From Tardiphaga sp. 709 (lineage in GTDB: Bacteria > Pseudomonadota > Alphaproteobacteria > Rhizobiales > Xanthobacteraceae), in NCBI RefSeq assembly GCF_032401055.1, contig NZ_CP135529.1, forward strand, positions 2,790,001-2,854,000: DNA of 64,000 bases, read 5' to 3'. A program made the translations under genes and the position numbers. Position 1 is the stretch's first letter. Each line of letters starts with the position of its first letter. The notes under the pieces were generated by a model. The model saw only the letters and a program-made list of their open reading frames with translations. It did not search any database and was not told where the DNA came from. This document shows positions 1 to 64,000 of this stretch, piece by piece.

Positions 1-287
1 AGGCCAGCGGTCGTACGCGCCGTGAAATAGTCGGCGGCCTTCTGGACATCGGCCACTTTCGTTGCACCGAGGAAGTCACGCACGCCGATCTGCATGCCCC
101 GGAACGAGGCCTTGGCCTCGGCAGCGTTCAGCGCAATGCCCTGATAGACGCCGGCCGCCCGGTATGACTGGCGAACGCCTGCGCTTCCCATCGTCTGCAT
201 ATAGATCATGACACCGAGGAGAATGATGCCGAGCCCGGACGCGATCGCGAGCTTGGTGCCGATACGCAGATTCTGGATGAAGGCCAT
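1..287 (-). CDS. Methyl-accepting chemotaxis protein, N-terminal part (cut by window edge)
   Basis: The minus-strand frame opens with an ATG at 287 and runs off the window after about 95 residues. It starts MAFIQNLRIGTKLAIASGLG, followed by a hydrophobic stretch (about residues 10-30) that looks like the first membrane segment of a chemoreceptor, then helical sequence typical of a periplasmic four-helix sensor. The tandem position beside three complete chemoreceptor genes on the same strand supports the call. Sensor, HAMP and signalling domains lie outside the window, so the ligand class cannot be judged. A motif at 528-556 is shared with another receptor gene of this cluster and may be its promoter. 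Confidence 0.75.
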   Translation of the reverse strand, partial: MAFIQNLRIGTKLAIASGLGIILLGVMIYMQTMGSAGVRQSYRAAGVYQGIALNAAEAKASFRGMQIGVRDFLGATKVADVQKAADYFTARTTAG

Positions 288-527
288 GACAGTCCCTGGG
301 AATGAAGCGGTAGAAAAATGAGTCGGGTCGTCCTTCGCCGGACAGAGTCCGGCGTCGCGTGAAATGGTCGAATGCTAAGCGGTTGTCATTTTTGGCGCAG
401 CCCGGCGGCAATCCGACGGGCACGCGAAGCTTGGCGTGAGCCGATCCTGAACGAGAAACGTCATCGGCTCATATGAGCGGGCGACACATTCGATGATCGA
501 TCAAATCACCTGCTCATGGCAGGAACC

Positions 528-556
528 TACCACCGCGCTTCTGACACAAACGTTAA
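528..556 (-). promoter_or_regulatory. Putative chemoreceptor promoter motif, copy 1
   Basis: Read on the minus strand, this segment has TTAACG, 18 bases, then TGGTA, with TGTGTCAGAA in between. The same blocks with identical spacing occur at 7428-7456, upstream of another chemoreceptor gene. It lies about 240 bases before the ATG at 287. The conserved spacing suggests a shared promoter or activator site; the sigma factor is not identified. Confidence 0.4.
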
Positions 557-678
557 CGCACCGATGATGCGATCACTCAAATTGAGCCGGCATAGCAATG
601 GCCATCGAGCAATTCGGACTTTCAGACAGCGATGGGGTCCGAGTTCAGGCATCAGAGGTCCTGAACTAACGATCTAAA

Positions 679-699
679 ATTGCACTATCACCGTGCAAT
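679..699. promoter_or_regulatory. Palindrome ATTGCAC-N7-GTGCAAT, possible operator
   Basis: Seven-base perfect arms are separated by seven bases. The core TGCAC-N7-GTGCA resembles the NtrC half-site arrangement (TGCACC-N5-GGTGCA) with one mismatch in each arm. It lies upstream of the chemoreceptor whose gene begins at 287. This could also be chance or a small hairpin. Confidence 0.25.
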
Positions 700-749
700 A
701 CCCTGCACGGGATATTTCGAGACCCAGAGTTGTGTCGAAGCGTACAGCG

Positions 750-790
750 GCTTGAGTGGCGGTGTGCGGAGTACGCACCGTTACTCAAGC
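750..790 (-). terminator. Hairpin after chemoreceptor gene, possible terminator
   Basis: GCTTGAGT at 750-757 pairs with ACTCAAGC at 783-790, and an imperfect inner stem (GGTGTGCG with CGCACC) extends it. It lies 25 bases past the stop of the minus-strand gene ending at 815. No clear T-run follows, so termination would be weak or Rho-assisted. Confidence 0.35.
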
Positions 791-814
791 CGGTGAATTG
801 CGATGTTGGAGAAC

Positions 815-2815
815 TCAGGCCGCGCGGACCGAGTTCAGGAAGCGACTGACTTCATGCTTCAGACGGCTGCTGTCTAACGAGAGCGACTGCGCTGCCGACA
901 GCACCTGAGACGACGCGCCGCCAGTCTCGCTCGCGCCGCGCTGCACATCGATGATGTTGGACGAGACCTGCATCGTGCCTTGCGCGGCCTGTTGCACGTT
1001 ACGGGAAATCTCCTGCGTCGCCGCGCTCTGCTCTTCGACAGCCGAAGCGATCGTGGACGCGATCTCCGACATCTTGCCGATGGTCGCGCCGATCTCGCGG
1101 ATCGCCGAGACGGAATCATCGGTCGCAGTCTGGATGCTCGCGATCTGCTGGCTGATCTCGCCGGTGGCCTTGGCGGTCTGCTCGGCGAGCGCCTTCACCT
1201 CGGACGCGACCACTGCGAAGCCGCGGCCGGCATCGCCGGCACGTGCCGCCTCGATGGTGGCATTGAGCGCCAGCAGGTTGGTCTGCCCCGCAATGGTGTT
1301 GATCAATTCGACCACCGCGCCAATGCGGCCGGCAGCTTTCGACAACTCGCCGACGCGATCATTGGTCTTCTGGGCCTGGTCCACGGCCTCATTGGCAATA
1401 CGTGCGGATTCCTGGACCTGACGACCGATCTCGCTGATGGACGACGCCATTTCCTCAGTCGCAGACGCCACCGATTGCACATTGGTGGAGGCTTCTTCCG
1501 ATGCCGCGGCGACGACCGTGGTGAGCTGCTGCGACCGATCCGCGGTCGATGTCAGCGTGCTGGCCGATGTCTCCAGTTCGGTCGACGCGGACGACACTGC
1601 CTCGACGATTTCACCGACCGTACCTTCGAAATCGTCGGCCAGCCGGATCATGTCCTGCTTGCGTTGAAGGGCCGCCTCTTGATCCTGGGTGATCCGCGCC
1701 TCGGCTTCCGCCTGGGCTTTCTCTTCCGCCTTGACCTTGAAGGTCTCGACGGCCTGCGCCATGTCGCCGACCTCGTCTTTGCGGCCGAGCCCCGGCAGTA
1801 CCACGCCGAAATTACCCTCGGCGAGCTGCTTCATGCCCGCCGTCAGACCCGACAGTGGCCCGATGATTCCGCGCGCGATCAAGAACGCAATCAGCAGACC
1901 GGTGATGGTCGCCCCACCGGCCACGATCTGCTGCAGCGTGATCGTGCCGGAAATGCGCTGCTCATTGGCTGTCGTTGCGCTAACGACCTCCTGCTGGATC
2001 GCTGCCTTGATGCCGTCGGTCTTGCGGATGGCGCTGACCACCATCGGCGTGATCGTATTGTAATAGAGCTGATCCATCTTCAGCAGATTGGCCGACGCCT
2101 TATCGAACCCGCTGGAATAGCTGACCAGGCCTTTCTTGATCGATTCGAACAGCGCTGAAAGACTCGGCGCCATATCGAATTTTTCCATCTCCGCGATCTG
2201 TTGCTGGGCGTTCTTCACGCTGTTGGCAAACAACGTCACATTGTCCTGGTCGCGACCGGCAAAGAACCGCCAGTTCGCCATCTGAACCAACAGAGTTTCG
2301 GATTGCAGGGTGGTCGCCCCTTGTGCGAATGGCGAGCTACGCGTCGCGAGCACGAGTTTCTTCAAGTCGGCCTGAAGCTTTTCACCTTCAGCAAGCAGCG
2401 CCTTGCGGTTGGCGAGCATCTCCTTGACGGTGTTACCGAGATCGACGCGCCTGCTCTTCAAATCGTTGATCGTCTTTTCGACCTCGCGATAGACCCCGCG
2501 ACGCTCCTCCGAGCTCGCCTTGATCGTCTCCTCCAGCACACCACCGACCTGCGTCAGCAGCTTTTCGGCTTCAGCGAATGACGCCTCGTCCTGATCGAAC
2601 GTATAGCGCAGCATCGCGCGGCGAAGTGCCTGGAGTTCCGCCGAAATTTCCATCGAGCGCATCGCATTGGCGGACTGGGCATTCATCGCCGAGACGTCGT
2701 CACGAATTTCTGTGAGCTTCCATACAGCGAAGCCCGCCATGCCCAACCCGAACAGGACGAGCGCACCGAAGCCCCCATACAGCCTGCCACGGATGCGGAG
2801 AGTGAGTAGCGACAT
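815..2815 (-). CDS. Methyl-accepting chemotaxis protein (666 aa)
   Basis: This is a membrane chemoreceptor that would signal through CheW/CheA. The ATG at 2815 ([10 protein letters not shown]) is preferred over upstream codons because AAGAAGGG lies 8 bases before it and the neighbouring paralogue starts the same way. Visible layout: TM1 about 12-34, a long helical periplasmic sensor about 35-295 resembling a helical bimodular domain, TM2 about 297-318, HAMP to about 370, and a methyl-accepting signalling domain about 400-640. The conserved hairpin tip [20 protein letters not shown] is present. The C-terminus ends NSVRAA with no NWETF-type CheR tether. The sensor half resembles that of the next gene (3095-5098), but the signalling half is more divergent from it. 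The ligand is unknown. Confidence 0.9.
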
Positions 2816-3002
2816 GCGACGTGCCCTTCTTGGGAGAACCACTGAGAGCCGATCTTGCACGTCGCGAATCGCGCCGCAACGCAAGAGGCAATCTCGAATC
2901 CGATCATCGTCAGGTTGCGAGAACTTCAGGTTAATTTCAGCCGCGCAAACGCTTTAAAGTAGAATGACTTTTTGTCGCGCTTTCATCGTTTGACTCACTA
3001 AA

Positions 3003-3042
3003 GCAAACAGCCCGGATGCGATGACGCATCCGGGCTGTTTGC
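3003..3042 (-). terminator. Strong hairpin terminator of the chemoreceptor gene at 3095-5098
   Basis: An 18-base perfect inverted repeat (arms 3003-3020 and 3025-3042, 4-base loop) lies about 50 bases beyond the stop at 3095. On the minus strand it is followed by TTTA. It separates this gene from the next receptor gene downstream, so the two are probably not one transcript. Confidence 0.75.
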
Positions 3043-3094
3043 TAGTTGTATTTTATTCGTCGGGCGAACGCGCGTGATCGTGTGACGTTTTGTC

Positions 3095-5098
3095 CTATGC
3101 CGCGCGAACGGAATCCAGGAACTTGCCGACCTCGCGCTTCAACCGCGCGCTCTCGCCGGACAGCGATTGCGCAGCGGATAGAACTTGCGACGACGCCGAG
3201 CCCGTGTTGCTCGCGCCACGCTGCACATCCAGAATGTTCGAGCTCACCTGCATCGTGCCTTGCGCCGCCTGCTGAACGTTGCGCGAGATCTCCTGCGTCG
3301 CCGCCCCCTGCTGCTCGACGGCAGATGCGATGGTCGATGCGATTTCCGACATGCGGCCGATAGTGTCGCCGATTTCCTTGATAGCGCCGACCGACTCTTC
3401 GGTCGCCGCCTGGATGCCGGAGATCTGGTGACTGATGTCGCCGGTTGCCCTGGCCGTCTGTTCGGCGAGTGCCTTTACTTCCGATGCAACGACCGCGAAG
3501 CCGCGACCGGCATCACCGGCGCGCGCCGCTTCGATGGTGGCGTTGAGCGCCAGCAGATTGGTCTGGCCTGCAATCGTGTTGATCAGCTCGACAACATCGC
3601 CGATCCGCGCGGCCGCCTTGGCAAGCTCAGCCACGCGATCATTGGTCTTGCGGGCCTGTGCCACCGCGGAGTTGGCGATGTTGGCCGACTCCTGAACCTG
3701 GCGGCTGATCTCGTTGACCGATGACGACATCTCCTCAGTGGATGACGCCACCGCCTGCACATTGGTCGACGCTTCGTCGGAAGCTGCGGCCACCATGGCG
3801 GTGAGCTGGCGGGATTGCTCGGCGGTCGCAGTCAGTCCGCCCGCCGATTCTTCAAGCTGGCTCGAAGCCGATGACACGTTCTCGACGATGCTGCCGACGG
3901 CGCCCTCGAAATCGTCCGCGAGACGGATCATGTCCCGGCGGCGCTGAATCGCTGCCTGCTGGTCTTGCGTCAGTTTGGCCTCGGCCTCGGCGCGCGCCTT
4001 TTCCTCGGCCCGCACCTTGAAGGTCTCGACCGCACGCGCCATGTCGCCGACCTCGTCCTTGCGGGCGAGACCCGGCAACACCACGCTGAAATCGCCGTCG
4101 GCGAGCCGCTTCATGCCGGCCGTCAGGCCCGACAGAGGGCCAATAATGCCGCGCGCGATCAGGAAGGCGATCGCTAGACCGACCACAGTAGCGACACCGG
4201 CCACGATCTTCTGCAGCATGCTCGTCGTCGACATGCGATTGCTGGTTGCGGCGACGGTCTGCGACTGAACCTGCTGGATGTCGGACTTGATGGTCTCGAC
4301 CTTGCCGATCGCTTTCACGACGGTCGGGCTGATCGACTTGTTGAAGATACCGTCTGCCGTCTGCAGGCTGGCGGCAGCCTTCTCGAACTGGGATGCGTAG
4401 CTCTTCAGGTTGCTGCGAATGGTGCCGAACAACGCGCTGAGCGTCGGCGGCATCTGCATCTTCTCCATTTCGCCGATCTGCTGCTCCGCGATGCGGACGT
4501 GATCCTTGAAGGATTCGATATGTTTCTCGTCGCGGCTGACGAAGAAGCGCCAATTCGCAATCTGCACCATGAGCGTATCGGATTCGAGCTTGGTCGAGCC
4601 CTGGCCATACATGGTGTTGCGCGTGCTGATCACCAGCTTGCGCAGGCTGGATGACAGCTTGTCGCCGGCTTCCTGCAGCACTTCCCGGCCGGCGACCATC
4701 TGCTTGATGGCCTCGCCAAGCGCCTGGCGCTGCGCCTTCACGTCGGCGACGTCCTTCTCGATGGTGCGATAGGCGGCACGGCGCTCTTCCGAACGACTGG
4801 TCTTGATCACCGTGTCCAGGCTGGCGGTGACGCCGGCGAGACGTTTGTCGGCATCCGCAAGCGCCGCTTCATCCTGATCGAAGGAATAGCGCAACACGGC
4901 ACCGCGGATCGCGTGCAGTTCGGAAGCGATCTCCGAGGCGCGGATCGTGTTGGCCGAAAGGATGTTCAGGGAGTTGACCTGCGTTCCAACTTCCGTCATC
5001 TGCCAGACGGCAAATCCCGAACTGGCGAGACCAAACAGGACCAGCGCGCCGAAGCCACCATAGAGGCGACCGCGGATACGGAGATTGAGCAGCGACAT
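3095..5098 (-). CDS. Methyl-accepting chemotaxis protein (667 aa)
   Basis: A chemoreceptor with the same start ([20 protein letters not shown]) and the same type of large helical sensor as the 815-2815 gene. TM1 is at about 12-34 and TM2 lies just before the HAMP motif ([16 protein letters not shown]); the signalling domain fills the last 250 residues. Two adjacent ATGs (5101 and 5098) follow AGGA; 5098 gives the better spacing and matches the paralogue. The last roughly 250 residues are almost identical to those of the next receptor (5187-7217), although the sensors are unrelated, pointing to gene conversion or a recent domain swap. No CheR-binding pentapeptide is present at the end (DSVRAA). 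Confidence 0.9.
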
Positions 5099-5186
5099 CA
5101 TTGGCTTCCTAGGTAGGACTTGATCTTGCTTCGGCGACAGGCGCCGTCTTCGTTGCTGCTTCCCCCATTGTGGGAGAAGCATGAAT

Positions 5187-7217
5187 TTATGCGGCCCGGA
5201 CCGAGTCCAGGAACTTGCCTACTTCGAGCTTGAGACGCGCGCTTTCGCCGGACAGCGACTGCGCCGCCGACAGCACCTGCGTCGAGGCCGATCCGGTCTC
5301 GCTGGCGCCGCGCTGCACGTCGGTGATGTTCGACGTGACCTGCATCGTGCCCTGCGCGGCCTGCTGAACGTTGCGCGAGATTTCCTGCGTGGCCGCGCCC
5401 TGTTGCTCGACGGCAGAGGCAATGGTCGAGGCGATCTCGGACATACGGCCGATGGTGTCGCCGATTTCCTTAATGGCGCCGACGGATTCCTGGGTCGCCG
5501 CCTGGATGCCGTTGATCTGCTGGCTGATGTCGCCCGTCGCCTTGGCGGTCTGTTCGGCCAGCGCCTTCACCTCGGACGCAACCACTGCAAAACCGCGACC
5601 CGCATCGCCGGCGCGTGCTGCTTCGATGGTGGCGTTGAGCGCCAGCAGGTTGGTCTGGCCGGCAATGGTGTTGATGAGCTCGACGACATCGCCGATCCGG
5701 GCCGCGGCCTTGGCAAGCTCCGCCACGCGGTCATTGGTCTTGCGCGCCTGCGCCACGGCCGAGTTGGCGATGTTCGCCGATTCCTGGACCTGCCGGCTGA
5801 TCTCGTTGACCGATGACGACATCTCTTCGGTCGATGACGCAACCGCCTGCACATTGGTGGATGCTTCGTCCGATGCAGCAACGACTGCAGCGGTCAGCTC
5901 CTTGGCCTGTTCAGCCGTTGCCGTCAGCGCGCCCGCGGACTCTTCGAGCCTGCTCGACGCCGAGGAGACATTGTCGACGATATTGCCGACGGCGCGTTCG
6001 AACGTCCCGGCGAGCTCGACCATTTCGCGCTTGCGCGACGCCGCGGCCAGATTGTCCTGGTCGAGGCGTGCCGCAGCCTCATCGCGCGCCTTCTGTTCGG
6101 CGTTTGCACGGATGACCGTGACGGTCTTGGCGATGTCGCCGATTTCGTCGCCGCGCTTGGCGCCGGGTATCACGACATCGAGATCGCCGGCCGCCATCTT
6201 GCCCATGGCGCCATTCAGGCGCGTCATCGGCCGGGCAACGCCGACAAAGGAGAACACCATGGTGCAGATCAGGACCAGCACGACCGCTAGTCCAAGGGCG
6301 AGATTGACCTGACCGGAGCGTGTCATTTCCTCGGCGGCCTGCGCCCGTGCTTCTCCAACCGCAGCCTTGGCCGACGATACCGATTGCGCGACCAGTTGAG
6401 ATGCCGCCGCAGCGGCGGGCGTGATTTTGGTGCGGACGATATCGGTCTTCTGGTCGTTACTGCCGATCGCTTCATCGGTGGCCGTCATGAACTTCTTCAT
6501 GTCGGTGCCGAGCTGGATCAGGCCGCTCTGCACGAGCTCGCTGTCTTCGAACACGCTGGCCTTGGCCAGCGCATCGGTGAGGATCTTGGCCTTGGTGATG
6601 ATCTGGCCCTTCTGCGTGACTTCATTCATCGACGCATAACGCCATGCGGCCGCCTGCACAGAGTTGATGGCATTGTCCGCGATCTTGAGCTGTCCATCGA
6701 CTTCAGGCCAGTTCGTTGCTTCGGTCACGGCAGTGGTGAGGCGCAGCTGGTCGAGATGCCGGTTCCAGTCGATCACGGCGACGTTGCGGTTGCGATAGAG
6801 CTCGAGCAGTTTCTTCTGCAGACCGACGATCTCGTCGGCAGCAGCGACATAGGTCGCGGTGAACGCCTTGATCTTCGCGAAATTGTCTTTGTATTCCTGC
6901 CTGGTCGCCAGGGCGGACGCGGCATCGATGATGCGGTCCTGCGCAGCCTTGGCGGCCCTGATCTCGGCAGCGTTCTTGTCAATCTCGGGTGTCGTGATGG
7001 CCATGCGCAGGCCCTGGCTGGCCACCTGCATGGCGCGCATCTGGCCGTCGGCCTCCATCGCGCTATCGGCGATTTTCTGCTGCACATCGGCCAGACGGTT
7101 GACCTCCGAGATCGCGGTCTCGGTTCTCATCTGGTTTGCGACAACGCCGGCGGAGAGCAAGATGCCAACGAGACCGGCAAGACCCAATTTGCTGCCGACA
7201 CTGTTGATCTTGATCAT
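5187..7217 (-). CDS. Methyl-accepting chemotaxis protein with a different sensor (676 aa)
   Basis: The chosen ATG is at 7217 ([20 protein letters not shown]); longer versions need a TTG with no ribosome site. TM1 lies at about 10-27, an all-helical periplasmic sensor follows to about residue 290, TM2 is near 300-325 ([19 protein letters not shown]), then HAMP and the methyl-accepting domain. The sensor has no visible similarity to those of the other receptors here, while the signalling tail is nearly identical to that of the 3095-5098 gene. Its stop is 88 bases ahead of that gene, so co-transcription is possible. A promoter-like motif shared with another receptor gene lies about 210 bases upstream. 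Confidence 0.9.
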
Positions 7218-7533
7218 GCGATGCACTTTCCGGAGAAGGGCCAAGTCAGGACGCGCGCAAGCATGGCTCGCGCAGCCTCGGCTCGGGTCGTTGGAAGAGG
7301 GTCAGAGAAGCATTGGGCAGAGGCTGAGAACGTGGCGTCGTGAAATTGTCCGTGAGGACAAAGACCCGATCGCTCCGGTGGAGTTCAATCAGCGGACCAA
7401 CAGGCCCTCGCCCTCACGGTTGAAGGATACCACTCCATTTCTGACACATTCGTTAATTGCCCCGTCATGCAGCATTCAAGAATCTGCATAAACTTGAGGC
7501 ACTTGCGCGATGCTGTATGCGCCCGCTCTTGCG
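7218..7533. other. Intergenic region upstream of a chemoreceptor gene
   Basis: No coding sequence is seen in this 316-base gap. It contains the shared chemoreceptor motif (7428-7456). No convincing terminator for the ABC transporter gene ending at 7534 was found. Confidence 0.5.
7428..7456 (-). promoter_or_regulatory. Putative chemoreceptor promoter motif, copy 2
   Basis: On the minus strand TTAACG, 18 bases, TGGTA, with TGTGTCAGAA inside, matches 528-556 block for block. It sits about 210 bases upstream of the ATG at 7217, implying a long untranslated leader if it is the promoter. Confidence 0.4.
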
Positions 7534-8271
7534 TCAGTGCGCGAGGATCTTCGACAGGAAGTGCTGCGCGCGATCGCTGCGCGGATGACCGAAAAAGTCA
7601 TCCTTCTGCGCGTCTTCGACGATCTCACCGGCATCCATGAAGATGACGCGGTTGGCGACCTTCTTGGCGAAGCCCATTTCGTGGGTCACCACCATCATGG
7701 TCATGCCTTCCTTGGCGAGTTCGACCATGACATCGAGCACCTCGTTGATCATTTCGGGATCGAGCGCCGAGGTCGGTTCGTCGAACAGCATGCAGATCGG
7801 ATCCATCACCAGCGCGCGCGCAATGGCGACGCGCTGCTGCTGACCGCCGGAGAGCTGGCCGGGATATTTCTGCGCATGCGCCGTGAGGCCGACGCGCTCC
7901 AGCATCTTCATGGCCTTGGCCTTCGCCGCATCTTCGGAGCGGCCGAGCACGATGGTCTGGCCGAGACACAGGTTCTCGACGATCTTCAGATGCGGAAACA
8001 GCTCGAAGTGCTGAAACACCATGCCGACGCGTGAGCGCAACTTCGGCAGGTCCTTCTTCATCGTCGTCACATTCAGTCCATCGACCATGATGGTGCCCTG
8101 CTGCACGGGCTCCAGCGCATTCACCGTCTTGATCAGCGTCGACTTGCCAGATCCCGAGGGACCGCAGACGACGACCACCTCGCCTTTCTCAACGGCCGTC
8201 GTGCAGTTCTTCAGCACCTGGAACTGCGGATTGTACCACTTGCTGACTTTTTCGATGGTGATCATGGGCAT
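7534..8271 (-). CDS. gltL: Glutamate/aspartate ABC transporter ATP-binding protein (245 aa)
   Basis: This is the ATPase of a polar amino acid importer of the GltL/GlnQ/AapP family, acting on the inner face of the membrane with the two permeases encoded just upstream. Walker [10 protein letters not shown] (about 37-45), the LSGGQQQR signature, Walker B ([14 protein letters not shown]) and the switch His (VVTHEMGFA) are all present, and the length is standard. A second ATG at 8265 (MITIEKV) is an alternative start; neither has a strong ribosome site. It is the last gene of the gltI-gltJ-gltK-gltL order, 45 bases after gltK. Substrate assignment rests mainly on the GltI-like binding protein. Confidence 0.9.
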
Positions 8272-8316
8272 GATGAGCGACCGATAGTTGGAGGCAAAGA
8301 CTGAAAGCGAAAGTGG

Positions 8317-9009
8317 CTAGCGGATGATGCTGATGCGCTTCTGCAAGCGCTTCACAAAGAATGACGCGGTGAAGCAGATCAGAAAGTAGACCAGCGCCGC
8401 GAACAGATACATTTCGGTGAGACGACCGTCGCGCTGCGCAACCTTCGAGGCTGCGCCGAGAAAGTCCGTGATCGACAGCACATAGACCAGCGATGTGTCC
8501 TGGAACAGCACGATGGTCTGGGTGAAGATCACCGGCAGCATGTTGCGGAATGCCTGCGGCAGCACGACATGGCGCATCACCTCGCGATAGTTGAGCCCGA
8601 TAGCGTAGCCCGCCATCACCTGCCCCCGCGGCACCGACTGGATACCGGCGCGCATGATCTCCGAGAAGTAAGCTGCCTCAAACAGCGTGAAGGTCACGAT
8701 GGTCGAGGCGTAGGCGCCGACCTGCACGGGCTGATCGGAGCGGATGATCCACTGTCCGACATAGGGCATCAGAAAGTAGAACAGGAAGATCACCAGCACG
8801 AGCGGCAGCGAGCGCATCAGATTGACGTAGCTCACCGCAAAGCCCGACAGCACGGCACTGGACGACAGCCGCATCATCGCGATCAAGGTGCCGAGGATGA
8901 GACCGAAGACCGTCGCAATTGCCGTCAGCGTGAGGGTGAACGCCATGCCCTGCTGAAACAGGTAGGGCAGGCTGCGCCAGATGACGTCATAATCGAAATT
9001 GCTGAACAT
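8317..9009 (-). CDS. gltK: Glutamate/aspartate ABC transporter permease GltK-like (230 aa)
   Basis: Inner-membrane permease of the HisMQ/GltK family with about five hydrophobic segments. The EAA loop, which contacts the ATPase, is visible around YAIGLNYREVMRHVVLPQAFRNMLP. It begins 3 bases after the stop of the preceding permease gene, which indicates tight co-translation, and the two probably form the heterodimeric channel. Length is normal for the family. Confidence 0.9.
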   Translation of the reverse strand: MFSNFDYDVIWRSLPYLFQQGMAFTLTLTAIATVFGLILGTLIAMMRLSSSAVLSGFAVSYVNLMRSLPLVLVIFLFYFLMPYVGQWIIRSDQPVQVGAYASTIVTFTLFEAAYFSEIMRAGIQSVPRGQVMAGYAIGLNYREVMRHVVLPQAFRNMLPVIFTQTIVLFQDTSLVYVLSITDFLGAASKVAQRDGRLTEMYLFAALVYFLICFTASFFVKRLQKRISIIR

Positions 9010-9012
9010 CGC

Positions 9013-9744
9013 TTATTTCCCCTCGTTGAAGCCGGGGATCGCCAGGCGCTTTTCGAGGATGCGCATTCCGATCGTCACGACGGCGCTGAGGACGAGGTAG
9101 ATGGCGGCCGCAGCCGAGAAGGCCTCGAACACCTGGAACGAGAACTCCTGCATGGACCGCGCCCGTGCCGTCAGTTCAAGCACACCGATGGTGAGTGCGG
9201 GCGCCGTGTTCTTGATGGTGTTGAGAAATTCGGAGGTCAGCGGCGGAAAGATGATGCGATAGGCCAACGGAAGCAAGATGTAGCGATAGGTCTGCCAGGT
9301 GGTGAGGCCGATTGCCGTGCCGGCCATGCGCTGGCCCTTTGGCAGCGCATTGATGCCGGCGGTGATCTGTGCGGCGACACGCGAGGACATATAGAAGCCA
9401 AGCCCGAGCATCGCGGCGATGAACGGCCCATTGCGCAGTTGCTTGATCCAGATGCCGAGATCGCCGGGCAAAAGTTCGGGAATGACGAAGAACCAGATGA
9501 ACAGCTGCACCAGCAGCGGAATGTTGCGGAACATCTCGATATAGGCATTGCCGACAAACACCGCCCAGCGCGCAGGCAGGGTCCGCATGATGCCGATCAG
9601 CGAGCCCATCACGAACGCGATGAACCAGGCGCAGAGCGCGAGCAGGATCGTGACCTGAAGGCCGCTCATCAGCGAGCCAAAATAGGTCCCCGTCGCATCA
9701 GGCGTCTGATCCCAGAAGATTCCCCAATTCCAGTTATAGTTCAC
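9013..9744 (-). CDS. gltJ: Glutamate/aspartate ABC transporter permease GltJ-like (243 aa)
   Basis: Inner-membrane permease of the same family as GltK. The opening MNYNWNWGIFWDQTPDGTG-like segment is typical of GltJ proteins, and the EAA loop is seen at TAIGLTTWQTYRYILLPLAY. It lies 247 bases downstream of the binding-protein gene, a spacer filled by palindromic repeats, and 3 bases ahead of gltK. It should act in the same importer as its neighbours. Confidence 0.9.
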   Translation of the reverse strand: MNYNWNWGIFWDQTPDATGTYFGSLMSGLQVTILLALCAWFIAFVMGSLIGIMRTLPARWAVFVGNAYIEMFRNIPLLVQLFIWFFVIPELLPGDLGIWIKQLRNGPFIAAMLGLGFYMSSRVAAQITAGINALPKGQRMAGTAIGLTTWQTYRYILLPLAYRIIFPPLTSEFLNTIKNTAPALTIGVLELTARARSMQEFSFQVFEAFSAAAAIYLVLSAVVTIGMRILEKRLAIPGFNEGK

Positions 9745-9802
9745 GCATTCACCCCCACGCGCCGTCCACGCGAAAACCCGGCAACCTCAGGCAGAAACCC
9801 AT

Positions 9803-9981
9803 GCAATGGCCGGGCCATTGCTTCTTCCCTCGCCCCGCCTGCGGGGAGAGGGTGGATCGAACGACCAAGGTCGTTCGAGACGGGTGAGGGGGAGCCAGTG
9901 TTTTACTCGCTGCCTCCCCCTCACCCGTCTTACACGCGCTACGCGCATGTAAGACGACCTCTCCCCGCAAGCGGGGAGAGG
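9803..9981. repeat. Palindromic intergenic repeats inside the glt operon (inverted pair)
   Basis: Two GC-rich units face each other. Unit one begins CCCTCGCCCCGC (9828) with its own CCCCGC/GCGGGG hairpin. Unit two ends CTCTCCCCGC/GCGGGGAGAG at 9981. Arms at about 9878-9894 and 9914-9930 (GACGGGTGAGGGGG with its complement) join the two units into a long hairpin. A separate palindrome GCAATGGCC/GGCCATTGC lies at 9803-9821. The sequence resembles dispersed palindromic repeats common in Bradyrhizobiaceae. Placed between gltI and gltJ, the hairpins could stabilise the gltI message and raise binding protein over permease, as REP sequences do in enteric operons; this role is inferred. Confidence 0.75.
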
Positions 9982-9991
9982 TAAGCAAGAG

Positions 9992-10909
9992 TTAATTGGC
10001 TGCGTAGGCGTCGGGATCAGGCGAATCCGACGGGCTGGCGAACGCCTTCTTCTGCTCGGCTCCCATCGGAACGTTCAGATTGAGACCCTTGGGCGGGATC
10101 TTCTGCGTGAACCACTTGTCATAGATCTTGGCGCCTTCCGGGCTCTTGTAGAGCTCGGCAGTGGCCGCATCGACAACCTTCTTGAACGGCGCATCGTCCT
10201 TGCGCAGCATGATGCCGTACGGCTCGGCCTTGGAGAATGCGTCCTTCGAGATCACATAGGCGCTCGGATCGCGCGCACCGGCAGCAAGGCTGGCAAGCAG
10301 AATGTCATCCATCACGAAGGCTACAGCGCGGTCGGTCTCGACCATCAGGAATGCTTCAGCGTGATCCTTGGCGGGAATGACGTTGATGCCAAGATTGCGG
10401 GCGGCATTGGCTTCGGTGAGCTGCTTGATGTTGGTGGTGCCGGAGGTCGAGACCACCGACTTGCCCTTCAGATCGTCGATCTTGTCGAGCTTGGCAGCCT
10501 TCTTCGAGACGAAGCGGCTGGCCGTCAGGAAGTGCGTATTGGTGAAGGCAACCTGCTTCTGGCGATCGGCATTGTTGGTGGTCGAGCCGCATTCGAGGTC
10601 GACGGTGCCGTTGGCAATCAGCGGAATACGTGTCGCCGAGGTGACCGGATTGAGCTTCACCTCGATCTTGTCGTTCTTCAGCTCTTTCTTCACCGCATCG
10701 ACGATCTTGTAGCAGATGTCCATGGCGAAACCGACGGGCTTCTGATTGTCATCCAGATAAGAGAACGGCACCGAGGAATCGCGGAAGCCGATGGTGATGG
10801 CGCCGGTGTCCTTGATCTTCTTGAGCGTGCCGGTGAGCTCCTGAGCGCCCGCCTGCGTCGTGCAGACCGCCGCGGCGATCATGGTCCCCAACAGAAAAAA
10901 TCGTTTCAT
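9992..10909 (-). CDS. gltI: Glutamate/aspartate periplasmic binding protein (305 aa)
   Basis: Periplasmic solute-binding protein of the GltI type. The ATG at 10909 (MKRFFLLGTMIAAAVCTTQA) is preceded by a very good ribosome site GAGAGGGACT. A Sec signal peptide ends near AGAQ (about residue 24). The mature part shows the amino-acid-binding pattern IKDTGAITIGFRDSSVPFSY, then VGFAMDIC and NGTVDLECGSTTNNADR, typical of glutamate/aspartate binders. First gene of the operon; a sigma-54-like element lies about 80 bases upstream. Length is normal. Confidence 0.92.
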   Translation of the reverse strand: MKRFFLLGTMIAAAVCTTQAGAQELTGTLKKIKDTGAITIGFRDSSVPFSYLDDNQKPVGFAMDICYKIVDAVKKELKNDKIEVKLNPVTSATRIPLIANGTVDLECGSTTNNADRQKQVAFTNTHFLTASRFVSKKAAKLDKIDDLKGKSVVSTSGTTNIKQLTEANAARNLGINVIPAKDHAEAFLMVETDRAVAFVMDDILLASLAAGARDPSAYVISKDAFSKAEPYGIMLRKDDAPFKKVVDAATAELYKSPEGAKIYDKWFTQKIPPKGLNLNVPMGAEQKKAFASPSDSPDPDAYAAN

Positions 10910-10987
10910 AGTCCCTCTCCTCAACAAAGTCCGATCTCACGCCGACGACTCTCTTACCGAGCGCCCCGGCACGACCGCCCGGGATGC

Positions 10988-11005
10988 TTGCACAATCGGG
11001 GCCAA
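10988..11005 (-). promoter_or_regulatory. Sigma-54-like -24/-12 element upstream of gltI
   Basis: On the minus strand TTGGCCCCGATTGTGCAA has the invariant GG-N10-GC spacing and partial agreement with TGGCAC-N5-TTGCA (one mismatch in each box). A transcript would start near 10978, about 70 bases before the ATG. Nitrogen control of a glutamate importer would make sense, but no NtrC site was confirmed. Confidence 0.4.
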
Positions 11006-11070
11006 AACGGAATTGCCCGATCGGAGGACAACGGTTTGTTCTGAGCTCCCGTTCCCCCTACAACCCGGTC

Positions 11071-12489
11071 ATGAGTAACGCCCTGCATGCGCTTTGTGAC
11101 GCAGGCGCCGCCGGCGCCACAGAAAAGATCGATGATATCAGCCATCCCGGCCTGGTGATCACCACCACGATTCTGGCCTCTAGCCTGGCCTTCATCGACG
11201 GATCGGTGGTGAATGTCGGACTTCCTGCCATTGCAGCGAGTTTTCAGGCCGATGCCGTCGACCTGCAATGGGTGATCAACGCCTATCTGTTGCCGCTTAG
11301 TGCACTTCTTTTGCTCGGCGGTGCAGCAGGCGACCGTTTCGGCCGCCGCAGACTTCTTATCTGGGGCGTTGGGCTGTTTGCGCTGGCCTCGCTGGCTTGC
11401 GCTATGGCGCCCAGCCTGCGTTTGCTGTTGGCCGCCCGTTTTCTGCAGGGTGTCAGCGCGGCGATGCTGATGCCGAACAGTCTGGCGATCCTCGGCCAGA
11501 CGTTTTCCGGCGAAGCCAAGGGCCGCGCCATCGGCATCTGGGCTGCCAGCGGCGCTGCGGCGGGCGCGCTCGGCCCGGTGCTGGGCGGATGGCTGATCGA
11601 CATCGGCAGCTGGCATCTCATCTTTCTCATCAATGTGCCGATCGCATTGGCGGCGATGGCGCTTGCCTGGCTTGGTATCCCCCGCGACCGACACGACGGC
11701 GACGATCCACTCGATAGTCTCGGCGCCATCATCGCGACTGCGGGACTTGGCCTGACCACCTGGAGTCTGACCGAAGCTACGTCACATGGTTGGTCGGGTT
11801 TCACGCTTGGCGCGCTCGTCGCAGGCCTCCTGCTGTTGCTCGTTTTCGTGTGGATCGAAGGCCGCAGAGGCGAACGCGCGATGATGCCGCTTGCACTGTT
11901 CGGGTCCGCCAGCTTCGTCGGCCTGACGCTGCTGACATTCTTGTTGTACGGCGCACTCGGGGGGCTGTTCGTCCTGACGCCTTTTCTCCTGATCGAAGCC
12001 GCCGGCTACACGGCGACACAGGCCGGTGCCGCGCTGCTGCCCTTGCCGCTTGTCATCTCCTTGACATCACCGCTCGCTGGCTCGCTCGCGGCCAGAACCG
12101 GCCCGAAGATCATGCTGACGCTGGGACCGGTGATTGTGGCGATGGGTTTTCTGATGGCGCTCCGGATCGGTCCCGACACCAGCTACTGGACCAGCGTCTT
12201 CCCCGCCATGGTCATCATCGCCATCGGCATGGCCGGCGCTGTCGCACCTCTGACCACGGCCGTGCTGATGTCCGTCGATGCGCGTCACACCGGGTCAGCA
12301 TCGGGCTTCAACAGCGCGGTCGCACGCACGGGCGGCCTTGTGGTCACGGCGCTGATCGGATCGGTCATGGCCGCAAAGGGGCCGGCGCTGATCACCGCAT
12401 TTGCAGCAGCGACGGTCGCAGGTGCCGTGCTTTGTGTCGCAGCCGCGCTCAGCGCATTCCTGCTGATAGCGGCGCGGCCGCAGCCGTGA
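11071..12489 (+). CDS. MFS drug exporter, DHA2/EmrB-QacA type (472 aa)
   Basis: Multidrug or metabolite proton antiporter of the inner membrane. About 14 hydrophobic segments are visible. Motif C-like sequence of the first segments (LASSLAFIDGSVVNVGLPAI), motif A (GGAAGDRFGRRRLLIWG) and the loop GIWAASGAAAGALGPVLGGW are characteristic of the 14-TM DHA2 family. The start at 11071 (MSNALHALC) is chosen because upstream residues show no conservation; no good ribosome site is seen. It is divergent from gltI and overlaps the next minus-strand gene by 41 bases at its 3' end. The substrate cannot be deduced. Confidence 0.85.
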   Translation: MSNALHALCDAGAAGATEKIDDISHPGLVITTTILASSLAFIDGSVVNVGLPAIAASFQADAVDLQWVINAYLLPLSALLLLGGAAGDRFGRRRLLIWGVGLFALASLACAMAPSLRLLLAARFLQGVSAAMLMPNSLAILGQTFSGEAKGRAIGIWAASGAAAGALGPVLGGWLIDIGSWHLIFLINVPIALAAMALAWLGIPRDRHDGDDPLDSLGAIIATAGLGLTTWSLTEATSHGWSGFTLGALVAGLLLLLVFVWIEGRRGERAMMPLALFGSASFVGLTLLTFLLYGALGGLFVLTPFLLIEAAGYTATQAGAALLPLPLVISLTSPLAGSLAARTGPKIMLTLGPVIVAMGFLMALRIGPDTSYWTSVFPAMVIIAIGMAGAVAPLTTAVLMSVDARHTGSASGFNSAVARTGGLVVTALIGSVMAAKGPALITAFAAATVAGAVLCVAAALSAFLLIAARPQP

Positions 12490-13270
12490 AGGCCCCACGC
12501 TGCCTGCGAGCGGCCACCGCCTCGCCGAAGGCCTGAAAGAGCGTGCGGTTGATCGGATTGATCTGCGGATCATATTCGGCATGCCATTGCACACCGAGCG
12601 CGAAGCTCGACGCATCGGCAATGCGGATGGCCTCGATCGTCCCGTCCTCGGCAATACCCTCGATCACCACCCGCTCGCCGGGGATGTCGATGCCCTGACC
12701 ATGCAGGGAATTGACCGTGATGGTCTCGCGCCCCAACAGGCTGGCGAAGGTGCCGTTGCTGGTCAGATGCACGTCATGGCGATCGGCGAATACGACGGCA
12801 GGGTCGGGATGAATCTCGCCATTCTCGAGGCGCGGCATGCGATGATTGATGCGGCCGGGAATCTCGCGGATCTCGGGATGCAGCGAACCGCCGAACGCGA
12901 CGTTCATCTCTTGCAATCCGCGACAGATGCCGAAGATCGGCACCCCGCGCGCGACACAAGCCTCGATCATGGAAAGAGCGACCGCATCGCGGCCGTTGTC
13001 ATAGGGTTCGTGACGGGCATGGGCTTCCATGCCGAACCGGGTCGGGTGGACATTGGCCCGAGCGCCGGTGAGGAGGATGCCATCGACCAGATCGAGCACC
13101 TGGCCGATATCGGTAATGTCGGGGGTGCCGGCAAACATCATCGGCAGGGCATTGGCCACTTCCGCGACCGCACGAAGGTTGTTTTCTCCGACCGCCTGGA
13201 CGGAGAACCTGTTCTCAATGCGATACGCGTTGCCGATCACGCCGATTACCGGCCGGGTCTTCGTGGGCAT
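12449..13270 (-). CDS. Class I glutamine amidotransferase, PuuD-like gamma-glutamyl hydrolase (273 aa)
   Basis: Peptidase C26 family; relatives hydrolyse gamma-glutamyl-GABA in putrescine breakdown. The nucleophile elbow GICRGLQEMNV has Cys about 116, and the catalytic His-Glu region appears as VQWHAEYD. The family signature GGSLHPEI is present. Its 3' end overlaps the convergent MFS gene by 41 bases. No puuA/B/C partners are nearby, so the exact substrate is uncertain; it could serve another gamma-glutamylated amine. Confidence 0.85.
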   Translation of the reverse strand: MPTKTRPVIGVIGNAYRIENRFSVQAVGENNLRAVAEVANALPMMFAGTPDITDIGQVLDLVDGILLTGARANVHPTRFGMEAHARHEPYDNGRDAVALSMIEACVARGVPIFGICRGLQEMNVAFGGSLHPEIREIPGRINHRMPRLENGEIHPDPAVVFADRHDVHLTSNGTFASLLGRETITVNSLHGQGIDIPGERVVIEGIAEDGTIEAIRIADASSFALGVQWHAEYDPQINPINRTLFQAFGEAVAARRQRGAFTAAAAPLSAGMR

Positions 13271-13434
13271 CAGCTTCCGGTCGAAAAGTCCTGGACCATT
13301 GAGCTATAGCCGAGTCACCACGCGAAAACGAAACAAAACTGTCACTAACCGGAGCATTCGAGAAAGAAACGCCTCCGGATGCCTGAAAAGGACCAATCTG
13401 GCATTGTTCGGAGGATTTAGCCGACGGTTTTGGA

Positions 13435-13509
13435 TGGTGGGCGCGACAGGGATCGAACCTGTGACCCCTTCCATGTCAAGGAAGTGCTCTCCCGCTGAGC
13501 TACGCGCCC
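13435..13509 (-). tRNA. tRNA-Val (anticodon GAC)
   Basis: On the minus strand the acceptor stem GGGCGCG pairs with CGCGCCC, followed by discriminator A and an encoded CCA. The D arm TAGCTCAGCGGGAGAGC, the anticodon stem-loop CTTCC-TTGACAT-GGAAG (anticodon GAC) and the T arm with GGTTCGATCC are all intact. Length is 75 bases including CCA. Confidence 0.95.
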
Positions 13510-13637
13510 TAAGAACCGGTCGTTACGGGTGTGGGGTCTATAACGGGTCAAACCCGGACAAGCAAGGATGCAGAAGGGCCAATCCTTGCCTGATTTGCAG
13601 GAAAATCCAAGAAACTCGGCAAGAAAGCCGGCTGCCC

Positions 13638-13997
13638 TCAGGCGGCCAGCATCTTGTTCACTTCGCTGACCAATTCGCGCAGGTGGACCGGCTTGGACAG
13701 CACCTTGGCGTTTTTCGGCGCTTCCGAGTCGGAATTCAGCGCCACGGCGGCGAAACCGGTGATGAACATGATCTTGATGTCGGGGTCGAGTTCGCTGGCG
13801 CGGCGCGCCAGTTCGATCCCGTCCATCTCCGGCATCACGATGTCCGTTAGAAGCATTTCAAAGGGTTCCTCGCGGAGTCTCTGATAGGCTGACATCCCGT
13901 TATCGTGGTGCGACACCTGAAAACCGGCGTTTTCCAACGCCTTCACCAGGAAGCGGCGCATGTCGTTGTCGTCTTCTGCGAGAAGGATTTTGTGCAT
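13638..13997 (-). CDS. cpdR: Response regulator CpdR (119 aa)
   Basis: Single-domain receiver protein. In Caulobacter, unphosphorylated CpdR primes ClpXP to degrade PdeA, McpA and CtrA-pathway proteins, and phosphorylation by the CckA-ChpT relay blocks this. The sequence opens MHKILLAEDDNDMRRFLVKA with the acidic pair near 9-10, the phospho-acceptor Asp52 in LLTDIVMPEMDG, the Thr in FITGFAAVAL and the Lys in LSKP. Length and wording match CpdR closely. It lies between tRNA-Val and the divergent amidohydrolase gene. Confidence 0.9.
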   Translation of the reverse strand: MHKILLAEDDNDMRRFLVKALENAGFQVSHHDNGMSAYQRLREEPFEMLLTDIVMPEMDGIELARRASELDPDIKIMFITGFAAVALNSDSEAPKNAKVLSKPVHLRELVSEVNKMLAA

Positions 13998-14288
13998 GGC
14001 GGTTGGATGTCGAACCCGAATGAGAGGACCTGTTCGCCCACTAAGCCCGAGGTCTGGTAAATTTCGGGTGAAGGTGATCAGCGCAGACTGTGCATAAGCG
14101 TCTCAAGATGGTGCGCCAGAACGCCGTGAAACACAACAAATGAGCGCGTTTCTCGCGGTCGCAGCGCCTGCGGAAGTTTTTAACTTGGCAGACTTGTTTC
14201 GGTTATCGACAATGCAGCCTCACAAAGCGCCGGTTTTCTGCCAGACTGGGCACACCGAAGAACGCGGCTGCAGGGACGATGCGCGACG

Positions 14289-15176
14289 ATGACCCAGTTT
14301 GACGGTGAGCTGTCGCCTCCCTTCGAGATCGTCGAGCCCGCCAACTGGCGCGCCCCGATCATTTTCAATTCCCCGCATTCCGGCTCGGTCTATCCAGCGG
14401 AATTCCTCAGTGCGTCCCGCATCGACGTGACGGCACTGCGCCGCTCGGAAGATTCGTTCATGGACGAATTGATCGCGGGATTAAGTGATCGCGGCTTCCC
14501 GGTGGTCCGGGTGCACTTCCCGCGCTCCTATGTGGACGTCAACCGCGAGCCCTATGAGCTCGATCCACGGATGTTCAACGGCCGGCTGCCCAGTTTTGCC
14601 AATACCCGCTCGATGCGGGTCGCGGGCGGCCTCGGCACGATTCCCCGGGTGGTCGGCGACGGCCAGGAGATTTACCGCGAGCGGCTCGACGTCGATGACG
14701 CCCTCACCCGGATCGAGGCGCTGTACAAGCCCTACCACCGCGCCCTGCGCCGCCTGATCAACAAGGCGCACCAGACATTCGGCACGGTGATCCTGGTGGA
14801 TTGCCACTCGATGCCCTCGATCGGAATTTCCCGTGAGGAGCCGCGCCGCCCGGACGTGGTCGTCGGTGACCGCTATGGCACCAGCTGCGCCACTATCCTG
14901 GCCGAGGTGGTCGAACACACATTCGGCGGCCTCGGCTATTCCCTGGGCCGTAACAAGCCCTATGCCGGCGGCTTCATTACCGAGCATTACGGCAACCCGG
15001 CCAGCGGGCTGCACGCCATCCAGATCGAGCTGAACCGGGCGATCTATATGGACGAACGCCGCCGCGAGAGGACGGCGCGCTTCGACCAAATTGCTGCCGA
15101 TTTTACCGTTCTGGCCGACGCGCTGGCAAAGATTCCGCTGGACAGCCTCGGCCCGTTCCAGGCCGCCGCCGAATAG
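14289..15176 (+). CDS. N-formylglutamate amidohydrolase (295 aa)
   Basis: HutG-type deformylase family, expected to hydrolyse N-formyl-L-glutamate to glutamate and formate or a related N-acyl amino acid. Family landmarks include IIFNSPHSGSVYP near the N-terminus, VDCHSMPS in the centre (probable metal ligands) and ITEHYGNPASGLHAIQIELNR towards the end. No hut genes are adjacent, so a role in histidine breakdown is not supported by context. The ribosome site is weak (GGGA 12 bases before ATG). Confidence 0.85.
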   Translation: MTQFDGELSPPFEIVEPANWRAPIIFNSPHSGSVYPAEFLSASRIDVTALRRSEDSFMDELIAGLSDRGFPVVRVHFPRSYVDVNREPYELDPRMFNGRLPSFANTRSMRVAGGLGTIPRVVGDGQEIYRERLDVDDALTRIEALYKPYHRALRRLINKAHQTFGTVILVDCHSMPSIGISREEPRRPDVVVGDRYGTSCATILAEVVEHTFGGLGYSLGRNKPYAGGFITEHYGNPASGLHAIQIELNRAIYMDERRRERTARFDQIAADFTVLADALAKIPLDSLGPFQAAAE

Positions 15177-15406
15177 GCCGGGGCCAAACATCTCGCCGGG
15201 GTTCGAACCGTCACTCAATCAGATGTGGTATTTGGAACCGTGACCGCCGGATCATAAAAGGTGCTTATTTCCTGCGACAAATTGTCAATTTTCGCTGGAT
15301 TTAGAGATGGGGCAGAGTTTTACCATCGGGATTCATGCAACCTTAGGTTCTTCCCACCAGCGTGGTTCCGCGGATTGGAACCGCACAACAATGGGCAGGA
15401 GAGAAC

Positions 15407-15571
15407 ATGAAGAACGTGATCAAGAAATTCTGGTCGGACGAATCGGGAGCGACTGCAATCGAATACGGGCTGATCGCGGCCGGCATCTCGCTGGCCATTA
15501 TCGCAGTCGTCAACGGACTCGGCACCAACCTCAATGGCAAGTTCAGCGAAATCAACGGATCACTGAAGTAG
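15407..15571 (+). CDS. Flp/Fap-type pilin subunit (54 aa)
   Basis: Small type IVb prepilin. The start at 15407 follows GCAGGAGAGAAC. It begins MKNVIKKFWSDESGATAIEY: a short positive leader ends in Gly, the likely prepilin peptidase site, with Glu at +5 and Tyr at +6, followed by a hydrophobic helix (GLIAAGISLAIIAVVNGLG). This is the classic Flp pilin pattern. No cpa/tad assembly genes are in the window, so it must use machinery encoded elsewhere. Confidence 0.88.
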   Translation: MKNVIKKFWSDESGATAIEYGLIAAGISLAIIAVVNGLGTNLNGKFSEINGSLK

Positions 15572-15602
15572 CCCCTGCGACGTGGACACCGGCTTGAGGT
15601 TC

Positions 15603-15731
15603 TCAGCCGAATAAGTCTTGCTTGATGACTGACGTCGCAATGGGCCCGAGGCTGTCGGGGTGCCAGGCGACGAACAGGCCAAGCGACATAAAGACAATCG
15701 CCGGCAGCCACGTCGGCACGCCGTGATGCAA
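15603..15731 (-). CDS. Possible small membrane protein (42 aa, TTG start)
   Basis: A short minus-strand frame begins at TTG 15731, just after GGAGGAG, and encodes a peptide starting MHHGVPTWLPAIVFMSLGLF with one hydrophobic helix, ending KQDLFG. The strong ribosome site and the membrane-like composition support it. It begins 22 bases after a rho-independent terminator on the same strand, so it would be expressed only by read-through or from a promoter inside that gap. Not recognised. It is convergent with the pilin gene. Confidence 0.35.
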   Translation of the reverse strand: MHHGVPTWLPAIVFMSLGLFVAWHPDSLGPIATSVIKQDLFG

Positions 15732-15752
15732 AACTCCTCCGAAAAGAAAAAA

Positions 15753-15778
15753 GGACCGCTTGCGATAGCAAGCGGTCC
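15753..15778 (-). terminator. Orphan rho-independent terminator or attenuator
   Basis: GGACCGCTTGC and GCAAGCGGTCC flank a GATA loop; on the minus strand the hairpin is followed by TTTTTTCTTTTC. This is one of the clearest terminators in the window, yet no minus-strand gene ends here. It either closes an unannotated small RNA from about 15780-15950 or attenuates the small frame at 15603-15731. Confidence 0.7.
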
Positions 15779-16190
15779 AAGTCTAGGGAGGAAACGCCCA
15801 AGGAGGGCAGCGATAGCGCAAGCGCTACCGCACCGCAACAATATGCAGCCGCGGCGCACCAAGTGCAAGAGTTTTCGGGCAAATTTCTATGCAAATTTCG
15901 CATGGTGATCGCACCGTTCAGGCATGGGCGTCATAATTTCTATAAGCAAAATCAATACGATATAGAAACGACAGTAGCTTTGACCTATTTAAGATATGAT
16001 TACTTATTCATTTCATTGGCCAATTTCTGATGCCGGACATCAGAAATCTTAGAGAAATCGCAATCCGATTCAGCGCTGTGGCCTAGGGAAATCGCAGAGA
16101 GATTTCGATCACCGCAGATGCGAGTCGTTGCCCTGCGCTGTATAGGAAGCGACACGTCCCCATCCAGCTGCCGCAACAAAGGACCTCTCC
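15779..16190. other. AT-rich intergenic stretch with palindromes, no gene seen
   Basis: The stretch is conspicuously AT-rich for this genome, especially at about 15920-16050. It holds a hairpin TAGCGC-AA-GCGCTA near 15815, a direct repeat of GCAAATTTC (15879-15887 and 15891-15899), and a perfect palindrome ATTTCTGATG/CATCAGAAAT at 16023-16047. No coding frame with a ribosome site was found. A minus-strand small RNA ending at 15753-15778 is possible. Confidence 0.45.
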
Positions 16191-16973
16191 GTGACGGTCA
16201 TCGACTTCAACGCCTTCATTGGTCGTCTTGCGACCTCCTCGGGCGAGACCATCCTGCCGTTCTTTCGCACCTCGCTGAGTATCGACAACAAGAACAGCAC
16301 GGATTTCGACCCGGTCACGGAAGCCGACCGAGCTGCCGAAGCGGTGATGCGCCGGCTGATCAAGGCCAACTTCCCCCAGCACGGCATTGTTGGCGAGGAA
16401 TTCGGTACCGAACGCGAAGACGCCGAATATGTCTGGGTGCTCGACCCTATCGACGGCACCAAATCCTTCATCTCCGGCTTCCCGATCTGGGGCACGCTGA
16501 TCGCGCTGCTGCATCGGGGCACACCGGTCTATGGCATGATGCACCAGCCCTATATCGGCGAGCGCTTCAGCGGCGACAGCGGTTCGGCGCGCTACCAGGG
16601 CGCCAACAACACCACCCGCAAGCTTGCCGTGCGCCGTTGCGCATCGCTGAAAGACGCGACTTTGTTCACGACCAGCCCGCGGCTAATGAACGACGCCGAT
16701 CGCGCGAAATTTCACGACGTCGAAAAAGGTGTGCGGCTGACGCGCTACGGCGGCGATTGCTATTCCTATTGCATGCTCGCCGCTGGCCATCTCGATCTCG
16801 TCATCGAAACCGAGCTGAAACCCTACGATATCGCAGCCCTGATCCCGATCATCACCGGCGCTGGCGGTGTCGTGACGACATGGGAGGGCAAACCCGCGCA
16901 GAACGGTGGCCGCATCGTCGCCGCCGGCGATCCGCGCGTGCATGAGGCCGCGCTGAAGATCCTCAACGCCTGA
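16191..16973 (+). CDS. hisN: Histidinol-phosphatase, inositol-monophosphatase type (260 aa)
   Basis: Cytoplasmic magnesium-dependent phosphatase for the penultimate step of histidine synthesis (L-histidinol phosphate to histidinol). The GTG at 16191 follows AAAGGACC at good spacing. IMPase motifs are present: DPVTEADRAAE, GEEFG, WVLDPIDGTKSFISGFP (metal-binding Asp residues) and PYDIAALIPIITGAGG. The length and wording fit HisN of alphaproteobacteria better than SuhB or CysQ. It stands alone, as is usual for this gene. Confidence 0.88.
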   Translation: MTVIDFNAFIGRLATSSGETILPFFRTSLSIDNKNSTDFDPVTEADRAAEAVMRRLIKANFPQHGIVGEEFGTEREDAEYVWVLDPIDGTKSFISGFPIWGTLIALLHRGTPVYGMMHQPYIGERFSGDSGSARYQGANNTTRKLAVRRCASLKDATLFTTSPRLMNDADRAKFHDVEKGVRLTRYGGDCYSYCMLAAGHLDLVIETELKPYDIAALIPIITGAGGVVTTWEGKPAQNGGRIVAAGDPRVHEAALKILNA

Positions 16974-16983
16974 TCGGGCGCAG

Positions 16984-17877
16984 CTACGCCCGCGCAGCAG
17001 CCCGTAAATGCTCGATCATCTGCTGCGCGGGACGGGATAACGTCTTCAGGCTGCGAAAGCAGATTGCCAGCCTTCGATTGGCCCAGGGATCGCGAATCCG
17101 GATCAGCGCCAGCGCCGTCGACCGTGCGCAGCGCCGTGCCGCAACTTCCGGCACAATCGCAATGCCGACCCCCGCCGCCGCCATCTGGCACATCGCATCG
17201 AAATCCCGCATCTGCGCCCGGTAGCGCAGTCGCGCGCCCAGCTTCGCTGCGTATTTGCCGATGTGGTTCTGCAGCGCGGTCGCATTGGTGAGACCGATAA
17301 AGTCACGGTCGATGATCTCATGGAAATCGATGTGACGGCGGCCGGCGAGATCGCTGCGCGGCGCTGTCACCAGCATCAGCCGGTCCTCGCTGAAGGTGAA
17401 ACGTTCCAGACTGTCCGGCAGCGTATGTTCGGCCGCGAAGCCGAAATCGGCGATGCCGGCAGCGATTGCCTGTGCAATATCGGCGCTCTCGCGCTCCTCA
17501 ACCTCGAGGCTGACATTGGGGTGCTCGCGCAGGAAACTCGCCAGCGCCTTCGGCAGATGTTCGGAGAGCCCCACTGTATTGGCCAGCATCGACACGCTGG
17601 CCTTCATGCCATTGGCATAGGCCGCCATGTCACCGCGCATGGTCTCGACATTCTGCATGACGATGCGGGCATGGCCGAGCAGGCTCTCGCCGGCCGCCGT
17701 TAGCGTGACACCGCGCCGCCCGCGTTTCAACAGCGGCACGCCGACTGTTGCCTCCAGTCCCTTGATCCTCGCACTCGCCGAGGCCAGCGCCAGATTGGCA
17801 GCGGCAGCACCCGCGGTGATACTGCGCGCCTCGGCCACCGCGACGAACAGCCTGAGATCAACAAGGTCGGCATGCAT
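16984..17877 (-). CDS. LysR-family transcriptional regulator (297 aa)
   Basis: Transcription factor with a winged helix-turn-helix at about 5-62 (LRLFVAVAEARSITAGAAAA) and a periplasmic-binding-like effector domain from about 90 on. The start at 17877 is fixed by GGAGA five bases upstream. It is divergent from a TauE/SafE-type permease gene 94 bases away, and a long palindrome lies in the shared region, so it probably controls that permease and itself. The effector is unknown; by analogy with such pairs an organic anion or sulfonate-derived compound is possible. Confidence 0.88.
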   Translation of the reverse strand: MHADLVDLRLFVAVAEARSITAGAAAANLALASASARIKGLEATVGVPLLKRGRRGVTLTAAGESLLGHARIVMQNVETMRGDMAAYANGMKASVSMLANTVGLSEHLPKALASFLREHPNVSLEVEERESADIAQAIAAGIADFGFAAEHTLPDSLERFTFSEDRLMLVTAPRSDLAGRRHIDFHEIIDRDFIGLTNATALQNHIGKYAAKLGARLRYRAQMRDFDAMCQMAAAGVGIAIVPEVAARRCARSTALALIRIRDPWANRRLAICFRSLKTLSRPAQQMIEHLRAAARA

Positions 17878-17893
17878 GGCGTTCTCCGCATCA

Positions 17894-17914
17894 GCCTTCG
17901 TTAGAAACGAAGGC
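17894..17914. promoter_or_regulatory. Perfect 9-bp-arm palindrome, probable LysR operator
   Basis: Arms GCCTTCGTT and AACGAAGGC are separated by AGA, 17 bases upstream of the LysR start and 58 bases before the permease start. Its position in the divergent promoter region fits an autoregulatory LysR site; a T-N11-A core can be drawn within it. Confidence 0.5.
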
Positions 17915-17971
17915 AATCTCCGTAACCTCCAGATTGTGCCTGTCCGTCCGATCGGTCAATGTGCCTGCATC

Positions 17972-18724
17972 ATGTTCGATTCCTCACTCATTCTGATCGC
18001 CGCAGTCTTCGCTCTTGCGGGCTTCGTCAAAGGGGTCATCGGCCTCGGCCTCCCGACCGTTTCGATGGGCCTTCTCGCCGTCGCCATGCCCCCGGTGCAG
18101 GCACTGGCCATCGTCATCGCCCCCGCGATCGTCACCAATATCTGGCAGACCTTCGTGGGCGGCTATCTGCGCGACATCATCCGCCGACTGTGGCCGCTGA
18201 TGCTCGGCACCGCTTTCGGTATCTGGAGCAGCGGCGGGCTGATGACCGGCCCCTATGCGCGCTACGGCACCATCGTGCTCGGCATCCTGCTGGTGATTTA
18301 TGGTGCCATCAGCCTCGTGAAATTCCAGCTAAGCGTCGCAAAACAGAACGAAGGGTGGGTCGGCGGCGTCGTCGGCCTTATCACCGGTGTCGTCGCTGCC
18401 GCCACCGGCGTGCAGGTGATCCCGTCGATGCCCTTCATGCAGTCGATCGGCATGGAAAAGGACGAGCTGATCCAGGCACTCGGTGTCTATTTCACCGTCT
18501 GTACTCTCGCACAGGCCTTCAACCTCTCCAGCGCCGGTCTGCTGAATGCCTCCATAGCGCTGTCGGGCCTCGTTGCCATGGTGATGGCCTTTGCCGGCAT
18601 GTTCATCGGCCAGATGGTGCGTATGCGGATGCATCCCGACCAATTCCGCCGCTGGTTCCTGATCGCGATGATGCTGCTCGGCGTCTATCTGGCCGGCGTC
18701 GAGACGTGGGAAATTCTGAAGTAA
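17972..18724 (+). CDS. TauE/SafE-family sulfite/organic-anion exporter (250 aa)
   Basis: Inner-membrane permease with about eight hydrophobic segments. The opening GFVKGVIGLGLPTVSMGLLA and the internal repeat GVVGLITGVVAAATGVQVIPSMPF are the paired family motifs. Known relatives export sulfite or sulfoacetate or move other small anions. The start at 17972 (MFDSSLILIA) places the first helix at residue 5; longer frames only overlap the LysR gene. It abuts the convergent LysE-family gene with no gap. Confidence 0.88.
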   Translation: MFDSSLILIAAVFALAGFVKGVIGLGLPTVSMGLLAVAMPPVQALAIVIAPAIVTNIWQTFVGGYLRDIIRRLWPLMLGTAFGIWSSGGLMTGPYARYGTIVLGILLVIYGAISLVKFQLSVAKQNEGWVGGVVGLITGVVAAATGVQVIPSMPFMQSIGMEKDELIQALGVYFTVCTLAQAFNLSSAGLLNASIALSGLVAMVMAFAGMFIGQMVRMRMHPDQFRRWFLIAMMLLGVYLAGVETWEILK

Positions 18725-19363
18725 TTAACGCGTCTCCAGCATCGCCACGCGGATGCCGAGATAGATGAAGACGCCGCCGAGGGCGCGGTTGATCCATACC
18801 ATTGCCTGACTGGATCGCCGGACGCGGGTGGCGGCTTTGGCAGCGACAATGGCCGTGCCGAGTCCCCAGATCGTGCCCGTGCTGATGAAGATCAGCCCAA
18901 GTACGATGAAAGCCAACGCCTTGCTGGGCGCATCCACGTCGACGAATTGCGGCAGGAAGGCGAGAAAGAACAGCGCGACCTTCGGGTTCAGCGCGTTCGT
19001 GAAGGCGCCCTGCCAGAACACCTGCCGAAGCGACAGCAGCGGCTTTTCCGCGGCGTCGTTCGTCGCAACTGTCGATGCCCGTGCCCGCAGCATCTGTACG
19101 CCCGTATAGAGCAGATAGGCTGCGCCGATCCATTTCACTGCGGTGAAAGCATAGGACGAGGCCGCCAGCAGCGCCGACAATCCGACCGCCGCGGCGAACA
19201 CATGGACCAGACATCCCGCACTGATCCCCAGCGCCGCCGCCACGCCGCCGCGCCAGCCCATCTGCACGCTACGGCCGACGATGTAAGCCGTGTCCGGTCC
19301 CGGCGTAATGTTGAGCAGGATGCCGGAGAGGATGAAGAGCCAGAGGCCGTGGATACCGAGCAT
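18725..19363 (-). CDS. LysE/RhtB-family amino acid exporter (212 aa)
   Basis: Six-helix inner-membrane exporter. The N-terminal family signature LNITPGPDTAYIVGRSVQMGWRGG and the later GAFTNALNPKVALFFLAFLPQF are typical of RhtB/LysE proteins that expel homoserine, threonine or other amino acids. It lies 12 bases downstream of the lipase-like gene on the same strand, so the two are probably co-transcribed. The substrate is unknown. Confidence 0.88.
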   Translation of the reverse strand: MLGIHGLWLFILSGILLNITPGPDTAYIVGRSVQMGWRGGVAAALGISAGCLVHVFAAAVGLSALLAASSYAFTAVKWIGAAYLLYTGVQMLRARASTVATNDAAEKPLLSLRQVFWQGAFTNALNPKVALFFLAFLPQFVDVDAPSKALAFIVLGLIFISTGTIWGLGTAIVAAKAATRVRRSSQAMVWINRALGGVFIYLGIRVAMLETR

Positions 19364-19375
19364 GAGTGGCTTTCG

Positions 19376-20323
19376 TTACTTGAATAGCGGCGTACCAGGC
19401 ACAAAGGCATCGAACGCCGCCCAGAATTGCTGCCGGTAGCGATCCTGTTCCTGCAGGATCTCGTGACGGGAGCCGGCGATTACCAGATGCGAGCCGGCAC
19501 GCAGGTGATAGGCGAATTCCTCGATGGCCGGCGTCGACACCACCTGGTCGTTGCTGGCCGCCAGCATCAGGATCGGCTGACGGATCTTCACGGGATAGCT
19601 GGCCTCGCGAAAGCCATGCATCCCACGGATCGCCGTATCGGCCCAGGCCACCGTCGGCGAGCCGATGCCGAGCGTCGGGTCCTCTTCGAGGATCGCCGCG
19701 TTGCGCGCATAGCGCACCGGATCGCTGGTCAGTTTGTTGTTGGGGAATGACGAGGTCCCGACCAGTTCGCCATTGCCGCCGGGAATGTAGTTGCCGCCCT
19801 GCCCGGTCCAGCGCATGACGCGCAGCAGCAGGCGGGCCAGCAGCGAGGTCGAGCGGCCCGGCAGATCGATCATCGGCGCCGACAGCACCATGCGATCGAA
19901 CCAGCGCTTGCCGGAATGCGCGACGCGCAGCATCACCGCGCCGCCCATCGAATGCGCCAGCGCGAAGTAAGGCGGCGGGCAATCCGGCATCACCACCTGC
20001 TGCACGAAAGTTTCGACGTCGATCTCGAAATCCGAGAAGCTGCGCACATAGCCCTTGCGGCCATCGCGCAACTGCCGCGATGAATGGCCCTGCCCGCGCC
20101 AGTCGATCATGGCCACGGCAAAGCCGCGGTCGCGCAGGTCGCGCACGGTCTCGAAATACTTTTCGATATATTCGCCGCGCCCGCCGAAGACGCAGACCGT
20201 GCCCTTGCGCCCGCCCGTCGGCGCCCAGCGCGCAAAACGCAGCTCGACCCCGTCCGGGGTCTTGATGGTGCCGGACACGGCGCCCTCGGGAACAGGATTG
20301 GCGGGAATCGAGACGAGTGTCAT
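19376..20323 (-). CDS. Alpha/beta hydrolase, lysophospholipase/monoacylglycerol lipase type (315 aa)
   Basis: Serine hydrolase of the Hydrolase_4 group. The nucleophile elbow AHSMGGA has Ser about 125; the oxyanion strand region is FGGRGEYIEKY, and a late GSRHEIL gives the catalytic His, with Asp about 25 residues earlier (ASNDQVVS). The DWRGQGHSSR stretch is characteristic of PldB/monoacylglycerol lipase relatives. No signal peptide is seen, so it is cytoplasmic or membrane-associated. The physiological ester is unknown. Confidence 0.85.
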   Translation of the reverse strand: MTLVSIPANPVPEGAVSGTIKTPDGVELRFARWAPTGGRKGTVCVFGGRGEYIEKYFETVRDLRDRGFAVAMIDWRGQGHSSRQLRDGRKGYVRSFSDFEIDVETFVQQVVMPDCPPPYFALAHSMGGAVMLRVAHSGKRWFDRMVLSAPMIDLPGRSTSLLARLLLRVMRWTGQGGNYIPGGNGELVGTSSFPNNKLTSDPVRYARNAAILEEDPTLGIGSPTVAWADTAIRGMHGFREASYPVKIRQPILMLAASNDQVVSTPAIEEFAYHLRAGSHLVIAGSRHEILQEQDRYRQQFWAAFDAFVPGTPLFK

Positions 20324-20398
20324 GGCGGGGGACCGGCTAGGCGAAAAACGCGGGATTTCAAGGGCTGGAGACAGGTCTGCGCGAATCTTTAGGCCCCC

Positions 20399-20426
20399 CT
20401 TGCGAGCCGCCAGACCCCTCCCATAT
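20399..20426 (+). promoter_or_regulatory. RpoH (sigma-32)-like heat-shock promoter
   Basis: CTTGCGA preceded by CCCC, a 14-base spacer, then CCCATAT resemble the RpoH -35 (CCCTTGAA) and -10 (CCCCATNT) boxes. The expected start near 20432 coincides with the first stem of the ROSE leader. Confidence 0.55.
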
Positions 20427-20429
20427 CAG

Positions 20430-20521
20430 TTTCGTGCAGGCCTCTCTAGGCTGCATCACACGAAAGCCCGGCCCTATGGCGGGCGGGTTATTGCAACAGT
20501 CGCTCAATGGAGGACTATCCT
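20430..20521 (+). promoter_or_regulatory. ROSE-type RNA thermometer in the hsp20 leader
   Basis: Three stems can be drawn. TTTCGTG (20430-20436) pairs with CACGAAA (20459-20465) around an inner GGCCT/AGGC hairpin. A GC stem follows at about 20466-20488. The last stem sequesters the ribosome site: AGTC (20498-20501) and CTC (20503-20505) pair with GAG and GACT (20510-20516), with G20502 bulged and loop AATG. The UCGCU block opposite GGAGGA and the bulged G are hallmarks of ROSE elements in rhizobial small heat-shock genes, which melt on heating to allow translation. Confidence 0.8.
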
Positions 20522-20998
20522 ATGCGTAGCTACGATCTCACCCCGTTTTATCGTTCCACCGTCGGCTTTGACCGCCTGTTCAATTTGCTCGATCAGAGCA
20601 CAGGTGACGCAGCGCCGGGCTATCCGCCCTACAATATCGAGCGCACCGGCGAGAACGAATACCGTATCAGCGTTGCCGTTTCAGGCTTTGCGCAGAACGA
20701 GCTCTCCATCGTCGCGAAGGAAAACACGCTGACGATCAAGGGCGAGAAGGCTGCCAACGAGAATGGCAGCAAGGCCGAAGTGCTCTATCGCGGCATCGCC
20801 GCCCGTGCCTTCGAACGCGCCTTCCAGCTTGCCGACTTCGTACAGGTGAAGAACGCCTCGCTCGAGAACGGCCTGCTTCATGTGGACCTCGTCCGCGAGA
20901 TCCCGGAAGCCAAGAAACCGCGCAGCATTCCGATTTCCACCAGCGCCGTGAGCGCGCCGCAGGTGGTCGACGGCTCGGCCGAGAAAGTCGCCGCGTAA
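20522..20998 (+). CDS. Hsp20 small heat-shock protein (158 aa)
   Basis: ATP-independent holdase chaperone of the cytoplasm. It starts MRSYDLTPFYRSTVGFDRLF, the standard opening of rhizobial class A small Hsps. The alpha-crystallin domain spans about 38-140 with the ASLENGLLHVDL signature, and a C-terminal IPI motif serves oligomer contacts. The ATG at 20522 lies 8 bases after GGAGG, which is paired in the ROSE structure. Promoter, thermometer and terminator make a self-contained heat-shock unit. Confidence 0.92.
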   Translation: MRSYDLTPFYRSTVGFDRLFNLLDQSTGDAAPGYPPYNIERTGENEYRISVAVSGFAQNELSIVAKENTLTIKGEKAANENGSKAEVLYRGIAARAFERAFQLADFVQVKNASLENGLLHVDLVREIPEAKKPRSIPISTSAVSAPQVVDGSAEKVAA

Positions 20999-21040
20999 CC
21001 GCGACTTTGTGAAGCAAAGTAAGTGTAGCTGTAAATGAAA

Positions 21041-21066
21041 CGCCCCGGAGCAATCCGGGGCGTTTT
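21041..21066 (+). terminator. Rho-independent terminator of hsp20
   Basis: CGCCCCGGA and TCCGGGGCG flank a GCAA loop, followed by TTTTGTTATT. It is 42 bases past the stop. The A-rich left flank may let it work for the convergent gene too. Confidence 0.85.
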
Positions 21067-21091
21067 GTTATTGTGCGCAGCGCTGCACTAA

Positions 21092-21937
21092 CTATTCCAT
21101 GCCCTGGACGGGCGGAGGAGTGTCCGCAGGCTTACTAGACTCTGTAGGCTTTGCTTCCGTCGCGGGAGGCGGAACCGTCGGTGCTGCGGCCTCCGGCTTC
21201 GAGGCAGTAGAGGTCGACGGAGCAGCACCCGTCGTCTCCGGCGGTTTCGTCTCAGCCGGCTTCTGCTCAGTCACAGCCGATTGCTGCACAGGCGCCGCAG
21301 CCGGCGGCGTTTCAGGTGGTTTGACTGCGACCGGCTTGGTCTCGGCCGGAGTGACAGGCTTGGCCGGTGCCGCAACCGCGCGCACCGGTGGCCGCTTCGG
21401 CAGCGGCACTGTCGTTGCACGGCTTGCGACTTTCGGTGCGGGCGTTGCCGTCCCGGCTGTAAACGGCGGGCGGCGATATTGCGGCAGCGTCGGCACCGCG
21501 CCTTGCGGGCCGTAGCGCGTGTCGATTTCCTCGCTCATCCGGTCGCCCATGCGGTAGGCGGGAATGAAGCGCAGGATCCGCCCGCTACGCGCATCGATCA
21601 CCAACCGGCCGTCCTCGCCGTTGAGATCGATCGCCGAGACCGTGTAGATGAGGCCGCGTTGCTGCGGCATGCCGAGGGCAGAGAAGCCGGCCTCGCGCAG
21701 GATCGAATAGACCTCCCGCAGCGGCAGCACAGCCAGATCATAGCCCCGGCGCAAAACGCCGTAGGGGCGCGGCTCCGCATATTCCACGGGCGGCATGGCC
21801 GCATAGGGACCGCCGACATCCGATACCTGCGCCACAGCGGCAACGTCGCCGCGCATCGGCGGCAGCGCCTGCGCCTGTGCAGCGCCACTCGCCAGCAACA
21901 GACCGGCCGAGGCCAGACATCCCACAAGTACCTTCAT
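21092..21937 (-). CDS. Exported PepSY-like protein with Pro/Ala-rich tail (281 aa)
   Basis: Function unknown. A Sec signal peptide (MKVLVGCLASAGLLLASGAA) ends near AQAQ, about residue 23. A compact domain follows at about 60-130 (VYSILREAGFSALG, YTVSAIDLNGEDGRLVIDARSGRILRF) that reads like a PepSY fold. The remaining half is a low-complexity Pro-Ala-Lys-Thr-Glu region (about 160-281), probably a flexible periplasmic or wall-spanning tail. It is convergent with hsp20. Confidence 0.7.
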   Translation of the reverse strand: MKVLVGCLASAGLLLASGAAQAQALPPMRGDVAAVAQVSDVGGPYAAMPPVEYAEPRPYGVLRRGYDLAVLPLREVYSILREAGFSALGMPQQRGLIYTVSAIDLNGEDGRLVIDARSGRILRFIPAYRMGDRMSEEIDTRYGPQGAVPTLPQYRRPPFTAGTATPAPKVASRATTVPLPKRPPVRAVAAPAKPVTPAETKPVAVKPPETPPAAAPVQQSAVTEQKPAETKPPETTGAAPSTSTASKPEAAAPTVPPPATEAKPTESSKPADTPPPVQGME

Positions 21938-22258
21938 TGCATGCTCCTTCGACGCCCCCGCGCCCGGAGTGTGTTCAGCTCCCTGAACCTCTCGCTCTCA
22001 TCCGTCCCGCTGCAGCAACCACCGCTGCCACGGGCGTTAACGGACAGTGCTCAACCTCACCGCTGAATCCGGCAGCCCTTGGGCCAGCCTTTGGCCGGAA
22101 CGCGGCACCTCCGGGCTGAATGTGTCTTCGAGACATGGACAATTTGGCATGCGTTGTTGCTATGCGACGACGGACTCAAGCGCGCTTGTGTGCTAGATAA
22201 AAATTTGGCAAAGTCCTGGTTAGGACAGCATCACTGTCGCAATTTTTGGTGGCAAATC
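21938..22258. other. Intergenic region upstream of the gltB promoter
   Basis: No gene was found between the start of the exported protein gene and the gltB promoter. A small palindrome GTCCT-GGTT-AGGAC (22213-22226) lies about 40 bases upstream of the sigma-54-like element and could be part of an activator site, which is speculative. Confidence 0.4.
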
Positions 22259-22274
22259 CGGCACAGGGTTTGCA
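22259..22274 (+). promoter_or_regulatory. Sigma-54-like promoter of gltBD
   Basis: CGGCAC-AGGGT-TTGCA differs from the consensus TGGCAC-N5-TTGCA at one base and has the required GG-N10-GC spacing. Transcription would start near 22285, giving a leader of about 207 bases. Nitrogen control of glutamate synthase is biologically sensible. Confidence 0.6.
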
Positions 22275-22278
22275 ACAT

Positions 22279-22491
22279 AAGCAGGCGTCGGGACTAAAAA
22301 ACACGCCTGCTGAGACGAAATGCCTTTAAGGCAAGACATGGGGTGGCCGCCGGGGACGATGGGCACCACCAGTCTGAATTCTGAAAACGAGGCTCGCAAG
22401 GCGCGCGAGCGGTAGCCCGAACGGGTTCCGCGAGCGTCAAAGGTGCGCCGACAAGGGTGGCAGAACCCCGACGGGGGTTGAGAGGACGAAG
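22279..22491 (+). promoter_or_regulatory. Structured 5' leader of gltB
   Basis: Several hairpins occur in a row: AGCAGGCGT/ACGCCTGCT (22279-22310), a GGTGG/CCACC stem around 22342-22370, CTCGC/GCGCGAG near 22390-22408, and AACCCC/GGGGTT directly before the ribosome site GAGAGGACGAAG. The density of stems over about 200 bases suggests post-transcriptional control. It matches no riboswitch class that I recognise. Confidence 0.4.
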
Positions 22492-23861
22492 ATGAGCGGA
22501 TCAGAGCACGAGCGCCAATTGATCGAAACCGGCACGCATTCGGCGGCCCCGGCTATCAAATCGGCTAACGTGAAAGATACCGCCATCAAACCGGAACTCC
22601 ATACCTACCGTCCGCCGGCGCTGGGCCTCTATGACCCGTCGCAGGAAAAGGATGCCTGCGGCGTCGGCTTCATTGCCAACATCAAGGGCCGCAAGTCGCA
22701 TCAGATCGTGTCTGACGCGATCAGCATCCTCTGCAACCTCGAGCACCGTGGCGCCACGGGCGCAGATCCGCGCTTTGGCGACGGCGCTGGTATTCTGGTG
22801 CAGATCCCGCACAAATTCTTCGTCCGCAAGACGGCGGAACTCGGCTTCAGCCTGCCGGAGCCTGGCAAATACGCCATCGGCGCGCTGTTCATGCCGCGTG
22901 ATACCGCGTGGCGGAAAGTCATTCAGGGCATCATCGGCGACCAGATCAAGGCTGAAGGCCTGAAGCTGCTCGGCTGGCGCGACGTCCCGACCGACAACGC
23001 CTCGCTCGGCGAGAGCGTGAAGCCGACCGAGCCTGCCAACATGCAGGTCTTCATCGGCATCGGCAAAGCCAAGATCGCCGACGAGGACGAATTCGAACGC
23101 CGTCTCTACATTCTCCGCAAGTCGATCTCGCAGGCGATCTATCAGCGCCGCGAGCGCGGCCTCGCCGGCTATTACCCCTGCTCGATGTCGTGCCGCACGA
23201 TCATCTACAAGGGCATGTTCCTCGCCGACCAGCTCGGCAGCTACTATGCCGATCTGCACGAAGAGGATTTCGAAAGCGCGCTGGCGCTGGTGCATCAGCG
23301 CTTCTCGACCAACACCTTCCCGACCTGGTCGCTCGCGCATCCGTACCGCATGGTCGCGCATAACGGCGAAATCAACACGCTGCGCGGCAACGTCAACTGG
23401 ATGGCGGCGCGTCAGGCGTCCATCGAGTCCGAACTCTATGGCAAGGACATCAGCCGTCTGTGGCCGATCTCCTATGAAGGCCAGTCGGACACCGCCTGCT
23501 TCGACAACGCGCTCGAATTCCTGGTGCAGGGTGGCTACTCGCTGCCCCACGCCGTGATGATGATGATTCCGGAAGCCTGGGCCGGCAATCCCTTGATGGA
23601 TGAGCAGCGCCGCGCCTTCTACGAATATCACGCCGCGATGATGGAGCCGTGGGACGGTCCTGCTGCGCTCGCCTTCACTGACGGTCGCCAGATCGGTGCG
23701 ACGCTGGACCGTAACGGTCTGCGCCCCGCGCGTTATCTCGTCACCAAGGACGACCGCATCGTGATGGCGTCCGAAATGGGCGTGCTGGCGATTCCGGAAG
23801 AAGACATCATCACCAAGTGGCGCCTGCAGCCCGGCAAGATGCTGCTGGTGGACCTCGTCCA

Positions 23862-23871
<10 letters not shown>
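22492..23871 (+). CDS. gltB: Glutamate synthase (NADPH) large subunit, N-terminal piece before frameshift
   Basis: First 459 residues of GltB, which turns glutamine plus 2-oxoglutarate into two glutamates. The start at 22492 follows GAGAGGACGAAG. A 55-residue propeptide precedes the glutaminase domain, whose N-terminal nucleophile is Cys56 in [15 protein letters not shown]; further type II amidotransferase residues are visible ([23 protein letters not shown]). The frame stops at 23871 because one G is missing in the codons for the conserved QGRLIPD; the rest of the protein continues in another frame to 27248. Either a sequencing error or a real disruption. Confidence 0.9.
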
Positions 23872-27248
<3,377 letters not shown>

Positions 27249-27378
27249 GACACGGACTGAACCGCCGCCCTCATCAGGCGGCGGGACTGAGATCGAAACA
27301 AGCAAATCATCCTTCGAGGCGCGCCAATGCGTAACGCTCGGGATGACGGTGGGACAGACTGCAGAGGCGTCAGTTGTA

Positions 27379-28836
27379 ATGGGCAAGATCACGGGTTTTC
27401 TGGAAATCGATCGTCACGACCGCAAGTACGCGCCGGTTACCGAGCGCCTGAAGGGCTATAACGAGTTCGTCATTCCGCTCAGCGAGAAAGACACCCGCGA
27501 TCAGGCCGCGCGCTGCATGAATTGCGGCATTCCCTATTGCCACGGCACCGGCTCGGTTCAGCCCGGCACGCCCGGCTGCCCGGTCAACAACCAGATCCCG
27601 GACTGGAACGACCTCGTCTATACCGGCAACTGGGAAGAAGCCTCGCGCAACCTGCACTCGACCAACAACTTCCCGGAATTCACCGGCCGCATCTGCCCGG
27701 CGCCGTGCGAAGCGTCCTGCACGCTGAACATCGATGACAACCCGGTCACCATCAAGACCATCGAATGCGCCATCGTCGACAAGGCATGGGACAATGGCTG
27801 GCTGAAGCCGCAGGTCTCCGCCGTGAAGACCAGCCGCAAGGTCGCCGTGATCGGTGCCGGCCCGGCCGGCCTGGCCTGCGCGCAGCAGCTCGCGCGCGCC
27901 GGACACGACGTCCATGTCTATGAGAAGTTCGCCAAGGCCGGCGGCTTGATGCGTTACGGCATTCCCGACTTCAAGATGGAAAAGCACATCATTGATCGCC
28001 GCGTCGCGCAGATGGAAGGCGAAGGTGTCACCTTCCATTACGGCAAGGCTGTTGGCGGTACGTCGCCCGGCGCCATCGACCCCGCCGAACTGCTCAAGGA
28101 ATATGAAGCCATCGCGCTGACCGGCGGCGCCGAGCACGGCCGCGACCTGCCGATCCCCGGCCGCGAATTCGACGGCATCCATTTCGCGATGGACTTCCTG
28201 CCCCAGCAAAACCGCCGCGTCGGCAACGAGCCGCTCGGCGACGTCAAGGAGATCCTGGCCGGCGGCAAGCATGTCGTCGTTATTGGCGGCGGCGACACCG
28301 GCTCCGACTGCATCGGCACCAGCCTGCGTCAGGGCGCGCTGTCGGTCACCCAGCTTGAAATCATGCCGGCTCCGCCCGAGCAGGAGAACAAGGGCCTGAC
28401 CTGGCCGAACTGGCCGCTGAAGATGCGGACCTCGTCGAGCCAGGCCGAAGGCGCCAAGCGCGAATTCGCCGTGCTGACCCAGAGTTTCGAAGGTGTGGAC
28501 GGCAAGGTCACCAAGTTGAACTGCGTGCAGGTCGACGACAAGTTCAAGCCGATCCCCGGCTCGGAATTTTCGTTGCAGGCCGATCTCGTGCTGCTGGCCA
28601 TGGGCTTCGTCCATCCCGTCCACGAAGGCATGCTGAAGACCCTCGGCGTCGATCTCGACCAGCGCGGCAATGTCCGCGCCGCAACGACGGACTTCGCGAC
28701 CTCGCTGCCGAAGGTGTTCTCCGCCGGCGACATGCGCCGCGGCCAGTCACTGGTGGTCTGGGCGATCCGCGAAGGTCGTTTGTGCGCGCGTGCGATCGAT
28801 CAGGCGCTGATGGGGACCACGACGCTGCCGAGGTAA
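27379..28836 (+). CDS. gltD: Glutamate synthase (NADPH) small subunit (485 aa)
   Basis: Flavoprotein that feeds electrons from NADPH to GltB. The start at 27379 ([20 protein letters not shown]) is the family start; 27343 is a longer alternative. N-terminal cysteine clusters [13 protein letters not shown] and CPAPCEASC bind 4Fe-4S centres; the FAD fold is at [22 protein letters not shown] and the NADPH fold at [13 protein letters not shown]. It lies 130 bases after gltB, very probably in one operon, and ends at a good terminator. Confidence 0.93.
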
Positions 28837-28861
28837 TTGATCTCTCAAGATCGAATGATAG

Positions 28862-28893
28862 GGGCTCCGCACGTAAGTGTTGGAGCCCTTTTT
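28862..28893 (+). terminator. Rho-independent terminator of gltBD
   Basis: GGGCTCC (28862-28868) pairs with GGAGCCC (28882-28888), followed by TTTTTATTTT, 26 bases past the gltD stop. Confidence 0.85.
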
Positions 28894-28935
28894 ATTTTAC
28901 CAAGCGCAACAGTAGGATCACAGGATTGGTCGAGA

Positions 28936-29619
28936 TCACGGCTTTCGATGAGCGTCGATAATCGTGTTTCGGTACTCGTCGGGTGAAGCGTTCGTCTTCG
29001 TTGCGTCTCTGAAGCGCTGCTTCATCGCAGGCGTCAGTTCGACGCCCTCGACAGCAGCGATTTTCTCATAACAAGCAGCCCCAAGAATAAACTCACCGGC
29101 CGCATTCGCTGCCGTGAAAGTCCGGCATCTCGCGATGAACGCCGCCAACTCTGTCGGCCCTGTAAACCGATGCACCTCGCCGGCAAAGTCCGCCATCCGC
29201 GCCATGTCACGAGCCCGCTGGTCACGTCTGTAGTTGACGACAAAACGCAGAAACTCTGCATTGAAACGCTCCGGGCATCCCGGCCCCGTATCCGCACGCA
29301 CCCGTCCCCATCCCAACGTCGTCCGACGTAAAACGCGCCACAGGCAAAGCCCGGTCGGATAATCCAGATGGATCAGCGTGTCCGCCCGCGTCAGCCGCAA
29401 CACGAGTGTGCCGCTGTAGTTGCCATCCATGATCCAGCGCGGTTCAGCCGCCAACGCCTCGACTGTCGTGCGCCAGACGTCGCTATCCGGCATGCGCCAA
29501 CCAGGCTGCCAATAATGACGGTCGAGATGGATCACCGGCAGGCCCGTGATGTCAGACAGCGCACGAGCCGCCGTACTCTTTCCCGCGCCTGGACAGCCAA
29601 CAATCAAGATGCGCTTCAA
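28936..29619 (-). CDS. P-loop nucleotide kinase-like protein, FlaR/topology-modulation type (227 aa)
   Basis: Small AAA/adenylate-kinase-like ATPase. The TTG at 29619 is chosen because GGAG lies eight bases upstream and the frame then starts MKRILIVGCPGAGKSTAARA, with Walker A at about residues 8-16. The pattern HLDRHYWQPGW ... RWIMDGNYSGTL ... RADTLIHLDYP is typical of proteins annotated as DNA topology modulation protein FlaR. The last 60 residues (PAMKQRFRDATKTNASPDEY) are an extra segment that I do not recognise. The substrate is unknown. Confidence 0.75.
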   Translation of the reverse strand: MKRILIVGCPGAGKSTAARALSDITGLPVIHLDRHYWQPGWRMPDSDVWRTTVEALAAEPRWIMDGNYSGTLVLRLTRADTLIHLDYPTGLCLWRVLRRTTLGWGRVRADTGPGCPERFNAEFLRFVVNYRRDQRARDMARMADFAGEVHRFTGPTELAAFIARCRTFTAANAAGEFILGAACYEKIAAVEGVELTPAMKQRFRDATKTNASPDEYRNTIIDAHRKP

Positions 29620-29752
29620 AGCAAGAACTCCGCGGAGCAGCAATGCCCTTTCCCCGCTCTTGCATAACGCAGCGAGTACGCAGCTTGAGGGAGCAAGGGA
29701 CCTTCGCCATTCTTACTCATGGCGGCTATGACTTTAACGATATATTCCGATA

Positions 29753-29781
29753 TTGACACAATTCCTACAGCGGCTTATATT
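29753..29781 (+). promoter_or_regulatory. Near-consensus sigma-70 promoter
   Basis: TTGACA, a 17-base spacer, then TATATT: one mismatch to the ideal promoter with optimal spacing. Initiation would fall near 29788, exactly where a 10-bp RNA stem begins. No protein gene follows. Confidence 0.7.
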
Positions 29782-29787
29782 CTCCAT

Positions 29788-30170
29788 CACCCTGTCCAAC
29801 GAGGGGCGCTTCTCGAGGGCGTCTTTGGAGGTGGGACAGGGTGCGGCGCCCGCGGACGTGCCTCGCAAGCACGGACTCGGGAGGTCCTAGGTAGCCGTCC
29901 GGGCCCACTACGGGGCTCTGCCGCTTGCGGCTGGACGGGTGCGGGTGAAGGCTGGCGAAAGCCGGCCGGATGACGGGCACGATGCCCGTACCCAGTACCC
30001 GGAAGCACGGCCCCGGGAACAGAAAAGCCGCGATGGAGCGCCGAAAGGCGTGCGCCCACCGAGGGTCGCTGTCGCAGGCAGCCGACGGGACGCGCCACTG
30101 ACTACAAAGTTGCGCCTTTCGGCGCTTCATCCCCCTCACATCAAAGGGGGGGACCACCGAAAGGCCAACT
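29788..30170 (+). ncRNA. Candidate structured non-coding RNA of unknown class
   Basis: Transcription from the promoter at 29753 would begin with CACCCTGTCC (29788-29797), which pairs perfectly with GGACAGGGTG (29834-29843). Further stems include CCGTCC/GGACGG around a GCCGC-TT-GCGGC hairpin (about 29895-29938), GGCTGGC-GAAA-GCCGGCC (about 29950-29967), ACGGGCA/TGCCCGT, GCGCC-TTTC-GGCGC (about 30112-30125) and CCCCC/GGGGG. The 3' end is uncertain. Reading frames across it are low-complexity and differ on both strands, so coding is unlikely. It does not match RNase P RNA, tmRNA, SRP RNA or 6S RNA as far as I can see. It could also be a member of a dispersed structured repeat family. Confidence 0.5.
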
Positions 30171-30363
30171 TGCGCGGCGGCGCGGGGCAGACGGCGCGTG
30201 CGCGCATCATCCGGAGCATGACGTCATCCAGAACAGTACAAAGACTCGCACAGCGCGACCGGGCGCGCGGCGCATCTCTGGGTGGGTAGTCAGCAACCTC
30301 CGGACACGCTAAGCGAATGTCATCCCGCCGGTTCGTCCTTCCAAACGTGTTGTCCCTTCCCGC
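30171..30363. other. Intergenic remainder before the DUF930 gene
   Basis: GC-rich sequence with no clear gene or terminator. It may hold the 3' part of the RNA proposed upstream. Confidence 0.3.
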
Positions 30364-30744
30364 ATGAAATTCCTGCTTATTCCGCTCGGCCTGGTGGCGC
30401 TTGTCACACAGGCGCATGCCAGCGATGCCCGCTTCATGGCTGCCCTCGGTAAGCTCGATCCAAAGACCCGGCTGGAACAGGTCTGCGATTTCGAAGCGAT
30501 GCGCCGGATCAGCAAGGGCGGCCCGCGCGTCGAGCGCGCCAAATCCGACGCGCTGGTGCCGCCGCAGCATCTCGGCAACACGCTGATCGCCAAGGGCGGC
30601 GCCTATCGCGCGGGCGGCAAATGGATGCAGGTCGCCTTCACCTGCAAGGCGACGCCGGACCACAAGACGGTGCTGGATTTCACCTACAAGACGGGAACGG
30701 TCATTCCGCCCGCCAAATGGCAGTCTTTGGGGCTCTGGAAGTAA
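30364..30744 (+). CDS. DUF930-family exported protein (126 aa)
   Basis: Small secreted protein of unknown function. The signal peptide MKFLLIPLGLVALVTQAHA is cleaved near residue 19-20. The mature part DARFMAALGKLDPKTRLEQVCDFEAMRRI and the two cysteines (about 41 and 94) fit DUF930 proteins of Bradyrhizobiaceae and would allow one disulfide bond. The ribosome site is poor. Nothing in the context suggests a role. Confidence 0.75.
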   Translation: MKFLLIPLGLVALVTQAHASDARFMAALGKLDPKTRLEQVCDFEAMRRISKGGPRVERAKSDALVPPQHLGNTLIAKGGAYRAGGKWMQVAFTCKATPDHKTVLDFTYKTGTVIPPAKWQSLGLWK

Positions 30745-30911
30745 TCCAGGCCTCGCCGTTCACCCTGCCGCTAAAAGTTCCGGGATTTGCTTGACGTTAA
30801 CGCCGCGCGGCGCTTGATGGCGGGATTGAGGCTGCCCGCTTGCGGCCCGAATCCGGTAGTATGTCGAGCGGGAACCCGGGTCTGCGGACCCTGCGATTGC
30901 GGTCGAGGCGC

Positions 30912-32612
30912 ATGTCACAGAAGCCCAACTTGCCGAGATGGCGGATCGATCACTGGCGTGCCGAAAAGGGCACGCTGATGGTGCTCGCCGTGGCCTTGGG
31001 CCTGCTGATCGGCATCGTGGCTCCCGCATCGGCGCAGTTCTTCGGTTTCGGCGGTCCGCAGCAACCTCCTCCGCGTCCGCAGCGCAATGTGCCGCAAGGC
31101 GGCGGTGGCGGCTTCGGCTGGTTCGGCGGTGGCAATGACAGCCCGTTCTTCGCGCCGTTCCAGCAACAGCAGGCGCCGAAGCGAGCCGCTCCGCGCGAGG
31201 ACTATTCGCGCGCACCGTCGCCGGAAAAGCGCGATGCCCCGGCCGAACGCAACGTGCTGGTGCTCGGCGACAGTATGGCCGACTGGCTCGCTTATGGTCT
31301 CGAGGACGCCTATGCCGAACAGCCCGACATGGGCGTGATCCGCAAGCACAAGACCGTCTCCGGCCTGCTGCGCTATCAGCCGAAGGGCGATCCCGCGGAT
31401 TGGGCCGCGGCGGCAAAGGGCATTCTCGCCACCGAGAAGCCCGATGCCATTGTCGTCATGCTCGGTCTCAATGACCGTGTCGCGATCCGCGAGCCTGACA
31501 AGGCGGCCGAGAAGAAGGGCGCCAAGAAGGACGAGAAGAAGGACAGCGCGGCCGAGGTGAAGCCCGGCGACAAGCCGGCGGAGCCGGAAGCTGACGATGC
31601 CGACATCCCCGATCCCGGCGCGATCGTCGCCGAGCGCGGCGCGCGCACCGGCGGCATGGTCGATTTCCGCGACGAGCGCTGGGGCGAGCTTTACTCGAAG
31701 AAGATCGAGGAGATGATCAATGTCGTGAAGGCGAAGGGCGTGCCCGTGCTGTGGGTCGGCCTGCCCGCAGTGCGCGGCACCAAGGCGACCGCCGACATGC
31801 TCTATCTCGACAATCTCTATCGCGATGCTGCGACCAAGGCCGGCATCACCTATGTCGATATCTGGGACGGCTTCGTCGACGAGGCCGGCCGCTTCCTGCA
31901 GCAGGGCCCGGATTTCGAAGGCCAGATCCGCCGGCTGCGCTCGGCCGACGGCGTTTATTTCTCCAAGGCCGGCGCCCGCAAGATGGCGCATTACGTCGAG
32001 CGCGAGATCACCCGCCTGCTCTCCGGCCGCTCCGCGCCGATCGCGCTGCCGAGCGAGCCTGCGACGCCGGACCTCAATGCCGTGCCCGGCGCGCCGGCGC
32101 CGCGTCCGCTTGCCGGCCCCATCGTGCCATTGGTCGCCTCCTCCGTCGGCACCGATCAACTGCTCGGCGGCCCCGGCGTGAAGCCGGTGAGCGTCGATGC
32201 ATTGGTGGCGCGCGTGCTGGTGAAGGGCGAGCCGCTCGCTGCGCCCGCCGGCCGCGCCGACGACTTCGCCTGGCCGCGCCGCGAGATCGGCCGCGAACAA
32301 GCCAAGGGCGACGTTCCCGTGGCTGCGGCCACACCTGCTACCTCAGGCACGAGCGGCACCGCTGCGGCGACAGGGCCGGATGGAATCGTTCCGGTGATGG
32401 CGCCGCCGGCCGCGCCGAAGAAAAAGCCGAAGCCCGTCATCGCCACCGAAGCGCCGTCATCCTTCGGTAGCTTCTTCGGGTTCGACGAGCCGCGCCGCGC
32501 GCCCGTCCAGCAGGCGCCCCAGCGCCCCCGCCCTGCCCAGGCACCCGGCCCGCGTCCGCCGGCCAATGTCGGCCCCGCCGCCTCCGCCCCCTCCGGTTTC
32601 TTCACGCGCTAG
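30912..32612 (+). CDS. DUF459 SGNH-hydrolase-like exported protein (566 aa)
   Basis: Membrane-anchored or exported SGNH-type esterase/acyltransferase candidate. The start at 30912 (MSQKPNLPRWRIDHWRAEKG) gives one hydrophobic segment (VLAVALGLLIGIVAPASAQ). Block I NVLVLGDSMADWLAYGL, a later MLGLNDR block and the terminal DGVYFSKAGARKMAHYVE block give the nucleophile Ser and probable Asp/His pair. The fold is interrupted by a Lys/Glu/Asp-rich insert (about residues 195-230), and the last 170 residues are Pro/Ala-rich. TTG 30840 and ATG 30861 are alternative starts. Confidence 0.75.
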   Translation: MSQKPNLPRWRIDHWRAEKGTLMVLAVALGLLIGIVAPASAQFFGFGGPQQPPPRPQRNVPQGGGGGFGWFGGGNDSPFFAPFQQQQAPKRAAPREDYSRAPSPEKRDAPAERNVLVLGDSMADWLAYGLEDAYAEQPDMGVIRKHKTVSGLLRYQPKGDPADWAAAAKGILATEKPDAIVVMLGLNDRVAIREPDKAAEKKGAKKDEKKDSAAEVKPGDKPAEPEADDADIPDPGAIVAERGARTGGMVDFRDERWGELYSKKIEEMINVVKAKGVPVLWVGLPAVRGTKATADMLYLDNLYRDAATKAGITYVDIWDGFVDEAGRFLQQGPDFEGQIRRLRSADGVYFSKAGARKMAHYVEREITRLLSGRSAPIALPSEPATPDLNAVPGAPAPRPLAGPIVPLVASSVGTDQLLGGPGVKPVSVDALVARVLVKGEPLAAPAGRADDFAWPRREIGREQAKGDVPVAAATPATSGTSGTAAATGPDGIVPVMAPPAAPKKKPKPVIATEAPSSFGSFFGFDEPRRAPVQQAPQRPRPAQAPGPRPPANVGPAASAPSGFFTR

Positions 32613-32650
32613 AGCGCGAAAAATTCCGACGCGAAATTTCAGAGTCAAAA

Positions 32651-32682
32651 AAATCCCTCGGCCTTTGCGGCCTGAGGGATTT
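32651..32682. terminator. Bidirectional terminator between convergent genes
   Basis: AAATCCCTC and GAGGGATTT flank a GGCC/GGCC inner stem. The + side is followed by TTTCACTT and the minus side by TTTTTTGAC, so it can end both the DUF459 gene and the convergent CsbD-like gene. Confidence 0.8.
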
Positions 32683-32756
32683 TCACTTCTTGCACGTCTT
32701 CTCAGATGCGACTGCTGACGCTTCTGCGGCGTCTGTTAGTCAGTCGCGATACGCGA

Positions 32757-33119
32757 TCAGTAGCCGAAACGGTTCGGACGACGGCGCGGTGGACGCGTCA
32801 TCAGCATCGCCAGCGCAAAGCCGATACCGCCTGCGATCAGTAGCGAGCCGAGCGGATTGTCGCGGACCTTGTCGGTGATCGCCTGCGTTCCGTCGCGATA
32901 GACGTCGCTGTCGAGCGCATCCTTGGCATAGCTGGTGGCCGCGTCCGATGCGTCGCGCACGGCATCCTTGGCCTGGCCGTAGAGGTTCTGCACGGTGCCC
33001 GTCGCTTCGCGCGCCCGGCCCGAGGCTTCTGTCCGTTCATCGCCCGTGGCTCGGCCGATCACACCTTCAACCTTGCCGGCTGCATCCTTGGCTGCGCCCG
33101 CAATACGGTCCTTGTCCAT
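32757..33119 (-). CDS. CsbD-like stress protein with C-terminal membrane helix (120 aa)
   Basis: Small stress-associated protein. The N-terminal half MDKDRIAGAAKDAAGKVEGV is a CsbD repeat, followed by an amphipathic Ala-rich helix and a membrane segment (PLGSLLIAGGIGFALAMLM) before an Arg-rich tail, as in DUF883/ElaB-like membrane-anchored proteins. The ATG at 33119 has GGAG at 8 bases; 33125 is closer than usual to it. Relatives are induced by general stress in alphaproteobacteria; the molecular role is unknown. Confidence 0.8.
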   Translation of the reverse strand: MDKDRIAGAAKDAAGKVEGVIGRATGDERTEASGRAREATGTVQNLYGQAKDAVRDASDAATSYAKDALDSDVYRDGTQAITDKVRDNPLGSLLIAGGIGFALAMLMTRPPRRRPNRFGY

Positions 33120-33201
33120 GTCCATTACTCCGTGAGGAAATTCTCGCCGGTGTAATGCCTGAGGCTAGTACTGGTTCCGTCGCGATGCGGGCGCCGTGAA
33201 T

Positions 33202-33936
33202 TTAAAGGATCAAACCGCCATCGACAACCAGCGTATGACCGTAAACATAGGATGACAGCGGCGACGCGAGGAACAATGCGGCGCCGGCCATATCGGCGGG
33301 CGTGCCGAGACGCTGCAGCGGGATCCTGGCAATCGCACCTTCCAGCCGCTTCGGATTCGCTGTCGTGACCTTTGTCATCTTGGTGTCAACGAGCCCCGGC
33401 GCAATACCATTGACGCGAATGCCGTCTTCCGACCACGCCTGCGCCAATGTGCGCGTGAGACCGACCGCACCGGTCTTCGACGCGTTGTAGGACGGGTTGC
33501 CTTTGGTCGCATGATAGGCCGCGGTAGAGCTGACGATAATCAATCGCCCTTGGCTTGCCTTGAGCTGTGCATGAAGCTTCGTCGCGCAGCCCATCAGGCT
33601 CATCAGGTTGACTTCCATCACCTTGCGGAAGCCATCCATCTCGAATTCGCCGCGGCGATACATCACCGCACCCTGCGCGAGGATCAGCACATCGACCCGA
33701 TCGAGCTTCGGATCGAACGCCTCGATGGCCGACGCGCTGCTCACATCGAGCTGGCTGTAGCCGAGTCCGTCGAGATCGGAGCCGTCATCGATGGAATAGT
33801 CGTTGGCCTTGGCGCGCGTCCCGCACACATGCACGCGCGCACCGCGCGCGCGAAATGCCTGCGCCATGCCGTTGCCGATTCCGCTGGATCCTCCGACGAT
33901 GAGCACCTGCTGGCCGCTGAAATCGAGTTCGTTCAT
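33202..33936 (-). CDS. SDR-family NAD(P)-dependent oxidoreductase (244 aa)
   Basis: Classical short-chain dehydrogenase. The cofactor motif VGGSSGIGNGMA (about 14-25), the VSSTAAYHATKGNPSYNASK catalytic region (Ser, Tyr and Lys in the usual spacing) and the GLVDTKMTK segment are present. Length fits 3-oxoacyl-reductase-like or sugar/alcohol dehydrogenases. It is divergent from a second SDR gene 107 bases away; the two may share a regulator. The substrate is not identifiable. Confidence 0.85.
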   Translation of the reverse strand: MNELDFSGQQVLIVGGSSGIGNGMAQAFRARGARVHVCGTRAKANDYSIDDGSDLDGLGYSQLDVSSASAIEAFDPKLDRVDVLILAQGAVMYRRGEFEMDGFRKVMEVNLMSLMGCATKLHAQLKASQGRLIIVSSTAAYHATKGNPSYNASKTGAVGLTRTLAQAWSEDGIRVNGIAPGLVDTKMTKVTTANPKRLEGAIARIPLQRLGTPADMAGAALFLASPLSSYVYGHTLVVDGGLIL

Positions 33937-34043
33937 CCCTGATTGTCCTTCTTGATTTTATCGGCGCATGTTTGACCGCGCCCGCGATCGGTGCAAGCCT
34001 TCAATCAAGCCTCATCATGAAGGCGCAAAATTCGGAGGATACC

Positions 34044-34823
34044 GTGTCGGATTTCAAACAGCTCAGCCGCTCGGTGCGCGGCCTCACAGTCCTCGTCACC
34101 GGCGCCGCAAGCGGCATGGGCCGCGCGACCGCACGCGTGTTCGGCGACGAAGGCGCCAATGTCGCCGTCACGGATATTTCGGCAGACGGCATTGCTGCCG
34201 TCGTTGACGCGATCACATCTGGCGGCGGAAGCGCTCACGCCTGGACGCTCGATGTCGCCGATCCCGATCGTATCCGCACGGTGGTCAGCGACGTCGCCGC
34301 ACATTTCGGCAGTCTCGATATCATCGTCAACAATGCCGGCATCTCGGTTTCCACCGCGATTGATCAGGACGGCTATGACGCCGCGTGGGATCGCGCCATC
34401 GCCGTGATGCTGACCTCGCACCAGCGCATCATCCGCGCCGCGCTGCCGCACCTGCGCAAATCACCCTCGCCGCGGATCGTCAACATCGCGTCCACCGAAG
34501 CGCTCGGCGCCACCGCACTGCACAGTCCCTATTCCGCAGCGAAAGCCGGCGTCACCGGCCTCACGCGCTCGCTCGCGGTGGAGCTTGGCCGCGACGGCAT
34601 TACGGTGAATTGCATCTGTCCCGGGCCGATCACGACCGGGATCACCGAGCGTATCAGCGACGAACACAAAGTGATCTTCGCCAAACGCCGCACCGTGCTG
34701 CGCCGCTACGGCGATCCGGAAGAAGTCGCGCATATGACGCTAAGCCTGTGCCTGCCGGCCGCGTCCTATATCACAGGCGCGGTGATCCCGGTCGACGGCG
34801 GCCTGATGGCACGCAATGCCTGA
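34044..34823 (+). CDS. SDR-family NAD(P)-dependent oxidoreductase (259 aa)
   Basis: Classical short-chain dehydrogenase with the cofactor site VTGAASGMGRATAR (about 18-31), NNAGIS, the catalytic SerThr/Tyr-x3-Lys stretch IASTEALGATALHSPYSAAK, and the C-terminal ITGAVIPVDGG. The GTG at 34044 is chosen over earlier ATGs because GGAGG lies five bases before it. It is followed 117 bases later by a TauD/TfdA-type dioxygenase gene on the same strand, so joint function in a degradation route is plausible. Confidence 0.85.
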   Translation: MSDFKQLSRSVRGLTVLVTGAASGMGRATARVFGDEGANVAVTDISADGIAAVVDAITSGGGSAHAWTLDVADPDRIRTVVSDVAAHFGSLDIIVNNAGISVSTAIDQDGYDAAWDRAIAVMLTSHQRIIRAALPHLRKSPSPRIVNIASTEALGATALHSPYSAAKAGVTGLTRSLAVELGRDGITVNCICPGPITTGITERISDEHKVIFAKRRTVLRRYGDPEEVAHMTLSLCLPAASYITGAVIPVDGGLMARNA

Positions 34824-34940
34824 CGGCATTCACGCCGGTTGACTTCGCACCTTGCGGGCGTAGCATTTTTCTCAAGCGGCCCGACATGATCGGAAGCCGC
34901 AATCGAATGGGTCAACCATTCCACACGGAGGAAATCTGCA

Positions 34941-35828
34941 ATGCCCGTGACGATCCGCAAACTGCATTCCTTGTTCGTCGGCGAAGTGACCGGCGTCGAT
35001 CTGACCAAGCCGGTCAGCCCCGATGACGCCGTTGCCATCGAGCGCGGCATGGATGACTACGCCGTCCTGATATTCCCGAAGCAGGATATCACCGACGAAC
35101 AGCAACTCGCTTTCGCACAGAATTTCGGCGAGCGCGAAAATCGAAAAGGCGGTTCCGTCACCAAGAAGGAAGATTACCGGCTGACATCGGGGCTTGCAGA
35201 TGTGTCCAATCTCGGCAAGGACGGCAAGCCGCTACCGAAAGACAGCCGCGCTCATCTCTTCAATCTGGGCAACTGCCTGTGGCATTCGGACAGTTCCTTC
35301 CGGCCTATCCCCGCGAAGTTCTCATTGCTGTCGGCGCGCGTGGTCAATCCGAAAGGCGGCAATACCGAATTTGCCGACATGCGCGCCGCCTATGATGCGC
35401 TCGACAGCGGCACCAAGGCCGAGATCGAAGACATGATCTGCGAACATTCGCTGATGACATCGCGCGGTGCGCTCGGTTTTCTCGACTACACTGACGAAGA
35501 GAAAGAGATGTTCAAGCCGGTGCTGCAGCGGCTGGTGCGCACGCATCCGGTGCACGGCCGCAAGTCGCTGTATCTGTCGTCGCATGCCGGTGCGATCCAG
35601 GGCATGTCGGTGCCCGAAGCCCGCGTGCTGCTGCGCGATCTCAACGAGCACGCCACGCAGCCGCAATTCGTCTATGTCCACAAATGGACACTGCATGATC
35701 TCGTGATGTGGGACAATCGCCAGACCATGCATCGTGTCCGCCGCTATGACCAGTCGCAGCCGCGCGACATGCGCCGCGCGACCGTCGCCGGCAATGCACC
35801 GACCGTGGCGCAGCAGGCCGCGGAATAG
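34941..35828 (+). CDS. TauD/TfdA-family Fe(II)/2-oxoglutarate dioxygenase (295 aa)
   Basis: Non-haem iron oxygenase that would hydroxylate and so cleave an ether, sulfonate or similar substrate. The metal triad is visible: His115 and Asp117 in NCLWHSDSSF and His264 in WDNRQTMHRVRR; Arg275 or Arg279 nearby would hold 2-oxoglutarate. The strong ribosome site GGAGG sits 9 bases before the ATG. It is closer in wording to the 2,4-D dioxygenase branch (TfdA-like, LRDLNEHATQPQFVYVHKW) than to TauD, but the substrate cannot be set from sequence. Confidence 0.88.
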   Translation: MPVTIRKLHSLFVGEVTGVDLTKPVSPDDAVAIERGMDDYAVLIFPKQDITDEQQLAFAQNFGERENRKGGSVTKKEDYRLTSGLADVSNLGKDGKPLPKDSRAHLFNLGNCLWHSDSSFRPIPAKFSLLSARVVNPKGGNTEFADMRAAYDALDSGTKAEIEDMICEHSLMTSRGALGFLDYTDEEKEMFKPVLQRLVRTHPVHGRKSLYLSSHAGAIQGMSVPEARVLLRDLNEHATQPQFVYVHKWTLHDLVMWDNRQTMHRVRRYDQSQPRDMRRATVAGNAPTVAQQAAE

Positions 35829-35880
35829 CCTGCCATCAAACGACAGGCGCGCCGCGCGATGCAGCGCGCCTGTGTGCGTT

Positions 35881-36846
35881 CTAGATCCGCTCGATCTTCG
35901 CCTTCTCCAGCACTTCGCTCCAGCGCTTCACGTCGGACGCCAGGAGGTCGGTGACTTCCTTTGGCTCCGAGGCCTTCGCCTGGCTGCCCAGCGACAGCAG
36001 GCGTTCCTTCACGCTCTCATCCTTGAGCAGCGTAACCGTTGCGGCGTTCAGCTTCGCCACGACGTCATCGGGAAGGCCGATCGGTCCGACGAGGCTGTAC
36101 CAGCCCGGCGCGGCATAGCCCGCAAAACCTGCTTCGGCCACGGTCGGAATATCGGGAAAAGACGGGAAGCGTTCAGCCGTGGTGACGGCCAGTGCGCGGA
36201 ACTTGCCGGCCTTGATCTGCTCGACCATCGAGATCGGCGGATCGACCATGAAGTCGATGCGACCCGCGAGGACTTCGACAACGGCCTGAGCGCCGCCGCG
36301 GAACGGAATGTGCTGAAACTTCACGCCGGCCAACTGCCCGATCTGCTCGACGATCAAATGCGGTCCGGAGCCGACGCCGGGCGTGCCGTAAGTGAGCGGC
36401 TTGTCCGGCTGTTTCTTGGCAGCCGCGATCAACTCGGCGAGATTCTTGAATGGCGCGTCCGCATTACACGAGAACATGTAGGGCGCTTCGGAGACCTGGC
36501 ATATGCCTTTGAGGTCATCGACCGGCTTGTAAGGCAGGCTCTTGTAGAAGGCCGACGACGCGCCATAGGTCGCGGTGATCAGCGAGATCGTGTAGCCGTC
36601 AGGCGCCGCGCGGGCGAGCTGCGCCCCGGCGAGCGTCGTGCCGGCGCCCGGCTTGGTTTCGACCACCACCGTCTGGCCGAGGATTTTCGACAGACCTTCG
36701 GCGAGCACACGCGAGGTTGCATCGGTGCCACCGCCCGGCGCGAAACCGTGCAGCAGGGTGATAGACCGTTCCGGCCACGCCGCCTTGGCCTGAAATGGAA
36801 GAAGGCTTGCCGACAATCCGGCCAGCAGCGCGCGCCTGTTCAACAT
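35881..36846 (-). CDS. Bug-type tripartite tricarboxylate transporter binding protein (321 aa)
   Basis: Periplasmic solute receptor of the TctC/Bug family, which binds carboxylates. The ATG at 36846 (MLNRRALLAGLSASLLPFQA) follows GGGGA at six bases and gives a signal peptide with twin arginines. Family landmarks are WPERSITLLHGFAPGGGTD, NKPGAG-like ETKPGAGTTLAG and PYKPVDDL. No TctA/TctB membrane genes are nearby, as is common for orphan Bug proteins. Convergent with the dioxygenase gene, which may reflect a shared substrate. Confidence 0.88.
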   Translation of the reverse strand: MLNRRALLAGLSASLLPFQAKAAWPERSITLLHGFAPGGGTDATSRVLAEGLSKILGQTVVVETKPGAGTTLAGAQLARAAPDGYTISLITATYGASSAFYKSLPYKPVDDLKGICQVSEAPYMFSCNADAPFKNLAELIAAAKKQPDKPLTYGTPGVGSGPHLIVEQIGQLAGVKFQHIPFRGGAQAVVEVLAGRIDFMVDPPISMVEQIKAGKFRALAVTTAERFPSFPDIPTVAEAGFAGYAAPGWYSLVGPIGLPDDVVAKLNAATVTLLKDESVKERLLSLGSQAKASEPKEVTDLLASDVKRWSEVLEKAKIERI

Positions 36847-36940
36847 CGATAGTCCCCAAGAATGCCTCAAGGGGAGCAGCCTAACACGCATGCTGCATTG
36901 CGGTATAATGTTATGCGCTATGGCCCTCTGCACAGGGCGC

Positions 36941-38341
36941 TTATCTCACCCGGAGCCGATCCAGCATCTCCGATGACGCAAACCCGTCGGCGGGCGCGCC
37001 GATGGAGGCCTGGTAGTTGCGCAGAGCCTCACGGGTCTGGCCGCCGAACTGGCCGTCCGGCGTGCCCTTGTAGAAGCCGCGCTGCGCCAGCAGCTGCTGT
37101 AGCTCCAGCCGCTCGGCGCGGGACAGCACGCGCTCCTGACGCGGCCATGGCTGCACGAAGGGCGGACCGCCGCGCAACCGGTCGGCGAAATGGCCGATGG
37201 CCATCGCATAGGCCTCAGCCGGATTGTATTTCATGATGACGCGAAAATTCGTCATCATGAGGAAGCCCGGCCCCTGCGAACCGGCGGGCGCGAGCAGATA
37301 GGCCTTTTCCGTCATGCGCGGAAACGGCTGGTTGTTGGCGCGCTTGAGGCCGAGCTGCTCCCATTGCGGCAGGGTCATCGCCTTGGCCTTGTCGGCCAGC
37401 ATGTAGTTGAAGCCCTGCGGTACCACGACCTCGTAGCCCCAGGTCTGGCCGCTCTGCCAGCCATCCTTCTTCAGGTTATTGGCCGTCGAGAAGATCAGAT
37501 CGGTCGGATTGTCGACCACGTCGCGGCGACCGTCGCCGTCACCATCCACCGCAAAACGCTTGAACGCGGTCGGCATGAACTGGGTCGGCCCGAATGCGCC
37601 AGCCCAGGAGCCGCGCATCTGTTCAGGCCTCAGATCGCCGCGATGCAGGATTTCCAGTGCGACCAGAAACTCGTCCTTGAAATAGGCCTGACGGCGGCCG
37701 ACGCAGGCCAGCGTCGCCGTCGAGCGCAGAACGCTGCGATCGCCGATCATCGTCGAGTAGTTCGACTCGATGCCCCAGATCGACGCGATAATGTAGCGAT
37801 CGACACCATAGGCCTTCTCGGCCGCGTCAAAGATCGTCTTGTACTGCGCCAGCACCTCACGGCCCTTGGCCATGCGATTGTCGTTCACCAGGATGTCGAG
37901 ATAGTCCCAGATCGCCTTGGTGAATTCCGGCTGCGAATCCATCAGGTCCATGATTCGCAGATCCGGCGTCAGCCCGGCCGTGAAGCGCTGATAGCTGTCC
38001 TGCGAGATGCCGCGGCGTGCGGCATCAGGCCACAGCCCGGCAATGCAGTTGTCGAAATTACCCGCGGCCTCGCGGATCGCCTGTGCGGTCATCAGCGGAT
38101 GGCCGGATGCGCCGTCCTCACCACTCCATGGCTGCACACTGGGCGCACCGGGCAAGGCTGCCTGCGGCGGCGGGTCCTGGCTCTGCGACGATCCGCTAAA
38201 GATATTGTCGAACAGGCTGAAAGGGCCGCTCTTGCTCTGCGCCTGCGCCGCCACGGGCAGGGCTGCCGTAAGCAAAACTGCGCCGAGCGCAGCTACACCG
38301 CATGTCAGGCTACGCGCCATCTTCGTCGCAGATTTCATCAC
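36941..38341 (-). CDS. Lytic murein transglycosylase, MltB type with peptidoglycan-binding domain (466 aa)
   Basis: Cleaves glycan strands of peptidoglycan in the periplasm. An N-terminal signal (about 10-35) precedes the SLT_2 catalytic domain, with WGIESNYSTMIGDRSVLRST carrying the catalytic Glu and AGAFGPTQFMPTAFKRFAVD. A C-terminal PG_binding_1 domain covers the last 60 residues (LQQLLAQRGFYKGTPDGQFG). Two adjacent ATGs (38341, 38338) are possible starts. It is divergent from galU. Confidence 0.9.
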   Translation of the reverse strand: MMKSATKMARSLTCGVAALGAVLLTAALPVAAQAQSKSGPFSLFDNIFSGSSQSQDPPPQAALPGAPSVQPWSGEDGASGHPLMTAQAIREAAGNFDNCIAGLWPDAARRGISQDSYQRFTAGLTPDLRIMDLMDSQPEFTKAIWDYLDILVNDNRMAKGREVLAQYKTIFDAAEKAYGVDRYIIASIWGIESNYSTMIGDRSVLRSTATLACVGRRQAYFKDEFLVALEILHRGDLRPEQMRGSWAGAFGPTQFMPTAFKRFAVDGDGDGRRDVVDNPTDLIFSTANNLKKDGWQSGQTWGYEVVVPQGFNYMLADKAKAMTLPQWEQLGLKRANNQPFPRMTEKAYLLAPAGSQGPGFLMMTNFRVIMKYNPAEAYAMAIGHFADRLRGGPPFVQPWPRQERVLSRAERLELQQLLAQRGFYKGTPDGQFGGQTREALRNYQASIGAPADGFASSEMLDRLRVR

Positions 38342-38600
38342 TATCCATCTCGGGAATCTGACCGGAATTTGGTCATGACTGTGGCATGACAGGAGGCCCG
38401 GCGAGGGTTTCCATCAGCTTAACACTATTCCAGTTTTGGCCGGCTGGGCGAACGTGCCGCGCGGCAGAAAGGATAATTGCAGACACACAGCCCGGCACCA
38501 CACATCCGCCTTTGTTCCCGGTTGCAAACGGAACCAGCAGGCGCAATCTTCGTTGGCCTGCCTGTGTCGCTCCCCTCCAAGGTCATTGCAAAGTCCCCTG

Positions 38601-39485
38601 ATGAAAATTCGCAAAGCCGTTTTCCCGGTCGCCGGCCTCGGCACCCGCGTCCTTCCCGCCACCAAGGCGATGCCGAAGGAAATGCTGACCATCGTCGATC
38701 GGCCGTTGATCCAATATGTGGTCGACGAAGCCCGCGAGGCCGGCATCGAACATTTCATCTTCGTTACCGGCCGCAACAAGGGCATCATCGAAGATCACTT
38801 CGACCGCATGTTCGAGCTCGACGAGACACTCAAGAGCCGCAACAAGTCTGCCGAGATCGAACAGCTGGCGCTGTCCCAGCCTGCTGCCGGCGCCATGAGC
38901 TTCACGCGCCAGCAGGCCCCACTGGGGCTTGGCCATGCTGTCTGGTGTGCCCGCGATATCGTTGGCAATGAGCCCTTCGCCGTGGTGCTGCCGGATGAGC
39001 TGGTGCTGAATTCCCCGGGCTGCCTGAAGCAGATGGTCGATATCGCGGGAGCACTTGGCGAAAAATCCAACCTTGTTGCCGTCGAGGAAGTCCCGATGGA
39101 CATGACGCATCAATACGGCATCTGCGGTGTCGGCGAGCGCCACCCGACCCACGAGACCGCTTTCAGCATCGAGGGCATGGTCGAGAAACCCCCGAAGGGC
39201 ACCGCGCCGTCCAACCTGTCGATTACCGGCCGCTACATCCTGCAGCCGGAGATATTCAAAATTTTGGAGACCCAGGAGCGCGGCGCGGGTGGCGAAATCC
39301 AGCTCACCGATGCGATGATCGGCCTCGCCAAGAGCCAGTCGTTCTACGGCGTGGAATTCGAAGGCGAGCGGCACGATTGCGGTTCGAAGTCGGGCTTCCT
39401 GCGCGCTAACATCGCCTTCGGCCTGCAACGCCCTGATCTGCGCGAAGGTCTGCGCGCCGAAATGCTGCGTTATCTCGGAGAGTAA
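38601..39485 (+). CDS. galU: UTP-glucose-1-phosphate uridylyltransferase (294 aa)
   Basis: Makes UDP-glucose for surface polysaccharides. It starts [20 protein letters not shown], the nucleotide-binding GLGTR-x(n)-K pattern, followed by [20 protein letters not shown]; later [14 protein letters not shown] and LPDELV are family blocks. Length is typical. It ends three bases from the convergent diguanylate cyclase gene. Confidence 0.93.
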
Positions 39486-39488
39486 GCG

Positions 39489-40982
39489 CTAGGCTGCGAT
39501 CGCCTGGTGCGCATCGCCTGCGATGACGCACTGGTTGCGGCCTGCCGCCTTCGCCGCATAGAGCGCCTTGTCGGCAGCTTCGACCAGTCCCGTCCACTCC
39601 ATCGTCACCAGCGGCTTCACGCTGGCGACGCCGACGCTGACCGTGAGCATCGCGGGATCCGCCGGCACCTGCTCGACGCGGCGCCGAATGGTTTCGGCAA
39701 CCTCATAGGCATCCTGCACGGTCGCACCGGGCAGCAGCACGGCGAACTCTTCCCCGCCATAGCGCGCGGCACAGTCGCCGGCGCGCTTCGCCGCTCCTGC
39801 GATGCAATTTGCGATCGCGATCAGGGCGGTGTCTCCGGATTGATGACCGAAGCTGTCGTTGAAAACCTTGAAATGGTCGGCGTCGATCAACAGCAGTGCC
39901 ATCGGCCGTGAATGCCTGATGGCACGGCGCCATTCCAGCTCCATCGCCGCATCGAATTTGCGGCGATTGCGCAGTCCAGTGAGACCATCGGTCGTGGCCA
40001 GTTCTTCGAGCTTGTGCTCTGCGTGTGCGCGGCGGCCTATTTCGCGCGCCAGAAACAGTGTCACCGCGGTGATGAAGATAATCAGCGCCAGCATGATGCC
40101 GCCGATCTTGATCGCCTGCTGATACCACAGACTGTAGATGCCGGCCCACGGTCGGCCGACGATCACGAGCAACGGCCGACCGCTGTCGCGCCACACATAG
40201 AGGCGCTCGATCTGGTCAACGACACCGACGCCCGAATACGACCCGTTGGACCGGCTCAGCGCCCGCATCACGCCGGGGGTCTTGCTCAGATCCCTGCCGA
40301 CCACATCGAGATCGAACGGCGTACGCATGATGACGACGCCGTCGCGGCGGATCACCGTGATGTTGTCGTCCTTGTTTAGCCGCAAGCGGCCGAACAAATC
40401 ATGAAAGTAGGCGAACCGGATGGCACCCGCGACGACGCCGGCAAAATTGCCATCGATGTCGGTGATGCGGCGGCTCAGCACGACGGAATACGCGCCCCGG
40501 TGCAGCATCGGTTTGCTGACATAGAGCCCGCGCTCACCATCGAACTTGTGTACCTTGAAGAACTCTTCGTCGGCACTGCTCTGCTTGGCAGGATCGAGCG
40601 ATGCCGCATCGATGATAAGATCGCCATACGCATCGAACACCTGAATGGATGCGAACTGGCGCGCTGATGCCGCATTGTCGAACAGGATCAGCTGGCGCAT
40701 TTCCTTGCTGAGCTTGTCGATCTCGGGCGTATTGATGCCGGAGATGACAGCGCGCAACGACAGATCGTATTGTTCAACGGTTCGACCTATATCAGAATCG
40801 ATGGAGGTGGCGAGGTTCTCGGCAGTCTGTCGCGCGAGCGCTTCCTCGCCGCGGCGCATATCGAGCATCACAGTGCCGCAAACGGCCGAAAAGCCAATGA
40901 TCGTGACCAGCGACGACAGAATCAACAGCTTGGCCGATAATGGCCAGCGTCGAATTCCCGTGCTTGCATTCCCCGACGTCAT
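39489..40982 (-). CDS. Membrane diguanylate cyclase with periplasmic sensor (497 aa)
   Basis: Makes the second messenger c-di-GMP. The ATG at 40982 follows GGAG at six bases. TM1 (LLILSSLVTIIGFSAVCGTV) is followed by a large extracytoplasmic dCache/PAS-like domain (about 45-290), TM2 (IKIGGIMLALIIFITAVTLF) and a GGDEF domain. The active site is GGEEF at 409-413, and an intact product-inhibition site RAGD lies five residues earlier, so it should be active and feedback-controlled. The ligand is unknown. Confidence 0.9.
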   Translation of the reverse strand: MTSGNASTGIRRWPLSAKLLILSSLVTIIGFSAVCGTVMLDMRRGEEALARQTAENLATSIDSDIGRTVEQYDLSLRAVISGINTPEIDKLSKEMRQLILFDNAASARQFASIQVFDAYGDLIIDAASLDPAKQSSADEEFFKVHKFDGERGLYVSKPMLHRGAYSVVLSRRITDIDGNFAGVVAGAIRFAYFHDLFGRLRLNKDDNITVIRRDGVVIMRTPFDLDVVGRDLSKTPGVMRALSRSNGSYSGVGVVDQIERLYVWRDSGRPLLVIVGRPWAGIYSLWYQQAIKIGGIMLALIIFITAVTLFLAREIGRRAHAEHKLEELATTDGLTGLRNRRKFDAAMELEWRRAIRHSRPMALLLIDADHFKVFNDSFGHQSGDTALIAIANCIAGAAKRAGDCAARYGGEEFAVLLPGATVQDAYEVAETIRRRVEQVPADPAMLTVSVGVASVKPLVTMEWTGLVEAADKALYAAKAAGRNQCVIAGDAHQAIAA

Positions 40983-41185
40983 CATGTGCTCCGTACCAGA
41001 CGGATGGCACGCCAATGCTTGCCGAGCGCTTAAATACCGCGACCCGGGTTCCACACGGCGTTAACGAACGGTTGCGGAAAATGCTCGGATGACGCACCCC
41101 CGGTGCTGATTTACCGAATCGGAGCTGTAGCGCCCGGTCGCGCGGGCGCGTATGACGTTTGCGAGATTATACCGAGGACAATTCC

Positions 41186-41458
41186 GTGCCTGACTACGAC
41201 CTGCTCCGCGCCTACCTGGCCAGCCAGACCAAGGACGAATTCGTGCTGAGCATGGATGCGATCGAGGAGATCATCGACGACGCGCTGCCGCGCGCGTCGC
41301 ACCGGGCCTCGTGGTGGGAGACCGAGCGCGCGCCCGATGAGCACATGCCGCAGCGCGAGGCCTGTATCGCAGCCGGCTTCATCGCCATCCGATTGCCCGA
41401 TGGCTCCGGTGTGAAATTTCGCCGGAAGACGGCCAAGTTCATGCGGAAGTGGAATTAG
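41186..41458 (+). CDS. Small conserved protein, DUF7662-like (90 aa)
   Basis: Function unknown. The GTG at 41186 has GAGGA seven bases upstream and starts MPDYDLLRAYLASQTKDEFV. The sequence IEEIIDDALPRASHRASWWE and a later AGFIAIRLPDGSGVKFRRK resemble small domain proteins often linked to nucleic acid or restriction contexts, but none is near. Cytoplasmic, with no membrane segment. Confidence 0.6.
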   Translation: MPDYDLLRAYLASQTKDEFVLSMDAIEEIIDDALPRASHRASWWETERAPDEHMPQREACIAAGFIAIRLPDGSGVKFRRKTAKFMRKWN

Positions 41459-41492
41459 GACGAGCGACGTGGCGCCCAGCGATTTTTGACCG

Positions 41493-43181
41493 CTATCGCT
41501 GCAGTCTCACACCCAGCATCACCACCGTCGAGGCCGTGCTCGCGCCAAGGATGTTTGAATCCAGGATATCGCGGCGCACCTGCGCCTTGAGCTGGATTTC
41601 ACGGTTCAGCTTGTAAACGAGATCACCCTGCAGCGAGTAGATCTTATCGAAGCGGAAGTTTTCCTGATAGTCCTGCGTCACGTAAGTGAACTTGCCCGTG
41701 GCCGTCAGCCAGCGCCGGAAGTCGTGATTGACCTCAACCGTATAGGTGCGCGTGAGAATGCCGGGAACGCCGGGCACGGTGGTCTCGTCGATCGACGTGG
41801 TCGAAACGAATTTCGCAGTCGTCAGCGGTGTGGCCGTCCAGATCAGCGACGCTGACGTCAGCAGGCCCTTGAGAACCTCCAGCCGCGTATCCGTATAGCT
41901 GCGCGCTGCATAACCGATCGACGCTTCGCCCGTCAGCAGACGCGTGAATTCAAACGTCGTGCCGGCCTTGATATAGCCGCCGCTGGAATCCCTGAGATAG
42001 CCGAAGCGATCCGCCCGATCGTCGTGCACACGGACATCGCCTTGGACTTCGGCGAATGGCTTCAGACCCGGCAGCACTTCATAGGTGGCGCGGCCGACGC
42101 CGCCATACTGATTGAAATTACGGTCATTGTTGTTGGTCTGGGTGCCGTCGGTCAGTTTCGAATCCTGATAGACGGTGCGATCGACGAGACCATCGACCTT
42201 GATCTGAAGGCGGTTGAAGTCCTTCTCGACCCCGAGCGACCCACCAGTCGTCGTGAACAGCGGGAACTCCTTCAAGCCGGCCTGAATGTTCGGGCTGCCC
42301 GGATTATCCGCGCCGACCCGCATACGCATTTCGCTGTTAACGCGCAGGTCGCGGGCGACATCGAGACGACCGGCGATCTTGCCGTTGAATTCGGCGCGAT
42401 CGACATTTTCGGGTGCCGGCGAAGTCTGGAATGGCGCTGCGGGAAACTGCTTCTCATAGCCGGTGAAGGAACCGCGCAGATCCACGATGATCGAGTGCCG
42501 CGTCCAGTCGGTTGCGGCCAGCAGTTCCGGCGCGACCTTGTAGAACGACGACCCCTTCGGCTGCACGAAGCGCGCCGGGTTGTTGTCGAAACCGCCATAG
42601 ATTTCCACGGCTGACTTCACGAGGAAGCTGCCGACGCGCACGCCGGTCGGCGCATAAGGATCGGGATCAACCGGCAATCGCCGGCGCGGCGGCTGACCCA
42701 CCACGGTGCCGGCAACCGATGGCGCGACGGGAGGCTTCGCGGCCTTGGCCGATGGCGGGGCCGGCCGCGTCTCGGGCACCAGCGGTGGCGGCGGACTGCC
42801 AGGCCCCACCGGCGGCTTTGGCTTCTTCGCGCCCGGATAATATTTGATCTGCTTGCGCTTGCGGTTGAGCGCATCGAATCCGGTGCCGGCGGCGCCCGAT
42901 GCGGCGGGTATGGGCGGTGTGATGATCGACTGTGGCAGGCGATCCGGCGATAGCTGGCTGCTCTGCAGCGTTCCATTTGGCTGAAGCGGCGCATCCGTCG
43001 TCCGGCGCGTGGGCAGATTCTGCGGCGACACGAAGCCGCCCGGGACCGGCGCCAGCAGGTCTGACGTCAATGCTTGCGAGAATGCCGGAGATGGCATCAG
43101 GAGGCTCAGACACAGACATGCCGAAACCGCGCCGTTGGCCCAGGCGCGGTTGCGGCGGTCGCGTACTCGACCCATCCTCAC
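41493..43181 (-). CDS. Outer-membrane beta-barrel protein, BBP2-like (562 aa)
   Basis: Exported protein with a signal peptide ending near PAFSQA (about residue 37), a Pro-rich linker (about 85-165) and a long C-terminal region of alternating beta strands (about 180-562) ending in VVMLGVRLQR, in keeping with an outer-membrane barrel of the BBP2_2 type. Relatives are linked to polysaccharide export in some alphaproteobacteria. The GTG at 43181 has GGAG 11 bases upstream. It is divergent from kdsD, which fits an envelope role. Confidence 0.7.
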   Translation of the reverse strand: MRMGRVRDRRNRAWANGAVSACLCLSLLMPSPAFSQALTSDLLAPVPGGFVSPQNLPTRRTTDAPLQPNGTLQSSQLSPDRLPQSIITPPIPAASGAAGTGFDALNRKRKQIKYYPGAKKPKPPVGPGSPPPPLVPETRPAPPSAKAAKPPVAPSVAGTVVGQPPRRRLPVDPDPYAPTGVRVGSFLVKSAVEIYGGFDNNPARFVQPKGSSFYKVAPELLAATDWTRHSIIVDLRGSFTGYEKQFPAAPFQTSPAPENVDRAEFNGKIAGRLDVARDLRVNSEMRMRVGADNPGSPNIQAGLKEFPLFTTTGGSLGVEKDFNRLQIKVDGLVDRTVYQDSKLTDGTQTNNNDRNFNQYGGVGRATYEVLPGLKPFAEVQGDVRVHDDRADRFGYLRDSSGGYIKAGTTFEFTRLLTGEASIGYAARSYTDTRLEVLKGLLTSASLIWTATPLTTAKFVSTTSIDETTVPGVPGILTRTYTVEVNHDFRRWLTATGKFTYVTQDYQENFRFDKIYSLQGDLVYKLNREIQLKAQVRRDILDSNILGASTASTVVMLGVRLQR

Positions 43182-43391
43182 GATCAGAAAAACTCCAACA
43201 CCATCAAAAGCTTACAAAATCCACCAAGAGCGACGCCGGAGGCGCGCGCGACAACTCATGGTTAAGGGAGTTAAAACGCTTATGGTTAATGGCCCGTTGA
43301 GATCGCATCGGCGGGGTTTCGCCAGGCAGGCCCAGCCGTGCTAAGAGGACGGCGACACAGCCGGACAATTTACGGCCCCAGGATGCGATTG

Positions 43392-44417
43392 ATGCCCCTC
43401 TCCAAGACACCCGGCCTTCCGACGAAAACGACGGCAGCGATGAGCGATCAGGCCATTGAAGCGATTGCCTCGGCGCTGCGTACGCTGGAGGCCGAAGCCA
43501 GCGGCGTCACTGCGCTGGCAACCGCGCTGCAATCCGACCTCGGCCCGGCCTTCGTCGCGGCCGCCGACCTGATCCTCAAGGCCAAAGGCCGCCTGATCAT
43601 CACGGGCCTCGGCAAGTCCGGTCATATTGGCCGCAAGATCGCCGCGACCTTCGCATCGACCGGTACACCCGCCTTTTTCGTGCACGCCGCCGAAGCCAGC
43701 CATGGCGATCTCGGCATGATCACGCCCGACGACGTCATCATGGCGCTGTCCTGGTCCGGCGAGCAGCCGGAGATGAAGAACCTCATCACCTATGCCAAGC
43801 GTTTCAGGATCGGCGTGGTCGCGATCACCTCCGAAGCCACCTCGACGCTGGCCGAGGCCGCCGATGTCGCGCTGACGCTGCCGAAGGCGCGCGAGGCCTG
43901 CCCACATAATCTCGCCCCCACGACGTCGTCGCTGATGATGCTGGCGATGGGCGACGCGCTGGCGATCGCGCTGCTGGAAGGCCGTGGCTTTACGTCGGTG
44001 GATTTCAGCGTGCTGCATCCCGGCGGCAAGCTGGGCGCGATGCTGAAATACACCCGCGACCTCATGCATTCAGGCGACGCCGTGCCGCTCAAGCCGCTCG
44101 GCACCAAGATGTCCGACGCGCTGGTGGAAATGTCATCGAAGGGCTTTGGCTGCGTCGGCATCACCGACGGCAACGGCCATGTGGTCGGCATCGTCACCGA
44201 TGGCGATCTCCGCCGTCACATGCGCGCCGACCTGATGACGGTGTCGGTCGATGAAGTCATGACCAAGAACCCCAAGACCATCAGCCGTGACCTGCTCGCC
44301 GGCGAAGCCTTGGAAATCCTCAACTCGTCGAAGATCACCGCGCTGCTAGTGACGGATGCGCGAAAGCCCGTCGGCATCGTGCATCTGCATGATCTGCTGC
44401 GGGCAGGCGTGGCGTAA
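43392..44417 (+). CDS. kdsD: Arabinose-5-phosphate isomerase (341 aa)
   Basis: Interconverts ribulose-5-phosphate and arabinose-5-phosphate, the first step towards Kdo of lipopolysaccharide. The SIS domain (GRLIITGLGKSGHIGRKIAA, SHGDLGMI with the conserved acid) is followed by two CBS domains (about 215-335, DLMHSGDAVPL and EVMTKNPKTI). The ATG at 43392 has AGGA eight bases upstream; 43383 is an alternative. Length is normal. Confidence 0.9.
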   Translation: MPLSKTPGLPTKTTAAMSDQAIEAIASALRTLEAEASGVTALATALQSDLGPAFVAAADLILKAKGRLIITGLGKSGHIGRKIAATFASTGTPAFFVHAAEASHGDLGMITPDDVIMALSWSGEQPEMKNLITYAKRFRIGVVAITSEATSTLAEAADVALTLPKAREACPHNLAPTTSSLMMLAMGDALAIALLEGRGFTSVDFSVLHPGGKLGAMLKYTRDLMHSGDAVPLKPLGTKMSDALVEMSSKGFGCVGITDGNGHVVGIVTDGDLRRHMRADLMTVSVDEVMTKNPKTISRDLLAGEALEILNSSKITALLVTDARKPVGIVHLHDLLRAGVA

Positions 44418-44423
44418 GCCACG

Positions 44424-44972
44424 TCAGCTGGCAGTTCGCGGGAACCTTGCCGCATTCGCTTCGAGTGGCAATGCCAAGCCGTTCGCGATGTACGACACCG
44501 TGCGATAGAATCCGCACAGCAGGATGATCTCGAAGGTTTTCGCGTCATCGTAGTGAGCGGCCAGCGTCTTGAATTCCTCATCGCTGAGCGTCGCGCGATG
44601 ATGGAGCGCATCGACTGCCGCGATCAGAGCTTGTTCCGCTGACGACCAGCATGTCGCCTGTGCGTCGTCATCGACGGTCGCCCTCACCTCCGCATCCGTC
44701 AATTTCGCTGCGTCTGCGAAGGCCGCGACATGGACGCCCCATTCGTATTCGCAACCCGTCAGTGCGCAGGTGCGATCTATGACAATCTCGCGCTCCCGCA
44801 GCGACAGCGGTCCGCGATCAAGCAGGCCAGCTGTGCGAAATTTGCTCCATGCCCTCGGATGACCGGCGATCACGCGAAACAGCATCAGCGGCGGCGCGCC
44901 GCGCATGATCGCATCGAATTGCGCCTGAATGTCAGGATCATAGGGCGGCTGCAACGGCGCGATGCGTGACAT
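44424..44972 (-). CDS. Carboxymuconolactone decarboxylase/AhpD-like protein (182 aa)
   Basis: All-helical AhpD-like fold. The ATG at 44972 has GGAG six bases upstream. The segment IVIDRTCALTGCEYEWGVHVAAF carries two cysteines in a CxxxxC arrangement instead of the CxxC of peroxidase-linked AhpD, plus the conserved Glu and His. A redox or hydrolytic role is possible. It is divergent from an HxlR regulator with two operator-like palindromes between them, so it is very probably that regulator's target. Confidence 0.85.
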   Translation of the reverse strand: MSRIAPLQPPYDPDIQAQFDAIMRGAPPLMLFRVIAGHPRAWSKFRTAGLLDRGPLSLREREIVIDRTCALTGCEYEWGVHVAAFADAAKLTDAEVRATVDDDAQATCWSSAEQALIAAVDALHHRATLSDEEFKTLAAHYDDAKTFEIILLCGFYRTVSYIANGLALPLEANAARFPRTAS

Positions 44973-44984
44973 AGCCAACTCCAG

Positions 44985-45003
44985 CGCTACAATAATCGTA
45001 GCG
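44985..45003. promoter_or_regulatory. HxlR operator candidate 1 (CGCTAC-N7-GTAGCG)
   Basis: Perfect six-base arms with a seven-base centre, 13 bases upstream of the AhpD-like start. Its centre lies 22 bases, two helical turns, from a second copy of the same design. Confidence 0.6.
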
Positions 45004-45006
45004 ATA

Positions 45007-45025
45007 TGCTACATATTCTGTAGCA
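45007..45025. promoter_or_regulatory. HxlR operator candidate 2 (TGCTAC-N7-GTAGCA)
   Basis: Perfect six-base arms sharing the GCTAC-N7-GTAGC core of the first copy, 20 bases before the HxlR start. Two phased sites suit cooperative binding of two regulator dimers on one face of the helix. Confidence 0.6.
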
Positions 45026-45044
45026 CCCTGCAAGAGAGAATGTG

Positions 45045-45386
45045 ATGGCAAAGTCCGTTTCCAAACAGCCCAGACGCGCTGTGCGTGGCTCGACGACCGG
45101 CCGACCGATCATGGCGCTGCTCGACCTGCTAGGCCGGCGCTGGACGCTGCGCATTCTTTGGGAGTTGCGTGAGCGCTCCCTGACCTCACGAGCGCTGCGC
45201 GAGGCTTGCGACGACGCGTCCCCTACCGTTCTCCAAGCACGCCTGAGCGATCTCAGGGACGCGGGTCTGATCGCGCTGCAGCCGGACGGCTATGGGCTGA
45301 CGGATACAGGCCGGGAGTTGCAGGACACCTTCCTGCCACTGCATCGTTTTGCGGAGCGGTGGAGCAAATCGCTGGCGGCTGACTGA
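45045..45386 (+). CDS. HxlR-family transcriptional regulator (113 aa)
   Basis: Winged-helix DNA-binding protein acting as a dimer. The ATG at 45045 follows GAGAG. Core LLGRRWTLRILWELRERSLT and the recognition region ASPTVLQARLSDLRDAGLI are typical. Its single Cys (about residue 55, ALREACDDAS) is in the stretch that senses electrophiles or oxidants in HypR-type members, so redox sensing is possible. It is divergent from the AhpD-like gene and abuts the convergent nfeD-like gene. Confidence 0.88.
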   Translation: MAKSVSKQPRRAVRGSTTGRPIMALLDLLGRRWTLRILWELRERSLTSRALREACDDASPTVLQARLSDLRDAGLIALQPDGYGLTDTGRELQDTFLPLHRFAERWSKSLAAD

Positions 45387-45830
45387 TCAAGCCACATCCA
45401 CCGTCAGGCTCGCTCCGTCCGCCTTCACGATCTTCACCTTGGTGCCTGCCGGCGTATCCGGGCCACTGACGCGCCAGACCGTGTCGTCGATGCGCACGAT
45501 GCCCTCACCGTCGATGATTGGCCGATCGAGCGTGCAGACACGGCCGACCAGCGCATCGGAGCGCTTATTGAGGAACGGGTTCGGATTGGCGCCGGGCTTC
45601 TGACGCGCAATCCGTCGCCACAGCGGGACGGCTGCCAGCGCGAACAACCCGAACAGCAGGATCTGCACTTGCCAGGACGGCGTGACGATGAAGGACAGCA
45701 CGCCGACCAGGAAAGCGGACAGCCCAAGCCAGAACATGAAGACGCCGGGCGCCAGCAGCTCCAGCGCCATCAGTAGCACGCCGAAGATCAACCAGTTCCA
45801 GCTACCCAAAGTGACGAACATTTCGGCCAT
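45387..45830 (-). CDS. NfeD-family membrane protein (147 aa)
   Basis: Short NfeD-type partner of SPFH proteins. Three or four N-terminal hydrophobic segments (about 10-75) precede an OB-fold domain (DALVGRVCTLDRPIIDGEGIVRIDD). It begins 10 bases after the SPFH gene, forming a classic two-gene operon. Such pairs organise membrane microdomains or aid membrane protein quality control. Confidence 0.88.
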   Translation of the reverse strand: MAEMFVTLGSWNWLIFGVLLMALELLAPGVFMFWLGLSAFLVGVLSFIVTPSWQVQILLFGLFALAAVPLWRRIARQKPGANPNPFLNKRSDALVGRVCTLDRPIIDGEGIVRIDDTVWRVSGPDTPAGTKVKIVKADGASLTVDVA

Positions 45831-45840
45831 TGCGAAATCC

Positions 45841-46830
45841 CTAGCTGCGCGGCGGCGTTGTACCCGCCGGCGGCACTGATCCGCTGCGGCGCGCGGCAGC
45901 CTGGGCCGAGGTCGAGTTCTCGCCGAAGGTCGCCTTGGCGATCTCGCCGATACCGGCCAGCGAGCCCAGCATGCTCATGGCTTCCACCGGCAGCATGATG
46001 ACCTTCTGGTTCGGCGATTCCGCGAGCTGGCCGAATGCCTTGATGTATTTGTCAGCAATGAAGTAGTTCAGCGCCGCAACGTCACCCTTCGAAATTGCCT
46101 CCGACACCACCCGCGTTGCGTTGGCTTCGGCCTCTGCGGACCGCTCGCGTGCCTCGGCGTCACGGAACGCAGCCTCGCGGCGGCCTTCCGCCTGCAGGAT
46201 CTGGCCCTGTTTGGCACCTTCGGCACGGAGAATCTCCGACTGGCGCTGACCCTCGGCCTGCAGAATGTCGGCGCGCTTGACGCGTTCGGCCTTCATCTGC
46301 CGGCCCATGGCTTCGACCAGATCGGCCGGCGGTACGATGTCCTTGATTTCGATACGGTTGACCTTGAGGCCCCATGGCGACACCGCGGCATCGACGACGC
46401 GCAGCAGCCGCTCATTGATCTCGTCGCGATGCGACAGCACCTGATCGAGGTCCATCGAGCCCATCACCGAACGGATATTAGTCATGGTCAGCACAATGAT
46501 CGCCTGATTGAGGTCGGACACTTCGTAGCTTGCCTTGGCCGCGTCGAACACCTGGAAGAACGCGACGCCGTCCACGGTGACGGTGGCGTTGTCCTTGGTG
46601 ATCACTTCCTGCTCGGGGATGCTGATCACCTGCTCCATCATGTTCATCTTGCGACCGACGCGATCGAAATACGGAATGATGAGATTGAGGCCCGGCGACA
46701 GCGTACGGGTGAATTTACCGAAGCGCTCGATGGTCCAGTCATAGCCCTGCGGCACAGTCTTCACACCGGCAAACAGCGTGAAGATGATCAGCAGCACAAC
46801 GGCGATGGCGAAAATGTCGTAACCGGACAT
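45841..46830 (-). CDS. SPFH/stomatin-like protein, QmcA type (329 aa)
   Basis: Band-7 membrane scaffold. One N-terminal membrane segment ([18 protein letters not shown]) precedes the SPFH domain ([36 protein letters not shown]) and a long Ala/Glu-rich coiled coil (about 175-260). The ATG at 46830 has GGAG six bases upstream. The NfeD-like gene follows directly; the pair resembles qmcA-ybbK of enterics. Confidence 0.9.
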
Positions 46831-46978
46831 CAAAGTCTCCCTGCGGCAAAATGGACGCGCAACATATGGCGCCTCGTTGTTTTGTCGGCGTGAAGGATTT
46901 TAAGGTTCGAGACCGGGAAAAGCGAGCGCCGTCACGTCTGCGCGAGGAAACTCCGCGGACCGCGGAGCTTGATGGCTT

Positions 46979-48016
46979 CTAGATCCAGCCCTGCAGCTCG
47001 CGCAGCACCAGCTGGCGGATCGTATCCATACCCTCATCACTATCGTTGAGGCAGGGGATCGCAGAGAATTGCTCGCCGCCATTGTGCATGAAGATCTCGC
47101 AATTCTCCTGCGCGATTTCTTCCAGCGTTTCCAGACAGTCGGCCGAGAAGCCAGGCATTACGACGGCAATGCGACGCACACCGTCCTTGGCGAGTTGCTC
47201 GATGGTCTTGTCCGTATACGGCTGAAGCCAGGCATCGAAGCCGAAACGGGACTGGAAGGTCAGCAGCAGCTTCGGCGCGTCCGGTCCAAGCCGCTTGCGC
47301 AGCGCTTCGGCCGTGGCCACGCACTGCGCCTGATAGGGATCGCCCTTGTCGATATATTTCTGCGGCATGCCGTGGAACGACGCCACGATCATTTCCGGCA
47401 CGAAGGACAGCGTCGCCAGATGCTTCTCGATCGAGATCGCCAGCGCGCCGATATAATCCGGCTCGTCATAATAAGGCGGCGTGACCCGCAGCGTCGGCTG
47501 CGCCCGCATGGTACCGAGCACGCGGAACACTTCGTCGCAGACGGTCGCAGAGGTCGCGGCAGAATATTGCGGATAGAGCGGCACCACCAGAATGCGGTTG
47601 CAGCCCTTTGCGGTGAGTTCAGCGATGCGGGAACGGATCGACGGATTGCCGTAGCGCATCGCCCAGTCCACCACAAGATGGGTATGACTATCGAGCGACG
47701 CAGCCAGCTTGTCCGACTGCGCACGGGTAATCGTCTTCAGCGGAGACTCGTTCTTCTCCGTGTTCCAGATCTTCAGATAGTCCTTGGCCTTGCGGCGCGG
47801 CCGTGTGGTCAGGATGATGCCGTTGAGGATCAGCTTCCACAGCAGACCCTGGTTCTCGATCACGCGTGGATCGGACAGGAACTCTCTGAGATAGACGCGC
47901 ACGCCGCGAGTATCCGCCGTGTCGGGAGTTCCGAGATTGACCAGCAAGACGCCGACGCGTTCCGGTATCTCCAGGGTGGAGGCCGGTGGCTGCTCGAGGG
48001 AAACGACATTTGTCAT
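46979..48016 (-). CDS. hemH: Ferrochelatase (345 aa)
   Basis: Last step of haem synthesis, inserting ferrous iron into protoporphyrin IX. Family blocks: GVLLVNLGTPDTADTRGVRVYLREFLSDPRV at the N-terminus, VVPLYPQYSAATSATV, IVASFHGMPQKYIDKGDPY with the catalytic His, and the Glu in CLETLEEIAQEN near the C-terminus. Length is normal, and the protein is soluble or membrane-peripheral. Confidence 0.93.
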   Translation of the reverse strand: MTNVVSLEQPPASTLEIPERVGVLLVNLGTPDTADTRGVRVYLREFLSDPRVIENQGLLWKLILNGIILTTRPRRKAKDYLKIWNTEKNESPLKTITRAQSDKLAASLDSHTHLVVDWAMRYGNPSIRSRIAELTAKGCNRILVVPLYPQYSAATSATVCDEVFRVLGTMRAQPTLRVTPPYYDEPDYIGALAISIEKHLATLSFVPEMIVASFHGMPQKYIDKGDPYQAQCVATAEALRKRLGPDAPKLLLTFQSRFGFDAWLQPYTDKTIEQLAKDGVRRIAVVMPGFSADCLETLEEIAQENCEIFMHNGGEQFSAIPCLNDSDEGMDTIRQLVLRELQGWI

Positions 48017-48087
48017 GATGCCGGTGGCTTCGCGCTTTGGCTTGACCTTGTCAAGACGACGGACTGTCCATCAGGGCAGGACAGCGA

Positions 48088-49350
48088 TCAGAAACAGGTG
48101 ACGCGTTCGGCCGCGACATAGCCCAGCAGCAGACCAACGCCAAACAGCATCACGAGCGCCGCCGCGCCGAACTCAATCCCCCGCATCACCAGCGCGCCGC
48201 TGCCATCGCGGCCACCGGCCAGACGGCCGGCAAGGCCCTTGGCGGAGACGGCGATGACGGCAATGGTCGCCACGGTAATCGCGGTTCCCAGACCCATCAC
48301 GAAAGTAGCAGCGATGCCGGCCCAGAACATGCCCTGCGCCAGCGCGAAGACCAGCACGAGGATCGCGCCGGAACACGGCCGGATGCCCACCGTGAACACG
48401 GCCGACAGTCCGCGCGCCCAGCCGCCGGGGCCTGCGAGCTGGTCCGGCGTCGGGCCGTGGGAATGGCCGCAATGCTCGTCATGAACGTGATCGTGATGAC
48501 TGTGGTCATGGTGCGCATGTGCTGAAGCCGTCGCCTCGGCATGCGCCGTATGGGCGTGCGCATGAGCATGCGCGTGGCTATGAGCGTGCTCGTGGTGATG
48601 GTGGTCATGGCCGTGATCGTGCGTATGCGCGGACGCGCTGGCATGCGCCATCGCGAGCTGTGGGCCGGCAGCCGGCAGCGACGGTCGCAACGCACGGACA
48701 AAGCCGCGCCCCTTGCTCCAGACCAGCCGCGCGCCGAACGCCGCGATCAGGCCGTAGCTGGCGATTTCTACCCAGCGCTCGGTGCTGCACATGGTCTTGG
48801 CGGTGACATTCAGCAGCCACGCGCCAATGCCGACAATCAGCATCGCCACCAGCGCCTGCATCAGCGCCGAGACGAAGGACAACGCAATGCCGCGCCTGGC
48901 GGTCTCTTCATTAGCGACCAGATAGGACGAGATCACCGCCTTGCCGTGGCCGGGGCCGGCGGCGTGGAAGATGCCGTAGGCAAAGGAGATCGCCAGCAGC
49001 GTCCACACCGCGCTGCCGTCGGACTTCGCAGCACGGATGGTCGCCGACATCGCGCGATAGAATTCGGACTGCTTGGTGAGCAGCCAGCCGATGATGCCGC
49101 CGACCTGTGAGTCCGGCACGCCTTTCGGCGCTCCGAAGGGATTTTGCGCGAGAGCGTGATGCAGCGAAGCGTCGGTCATGGCGGCGACGACCAGCACTGC
49201 CGCACAAACAAGAACGACACTCCATCCGCTCGTCGTGGCCGGGCTTGTCCCGGCCATCCACGTCTTCCGGATGCCGGTGTCTAGGCGTGGATGCCCGGGA
49301 CAAGCCCGGGCATGACGCGGGGAGAGACCTGTCGATGAAGTTACACTCAT
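48088..49350 (-). CDS. NicO-family nickel/cobalt exporter with His-rich loop (420 aa)
   Basis: Inner-membrane Ni/Co transporter of the RcnA/NicO group. Six or more membrane segments are visible; SFAYGIFHAAGPGHGKAVISSYL is the family motif, and a long loop around 235-300 is packed with His and Asp (HTHDHGHDHHHHEHAHSHAH). The ATG at 49350 overlaps the stop of the DUF1007 gene (ATGA), showing translational coupling. The first 45 or so residues include about 30 (RHARACPGHPRLDTGIRKTW...) encoded by a palindromic repeat, probably a recent extension. 49257 is an alternative start. Confidence 0.88.
   Translation of the reverse strand: MSVTSSTGLSPRHARACPGHPRLDTGIRKTWMAGTSPATTSGWSVVLVCAAVLVVAAMTDASLHHALAQNPFGAPKGVPDSQVGGIIGWLLTKQSEFYRAMSATIRAAKSDGSAVWTLLAISFAYGIFHAAGPGHGKAVISSYLVANEETARRGIALSFVSALMQALVAMLIVGIGAWLLNVTAKTMCSTERWVEIASYGLIAAFGARLVWSKGRGFVRALRPSLPAAGPQLAMAHASASAHTHDHGHDHHHHEHAHSHAHAHAHAHTAHAEATASAHAHHDHSHHDHVHDEHCGHSHGPTPDQLAGPGGWARGLSAVFTVGIRPCSGAILVLVFALAQGMFWAGIAATFVMGLGTAITVATIAVIAVSAKGLAGRLAGGRDGSGALVMRGIEFGAAALVMLFGVGLLLGYVAAERVTCF
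49231..49318. repeat. Palindromic intergenic repeat lying within the NicO 5' coding region
   Basis: Arms GGCCGGGCTTGTCCCGGCC...CATCCACG and CGTGGATG...CCCGGGACAAGCCCGGGC form a long imperfect inverted repeat of about 88 bases. It resembles dispersed repeats of Bradyrhizobiaceae that often translate to RHARACPGHP. Here it stays in frame with the transporter. Confidence 0.75.
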
Positions 49351-49982
49351 GGGCAATCGACCGTGATCTTGTTGGCGAACATGGCGCCGTAATTGCTGTT
49401 CTCGCCATTCATGAAGGTGTCTTCATTCATGGTCTGCGCCTTGGCGGCGCCGTCCGACGGGCGCTGGATCGCCATCGTGCAGGAGGCCGGCGCGCCGGCC
49501 AGCTTGATCGGATCTTTCTTCTCCAGACCGAAATCGACGAAGAAGCTCGGATCGAAGATTTCCAGCTCCATCTTCTTGGCTTTGAACGGCGTCTTGAACG
49601 GCAGCGTGAAGTGCAGCACCAGCGCGGCGTCACGCTTCTCCAGATAATAGTCGACGGGATCGTTGAAGCGCTGCTTCTTACCCTCGACCTTGGCGAAGGT
49701 GAAGAAGGCGAATTCCTTCAGCGACTCCACATTGGTCTGGGCCAGCGGCGCCAGTTCCTCGCGGGTATAGACGCCCTTGGTCTTGCTCTCGATGCCCTGC
49801 AACGCATAGGTCGAGAACATGTCGTCGAACACCCAGGCATGGCGCACGCCGGTGATGGTGCCGTCCGGCGCGTAGATTAGTTCGCTCGATGCCGTGACAA
49901 AGACATGCGGGTGGGCGGAGGCGGCGGTGATGCCGCCGGCCAGCGCAGCCATGATCGCGATCAGACCGAGAAAGCGGTTCAT
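49347..49982 (-). CDS. DUF1007-family periplasmic protein (211 aa)
   Basis: Usual partner of NicO-type Ni/Co transporters; a metal-delivery or sensing role is suspected but not shown. A signal peptide (MNRFLGLIAIMAALAGGITA) ends before AHPHVFVTAS, which leaves a His-x-His at the mature N-terminus. It starts 13 bases after dcp with GAGG upstream; 49991 (MLLMNR) is an alternative start. Its stop overlaps the transporter ATG. Confidence 0.85.
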   Translation of the reverse strand: MNRFLGLIAIMAALAGGITAASAHPHVFVTASSELIYAPDGTITGVRHAWVFDDMFSTYALQGIESKTKGVYTREELAPLAQTNVESLKEFAFFTFAKVEGKKQRFNDPVDYYLEKRDAALVLHFTLPFKTPFKAKKMELEIFDPSFFVDFGLEKKDPIKLAGAPASCTMAIQRPSDGAAKAQTMNEDTFMNGENSNYGAMFANKITVDCP

Positions 49983-49995
49983 CAGAAGCATCACC

Positions 49996-52086
49996 TCACG
50001 CCGCCTCAGGCTCTTCCAGCAACCCACGCCGCCGCAGCAGCGCATCCGGTGCCGGGGCACGACCGCGGAATGCAATATAGGCCGCTTCCGGATCGACAGA
50101 ACCGCCCGACGAATAGATGTCGTCATGCAATCGCTTGGCCACCACGGGATCAAAGATATTGCCGGCTTCCTCGAAGGCGCCGAAGGCGTCCGCATCCATC
50201 ACTTCGGACCACATGTAGCTGTAGTAGCCAGACGCATAATGATCGCCTGAGAAGATGTGTCCGAACTGGGTCGGGCGGTGCCGCAGCGCGATTTCCTCGG
50301 GCATACCGATTTTCTCCAGCTCCTTCTTCTCGAAGGCCGCGACATCGGCGAAGGCCGAAGCCGGCTGGGTGTGGAATTCGAGATCGATCAGCGCGGATGA
50401 CACGAACTCCACCGTGGCAAAGCCCTGATTGAACTTGCGGGCAGCGATGAACCGCTTCAGCAGATCGTCGGGCAGCGGCTCACCGGTCTGGTAGTGCTTG
50501 GCGAAGGTCTGCAGCACCTGCGGCTGCTCCTGCCAGTGTTCATAGAGCTGCGACGGCAGTTCGACGAAGTCGGTGAACACCGAGGTGCCCGACAGCGAGG
50601 GATAGGTGACGTTGGACAGCATGCCGTGCAGGCCATGGCCGAATTCATGGAACAGCGTGCGCGCATCGTCCGGCGACAGCAGCGATGGCTGGCCGTCGGT
50701 GCCCTTCGCGAAGTTGCAGATGTTCAGCACCAGCGGCGCCACGTCGCCGTCGAGCTTCTGCTGGTCGCGCAGCGAGGTCATCCAGGCGCCGGAGCGCTTC
50801 GACGGCCGGGCGAAGTAGTCGCCATAGAAGATAGCCTTGAGCGCCCCCTTGGCATCTTTGACCTCCCAGACGCGAACGTCGGGATGCCAGACCGGCACGT
50901 CCTTGCGCTCGGCGAAGGTGATACCGAACAAGCGCGTCGCGGTGTCGAATTGCGCCGCGATCATATGGTCGAGCGTGAGATAGGGTTTGATCGCCGCATC
51001 ATCGAAATTGGCGCGGCGCTGGCGCAGCTTTTCGGCATAATAGCGCCAATCCCAGGCGGCGAGCTTGAAGTTGCCCCCCTCCTCCGCAATCAGCTCCTGC
51101 AGCGCATCGCGGTCGGCCAGTGCGCGGGCGCGGGCCGGCTTCCAGACGCGCTCCAGCAGACCGCGCACGGCTTCCGGCGTCTTTGCCATGGAGTCTTCCA
51201 GGCGGTAGGCGGCGAAGGTCGGGAAGCCCAGGATCTTCGCGGTCTCTTCGCGCAGCTTCAGGATTTCGACGATGGTGTCGTTGTTGTCGTTGGCATTGCC
51301 GTTGTTGCCGCGCTGGATGAAGGCCTTGTAGGCCCGCTCGCGCAGGTCGCGCCGCGCTGAGCTCTTCAGGAACGGCTCCATCGATGAGCGCGACGTGGTG
51401 ATGATCGCCTTGCCGGTCATGCCGCGCTCGTCGGCCGAGGCCCTGGCAGAGGCGACGAAGCTCTCGGCGAGCCCATCGAGATCGCCTTCGCCGAGCTCCA
51501 TGAACCACTCCTGCTCGTCGCCCAGCAGATGATGGCTAAAGCTGGTGCCGAGATGCGCCAGCCGCTCGTTGATCTCGGCCATCCGCGCCTTGGCGGCCTC
51601 GTCGAGGCCGGCGCCCGAACGATGAAAGCGCGTATAGGTCCGCTCCAGGAGACGCATCTGCTCTGTGGTGAGGCCGAGCTCGGCGCGCTTGTCGTGCAGC
51701 GCCACGATGCGGCCGAACAGCACGGCATTCATCATGATCGGATTCCAGTGCCGCGCCATCCGCGACGACACGTCCTTGTCGATCTCCAGGATCGCCGGAT
51801 TGGAATGCGCCGACACCAGATCGTAGAACACCGACGCCACGCGGCTGAGCAACTTGCCGGAGCGCTCCAGCGCCGTGATCGTATTGGCAAAGTCAGGCGC
51901 GGCCGGATCGTTCACGATCGCGGCAATCTCGGCCGAATGGTCGAAAAACGCCTGTTCGAAGGCCGGCATGAAGTGCTCGGGCCTGATCTCGTCGAATGGC
52001 GGGGTCTCGAACGGGGTCTGCCAGGCTTTCAGAAGCGGATTTTCGTGACCTTTCGACGCAACCGGCGAGACCGACGTTTCTGACAT
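49996..52086 (-). CDS. dcp: M3-family metallopeptidase, peptidyl-dipeptidase Dcp/oligopeptidase A type (696 aa)
   Basis: Zinc peptidase degrading short peptides. The metal site HEFGHGLHGML has His480, Glu481 and His484, with the third ligand Glu about 27 residues on. Length and the opening ENPLLKAWQTPFETPPFDEIRPEHFMPAFE fit the Dcp/PrlC group. No signal peptide, so cytoplasmic. It heads a probable operon with DUF1007 and NicO genes, an unusual partnership. Confidence 0.9.
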   Translation of the reverse strand: MSETSVSPVASKGHENPLLKAWQTPFETPPFDEIRPEHFMPAFEQAFFDHSAEIAAIVNDPAAPDFANTITALERSGKLLSRVASVFYDLVSAHSNPAILEIDKDVSSRMARHWNPIMMNAVLFGRIVALHDKRAELGLTTEQMRLLERTYTRFHRSGAGLDEAAKARMAEINERLAHLGTSFSHHLLGDEQEWFMELGEGDLDGLAESFVASARASADERGMTGKAIITTSRSSMEPFLKSSARRDLRERAYKAFIQRGNNGNANDNNDTIVEILKLREETAKILGFPTFAAYRLEDSMAKTPEAVRGLLERVWKPARARALADRDALQELIAEEGGNFKLAAWDWRYYAEKLRQRRANFDDAAIKPYLTLDHMIAAQFDTATRLFGITFAERKDVPVWHPDVRVWEVKDAKGALKAIFYGDYFARPSKRSGAWMTSLRDQQKLDGDVAPLVLNICNFAKGTDGQPSLLSPDDARTLFHEFGHGLHGMLSNVTYPSLSGTSVFTDFVELPSQLYEHWQEQPQVLQTFAKHYQTGEPLPDDLLKRFIAARKFNQGFATVEFVSSALIDLEFHTQPASAFADVAAFEKKELEKIGMPEEIALRHRPTQFGHIFSGDHYASGYYSYMWSEVMDADAFGAFEEAGNIFDPVVAKRLHDDIYSSGGSVDPEAAYIAFRGRAPAPDALLRRRGLLEEPEAA

Positions 52087-52217
52087 AAGAAATCCTGCTT
52101 TGAAGCCCAGAGAATGCGTCGATCTATACCACGCGATGGGGCTTTTTTGGGCCCTTTAGTGCTTGCCGCAGCAGGCTTTTTCGGAGAGATTGCGGCCCGA
52201 AACAGGACCTTGAGATT

Positions 52218-52469
52218 ATGACCACCTCCACCGCCCCCCGCCGCATCTACTGGCCCAGCGTCATCACCGTCATCTCGGCGGCGATCCTGATCGGCGCGGA
52301 AGTGTTCGGCGCCGCCTTCGCGGGCGGCTGGGCGCTGTCGATCCTGTTCGGCCTCTCCACCACCGGCGAGCACATCCTGCAAGTCTGCCTGTTCCTGTGC
52401 GGCGTCGCCATCATGGTCGCCTTCCTGCGCACCGCCGCGCGGATCGAGCCGTTCACCCGCCGCGGCTGA
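52218..52469 (+). CDS. Small membrane protein of unknown function (83 aa)
   Basis: Two hydrophobic helices are predicted (SVITVISAAILIGAEVFGAAFA and HILQVCLFLCGVAIMVAFL) with a positively charged end (RTAARIEPFTRRG), giving a hairpin in the inner membrane. I do not recognise a family. The length and hydrophobic pattern, together with a start after an open upstream region, support coding. Confidence 0.6.
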   Translation: MTTSTAPRRIYWPSVITVISAAILIGAEVFGAAFAGGWALSILFGLSTTGEHILQVCLFLCGVAIMVAFLRTAARIEPFTRRG

Positions 52470-52990
52470 TCGCTGCGCGCCCGCGCAGCTCCACTCTCCG
52501 GCTTCCTCACACTCGACCGTCATTGCCCAGCCAGGCGCGCGATTGCGTGCTTGAGTCGAGCGCCAGTCACCCGGGCTGCTCGTGATTCGTCGCCGGCTGT
52601 AGCGTTTACGGAATCCTCCCCCTTGCGGAGGAAGACACCGAGAGCGAGATCACAGCCGCACGAGAGGACGACTACAGGAACGTGACGCTGGTGTAGTTCA
52701 GCACTCCACGCCAGCCTCAGACTACGCCAATTCCTTAACCGAACTTAACATCCGTTCATGTTGAGCGCGCTGAGTGCGTCTCGTTTGCAACGCTGCGCGA
52801 TGGCGTTGAATAAAATGCCCCACAGCCCAAAAAAATTGTTGCGTAGCAGGGTCAAAGAACCTATTTCCGGTCTTGCCCAATTTCGCACGTGCCTGTGGTC
52901 GTGTGTCAGTCGGTAGGTATCCGGACAAGAGGCCGGACAGCCGCCAAGGGATGAAGAAGCCGAGGGTCGTTCGCGGAGTTTTGCGAAAGG
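52470..52990. other. Intergenic region upstream of the decarboxylase leader
   Basis: No reliable gene is seen. Short frames on both strands are low in conservation features. A TCCTCC/GGAGGA hairpin lies at 52614-52632 without a T-run. Confidence 0.4.
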
Positions 52991-53343
52991 CCAGCATCTC
53001 TCTCCAGAGATGCCGTTGAAGGTGACTTTGTTCTTTGCAACCGTGACTGGCAGCCGGAGGCGAACCGGCGCACCTCGTTCTCAACGGGGGACGCGACTTA
53101 AAGCAACGACGGAGCGGGCTTTTTTGGTCTCTGCTGGCTTTCCAACAGCCAGCGCGAATACCGAAGAGGCTTGTCCTTCATTGCCAGGTGTGCGGTAGGG
53201 TCCCCCCCAACCAATCCACGGCAGCACTTACGGTCTGTACTTTTGGCTTTGTCACGCCTCCATCGCGTGCCTGGGTCCGAAAGCGCTGAACCGTCATCAT
53301 TTTTTGAACGTGACCCTTTCGCAGGGCCGTTTGGGAGAGTGCT
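52991..53343 (+). promoter_or_regulatory. Long structured leader of the decarboxylase gene, possible speF element
   Basis: About 350 bases before the decarboxylase contain ordered hairpins: GCATCTCT/AGAGATGC (52994-53013), GCCGG/CCGGC (about 53052-53069) and GCTGGC/GCCAGC (about 53133-53152). The alphaproteobacterial speF RNA motif is known upstream of ornithine decarboxylase genes of this class, and position and size fit. I could not align it to the family model, so the identification is by context. Confidence 0.4.
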
Positions 53344-54486
53344 ATGACCGAACGTATTCAGGAATTCCTCCGCGCCCGCCGCAACGAGGGCACCGATGTC
53401 GAGCCGTGCCTCGTCGTCGACCTCGAAGTCGTGCGCGACAACTTCCAGAGCTTTGCGAAGGCTTTGCCCGACAGCCGCGTGTTCTACGCGGTGAAGGCAA
53501 ACCCGGCGCCGGAAGTGCTGTCGCTGCTGGCCTCGATGGGCTCGTGCTTCGACTGCGCGTCGGTGCAGGAAATCCAGATGGCGCTCGACGCTGGCGCCAC
53601 GCCGGACCGCATCTCTTTCGGCAACACCATCAAGAAGGAACGCGACATCGCGCGCGCCCATGCGCTCGGCATCGGCCTATTCTCGGTCGACTGCGCCGCT
53701 GAAGTTGAGAAGATCGCGCGCGCCGCTCCCGGCGCCCGCGTGTTCTGCCGCATCCTCTACGATTGCGCCGGCGCCGAGTGGCCGCTGTCGCGCAAGTTCG
53801 GCTGCGATCCGGAAATGGCTGTCGACGTGCTGGACCTCGCCAAGCGTCTTGGCCTGGAGCCCTATGGCATTTCGTTCCATGTCGGCTCGCAGCAGCGCAA
53901 GGTGAAGGCATGGGACCGCGCGCTGGCGATGGCCTCGTCGGTGTTCCGTGACTGCGCCGAGCGCGGGATCAACCTGTCCATGGTCAATATGGGCGGCGGC
54001 TTCCCGACCAAGTACCTCAAGGAAGTCCCGGCGGTCGTGCAGTACGGCCGTTCGATCTTCCGTGCGCTGCGCAAGCACTTCGGCAACGCGATTCCGGAGA
54101 CCATCATCGAGCCGGGTCGCGGCATGGTCGGCAATGCCGGCATCATCGAAGCCGAAGTCGTTCTGATCTCGAAGAAGAGCGACGAGGACGATGTGCGCTG
54201 GGTGTATCTGGACATCGGCAAGTTCGGCGGTCTCGCCGAGACCATGGACGAGTCGATCCGCTACGCCATCAAGACGCCGCATGACGGCGCCGAGATGACA
54301 CCCTGCGTGCTCGCCGGCCCGACCTGCGATTCGGCCGACGTGATGTATGAGAAGCTGCCGTATCCACTGCCCGTGACGCTCGAGATCGGCGACAAGCTGC
54401 TGATCGAAGGCACCGGCGCCTATACGTCGACCTATTCGGCGGTGGCGTTCAACGGCTTCCCGCCGCTGCGCACCTTCCATATCTGA
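53344..54486 (+). CDS. Ornithine/lysine decarboxylase, PLP fold type III (380 aa)
   Basis: Makes putrescine (or cadaverine) by decarboxylation. An alanine-racemase-like barrel carries the PLP lysine Lys51 in VFYAVKANPAPEV; the phosphate loop GGGFPT and EPGRGMV follow, and the catalytic cysteine is in GPTCDSADVM. Eukaryote-like ODC of alphaproteobacteria has this length and wording. It precedes homospermidine synthase within 2 kb, so putrescine for that enzyme is the likely product. Confidence 0.92.
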   Translation: MTERIQEFLRARRNEGTDVEPCLVVDLEVVRDNFQSFAKALPDSRVFYAVKANPAPEVLSLLASMGSCFDCASVQEIQMALDAGATPDRISFGNTIKKERDIARAHALGIGLFSVDCAAEVEKIARAAPGARVFCRILYDCAGAEWPLSRKFGCDPEMAVDVLDLAKRLGLEPYGISFHVGSQQRKVKAWDRALAMASSVFRDCAERGINLSMVNMGGGFPTKYLKEVPAVVQYGRSIFRALRKHFGNAIPETIIEPGRGMVGNAGIIEAEVVLISKKSDEDDVRWVYLDIGKFGGLAETMDESIRYAIKTPHDGAEMTPCVLAGPTCDSADVMYEKLPYPLPVTLEIGDKLLIEGTGAYTSTYSAVAFNGFPPLRTFHI

Positions 54487-54545
54487 GCGTTGTAAATCTG
54501 ACGTCGCTCACTATATCGGGCATCCACCCCGGATATGACTAATCG

Positions 54546-54567
54546 GAGAGCCGGCCCGCCGGCTCTC
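54546..54567 (+). terminator. Hairpin after the decarboxylase gene
   Basis: A 22-base palindrome GAGAGCCGGC/GCCGGCTCTC lies 60 bases after the stop. No T-run follows, so it may mark processing or Rho-dependent termination. Confidence 0.4.
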
Positions 54568-54634
54568 ATCCCGTCACCTTCCAATTCTGGATGACAACAC
54601 TCCGCCTGAAAAACGGAGTGGGGACCGACATGCC

Positions 54635-55231
54635 ATGACCGATCTGCACGAGACCGCCACGAACAACACTGTTGCCCTGCCCATCGCAGCCCCTTCGTAC
54701 GAGATCCGTGCGGAACGTGGCTCCGACGTCGCCGCCCGTGAATCTCTGCTGGATGTGTGCTTCGGCGCTTCGCGCCATGCCCGCACCTGCCAGCGACTGC
54801 GTGACGGACGACTGCCCGCCGAAGGCCTGGCCTTCTCGGCGGTGGTGCATGGCAGGCTGGTCGGCACGATCAGGCTTTGGCATGTCGACGCCGGGGGCCG
54901 AGCAGCACTGATGCTCGGCCCCCTGGCGGTCGATCCGGGTGCCCGCGACCTTGGCCTTGGCGCCGCGTTGATGAATCACGCGATCGCCGAGGCCTCGGCG
55001 CGCGGCCACGGTGCCGTCGTGCTGCTCGGCGACGCCCCTTATTACGCTCGCTTCGGCTTCATGCCCCGGAAAATGACCGATCTGGCGCTGCCCGGCCCGT
55101 TCGAGCGCGACCGCCTGCTCGGCCTCGAACTGAAGCCCGGAGCGCTGGATGGCGCCCGCGGCATCATCTTCGGAAGCGGTAAATGGGTCCGCAAGGCTGC
55201 TGAGCCTGCCGGTCTGGCCCACGCAGCTTGA
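54635..55231 (+). CDS. GNAT-family N-acetyltransferase, YhbS-like (198 aa)
   Basis: Transfers acetyl groups from acetyl-CoA. The acetyl-CoA motif LGPLAVDPGARDLGLGAALMNHAI (about 92-116) and GDAPYYARFGFMP are typical of YhbS-type GNATs. Location between polyamine genes allows a role in polyamine acetylation, but this is only a neighbourhood inference. Confidence 0.85.
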   Translation: MTDLHETATNNTVALPIAAPSYEIRAERGSDVAARESLLDVCFGASRHARTCQRLRDGRLPAEGLAFSAVVHGRLVGTIRLWHVDAGGRAALMLGPLAVDPGARDLGLGAALMNHAIAEASARGHGAVVLLGDAPYYARFGFMPRKMTDLALPGPFERDRLLGLELKPGALDGARGIIFGSGKWVRKAAEPAGLAHAA

Positions 55232-55285
55232 TTTGACCACCAAGACACGGCATTGCGGGGCTCACCTCTGCAGGAGAGCCCGGTA

Positions 55286-55672
55286 ATGACGCGCAAACTG
55301 ATTTCCACCGGATCGCCATTCGAAAAGACCGCTGGCTACAGCCGTGCGGTGGTCGACGGCGATTTCTGCTTCGTGTCCGGAACCACCGGCTACGATTACA
55401 CCACCATGATCTTGCCGGCCGATGTCACGGCACAGACACAGAACTGCTTCAAGACCATTGAAGCCGCGCTGAAGGAGGCCGGCTTTGCCATGGCCGATAT
55501 CGTGCGCGCGATCTACTACATCACCGACGCCAGCGACGCCGACAAGGTGTTCGCGGTGACCGGCGCCCATCTCGGCGAGATCAGGCCCGCTGCCACGCTT
55601 CTCGTGGTCGCCGGGCTCTACAAGCCCGAGATGAAAGTCGAAATCGAAGTGACCGCCAAGCGGCGCAGCTGA
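55286..55672 (+). CDS. RidA-family protein (128 aa)
   Basis: Rid/YjgF-family trimeric protein. The ATG at 55286 has AGGAG at nine bases. Landmarks FCFVSGTTGYDY and IVRAIYYITDASD are those of the wider family; the deaminase-defining Arg is present in RPAATLLVVAGLY (about position 107). RidA proteins hydrolyse reactive enamines released by PLP enzymes. The neighbouring PLP decarboxylase is suggestive. Confidence 0.85.
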   Translation: MTRKLISTGSPFEKTAGYSRAVVDGDFCFVSGTTGYDYTTMILPADVTAQTQNCFKTIEAALKEAGFAMADIVRAIYYITDASDADKVFAVTGAHLGEIRPAATLLVVAGLYKPEMKVEIEVTAKRRS

Positions 55673-55943
55673 TCGTCAACCGCGCGTCAGACACATCCGT
55701 TGGACGTCGCTGCTATCAACGGCGCCATCGCCGGTTGACTTTCAGTGCAGGATACATAGGTTTCGGCCATCATGACGAACCTGCCCCGCAACCGCTTACT
55801 GCTCCGCGCCGGTCACCTTCAAGCAGGAATGTGACCCGGGCGCACGCGCGCGTGCCGTCCGGGCTTGTTCGATTTCAGCATCCTCATCATTCTTGGCATG
55901 CTCGGGCGCTTTGCGCGCCGGGCGTCATTTGGCTGTGAAACCC
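55673..55943. other. Intergenic region before the Rnk-like gene
   Basis: Two very short frames (20 and 33 codons) occur but lack ribosome sites. No promoter with correct spacing or terminator could be assigned. Confidence 0.35.
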
Positions 55944-56348
55944 ATGATCCATACCCTTCGCACTGAGCTGCCGCCCATCACACTCCGCCGTAGCGACCGT
56001 GAGCGTCTCGGCGTGCTAGCTGACGCCGCTGCAGAGAAATACCCTGTGACCGCCGACTTTCTGGCCGGCGAAGTTGAGCGCGCGACGATCGTGCCTGACG
56101 CTCATCCATTGCCCGGGATCGTCGGCATGGAGTCCGATGTGACGTTCCGCGACGATATCAGCGGGCAGGAAAAGCACGTCACACTGGTCTATCCGACCTC
56201 CGCCGACGTGGACGCCGGGCGAATTTCGGTATTGACCCCGATCGGAGCCGCGCTTATCGGCCTTTCTGCGGGGCAGTCCATTACATTCGAGACGCCCTCG
56301 GGGGAACCACGTTCGCTGACCGTTCTCTCGGTCGGCACACGGCGCTGA
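55944..56348 (+). CDS. Rnk-type regulator of nucleoside diphosphate kinase, GreA/GreB C-terminal fold (134 aa)
   Basis: Binds RNA polymerase via a GreA/B-like C-terminal domain in known relatives. The pattern PPITLRRSDRERLGVLADAA, GMESDVTFRDD and LVYPTSADVDAGRISVLTPIGAALIGLSAGQSI is characteristic of Rnk. The ATG at 55944 is chosen for family length; GTG 55935 is possible. It stands between RidA and homospermidine synthase genes. Confidence 0.85.
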   Translation: MIHTLRTELPPITLRRSDRERLGVLADAAAEKYPVTADFLAGEVERATIVPDAHPLPGIVGMESDVTFRDDISGQEKHVTLVYPTSADVDAGRISVLTPIGAALIGLSAGQSITFETPSGEPRSLTVLSVGTRR

Positions 56349-56476
56349 GCTGCATTTAATACTGGCATCGAGATTTCATTCCCGAAATTTCATTCTGATG
56401 TCACATCGTCACTGTCCTTTCCCAACCGCGCAAGACGCAGCGCGTTCATCTTGATCCTGTCTGGAGTTAGAAGCTG

Positions 56477-57922
56477 ATGTCCTCATCCCCCGCCTCGCCG
56501 ATCTACGCGAAGATCACTGGCCCCATCGTGATCGTCGGCTTCGGCTCGATCGGCAAAGGCATGGTGCCAATGATTGAGCGGCATCTCGACTACGACAAGT
56601 CGCGCATCACCGTGCTCGACCCCAAGGATGAGGGCCGCAAGGCGCTGTGCGACAAGCATGGCCTGCGCTTCATCCAGCAGGGGCTGACCCGGGAGAATTA
56701 TCGCGAACTGCTAACGCCGCTGCTCACCGAAGGCGGCGGCCAGGGCTTCTGCGTGAACCTGTCGGTCGATACCGGCTCGGTCGATATCATGGAGCTCTGC
56801 AACGAGCTTGGCGCGCTCTACATCGACACGGTCAACGAGCCTTGGCTCGGCTTCTATTTCGACGCCTCGAAGGGCGCCGAAGCGCGCTCCAACTACGCGT
56901 TGCGCGAAACGACGCTGGCCGCCAAGAAGGCACGTAAGCCCGGCTCGACCACAGCCGTCTCCTGCTGCGGCGCCAACCCCGGCATGGTCTCCTTTTTCGT
57001 CAAGCAGGCGCTGCTGAACGTTGCTTCCGACCTGAAGCTCAATGCCCCGCAGCCGAAGACCAAGGCCGAATGGGCGGACCTGATGCGGCAGGCCGGCATC
57101 AAGGGCGTCCACATCGCTGAGCGCGACACGCAACGCTCCAAGTCGCCGAAGCCGCCGGAGGTCTTCGTCAACACCTGGTCGGTCGAAGGCTTCCTCTCGG
57201 AAGGCGTACAGCCGTCCGAACTCGGCTGGGGCACCCATGAAAAGTGGATGCCGGAGAATGCACACACGCATGAGGCCGGCTGCGGCGCTGCGATCTACCT
57301 GATGCAGCCCGGAGCCAATACGCGCGTGCGCACCTGGTGCCCGACGCGCGGCGCGCAATACGGCTTCCTCGTCACCCACAACGAGTCGATCTCGATCTCC
57401 GATTATTTCACGGTGCGTGACGCTTCGGGCACCGCGGTCTTCCGGCCTACCTGCCACTATGCCTATCATCCGGCGGACGATGCCGTGCTGTCGCTGCACG
57501 AGATGTTCGGCTCCGGCAAGATGCAGACGAAGCACCACATCCTCGACGAAAACGAAATCGTCGACGGCATCGACGAACTCGGTGTGCTGCTCTACGGCCA
57601 CGGCAACAATGCCTACTGGTTCGGCTCGCAGCTCTCCATCGAGGAGACGCGTGAACTCGCGCCCTATCAGAACGCCACCGGCCTGCAGGTGACCTCGGCC
57701 GTGCTCGGCGGCATGGTCTGGGCGCTGGAGCACCCGAACGAAGGCATCGTCGAGGCCGACGAGATCGACTTCGAGCGTCTGCTGGAGATCCAGACGCCCT
57801 ATCTCGGCCCGGTGAAGGGCTATTACACCGACTGGACGCCGCTCGAAGGTCGCCCGGGCCTGTTCCCGGAAGATATCGACACGAGTGATCCCTGGCAGTT
57901 CAAGAACGTGCTGGTGCGTTAG
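56477..57922 (+). CDS. hss: Homospermidine synthase (481 aa)
   Basis: NAD-dependent enzyme that joins two putrescine units (or putrescine and spermidine) into sym-homospermidine, the main long polyamine of many rhizobia. The Rossmann motif PIVIVGFGSIGKGMVPMIER (about 15-34) opens the protein; the catalytic region includes SVEGFLSEGVQPSELGWGTHE. Ribosome site GGAG lies 10 bases before ATG 56477. Length is standard. Confidence 0.93.
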   Translation: MSSSPASPIYAKITGPIVIVGFGSIGKGMVPMIERHLDYDKSRITVLDPKDEGRKALCDKHGLRFIQQGLTRENYRELLTPLLTEGGGQGFCVNLSVDTGSVDIMELCNELGALYIDTVNEPWLGFYFDASKGAEARSNYALRETTLAAKKARKPGSTTAVSCCGANPGMVSFFVKQALLNVASDLKLNAPQPKTKAEWADLMRQAGIKGVHIAERDTQRSKSPKPPEVFVNTWSVEGFLSEGVQPSELGWGTHEKWMPENAHTHEAGCGAAIYLMQPGANTRVRTWCPTRGAQYGFLVTHNESISISDYFTVRDASGTAVFRPTCHYAYHPADDAVLSLHEMFGSGKMQTKHHILDENEIVDGIDELGVLLYGHGNNAYWFGSQLSIEETRELAPYQNATGLQVTSAVLGGMVWALEHPNEGIVEADEIDFERLLEIQTPYLGPVKGYYTDWTPLEGRPGLFPEDIDTSDPWQFKNVLVR

Positions 57923-57933
57923 CGAACACTCCG

Positions 57934-58060
57934 CCCTCATCCTGAGGAGCAAATGGCGGCTGCATCTCGCAGCCGCCATTTGCGTCTCGAAGGATGGCCG
58001 CGGGCTCCGTGCCCTCATGGTTCGAGACAGCGCTGAAGAAGCGCCTCCTCACCATGAGGG
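57934..58060. repeat. Palindromic mosaic repeat (CCCTCATCCTGAGG type)
   Basis: The element starts CCCTCATCCTGAGG, holds a 15-base perfect inverted repeat (GCAAATGGCGGCTGC and complement, 57949-57983, loop ATCTC), the block GTCTCGAAGGATGG, and ends with CCCTCATGGT/ACCATGAGGG (58012-58021 and 58051-58060). This pattern is a well-known dispersed repeat of Bradyrhizobiaceae. It lies between convergent hss and acetoacetate decarboxylase genes and could act as a terminator for both. Confidence 0.8.
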
Positions 58061-58081
58061 TCGGACAGAGGCGCCCGCTCC

Positions 58082-58822
58082 CTATTTCGCTAGATAATCA
58101 AACGCCACTTCGCCCAATCCCAACGTCAGGTCGCACTTGAAGTGCAACGCCGACACGACCTCTTTCACCGGCAAACGCGCCACATCCGCCAGCGCATGCG
58201 GGAACAGCCCGAGTGCCGCGGGTCCGGTCCAGGCTTCCTTCAGATTGATCTCTTCCAGGTGATAGCGCACCAGCTCGCAGATGCGCGGTGTGCCGTCGAC
58301 ATGCGGGATGATCTTGAGAATAAAGTTCGGCACCGTCAGCGCATGCATCACCGTGTCATGATCCACCGGGCGATGTTTGTAGCCCATGGTGCCGGACGCA
58401 CAGAGCACCGAACCGTAATGCAGCGTGCCGACCAGCACGTCGCTTTCCACGGCGATCTTTGGCGTCGCGCGCTTCTTCGGGAAGCCCCAAAGCTCGCGGC
58501 CGCCCGCAATCGGCGCATCGTCGTCGAGATACATCGAGTGGATATAGACACCCTCGACGCCATTGAGGCGCACCGGAATCGCCTGCCCGGTTTCGGTGTA
58601 GTCGCCGAAGCCGGTGGAATCCGGCATGCGGATGAATTCGTATTTCACGATATTATCGACGATTTCGAGCGGCTCCGGCACCACGGCCTGCAGCGCTTCC
58701 ATGTCGGTGCGATAGCTGATGATAAAATATTCGCGGTCGTAGAATTTGTAGGGCCCGGGCGGAAACGACGGATTGGTCAGCGGCATCGAATAGGCGTTGC
58801 GTCGGACGTCGTCGATTTTCAT
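58082..58822 (-). CDS. adc: Acetoacetate decarboxylase (246 aa)
   Basis: Converts acetoacetate to acetone and CO2. The ATG at 58822 ([20 protein letters not shown]) follows a G-rich ribosome site and matches the family start. The Schiff-base lysine is in [12 protein letters not shown] (Lys116, paired with Lys117 as in clostridial enzyme Lys115/116), and the conserved Glu lies in [17 protein letters not shown]. Divergent from a MaoC gene. Role probably in polyhydroxybutyrate or ketone body turnover. Confidence 0.9.
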
Positions 58823-59013
58823 GAAGCCCCCCCTGTGATCTCGTGCGCAGGGAGTATGGAGGCGACCGGTGAAGCTGGCGAGACTAGATTGCGGGCATCT
58901 GACCCAGCCAGCCGCCGTGGACACGTGAAAACACGAGACCACGATGACATATGAGCTTAAAAAGTGCCGTTTGAAACGCCGTCCATGACGGGCGCAAATA
59001 TTGGGAAGCCGGA

Positions 59014-59526
59014 GTGTCAGACGAGAGACGTGCAGCCGAAATGGAAGCGATCCGCGCCAAGCTGATTCCGCTGGAACAATATCGCAAGCTACTCAACGGA
59101 CCCGAACTCGTGTCGGAATGGCTGATGGTCGATCAGACGATGATCGATACGTTTGCAGACGCCACCCGCGATCATCAGTTCATCCACACCGATCCCGAGC
59201 GCGCCAAGGCTGAGACGCCGTTTGGCGGTACGATCGCCCATGGATTTCTAACGTTGTCATTGCTGTCGACGCTGGCTTTCGATGCGATGCCGGGCGTCGA
59301 GCGAACGCGGATGGGCGTCAACCATGGCTTCGAGCGCGTGCGGTTCAACAGTCCGGTCAAATCCGGCACGCGGGTGCGCGGCAAGTTTCGCTTGGTCAAG
59401 CTGACCGAACGCGTGGTTTCGCTGCAATCGGCCTGGGATGCGGTTATCGAAGTGGAAGGTGTGACCAAACCGGCTTTAGAAGCGTACTGGATCACGCTGG
59501 CGCTGCTGGATCCCAACACCGACTGA
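59014..59526 (+). CDS. MaoC-family dehydratase (170 aa)
   Basis: Hotdog-fold enoyl-CoA hydratase-like protein, NodN type. The active-site pattern [37 protein letters not shown] contains the catalytic Asp and His. GTG 59014 has GGAAG five bases upstream; ATG 59041 is an alternative. The acyl substrate is unknown. Confidence 0.87.
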
Positions 59527-59550
59527 ACGCATCGCTCGCTCAGCGTATGA

Positions 59551-59889
59551 CTACTTCGCCGTAATCGGCGGCGCCGTTTTCTCCGCAGGCGCCGGCGGCA
59601 GCGCCGGCTTGGCACCGGCATCTCGCGCTTCTGCATCCGGACGGGCCGGCTGCGGCGGGGTCTCCTGCGGACGCTGGCCGGTTGTCGCCGGCTCAGACGG
59701 TGCTGCTGGCTTGCTTTCAGCACCTGGTGTCGACTGCAACGGCGGCGTCGCCTGCGCCAGTCGCGCGGATTGTGGTGTCAGCGTGAGCCGCGCCATTGCC
59801 GACGTCGATGCGCCCAATCCTGCAGCCGTCGCCAAGATCGCGATCGCGAAATAAGTCCGGAACACGCGCATCTGGGTCGTCGAGATCAT
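59551..59889 (-). CDS. Exported Pro/Ala-rich protein (112 aa)
   Basis: Function unknown. MISTTQMRVFRTYFAIAILA begins a signal or anchor segment ending near SAMA (about residue 33); the rest is low-complexity Pro/Ala/Glu/Thr/Lys. It could be a periplasmic linker-like protein. Coding support is codon bias and a plausible signal peptide only. Confidence 0.5.
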   Translation of the reverse strand: MISTTQMRVFRTYFAIAILATAAGLGASTSAMARLTLTPQSARLAQATPPLQSTPGAESKPAAPSEPATTGQRPQETPPQPARPDAEARDAGAKPALPPAPAEKTAPPITAK

Positions 59890-59995
59890 GGCATCCACCG
59901 CAGTTAATGTGCGGTGACAACGGGAGCCCGCCGCCAAAGTTCCCGAGCCGGAAAGTCGCAGATCGCCGATGGCGCCTTGGACTTCTTTTGGACGA

Positions 59996-60712
59996 CTAGT
60001 CCTTGGTGCTGACGTCCCATGTGGCGTTGCGCACACCCGCATACGCCTCGAGCCGGGCGGCCACAGCATCCAGCTCCTTGGGATCGACGGCCGTCGAGAC
60101 CAGCGTGGCGACGATCTCCTGCTGGGTGTCGCTCTGCTCGATCACATCGACATCGCCGACTGGATATTTTGCGGCTTCCAGCGTCTCCTGCAGGCGCTCG
60201 CGCATCTCGGGTACTACCTCGGGCGAGACCGTGAGCCGCACGTAGTAGGTCACTTCCGACGACTTCGCGTCCAGCGGCGCCCGGTTGATCGCATTCACCA
60301 GCGGCCGCAGCAGCGTATTGCCGGCCAGCACGAAAAACGTAAGCGCGATAGCCTGTGCGATCATGTCCGCGCCGGCGCAGGAGCCGACCGCCGCGGAACT
60401 CCACAGCGTCGCCGCCGTATTGAGGCCGCGCACATTGGTGCCTTCCTTCATGATGACGCCCGCACCGAGAAAGCCGATGCCGGAGACGACATAGGCGATC
60501 ACGCGCACCGCGCCATCGGCACCGTGCAGCTGCATCGCAAGATCGACGAAAGCGGCCGCCCCGAGCGCCACCAGTACATTGGTGCGCAGGCCCGCGGTGC
60601 GCTGGCGATATTGTCGCTCCGCACCGATCAGCGTGCCCAGCACAAAGGCCGTGGCCAGGCTGAGCAGCGTATCGAGGAAGTCGTAAGTCTGGAATGTCGC
60701 CAAAAATCGCAT
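59996..60712 (-). CDS. MgtC/SapB-family membrane protein (238 aa)
   Basis: Inner-membrane protein of the MgtC group. Family motifs GTLIGAERQYRQRTAGLRTNVLVALGAAAFV and SGIGFLGAGVIMKEGTNVRGLNTAATLWSSAAVG are intact, followed by more helices and a C-terminal cytoplasmic ACT-like domain (about 155-238). Relatives act in magnesium stress or F-ATPase inhibition. Confidence 0.9.
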   Translation of the reverse strand: MRFLATFQTYDFLDTLLSLATAFVLGTLIGAERQYRQRTAGLRTNVLVALGAAAFVDLAMQLHGADGAVRVIAYVVSGIGFLGAGVIMKEGTNVRGLNTAATLWSSAAVGSCAGADMIAQAIALTFFVLAGNTLLRPLVNAINRAPLDAKSSEVTYYVRLTVSPEVVPEMRERLQETLEAAKYPVGDVDVIEQSDTQQEIVATLVSTAVDPKELDAVAARLEAYAGVRNATWDVSTKD

Positions 60713-60808
60713 GATGCCTGCATGCGTACAGGAAGTGACGGGCGGATGACAATGCCGCCTCGCACCAACCGTCGTGAACTCCCTCTCCCCACAGGGGAGG
60801 TGAAAGAG

Positions 60809-61831
60809 CTACAGCTCCAGCAACCCGGCGTCGCCGTCCTGATCGGCAAAAGCCAGCAGCGTACCCTTGGCATTCCAGGCCAGCGCGCTGACGGGCTGCC
60901 CCTTGTTGGCCCGCACCAGAATTTCCGCGCCGTCGGTCATGCGGACCATCAGGATGGTGCCGTCACTGTAACCGGCGGCCAGGATGTCCTGCTTGGGATG
61001 ACAGGCCACCATGGTGACCTTGGCCTTGAGCGGCGCCAGCATCGCCGGCTCCTTGCCCATCGGGCCGTCCTTGCTCGCGAACGGCCAGATGATAACCGTA
61101 TCGGCGCCCGAGGTTGCCAGACCCTTGCCGCCGGCGCTCCAGGCAATGGAGCGCACGCGTGCCGGATAGCCGGTCATGCGCATGTGCTTGCCGTCCACGA
61201 GACGCCAGCCATGCAGCGCCGGCTCATGCATTGCGGTGACCAGAAACTTGTTGTCCGGGCTGAAGGTCACGCCGAGATGCGAACCGGCCCATTCCAGCAC
61301 TTCGGCATTGCCGGCCATGTTGGGAAACCATAGCGTCACGCCGTTGTAGTGGGCTATCGCGAGCCGCAGCCCTTTGGGCGCGAATGCAAGGCCGCCAACG
61401 GTCGATGGCACCTCGAAGAATTTCACCTCGCCCTTCGGCGCCTGCACGAAGGCCGTCTTGCCCGCCGACCACGCAACAGCGCCGTCGGGATGCAAAGCTA
61501 CACTGTCGATCCAGCGCCTCTTGGCGTCGGTCGCAAAGGTCGAGACTGCGCCGTCGCGGTCGAGCACGACGACCTTGCCGTCGTCACAGCCCATGACGAT
61601 GCGCTTGCCGTCGGAGGTCGAGCACAGGATGCCACCGAATGCGACCTCGACGGGCGACATGGCACCCGCCGGATCGACCAATGTGACTTTCTCCTCGGCG
61701 CCAACGAAGGCAGCCTTGTCACCGAGAAAATGCACTGATGTGACCGACGCACCGATGGCCACCGGCAGCACGCGGTCGGTGACCGAAACGATGGATTCCT
61801 GCTCCTGCAGCGGATTGAAATCGGACATCAT
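60809..61831 (-). CDS. WD40-repeat protein linked to CobW (340 aa)
   Basis: Beta-propeller protein with six or seven degenerate WD repeats (for instance VAWSAGKTAFVQAPKGEVKFF, VRSIAWSAGGKGLATSGADTVIIW). The ATG at 61831 overlaps the CobW stop by one base (TGATG), so it is translated by coupling. No membrane segment. It probably assists the zinc GTPase as a scaffold or partner, which is inferred from the coupling alone. Confidence 0.85.
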   Translation of the reverse strand: MMSDFNPLQEQESIVSVTDRVLPVAIGASVTSVHFLGDKAAFVGAEEKVTLVDPAGAMSPVEVAFGGILCSTSDGKRIVMGCDDGKVVVLDRDGAVSTFATDAKRRWIDSVALHPDGAVAWSAGKTAFVQAPKGEVKFFEVPSTVGGLAFAPKGLRLAIAHYNGVTLWFPNMAGNAEVLEWAGSHLGVTFSPDNKFLVTAMHEPALHGWRLVDGKHMRMTGYPARVRSIAWSAGGKGLATSGADTVIIWPFASKDGPMGKEPAMLAPLKAKVTMVACHPKQDILAAGYSDGTILMVRMTDGAEILVRANKGQPVSALAWNAKGTLLAFADQDGDAGLLEL

Positions 61832-62871
61832 CAGGCGGGGATGCAGCGTTCGAAGCCGTCGCGGATTAACTGCTCGGGCAGATCGCGACCGATGAAGACG
61901 AGGCGGCTTTCGCGCTTCTCGCCATCCTTCCACGGCCGCTGATGATCGCCTTCCAGCATCATGTGCACGCCCTGAAACACGTAGCGGTCATCGTCGCCAG
62001 AGAACGACAGGATGCCCTTGGAGCGCAGAATCTTGCCGCCCTCCTTGGCCATCAGGTCCTGCAGCCAGGGCATGAAGGTCGAGGCATCGAGCGCCTTGTC
62101 GGTGCGCAGCGACATCGAGTGCATGTCCTCGTCGTGGTAGTGCTTCAGCCCGCCATGACCGTGATCGTGGTGATGATGGCCGTGATCGTGGTCATGATGA
62201 TCGTGACCGTCGTCCGCGTTGAGGAATTCCGGTTCAATCTCCAGAATACGATCGAGATCGAACGCGCCGCGCTCCAGCACGTCGGACAGCTTCACCTGCG
62301 CGCGTTCGGTCTTGTGCAGCTTGGCATAGGGGTTGATCGCGCGGATGCGCGCTTCGACTTCGGCGAGCTCAGCCTTCGAGACCAGATCGATCTTGTTCAG
62401 CACGATGACGTCGGCAAAGGCGATCTGATTCTTCGCTTCCGGCGCGTCCTTGAGGCGGTCGCTCAGCCATTTGGCATCGGCTACGGTCACGACGGCATCG
62501 AGCCGCGCATGGGCCTGCACATCCTCGTCGACGAAGAAGGTCTGCGCGACCGGCGCGGGATCGGCGAGACCCGTGGTCTCGACGATGATCGCGTCGAACT
62601 TGCCCTTGCGCTTCATCAGGCCGTCGAGAATGCGCACGAGGTCGCCGCGCACGGTGCAGCAGACACAGCCGTTGTTCATCTCGAACACTTCTTCGTCCGC
62701 GCCGATGATGAGGTCGTTGTCGATGCCGATCTCGCCGAATTCGTTGACGATCACAGCGTATTTCTTGCCGTGGTTTTCCGACAGGATGCGGTTCAGGAGG
62801 GTGGTCTTGCCGGCGCCGAGATAGCCGGTCAGCACGGTCACGGGAATTTTGTTGGCAGTCGCTTCAGACAT
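61831..62871 (-). CDS. CobW/COG0523 zinc-chaperone GTPase (346 aa)
   Basis: G3E-family metallochaperone GTPase. Walker A GYLGAGKTT (about 16-24), the metal-binding CxCC motif in NNGCVCCTVRGD (Cys69, 71, 72), ETTGLADPAPV, and the NKID guanine motif are present; a His-rich loop (about 215-245) precedes the CobW C-terminal domain. Next to a zinc ABC importer this points to a Zur-type zinc-starvation response rather than cobalamin synthesis. Confidence 0.9.
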   Translation of the reverse strand: MSEATANKIPVTVLTGYLGAGKTTLLNRILSENHGKKYAVIVNEFGEIGIDNDLIIGADEEVFEMNNGCVCCTVRGDLVRILDGLMKRKGKFDAIIVETTGLADPAPVAQTFFVDEDVQAHARLDAVVTVADAKWLSDRLKDAPEAKNQIAFADVIVLNKIDLVSKAELAEVEARIRAINPYAKLHKTERAQVKLSDVLERGAFDLDRILEIEPEFLNADDGHDHHDHDHGHHHHDHGHGGLKHYHDEDMHSMSLRTDKALDASTFMPWLQDLMAKEGGKILRSKGILSFSGDDDRYVFQGVHMMLEGDHQRPWKDGEKRESRLVFIGRDLPEQLIRDGFERCIPA

Positions 62872-62926
62872 GATTTCTCCGGCGGGTCTTTTCAGGGGCA
62901 GCGCCGGCAGCAGGGGTGCCCCTGCG

Positions 62927-63820
62927 CTAACTGGTCAGCGCGCTCGTCAGCGCCTTTATATTGTGCCTGACCATATCAATGTAAGTGGGTGCATCGCCGT
63001 TTTCGGGCGTCAGGCTGTCGGAATACAGCGTTCCGCCGATTTTTGCCCCGGTCTCGGCGGCAATCCGGCGCATCAGCCGGGGATCGGCGATGTTTTCCAG
63101 AAAAACCGCCGGAATTTTCGAGATCTTGAGCTGGGTGATGATGACCGCGATATCCTTGGCGCTGGGCTCGGAATCCGTCGAAACGCCCTGCGGCGCAATA
63201 AATTCGATGCCATAGGCTGCTGCGAAATAGCCGAAGGCGTCATGGGTCGAGATCACCTTGCGGTGTGCCGCGGGAATGGTAGCGATGGCCGCCTTCACGT
63301 CATTATCTAGGACGGCTAGCTTCGCGAGATAGACCTCGGCATTCGCCTTGTAGGTGTCCGCACCGGCCGGATCGGCCTTGACCAGCGCATCGCGAATGTT
63401 TGCGACGTAGATCCTGGCATTGCCCACAGACTGCCACGCATGCGGGTCCTCGTGCGAGTCGAGCTTGCGCGGTGCGATGCCCTGGGTTGCGGTGACGATG
63501 ACAGCCTTACCACCCGATGATTTGACCAGCCGCGGCAACCAGCCTTCGAAGCCGAGGCCGTTGACGACAACGAGCTTCGCGTCGGCGATCTTTTTCGCGT
63601 CACGCGGCGTCGGTGTGTAGACATGCGCATCGCCATTCGGGCCGACCAGGGTCGTGACAGCGACTCGCTCGCCACCGACATTGCGCACGAAGTCACCCAG
63701 GATGGAGAAGCTGGCGACGACATCGATCCTGTCCTGGGTCTTGTCCTGCGCACGCGCCGGGACGATCGCATTGACGAGCGACAGGACGGCACAAAGGACA
63801 AATACGCTGCATTTCCGCAT
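62927..63820 (-). CDS. Zinc ABC transporter periplasmic binding protein, ZnuA-like (297 aa)
   Basis: Cluster A-I metal-binding protein. A signal peptide (MRKCSVFVLCAVLSLVNAIV) ends near ARAQ. Metal ligands are likely His66 (GDAHVYTP), His127 (EDPHAWQ) and His193 (STHDAFGYF); a third His rather than Glu favours zinc over manganese. No His-rich loop is seen. It begins 11 bases after the permease gene, and CobW follows, supporting a zinc uptake operon. Confidence 0.85.
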   Translation of the reverse strand: MRKCSVFVLCAVLSLVNAIVPARAQDKTQDRIDVVASFSILGDFVRNVGGERVAVTTLVGPNGDAHVYTPTPRDAKKIADAKLVVVNGLGFEGWLPRLVKSSGGKAVIVTATQGIAPRKLDSHEDPHAWQSVGNARIYVANIRDALVKADPAGADTYKANAEVYLAKLAVLDNDVKAAIATIPAAHRKVISTHDAFGYFAAAYGIEFIAPQGVSTDSEPSAKDIAVIITQLKISKIPAVFLENIADPRLMRRIAAETGAKIGGTLYSDSLTPENGDAPTYIDMVRHNIKALTSALTS

Positions 63821-63831
63821 GACTGACACAC

Positions 63832-64000
63832 CTACGCCTCAAGATGCCGGCCGGGGAATAGCTGCCTCACCAAGCCACTGACATTGCCGAACAAAACCGA
63901 AAACACATACAGCACCGCAGCGACCAGAATGATCGCGGGACCGGACGGCACCTTGGTCTGGAACGACAGCACCAGACCGAAGTAACCGGAGATCATCGCG
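63832..64000 (-). CDS. Metal ABC transporter permease, C-terminal end (cut by window edge)
   Basis: About 56 residues of a ZnuB-type permease are visible: SGYFGLVLSFQTKVPSGPAI, then a hydrophobic helix (ILVAAVLYVFSVLFG), ending RQLFPGRHLEA at the TAG 63834-63832. It is upstream of the ZnuA-like gene on the same strand. The rest lies beyond the window. Confidence 0.85.
   Translation of the reverse strand, partial: AMISGYFGLVLSFQTKVPSGPAIILVAAVLYVFSVLFGNVSGLVRQLFPGRHLEA

Follow-up and report, generated by a model that had tools for sequence, protein, structure and literature searches.

A candidate multi-copy structured RNA gene with its own predicted promoter in Tardiphaga and related bacteria

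What does a promoter-like sequence followed by several hundred hairpin-rich bases stand for in the chromosome of Tardiphaga sp. 709? The locus lies on the plus strand of the 64,000-nucleotide stretch that was analysed as a whole, called the window below, to which all coordinates refer. An earlier note had proposed either an RNA gene of a class it could not name or a member of a structured repeat family, and our analysis supports both readings together. We consider it probable, judging from sequence comparison, that the element is a stand-alone structured RNA gene of about 360–420 nt which has its own vegetative-type promoter and belongs to a modular dispersed superfamily, and the alignments support two such families in the genus. 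The existence of the family, the conservation of its promoter, a fold at the level of RNA and its non-coding status are supported computationally; that the RNA of the window would be stable and actively transcribed, as the earlier note worded it, we infer.

The described promoter is present, with the −35 box TTGACA (29753–29758), a 17-base spacer (29759–29775) and the −10 box TATATT (29776–29781), and is of the sigma-70 type (29753–29781, plus strand). A consensus scan of 821 bases returned one promoter-like site (11 of 12 matches), compared with a mean of 0.2 in shuffles. A perfect 10-bp stem does indeed open with the predicted start at 29788, seven bases past the −10 box, as CACCCTGTCC (29788–29797) and GGACAGGGTG (29834–29843) are exact complements. 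Strong structure had also been claimed and is borne out by the folding energy of 29788–30290, which is −258.3 kcal/mol compared with −235.2 ± 7.6 kcal/mol for 100 shuffles, none of them as good (z −3.04). All three features, promoter, stem and fold, are found again in homologues and are therefore not due to chance. The extent of the feature, given as 29753–30290, has to be shortened: the repeat unit holds to about 30204, where the part shared with the most similar paralogue stops, and the last 85 bases or so lie outside the repeat, since nothing else in the own genome strongly matches 30160–30360.

Within this unit we predict a structured RNA of about 364 nt (29788–30151, plus strand), which begins at the predicted start and closes with the terminal hairpin, with a fold based on 79 distinct copies and 26 core sequences and a putative 3′ end at 30151. 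Its P1 domain (29788–29843) consists of the 10-bp stem and a hairpin cap with the conserved GAGGGGCG (29801–29808), which is present in the second family too; the P1 helix is 91% canonical and shows double changes in 9 of its 11 pairs. The central domain (29843–30031) is closed by P2 (29843–29847/30027–30031) and contains P3 (29849–29859/29871–29881), P4 (29885–29898/30007–30018), P5 with an ACUACG loop (29901–29906/29913–29918), P6 (29920–29922/29929–29931) and P7 (29936–29942/29995–30001), the window coordinates of P2–P7 being taken from the alignment of the 26 core sequences. It is followed by P9 (30032–30131), a 19-bp stem (30032–30050/30113–30131) with a variable inner hairpin, whose 19 pairs are 96% canonical and in 10 cases changed on both sides. 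The terminal hairpin CCCCCTC...GGGGGG (30131–30151), the weakest outer helix with 76% canonical pairs, is not followed by the T-run of an intrinsic terminator; a T-run within 120 nt is found in just 11 of the 79 copies and a clear terminator is absent from the set. The remaining 3′ extension (30152–30204), which ends near GACGGCGCGTG, is common to the closest paralogue and kept in orthologues. All these parts are on the plus strand. The tail GGCTGTTTGA, found on 37 of the 79 copies, is absent from the window copy, and TGGCTGTTTGAMA has no match within the window.

Using a threshold of E ≤ 1e−20 we obtained 165 matches to the element, 113 of them full length and 79 distinct, with a mean identity of 65%. 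In the own genome this family, family 1, has ten strong matches, namely the window copy, three at 80–82% and six at 72–74% identity. It occurs in 22 of 41 genomes (own included) and in all 18 of the genus; beyond the genus the matches in genomes G021 and G039 are weak and unconfirmed, and the weak matches L064 and L065 could not be placed. A 19-base core pattern was found in at least 119 genome-contig stretches of named genomes, of which, among the matches listed, 100 fit the element profile, the other 19 being taken as chance. Record titles among these listed matches include Tardiphaga, Pseudolabrys, Rhodopseudomonas and Bradyrhizobium sp. NFR13, furthermore Hyphomicrobiales and Rhizobiales MAGs and single MAGs labelled Methylocystis, Devosia and Rhizobium. 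Neither family was matched among 72,556 plasmid records and family 1 was unmatched among 50,697 phage records; one pattern match on a viral contig was dropped, as profile support was absent. Model R1, for which 26 of 30 non-redundant core sequences were aligned and four with long inserts were excluded by hand, found the own genome as sole match among 385 genomes of the class with six candidates scored per genome, a scan that says little on distribution, having held five genomes of the order (own included), recovered 6 of the 10 own copies and passed over a further genome belonging to the same family. One family-1 copy, L070 in G012, ends in an apparent short tandem repeat of the tail motif (TGGCTGTTTGAAA).

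The promoter is conserved along with the element. Allowing one mismatch in the −35 box, two in the −10 box and a distance of 15–19 bases, it was found at the expected place in 89 of 110 distinct copies (3.1 in shuffles), a set from which 17 matches starting later and three at a locus end were omitted. Among the 79 full-length copies 65 have it, compared with 1.9 in shuffles, a count that is conditioned because ‘full length’ demanded a match at the promoter end. The 21 of 110 copies without a recognisable sigma-70 promoter at that place are in part near misses and in part copies from other genera, where another motif stands upstream. At the window element's own site, TTGACA-N18/N17-TATATTC is kept in genomes G001 and G002, where upstream DNA and spacers are unrelated, and G010, with related upstream DNA, has kept TTGACA and carries GATATT as −10 box. 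Four copies outside Tardiphaga (L302, L053, L264 and L301) have no TTGACA and share TTATCCCC, with CTTAT about 17–22 bases further on, which at the position of the promoter perhaps represents a different promoter class.

Covarying base pairs among homologues had been named in the earlier note as a check on the structured-RNA reading; they are found, and the reading is not refuted. RNAalifold on the 79 full-length copies gave 109 pairs. Under a tree-based null the yield of covariation is modest, with four column pairs reaching E < 0.05 when every pair is counted, each of them inside the structure. Ranked among all column pairs, 20 of the 109 structural pairs fall in the top 0.1%, compared with 0–2 for slid partners. 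The 26 core sequences have 96.6% of their 1110 cells paired and a covariation score of 0.321 (0.052–0.090 when slid; none of 500 shuffles as high), the structure being derived from the same alignment on which it was scored. A structure derived from the 55 Tardiphaga copies alone, within a joint alignment, pairs 86.9% of 2572 cells in the 24 copies from other genera, compared with 41.8–49.9% for slid structures, and shows 303 both-side changes against 59–98. In the plus-strand helices G-U outnumbers A-C by 1019 to 174, a ratio of 5.9 that falls to 1.3–1.4 at slides of −2 and +2, which fits an RNA of that strand and not a DNA cruciform. The alignments thus support selection on the fold of a predicted plus-strand RNA. 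The fold of family 2 pairs 96.8% of cells in copies that vary little, and its covariation is weak (both-side changes in 24 of 168 pairs, 11–19 when slid).

In line with the earlier note, which had recognised no landmarks of RNase P RNA, tmRNA, SRP RNA or 6S RNA in this sequence, no family of Rfam (release 15) reaches its gathering threshold at the window element. At E ≤ 10 there were two implausible hits (E 2.3 and 4.1), and seven further family-1 and four family-2 loci, searched at E ≤ 1, gave nothing at threshold. RNase P-like and CsrB-like motifs were weighed as well, and we take them to belong among the rejected known classes.

The second family came with the ends of the first. The motif GTGGCTGTTTGA forms the end of several family-1 copies, and for the 11-base tail TGGCTGTTTGA the genome gave 27 hits, its reversed control two. 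Five of the 27 are at family-1 ends, 21 at family-2 ends and one elsewhere (L096). Family 2 has at least 28 copies in the own genome (40 of 97 candidates scored), the others being 83–95% identical to the query. Its 5′ part is made up of an A/T box, TTGACA...TATATTCC, a GTCCTG stem, GAGGGGCG and GGATGCGG, its 3′ part of a long stem, a hairpin and the tail (detected in 25 of 28 copies), and this order matches that of family 1. The box-plus-promoter pattern gave 25 hits (24 family 2, one family 1) and the 5′ module pattern 26 (25 and one). A third family with the same ends was considered and rejected, as the patterns for 5′ box, 5′ module and 3′ tail hit only the two families, save for L096, which was excluded from the family-2 alignment. 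Searched with the family-2 profile, 11 family-1 loci give matches at their 3′ ends (E 2.5e−6 to 1.3e−10), ten of these loci lying outside the named Tardiphaga records, and therefore modules are common to both families. Family 2 was found, partly as partial copies, in all 16 genus genomes tried and in none of nine genomes of other families. A Br-REP2-like palindrome lies within 300 bp to the left of 24 of the 28 family-2 copies and of 2 of the 10 family-1 copies; from the 64-kb window it is absent throughout, with none in 637 windows of 300 bp. Membership of the element in Br-REP1/2 was rejected, as the REP lies outside the RNA unit and so is not the repeated unit here.

To take a closer look at the history of individual sites, we compared orthologues of the gene downstream of the window element. 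Among 12 of them a full-length element is found in six, one cut by a contig end in a seventh and none in five, G005 among them; in these five the upstream element is missing within reach and thus not needed there. The window element is 97.3, 94.5 and 85.2% identical to its orthologues in G001, G010 and G002 (G001 and G002 without the promoter, which fails to align), and the adjoining intergenic tail 83.7, 83.6 and 79.5%. In the G002 orthologue the middle domain (about 29925–30025) is the version of another subfamily and the rest is orthologous. On its other side the window element adjoins a kinase/AAA-like gene, named by eye (28936–29643, minus strand), which is unmatched in 1.5-kb flanks from G001 and G002. 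In G005 both this gene and the element are absent from the interval, and gltD stands almost directly before the downstream gene.

For family 2 we compared 20 of at least 24 copies of G005 with the own genome, and 16 of the 20 are at sites common to both, 13 by both flanks and three by the right flank only. Orthologous copies are 89.7% identical, non-orthologous copies of the two genomes 89.2% and paralogues 89.8–90.9%; orthologues being no closer than non-orthologues while flanks are about 93% identical, the family shows concerted evolution. Three of the four unshared G005 sites are element-free in the own genome, and the fourth (L335, L375) has a family-1 copy in the own genome and a family-2 copy in G005, with orientation and flanking genes unchanged. 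Concerted evolution of family 2, a swap of families at one site and the gain or loss of sites are thus supported computationally. At L380 (about 206200–206770 of the own genome), one of the three element-free sites and in G005 the place of a whole family-2 element, a REP pair is followed within about 12 bases by CTGTTTGACAGTTGAAT, possibly a deletion scar or a pre-insertion site. No target duplication was seen in the three filled/empty pairs, whose flanks have diverged too far for the ends to be placed. With assumed ends, terminal inverted repeats measure 3–6 bp in the window copy (4.6–5.2 for shuffled window ends), 4–7 bp, mostly 5, in 22 family-2 copies and 3–5 bp in five family-1 copies; the family-2 ends YAAACA and TGTTTG were rejected as inverted repeats, their match being within chance.

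Several other explanations have to be weighed against an RNA gene family. That a protein or small-ORF gene had been overlooked is scarcely credible to us: the window copy has open frames, but fully open frames (7–12 of the 79 copies) are no commoner than in shuffles (10.6–13.3), substitutions in 64 close pairs are even over the codon positions (671/694/702) and most indels in the family are not multiples of three. The earlier note had seen no protein-like frame, and with no conserved protein frame in the family this impression holds and the structured-RNA reading is again not refuted. A cis-acting, riboswitch-like leader of the downstream gene, which encodes a secreted protein of 126 aa, would suit the window, where that gene is on the same strand and starts 213 bases past the terminal hairpin, and would suit the seven orthologues with a full-length or contig-cut copy upstream. 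The five orthologous genes without one speak against it, and so does the whole set of 38 own copies (10 family 1, 28 family 2), 27 of which have a convergent downstream gene, arguing that the element is not a leader; 18 copies lie between convergent genes. These downstream counts come from the same gene caller that missed the kinase gene at 28936–29643, which makes its upstream-gene column unreliable. As the loci have no downstream gene in common, and no consistent co-directional gene of one kind, the leader was rejected and is in our view very improbable. A partner protein beside the copies was rejected as well: within 3 kb of 90 family-1 loci, element-covering frames aside, no cluster of neighbour proteins exceeds six loci, and the largest (6 of 90) are by eye orthologous neighbourhoods or common transporter families. 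An array of DNA palindromes of the REP/BIME kind, acting as DNA and transcribed incidentally, would account for copies that are hairpin-rich and intergenic and, in family 2, mostly adjoin REPs, but leaves the excess of G-U over A-C in plus-strand helices and a promoter conserved in matching orientation unexplained, and we give it very little credence.

The serious rival, which we hold possible, though on the doubtful side, is a mobile element of the REP-associated or MITE-like kind that is selfish and non-autonomous. Here the promoter and the folded RNA would at most serve the movement of the element, with an enzyme supplied in trans and no gain for the host. High copy number, the palindrome left of most family-2 copies, the three G005 sites that are empty in the own genome, the five orthologous genes without an element at the site of the window copy and the fact that none of the 38 copies overlaps a called gene all fit such an element. 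Against it stand end repeats within chance, the lack of a target duplication in the filled/empty pairs (with flanks too diverged for their ends), the many family-2 sites common to two genomes, a fold conserved across genera and the absence of matches in plasmids (both families) and phages (family 1). As a counterpoint to a gene family, concerted evolution can keep copies alike without a function at any single site. A related reading, which we consider unlikely, is a protein-free RNA element as a bacterial counterpart of SINEs, in which the folded RNA is needed for copying and swapping of the cassette by an enzyme in trans; it would explain two cores with a common 5′ layout and 3′ tail as well as the exchange of families at one site and the concerted evolution.

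For the RNA gene family, which we prefer, we propose that the promoter would drive a plus-strand RNA whose fold is the product under selection. Copying from site to site, probably a gene conversion that uses the ends common to the copies, would keep the intergenic copies alike or exchange one for another. Sites would occasionally be gained or lost, and the unit may also move. The RNA would then be a structural RNA acting in trans, for example as a protein-binding scaffold or decoy, and the many copies would supply its dosage.

We know of no role for the bacterial RNAs GOLLD, ROOL and OLE. With these, as they are described in part of PMC12286853, the element has in common that it is large and intricately folded, and it differs from them in its many copies per chromosome and the lack of an Rfam match. 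The nearest precedent seen is, by analogy, QMITE1 of Coxiella burnetii, in the passages of PMC5896051 concerned with it a 300–400 bp element of about 50 copies with sigma-70 promoters that is a source of sRNA and has positions largely conserved between strains; it has terminal inverted repeats of 21–28 nt, short direct repeats, overlap with ORFs and ORFs for basic peptides. Our element resembles it in the many copies and in an internal sigma-70 promoter, recognised by its sequence, but its end repeats are within chance, no called gene is overlapped and no frame is conserved; its covarying fold spans genera, whereas these passages on QMITE1 describe folding and mention no covariation (PMC5896051). 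In Bradyrhizobium, according to sections of PMC5082802, Br-REP1 and Br-REP2 are palindromes of 20–40 nt, and its authors refer to a larger repetitive element, itself undescribed, that includes Br-REP2. Palindromes like Br-REP2 lie left of most family-2 copies, and the RNA element is separate from them and much longer. The same sections list BjsR5, BjsR6, BjsR7 and BjsR10 of B. japonicum as multi-copy sRNAs (2–4 copies) conserved in Bradyrhizobium; by their description they resemble our predicted RNA in being orphans of which a related genus has imperfect copies (PMC5082802). Rhizobiales-1, a candidate RNA motif of the same order that is given without an Rfam number in a table of PMC2864571, can be set beside the element by this table entry alone and may be identical to it. 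A literature search returned no paper on Tardiphaga with noncoding RNA, and word searches in the bacterial ncRNA surveys PMC11109978 and PMC8632094 found neither Bradyrhizobium nor Rhodopseudomonas.

If transcribed, the element would represent a class of large structured RNAs that no family of Rfam release 15 matches, with no partner protein in sight and dozens of genes per Tardiphaga chromosome. With 38 copies found in the own genome, strand-specific selection on the fold and an exchange of two different RNA cores between similar ends, it lends itself well to asking in what way one multi-copy RNA could serve as functional gene family and dispersed element at once, and which tasks large ornate RNAs perform in bacteria. 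Elsewhere in the window, Rfam matches were obtained for the suhB/mmgR sRNA (15738–15815, minus strand, 72 bits) and for the ar45 sRNA (52875–53123, plus strand), the latter directly upstream of the speF leader at 53132–53277.
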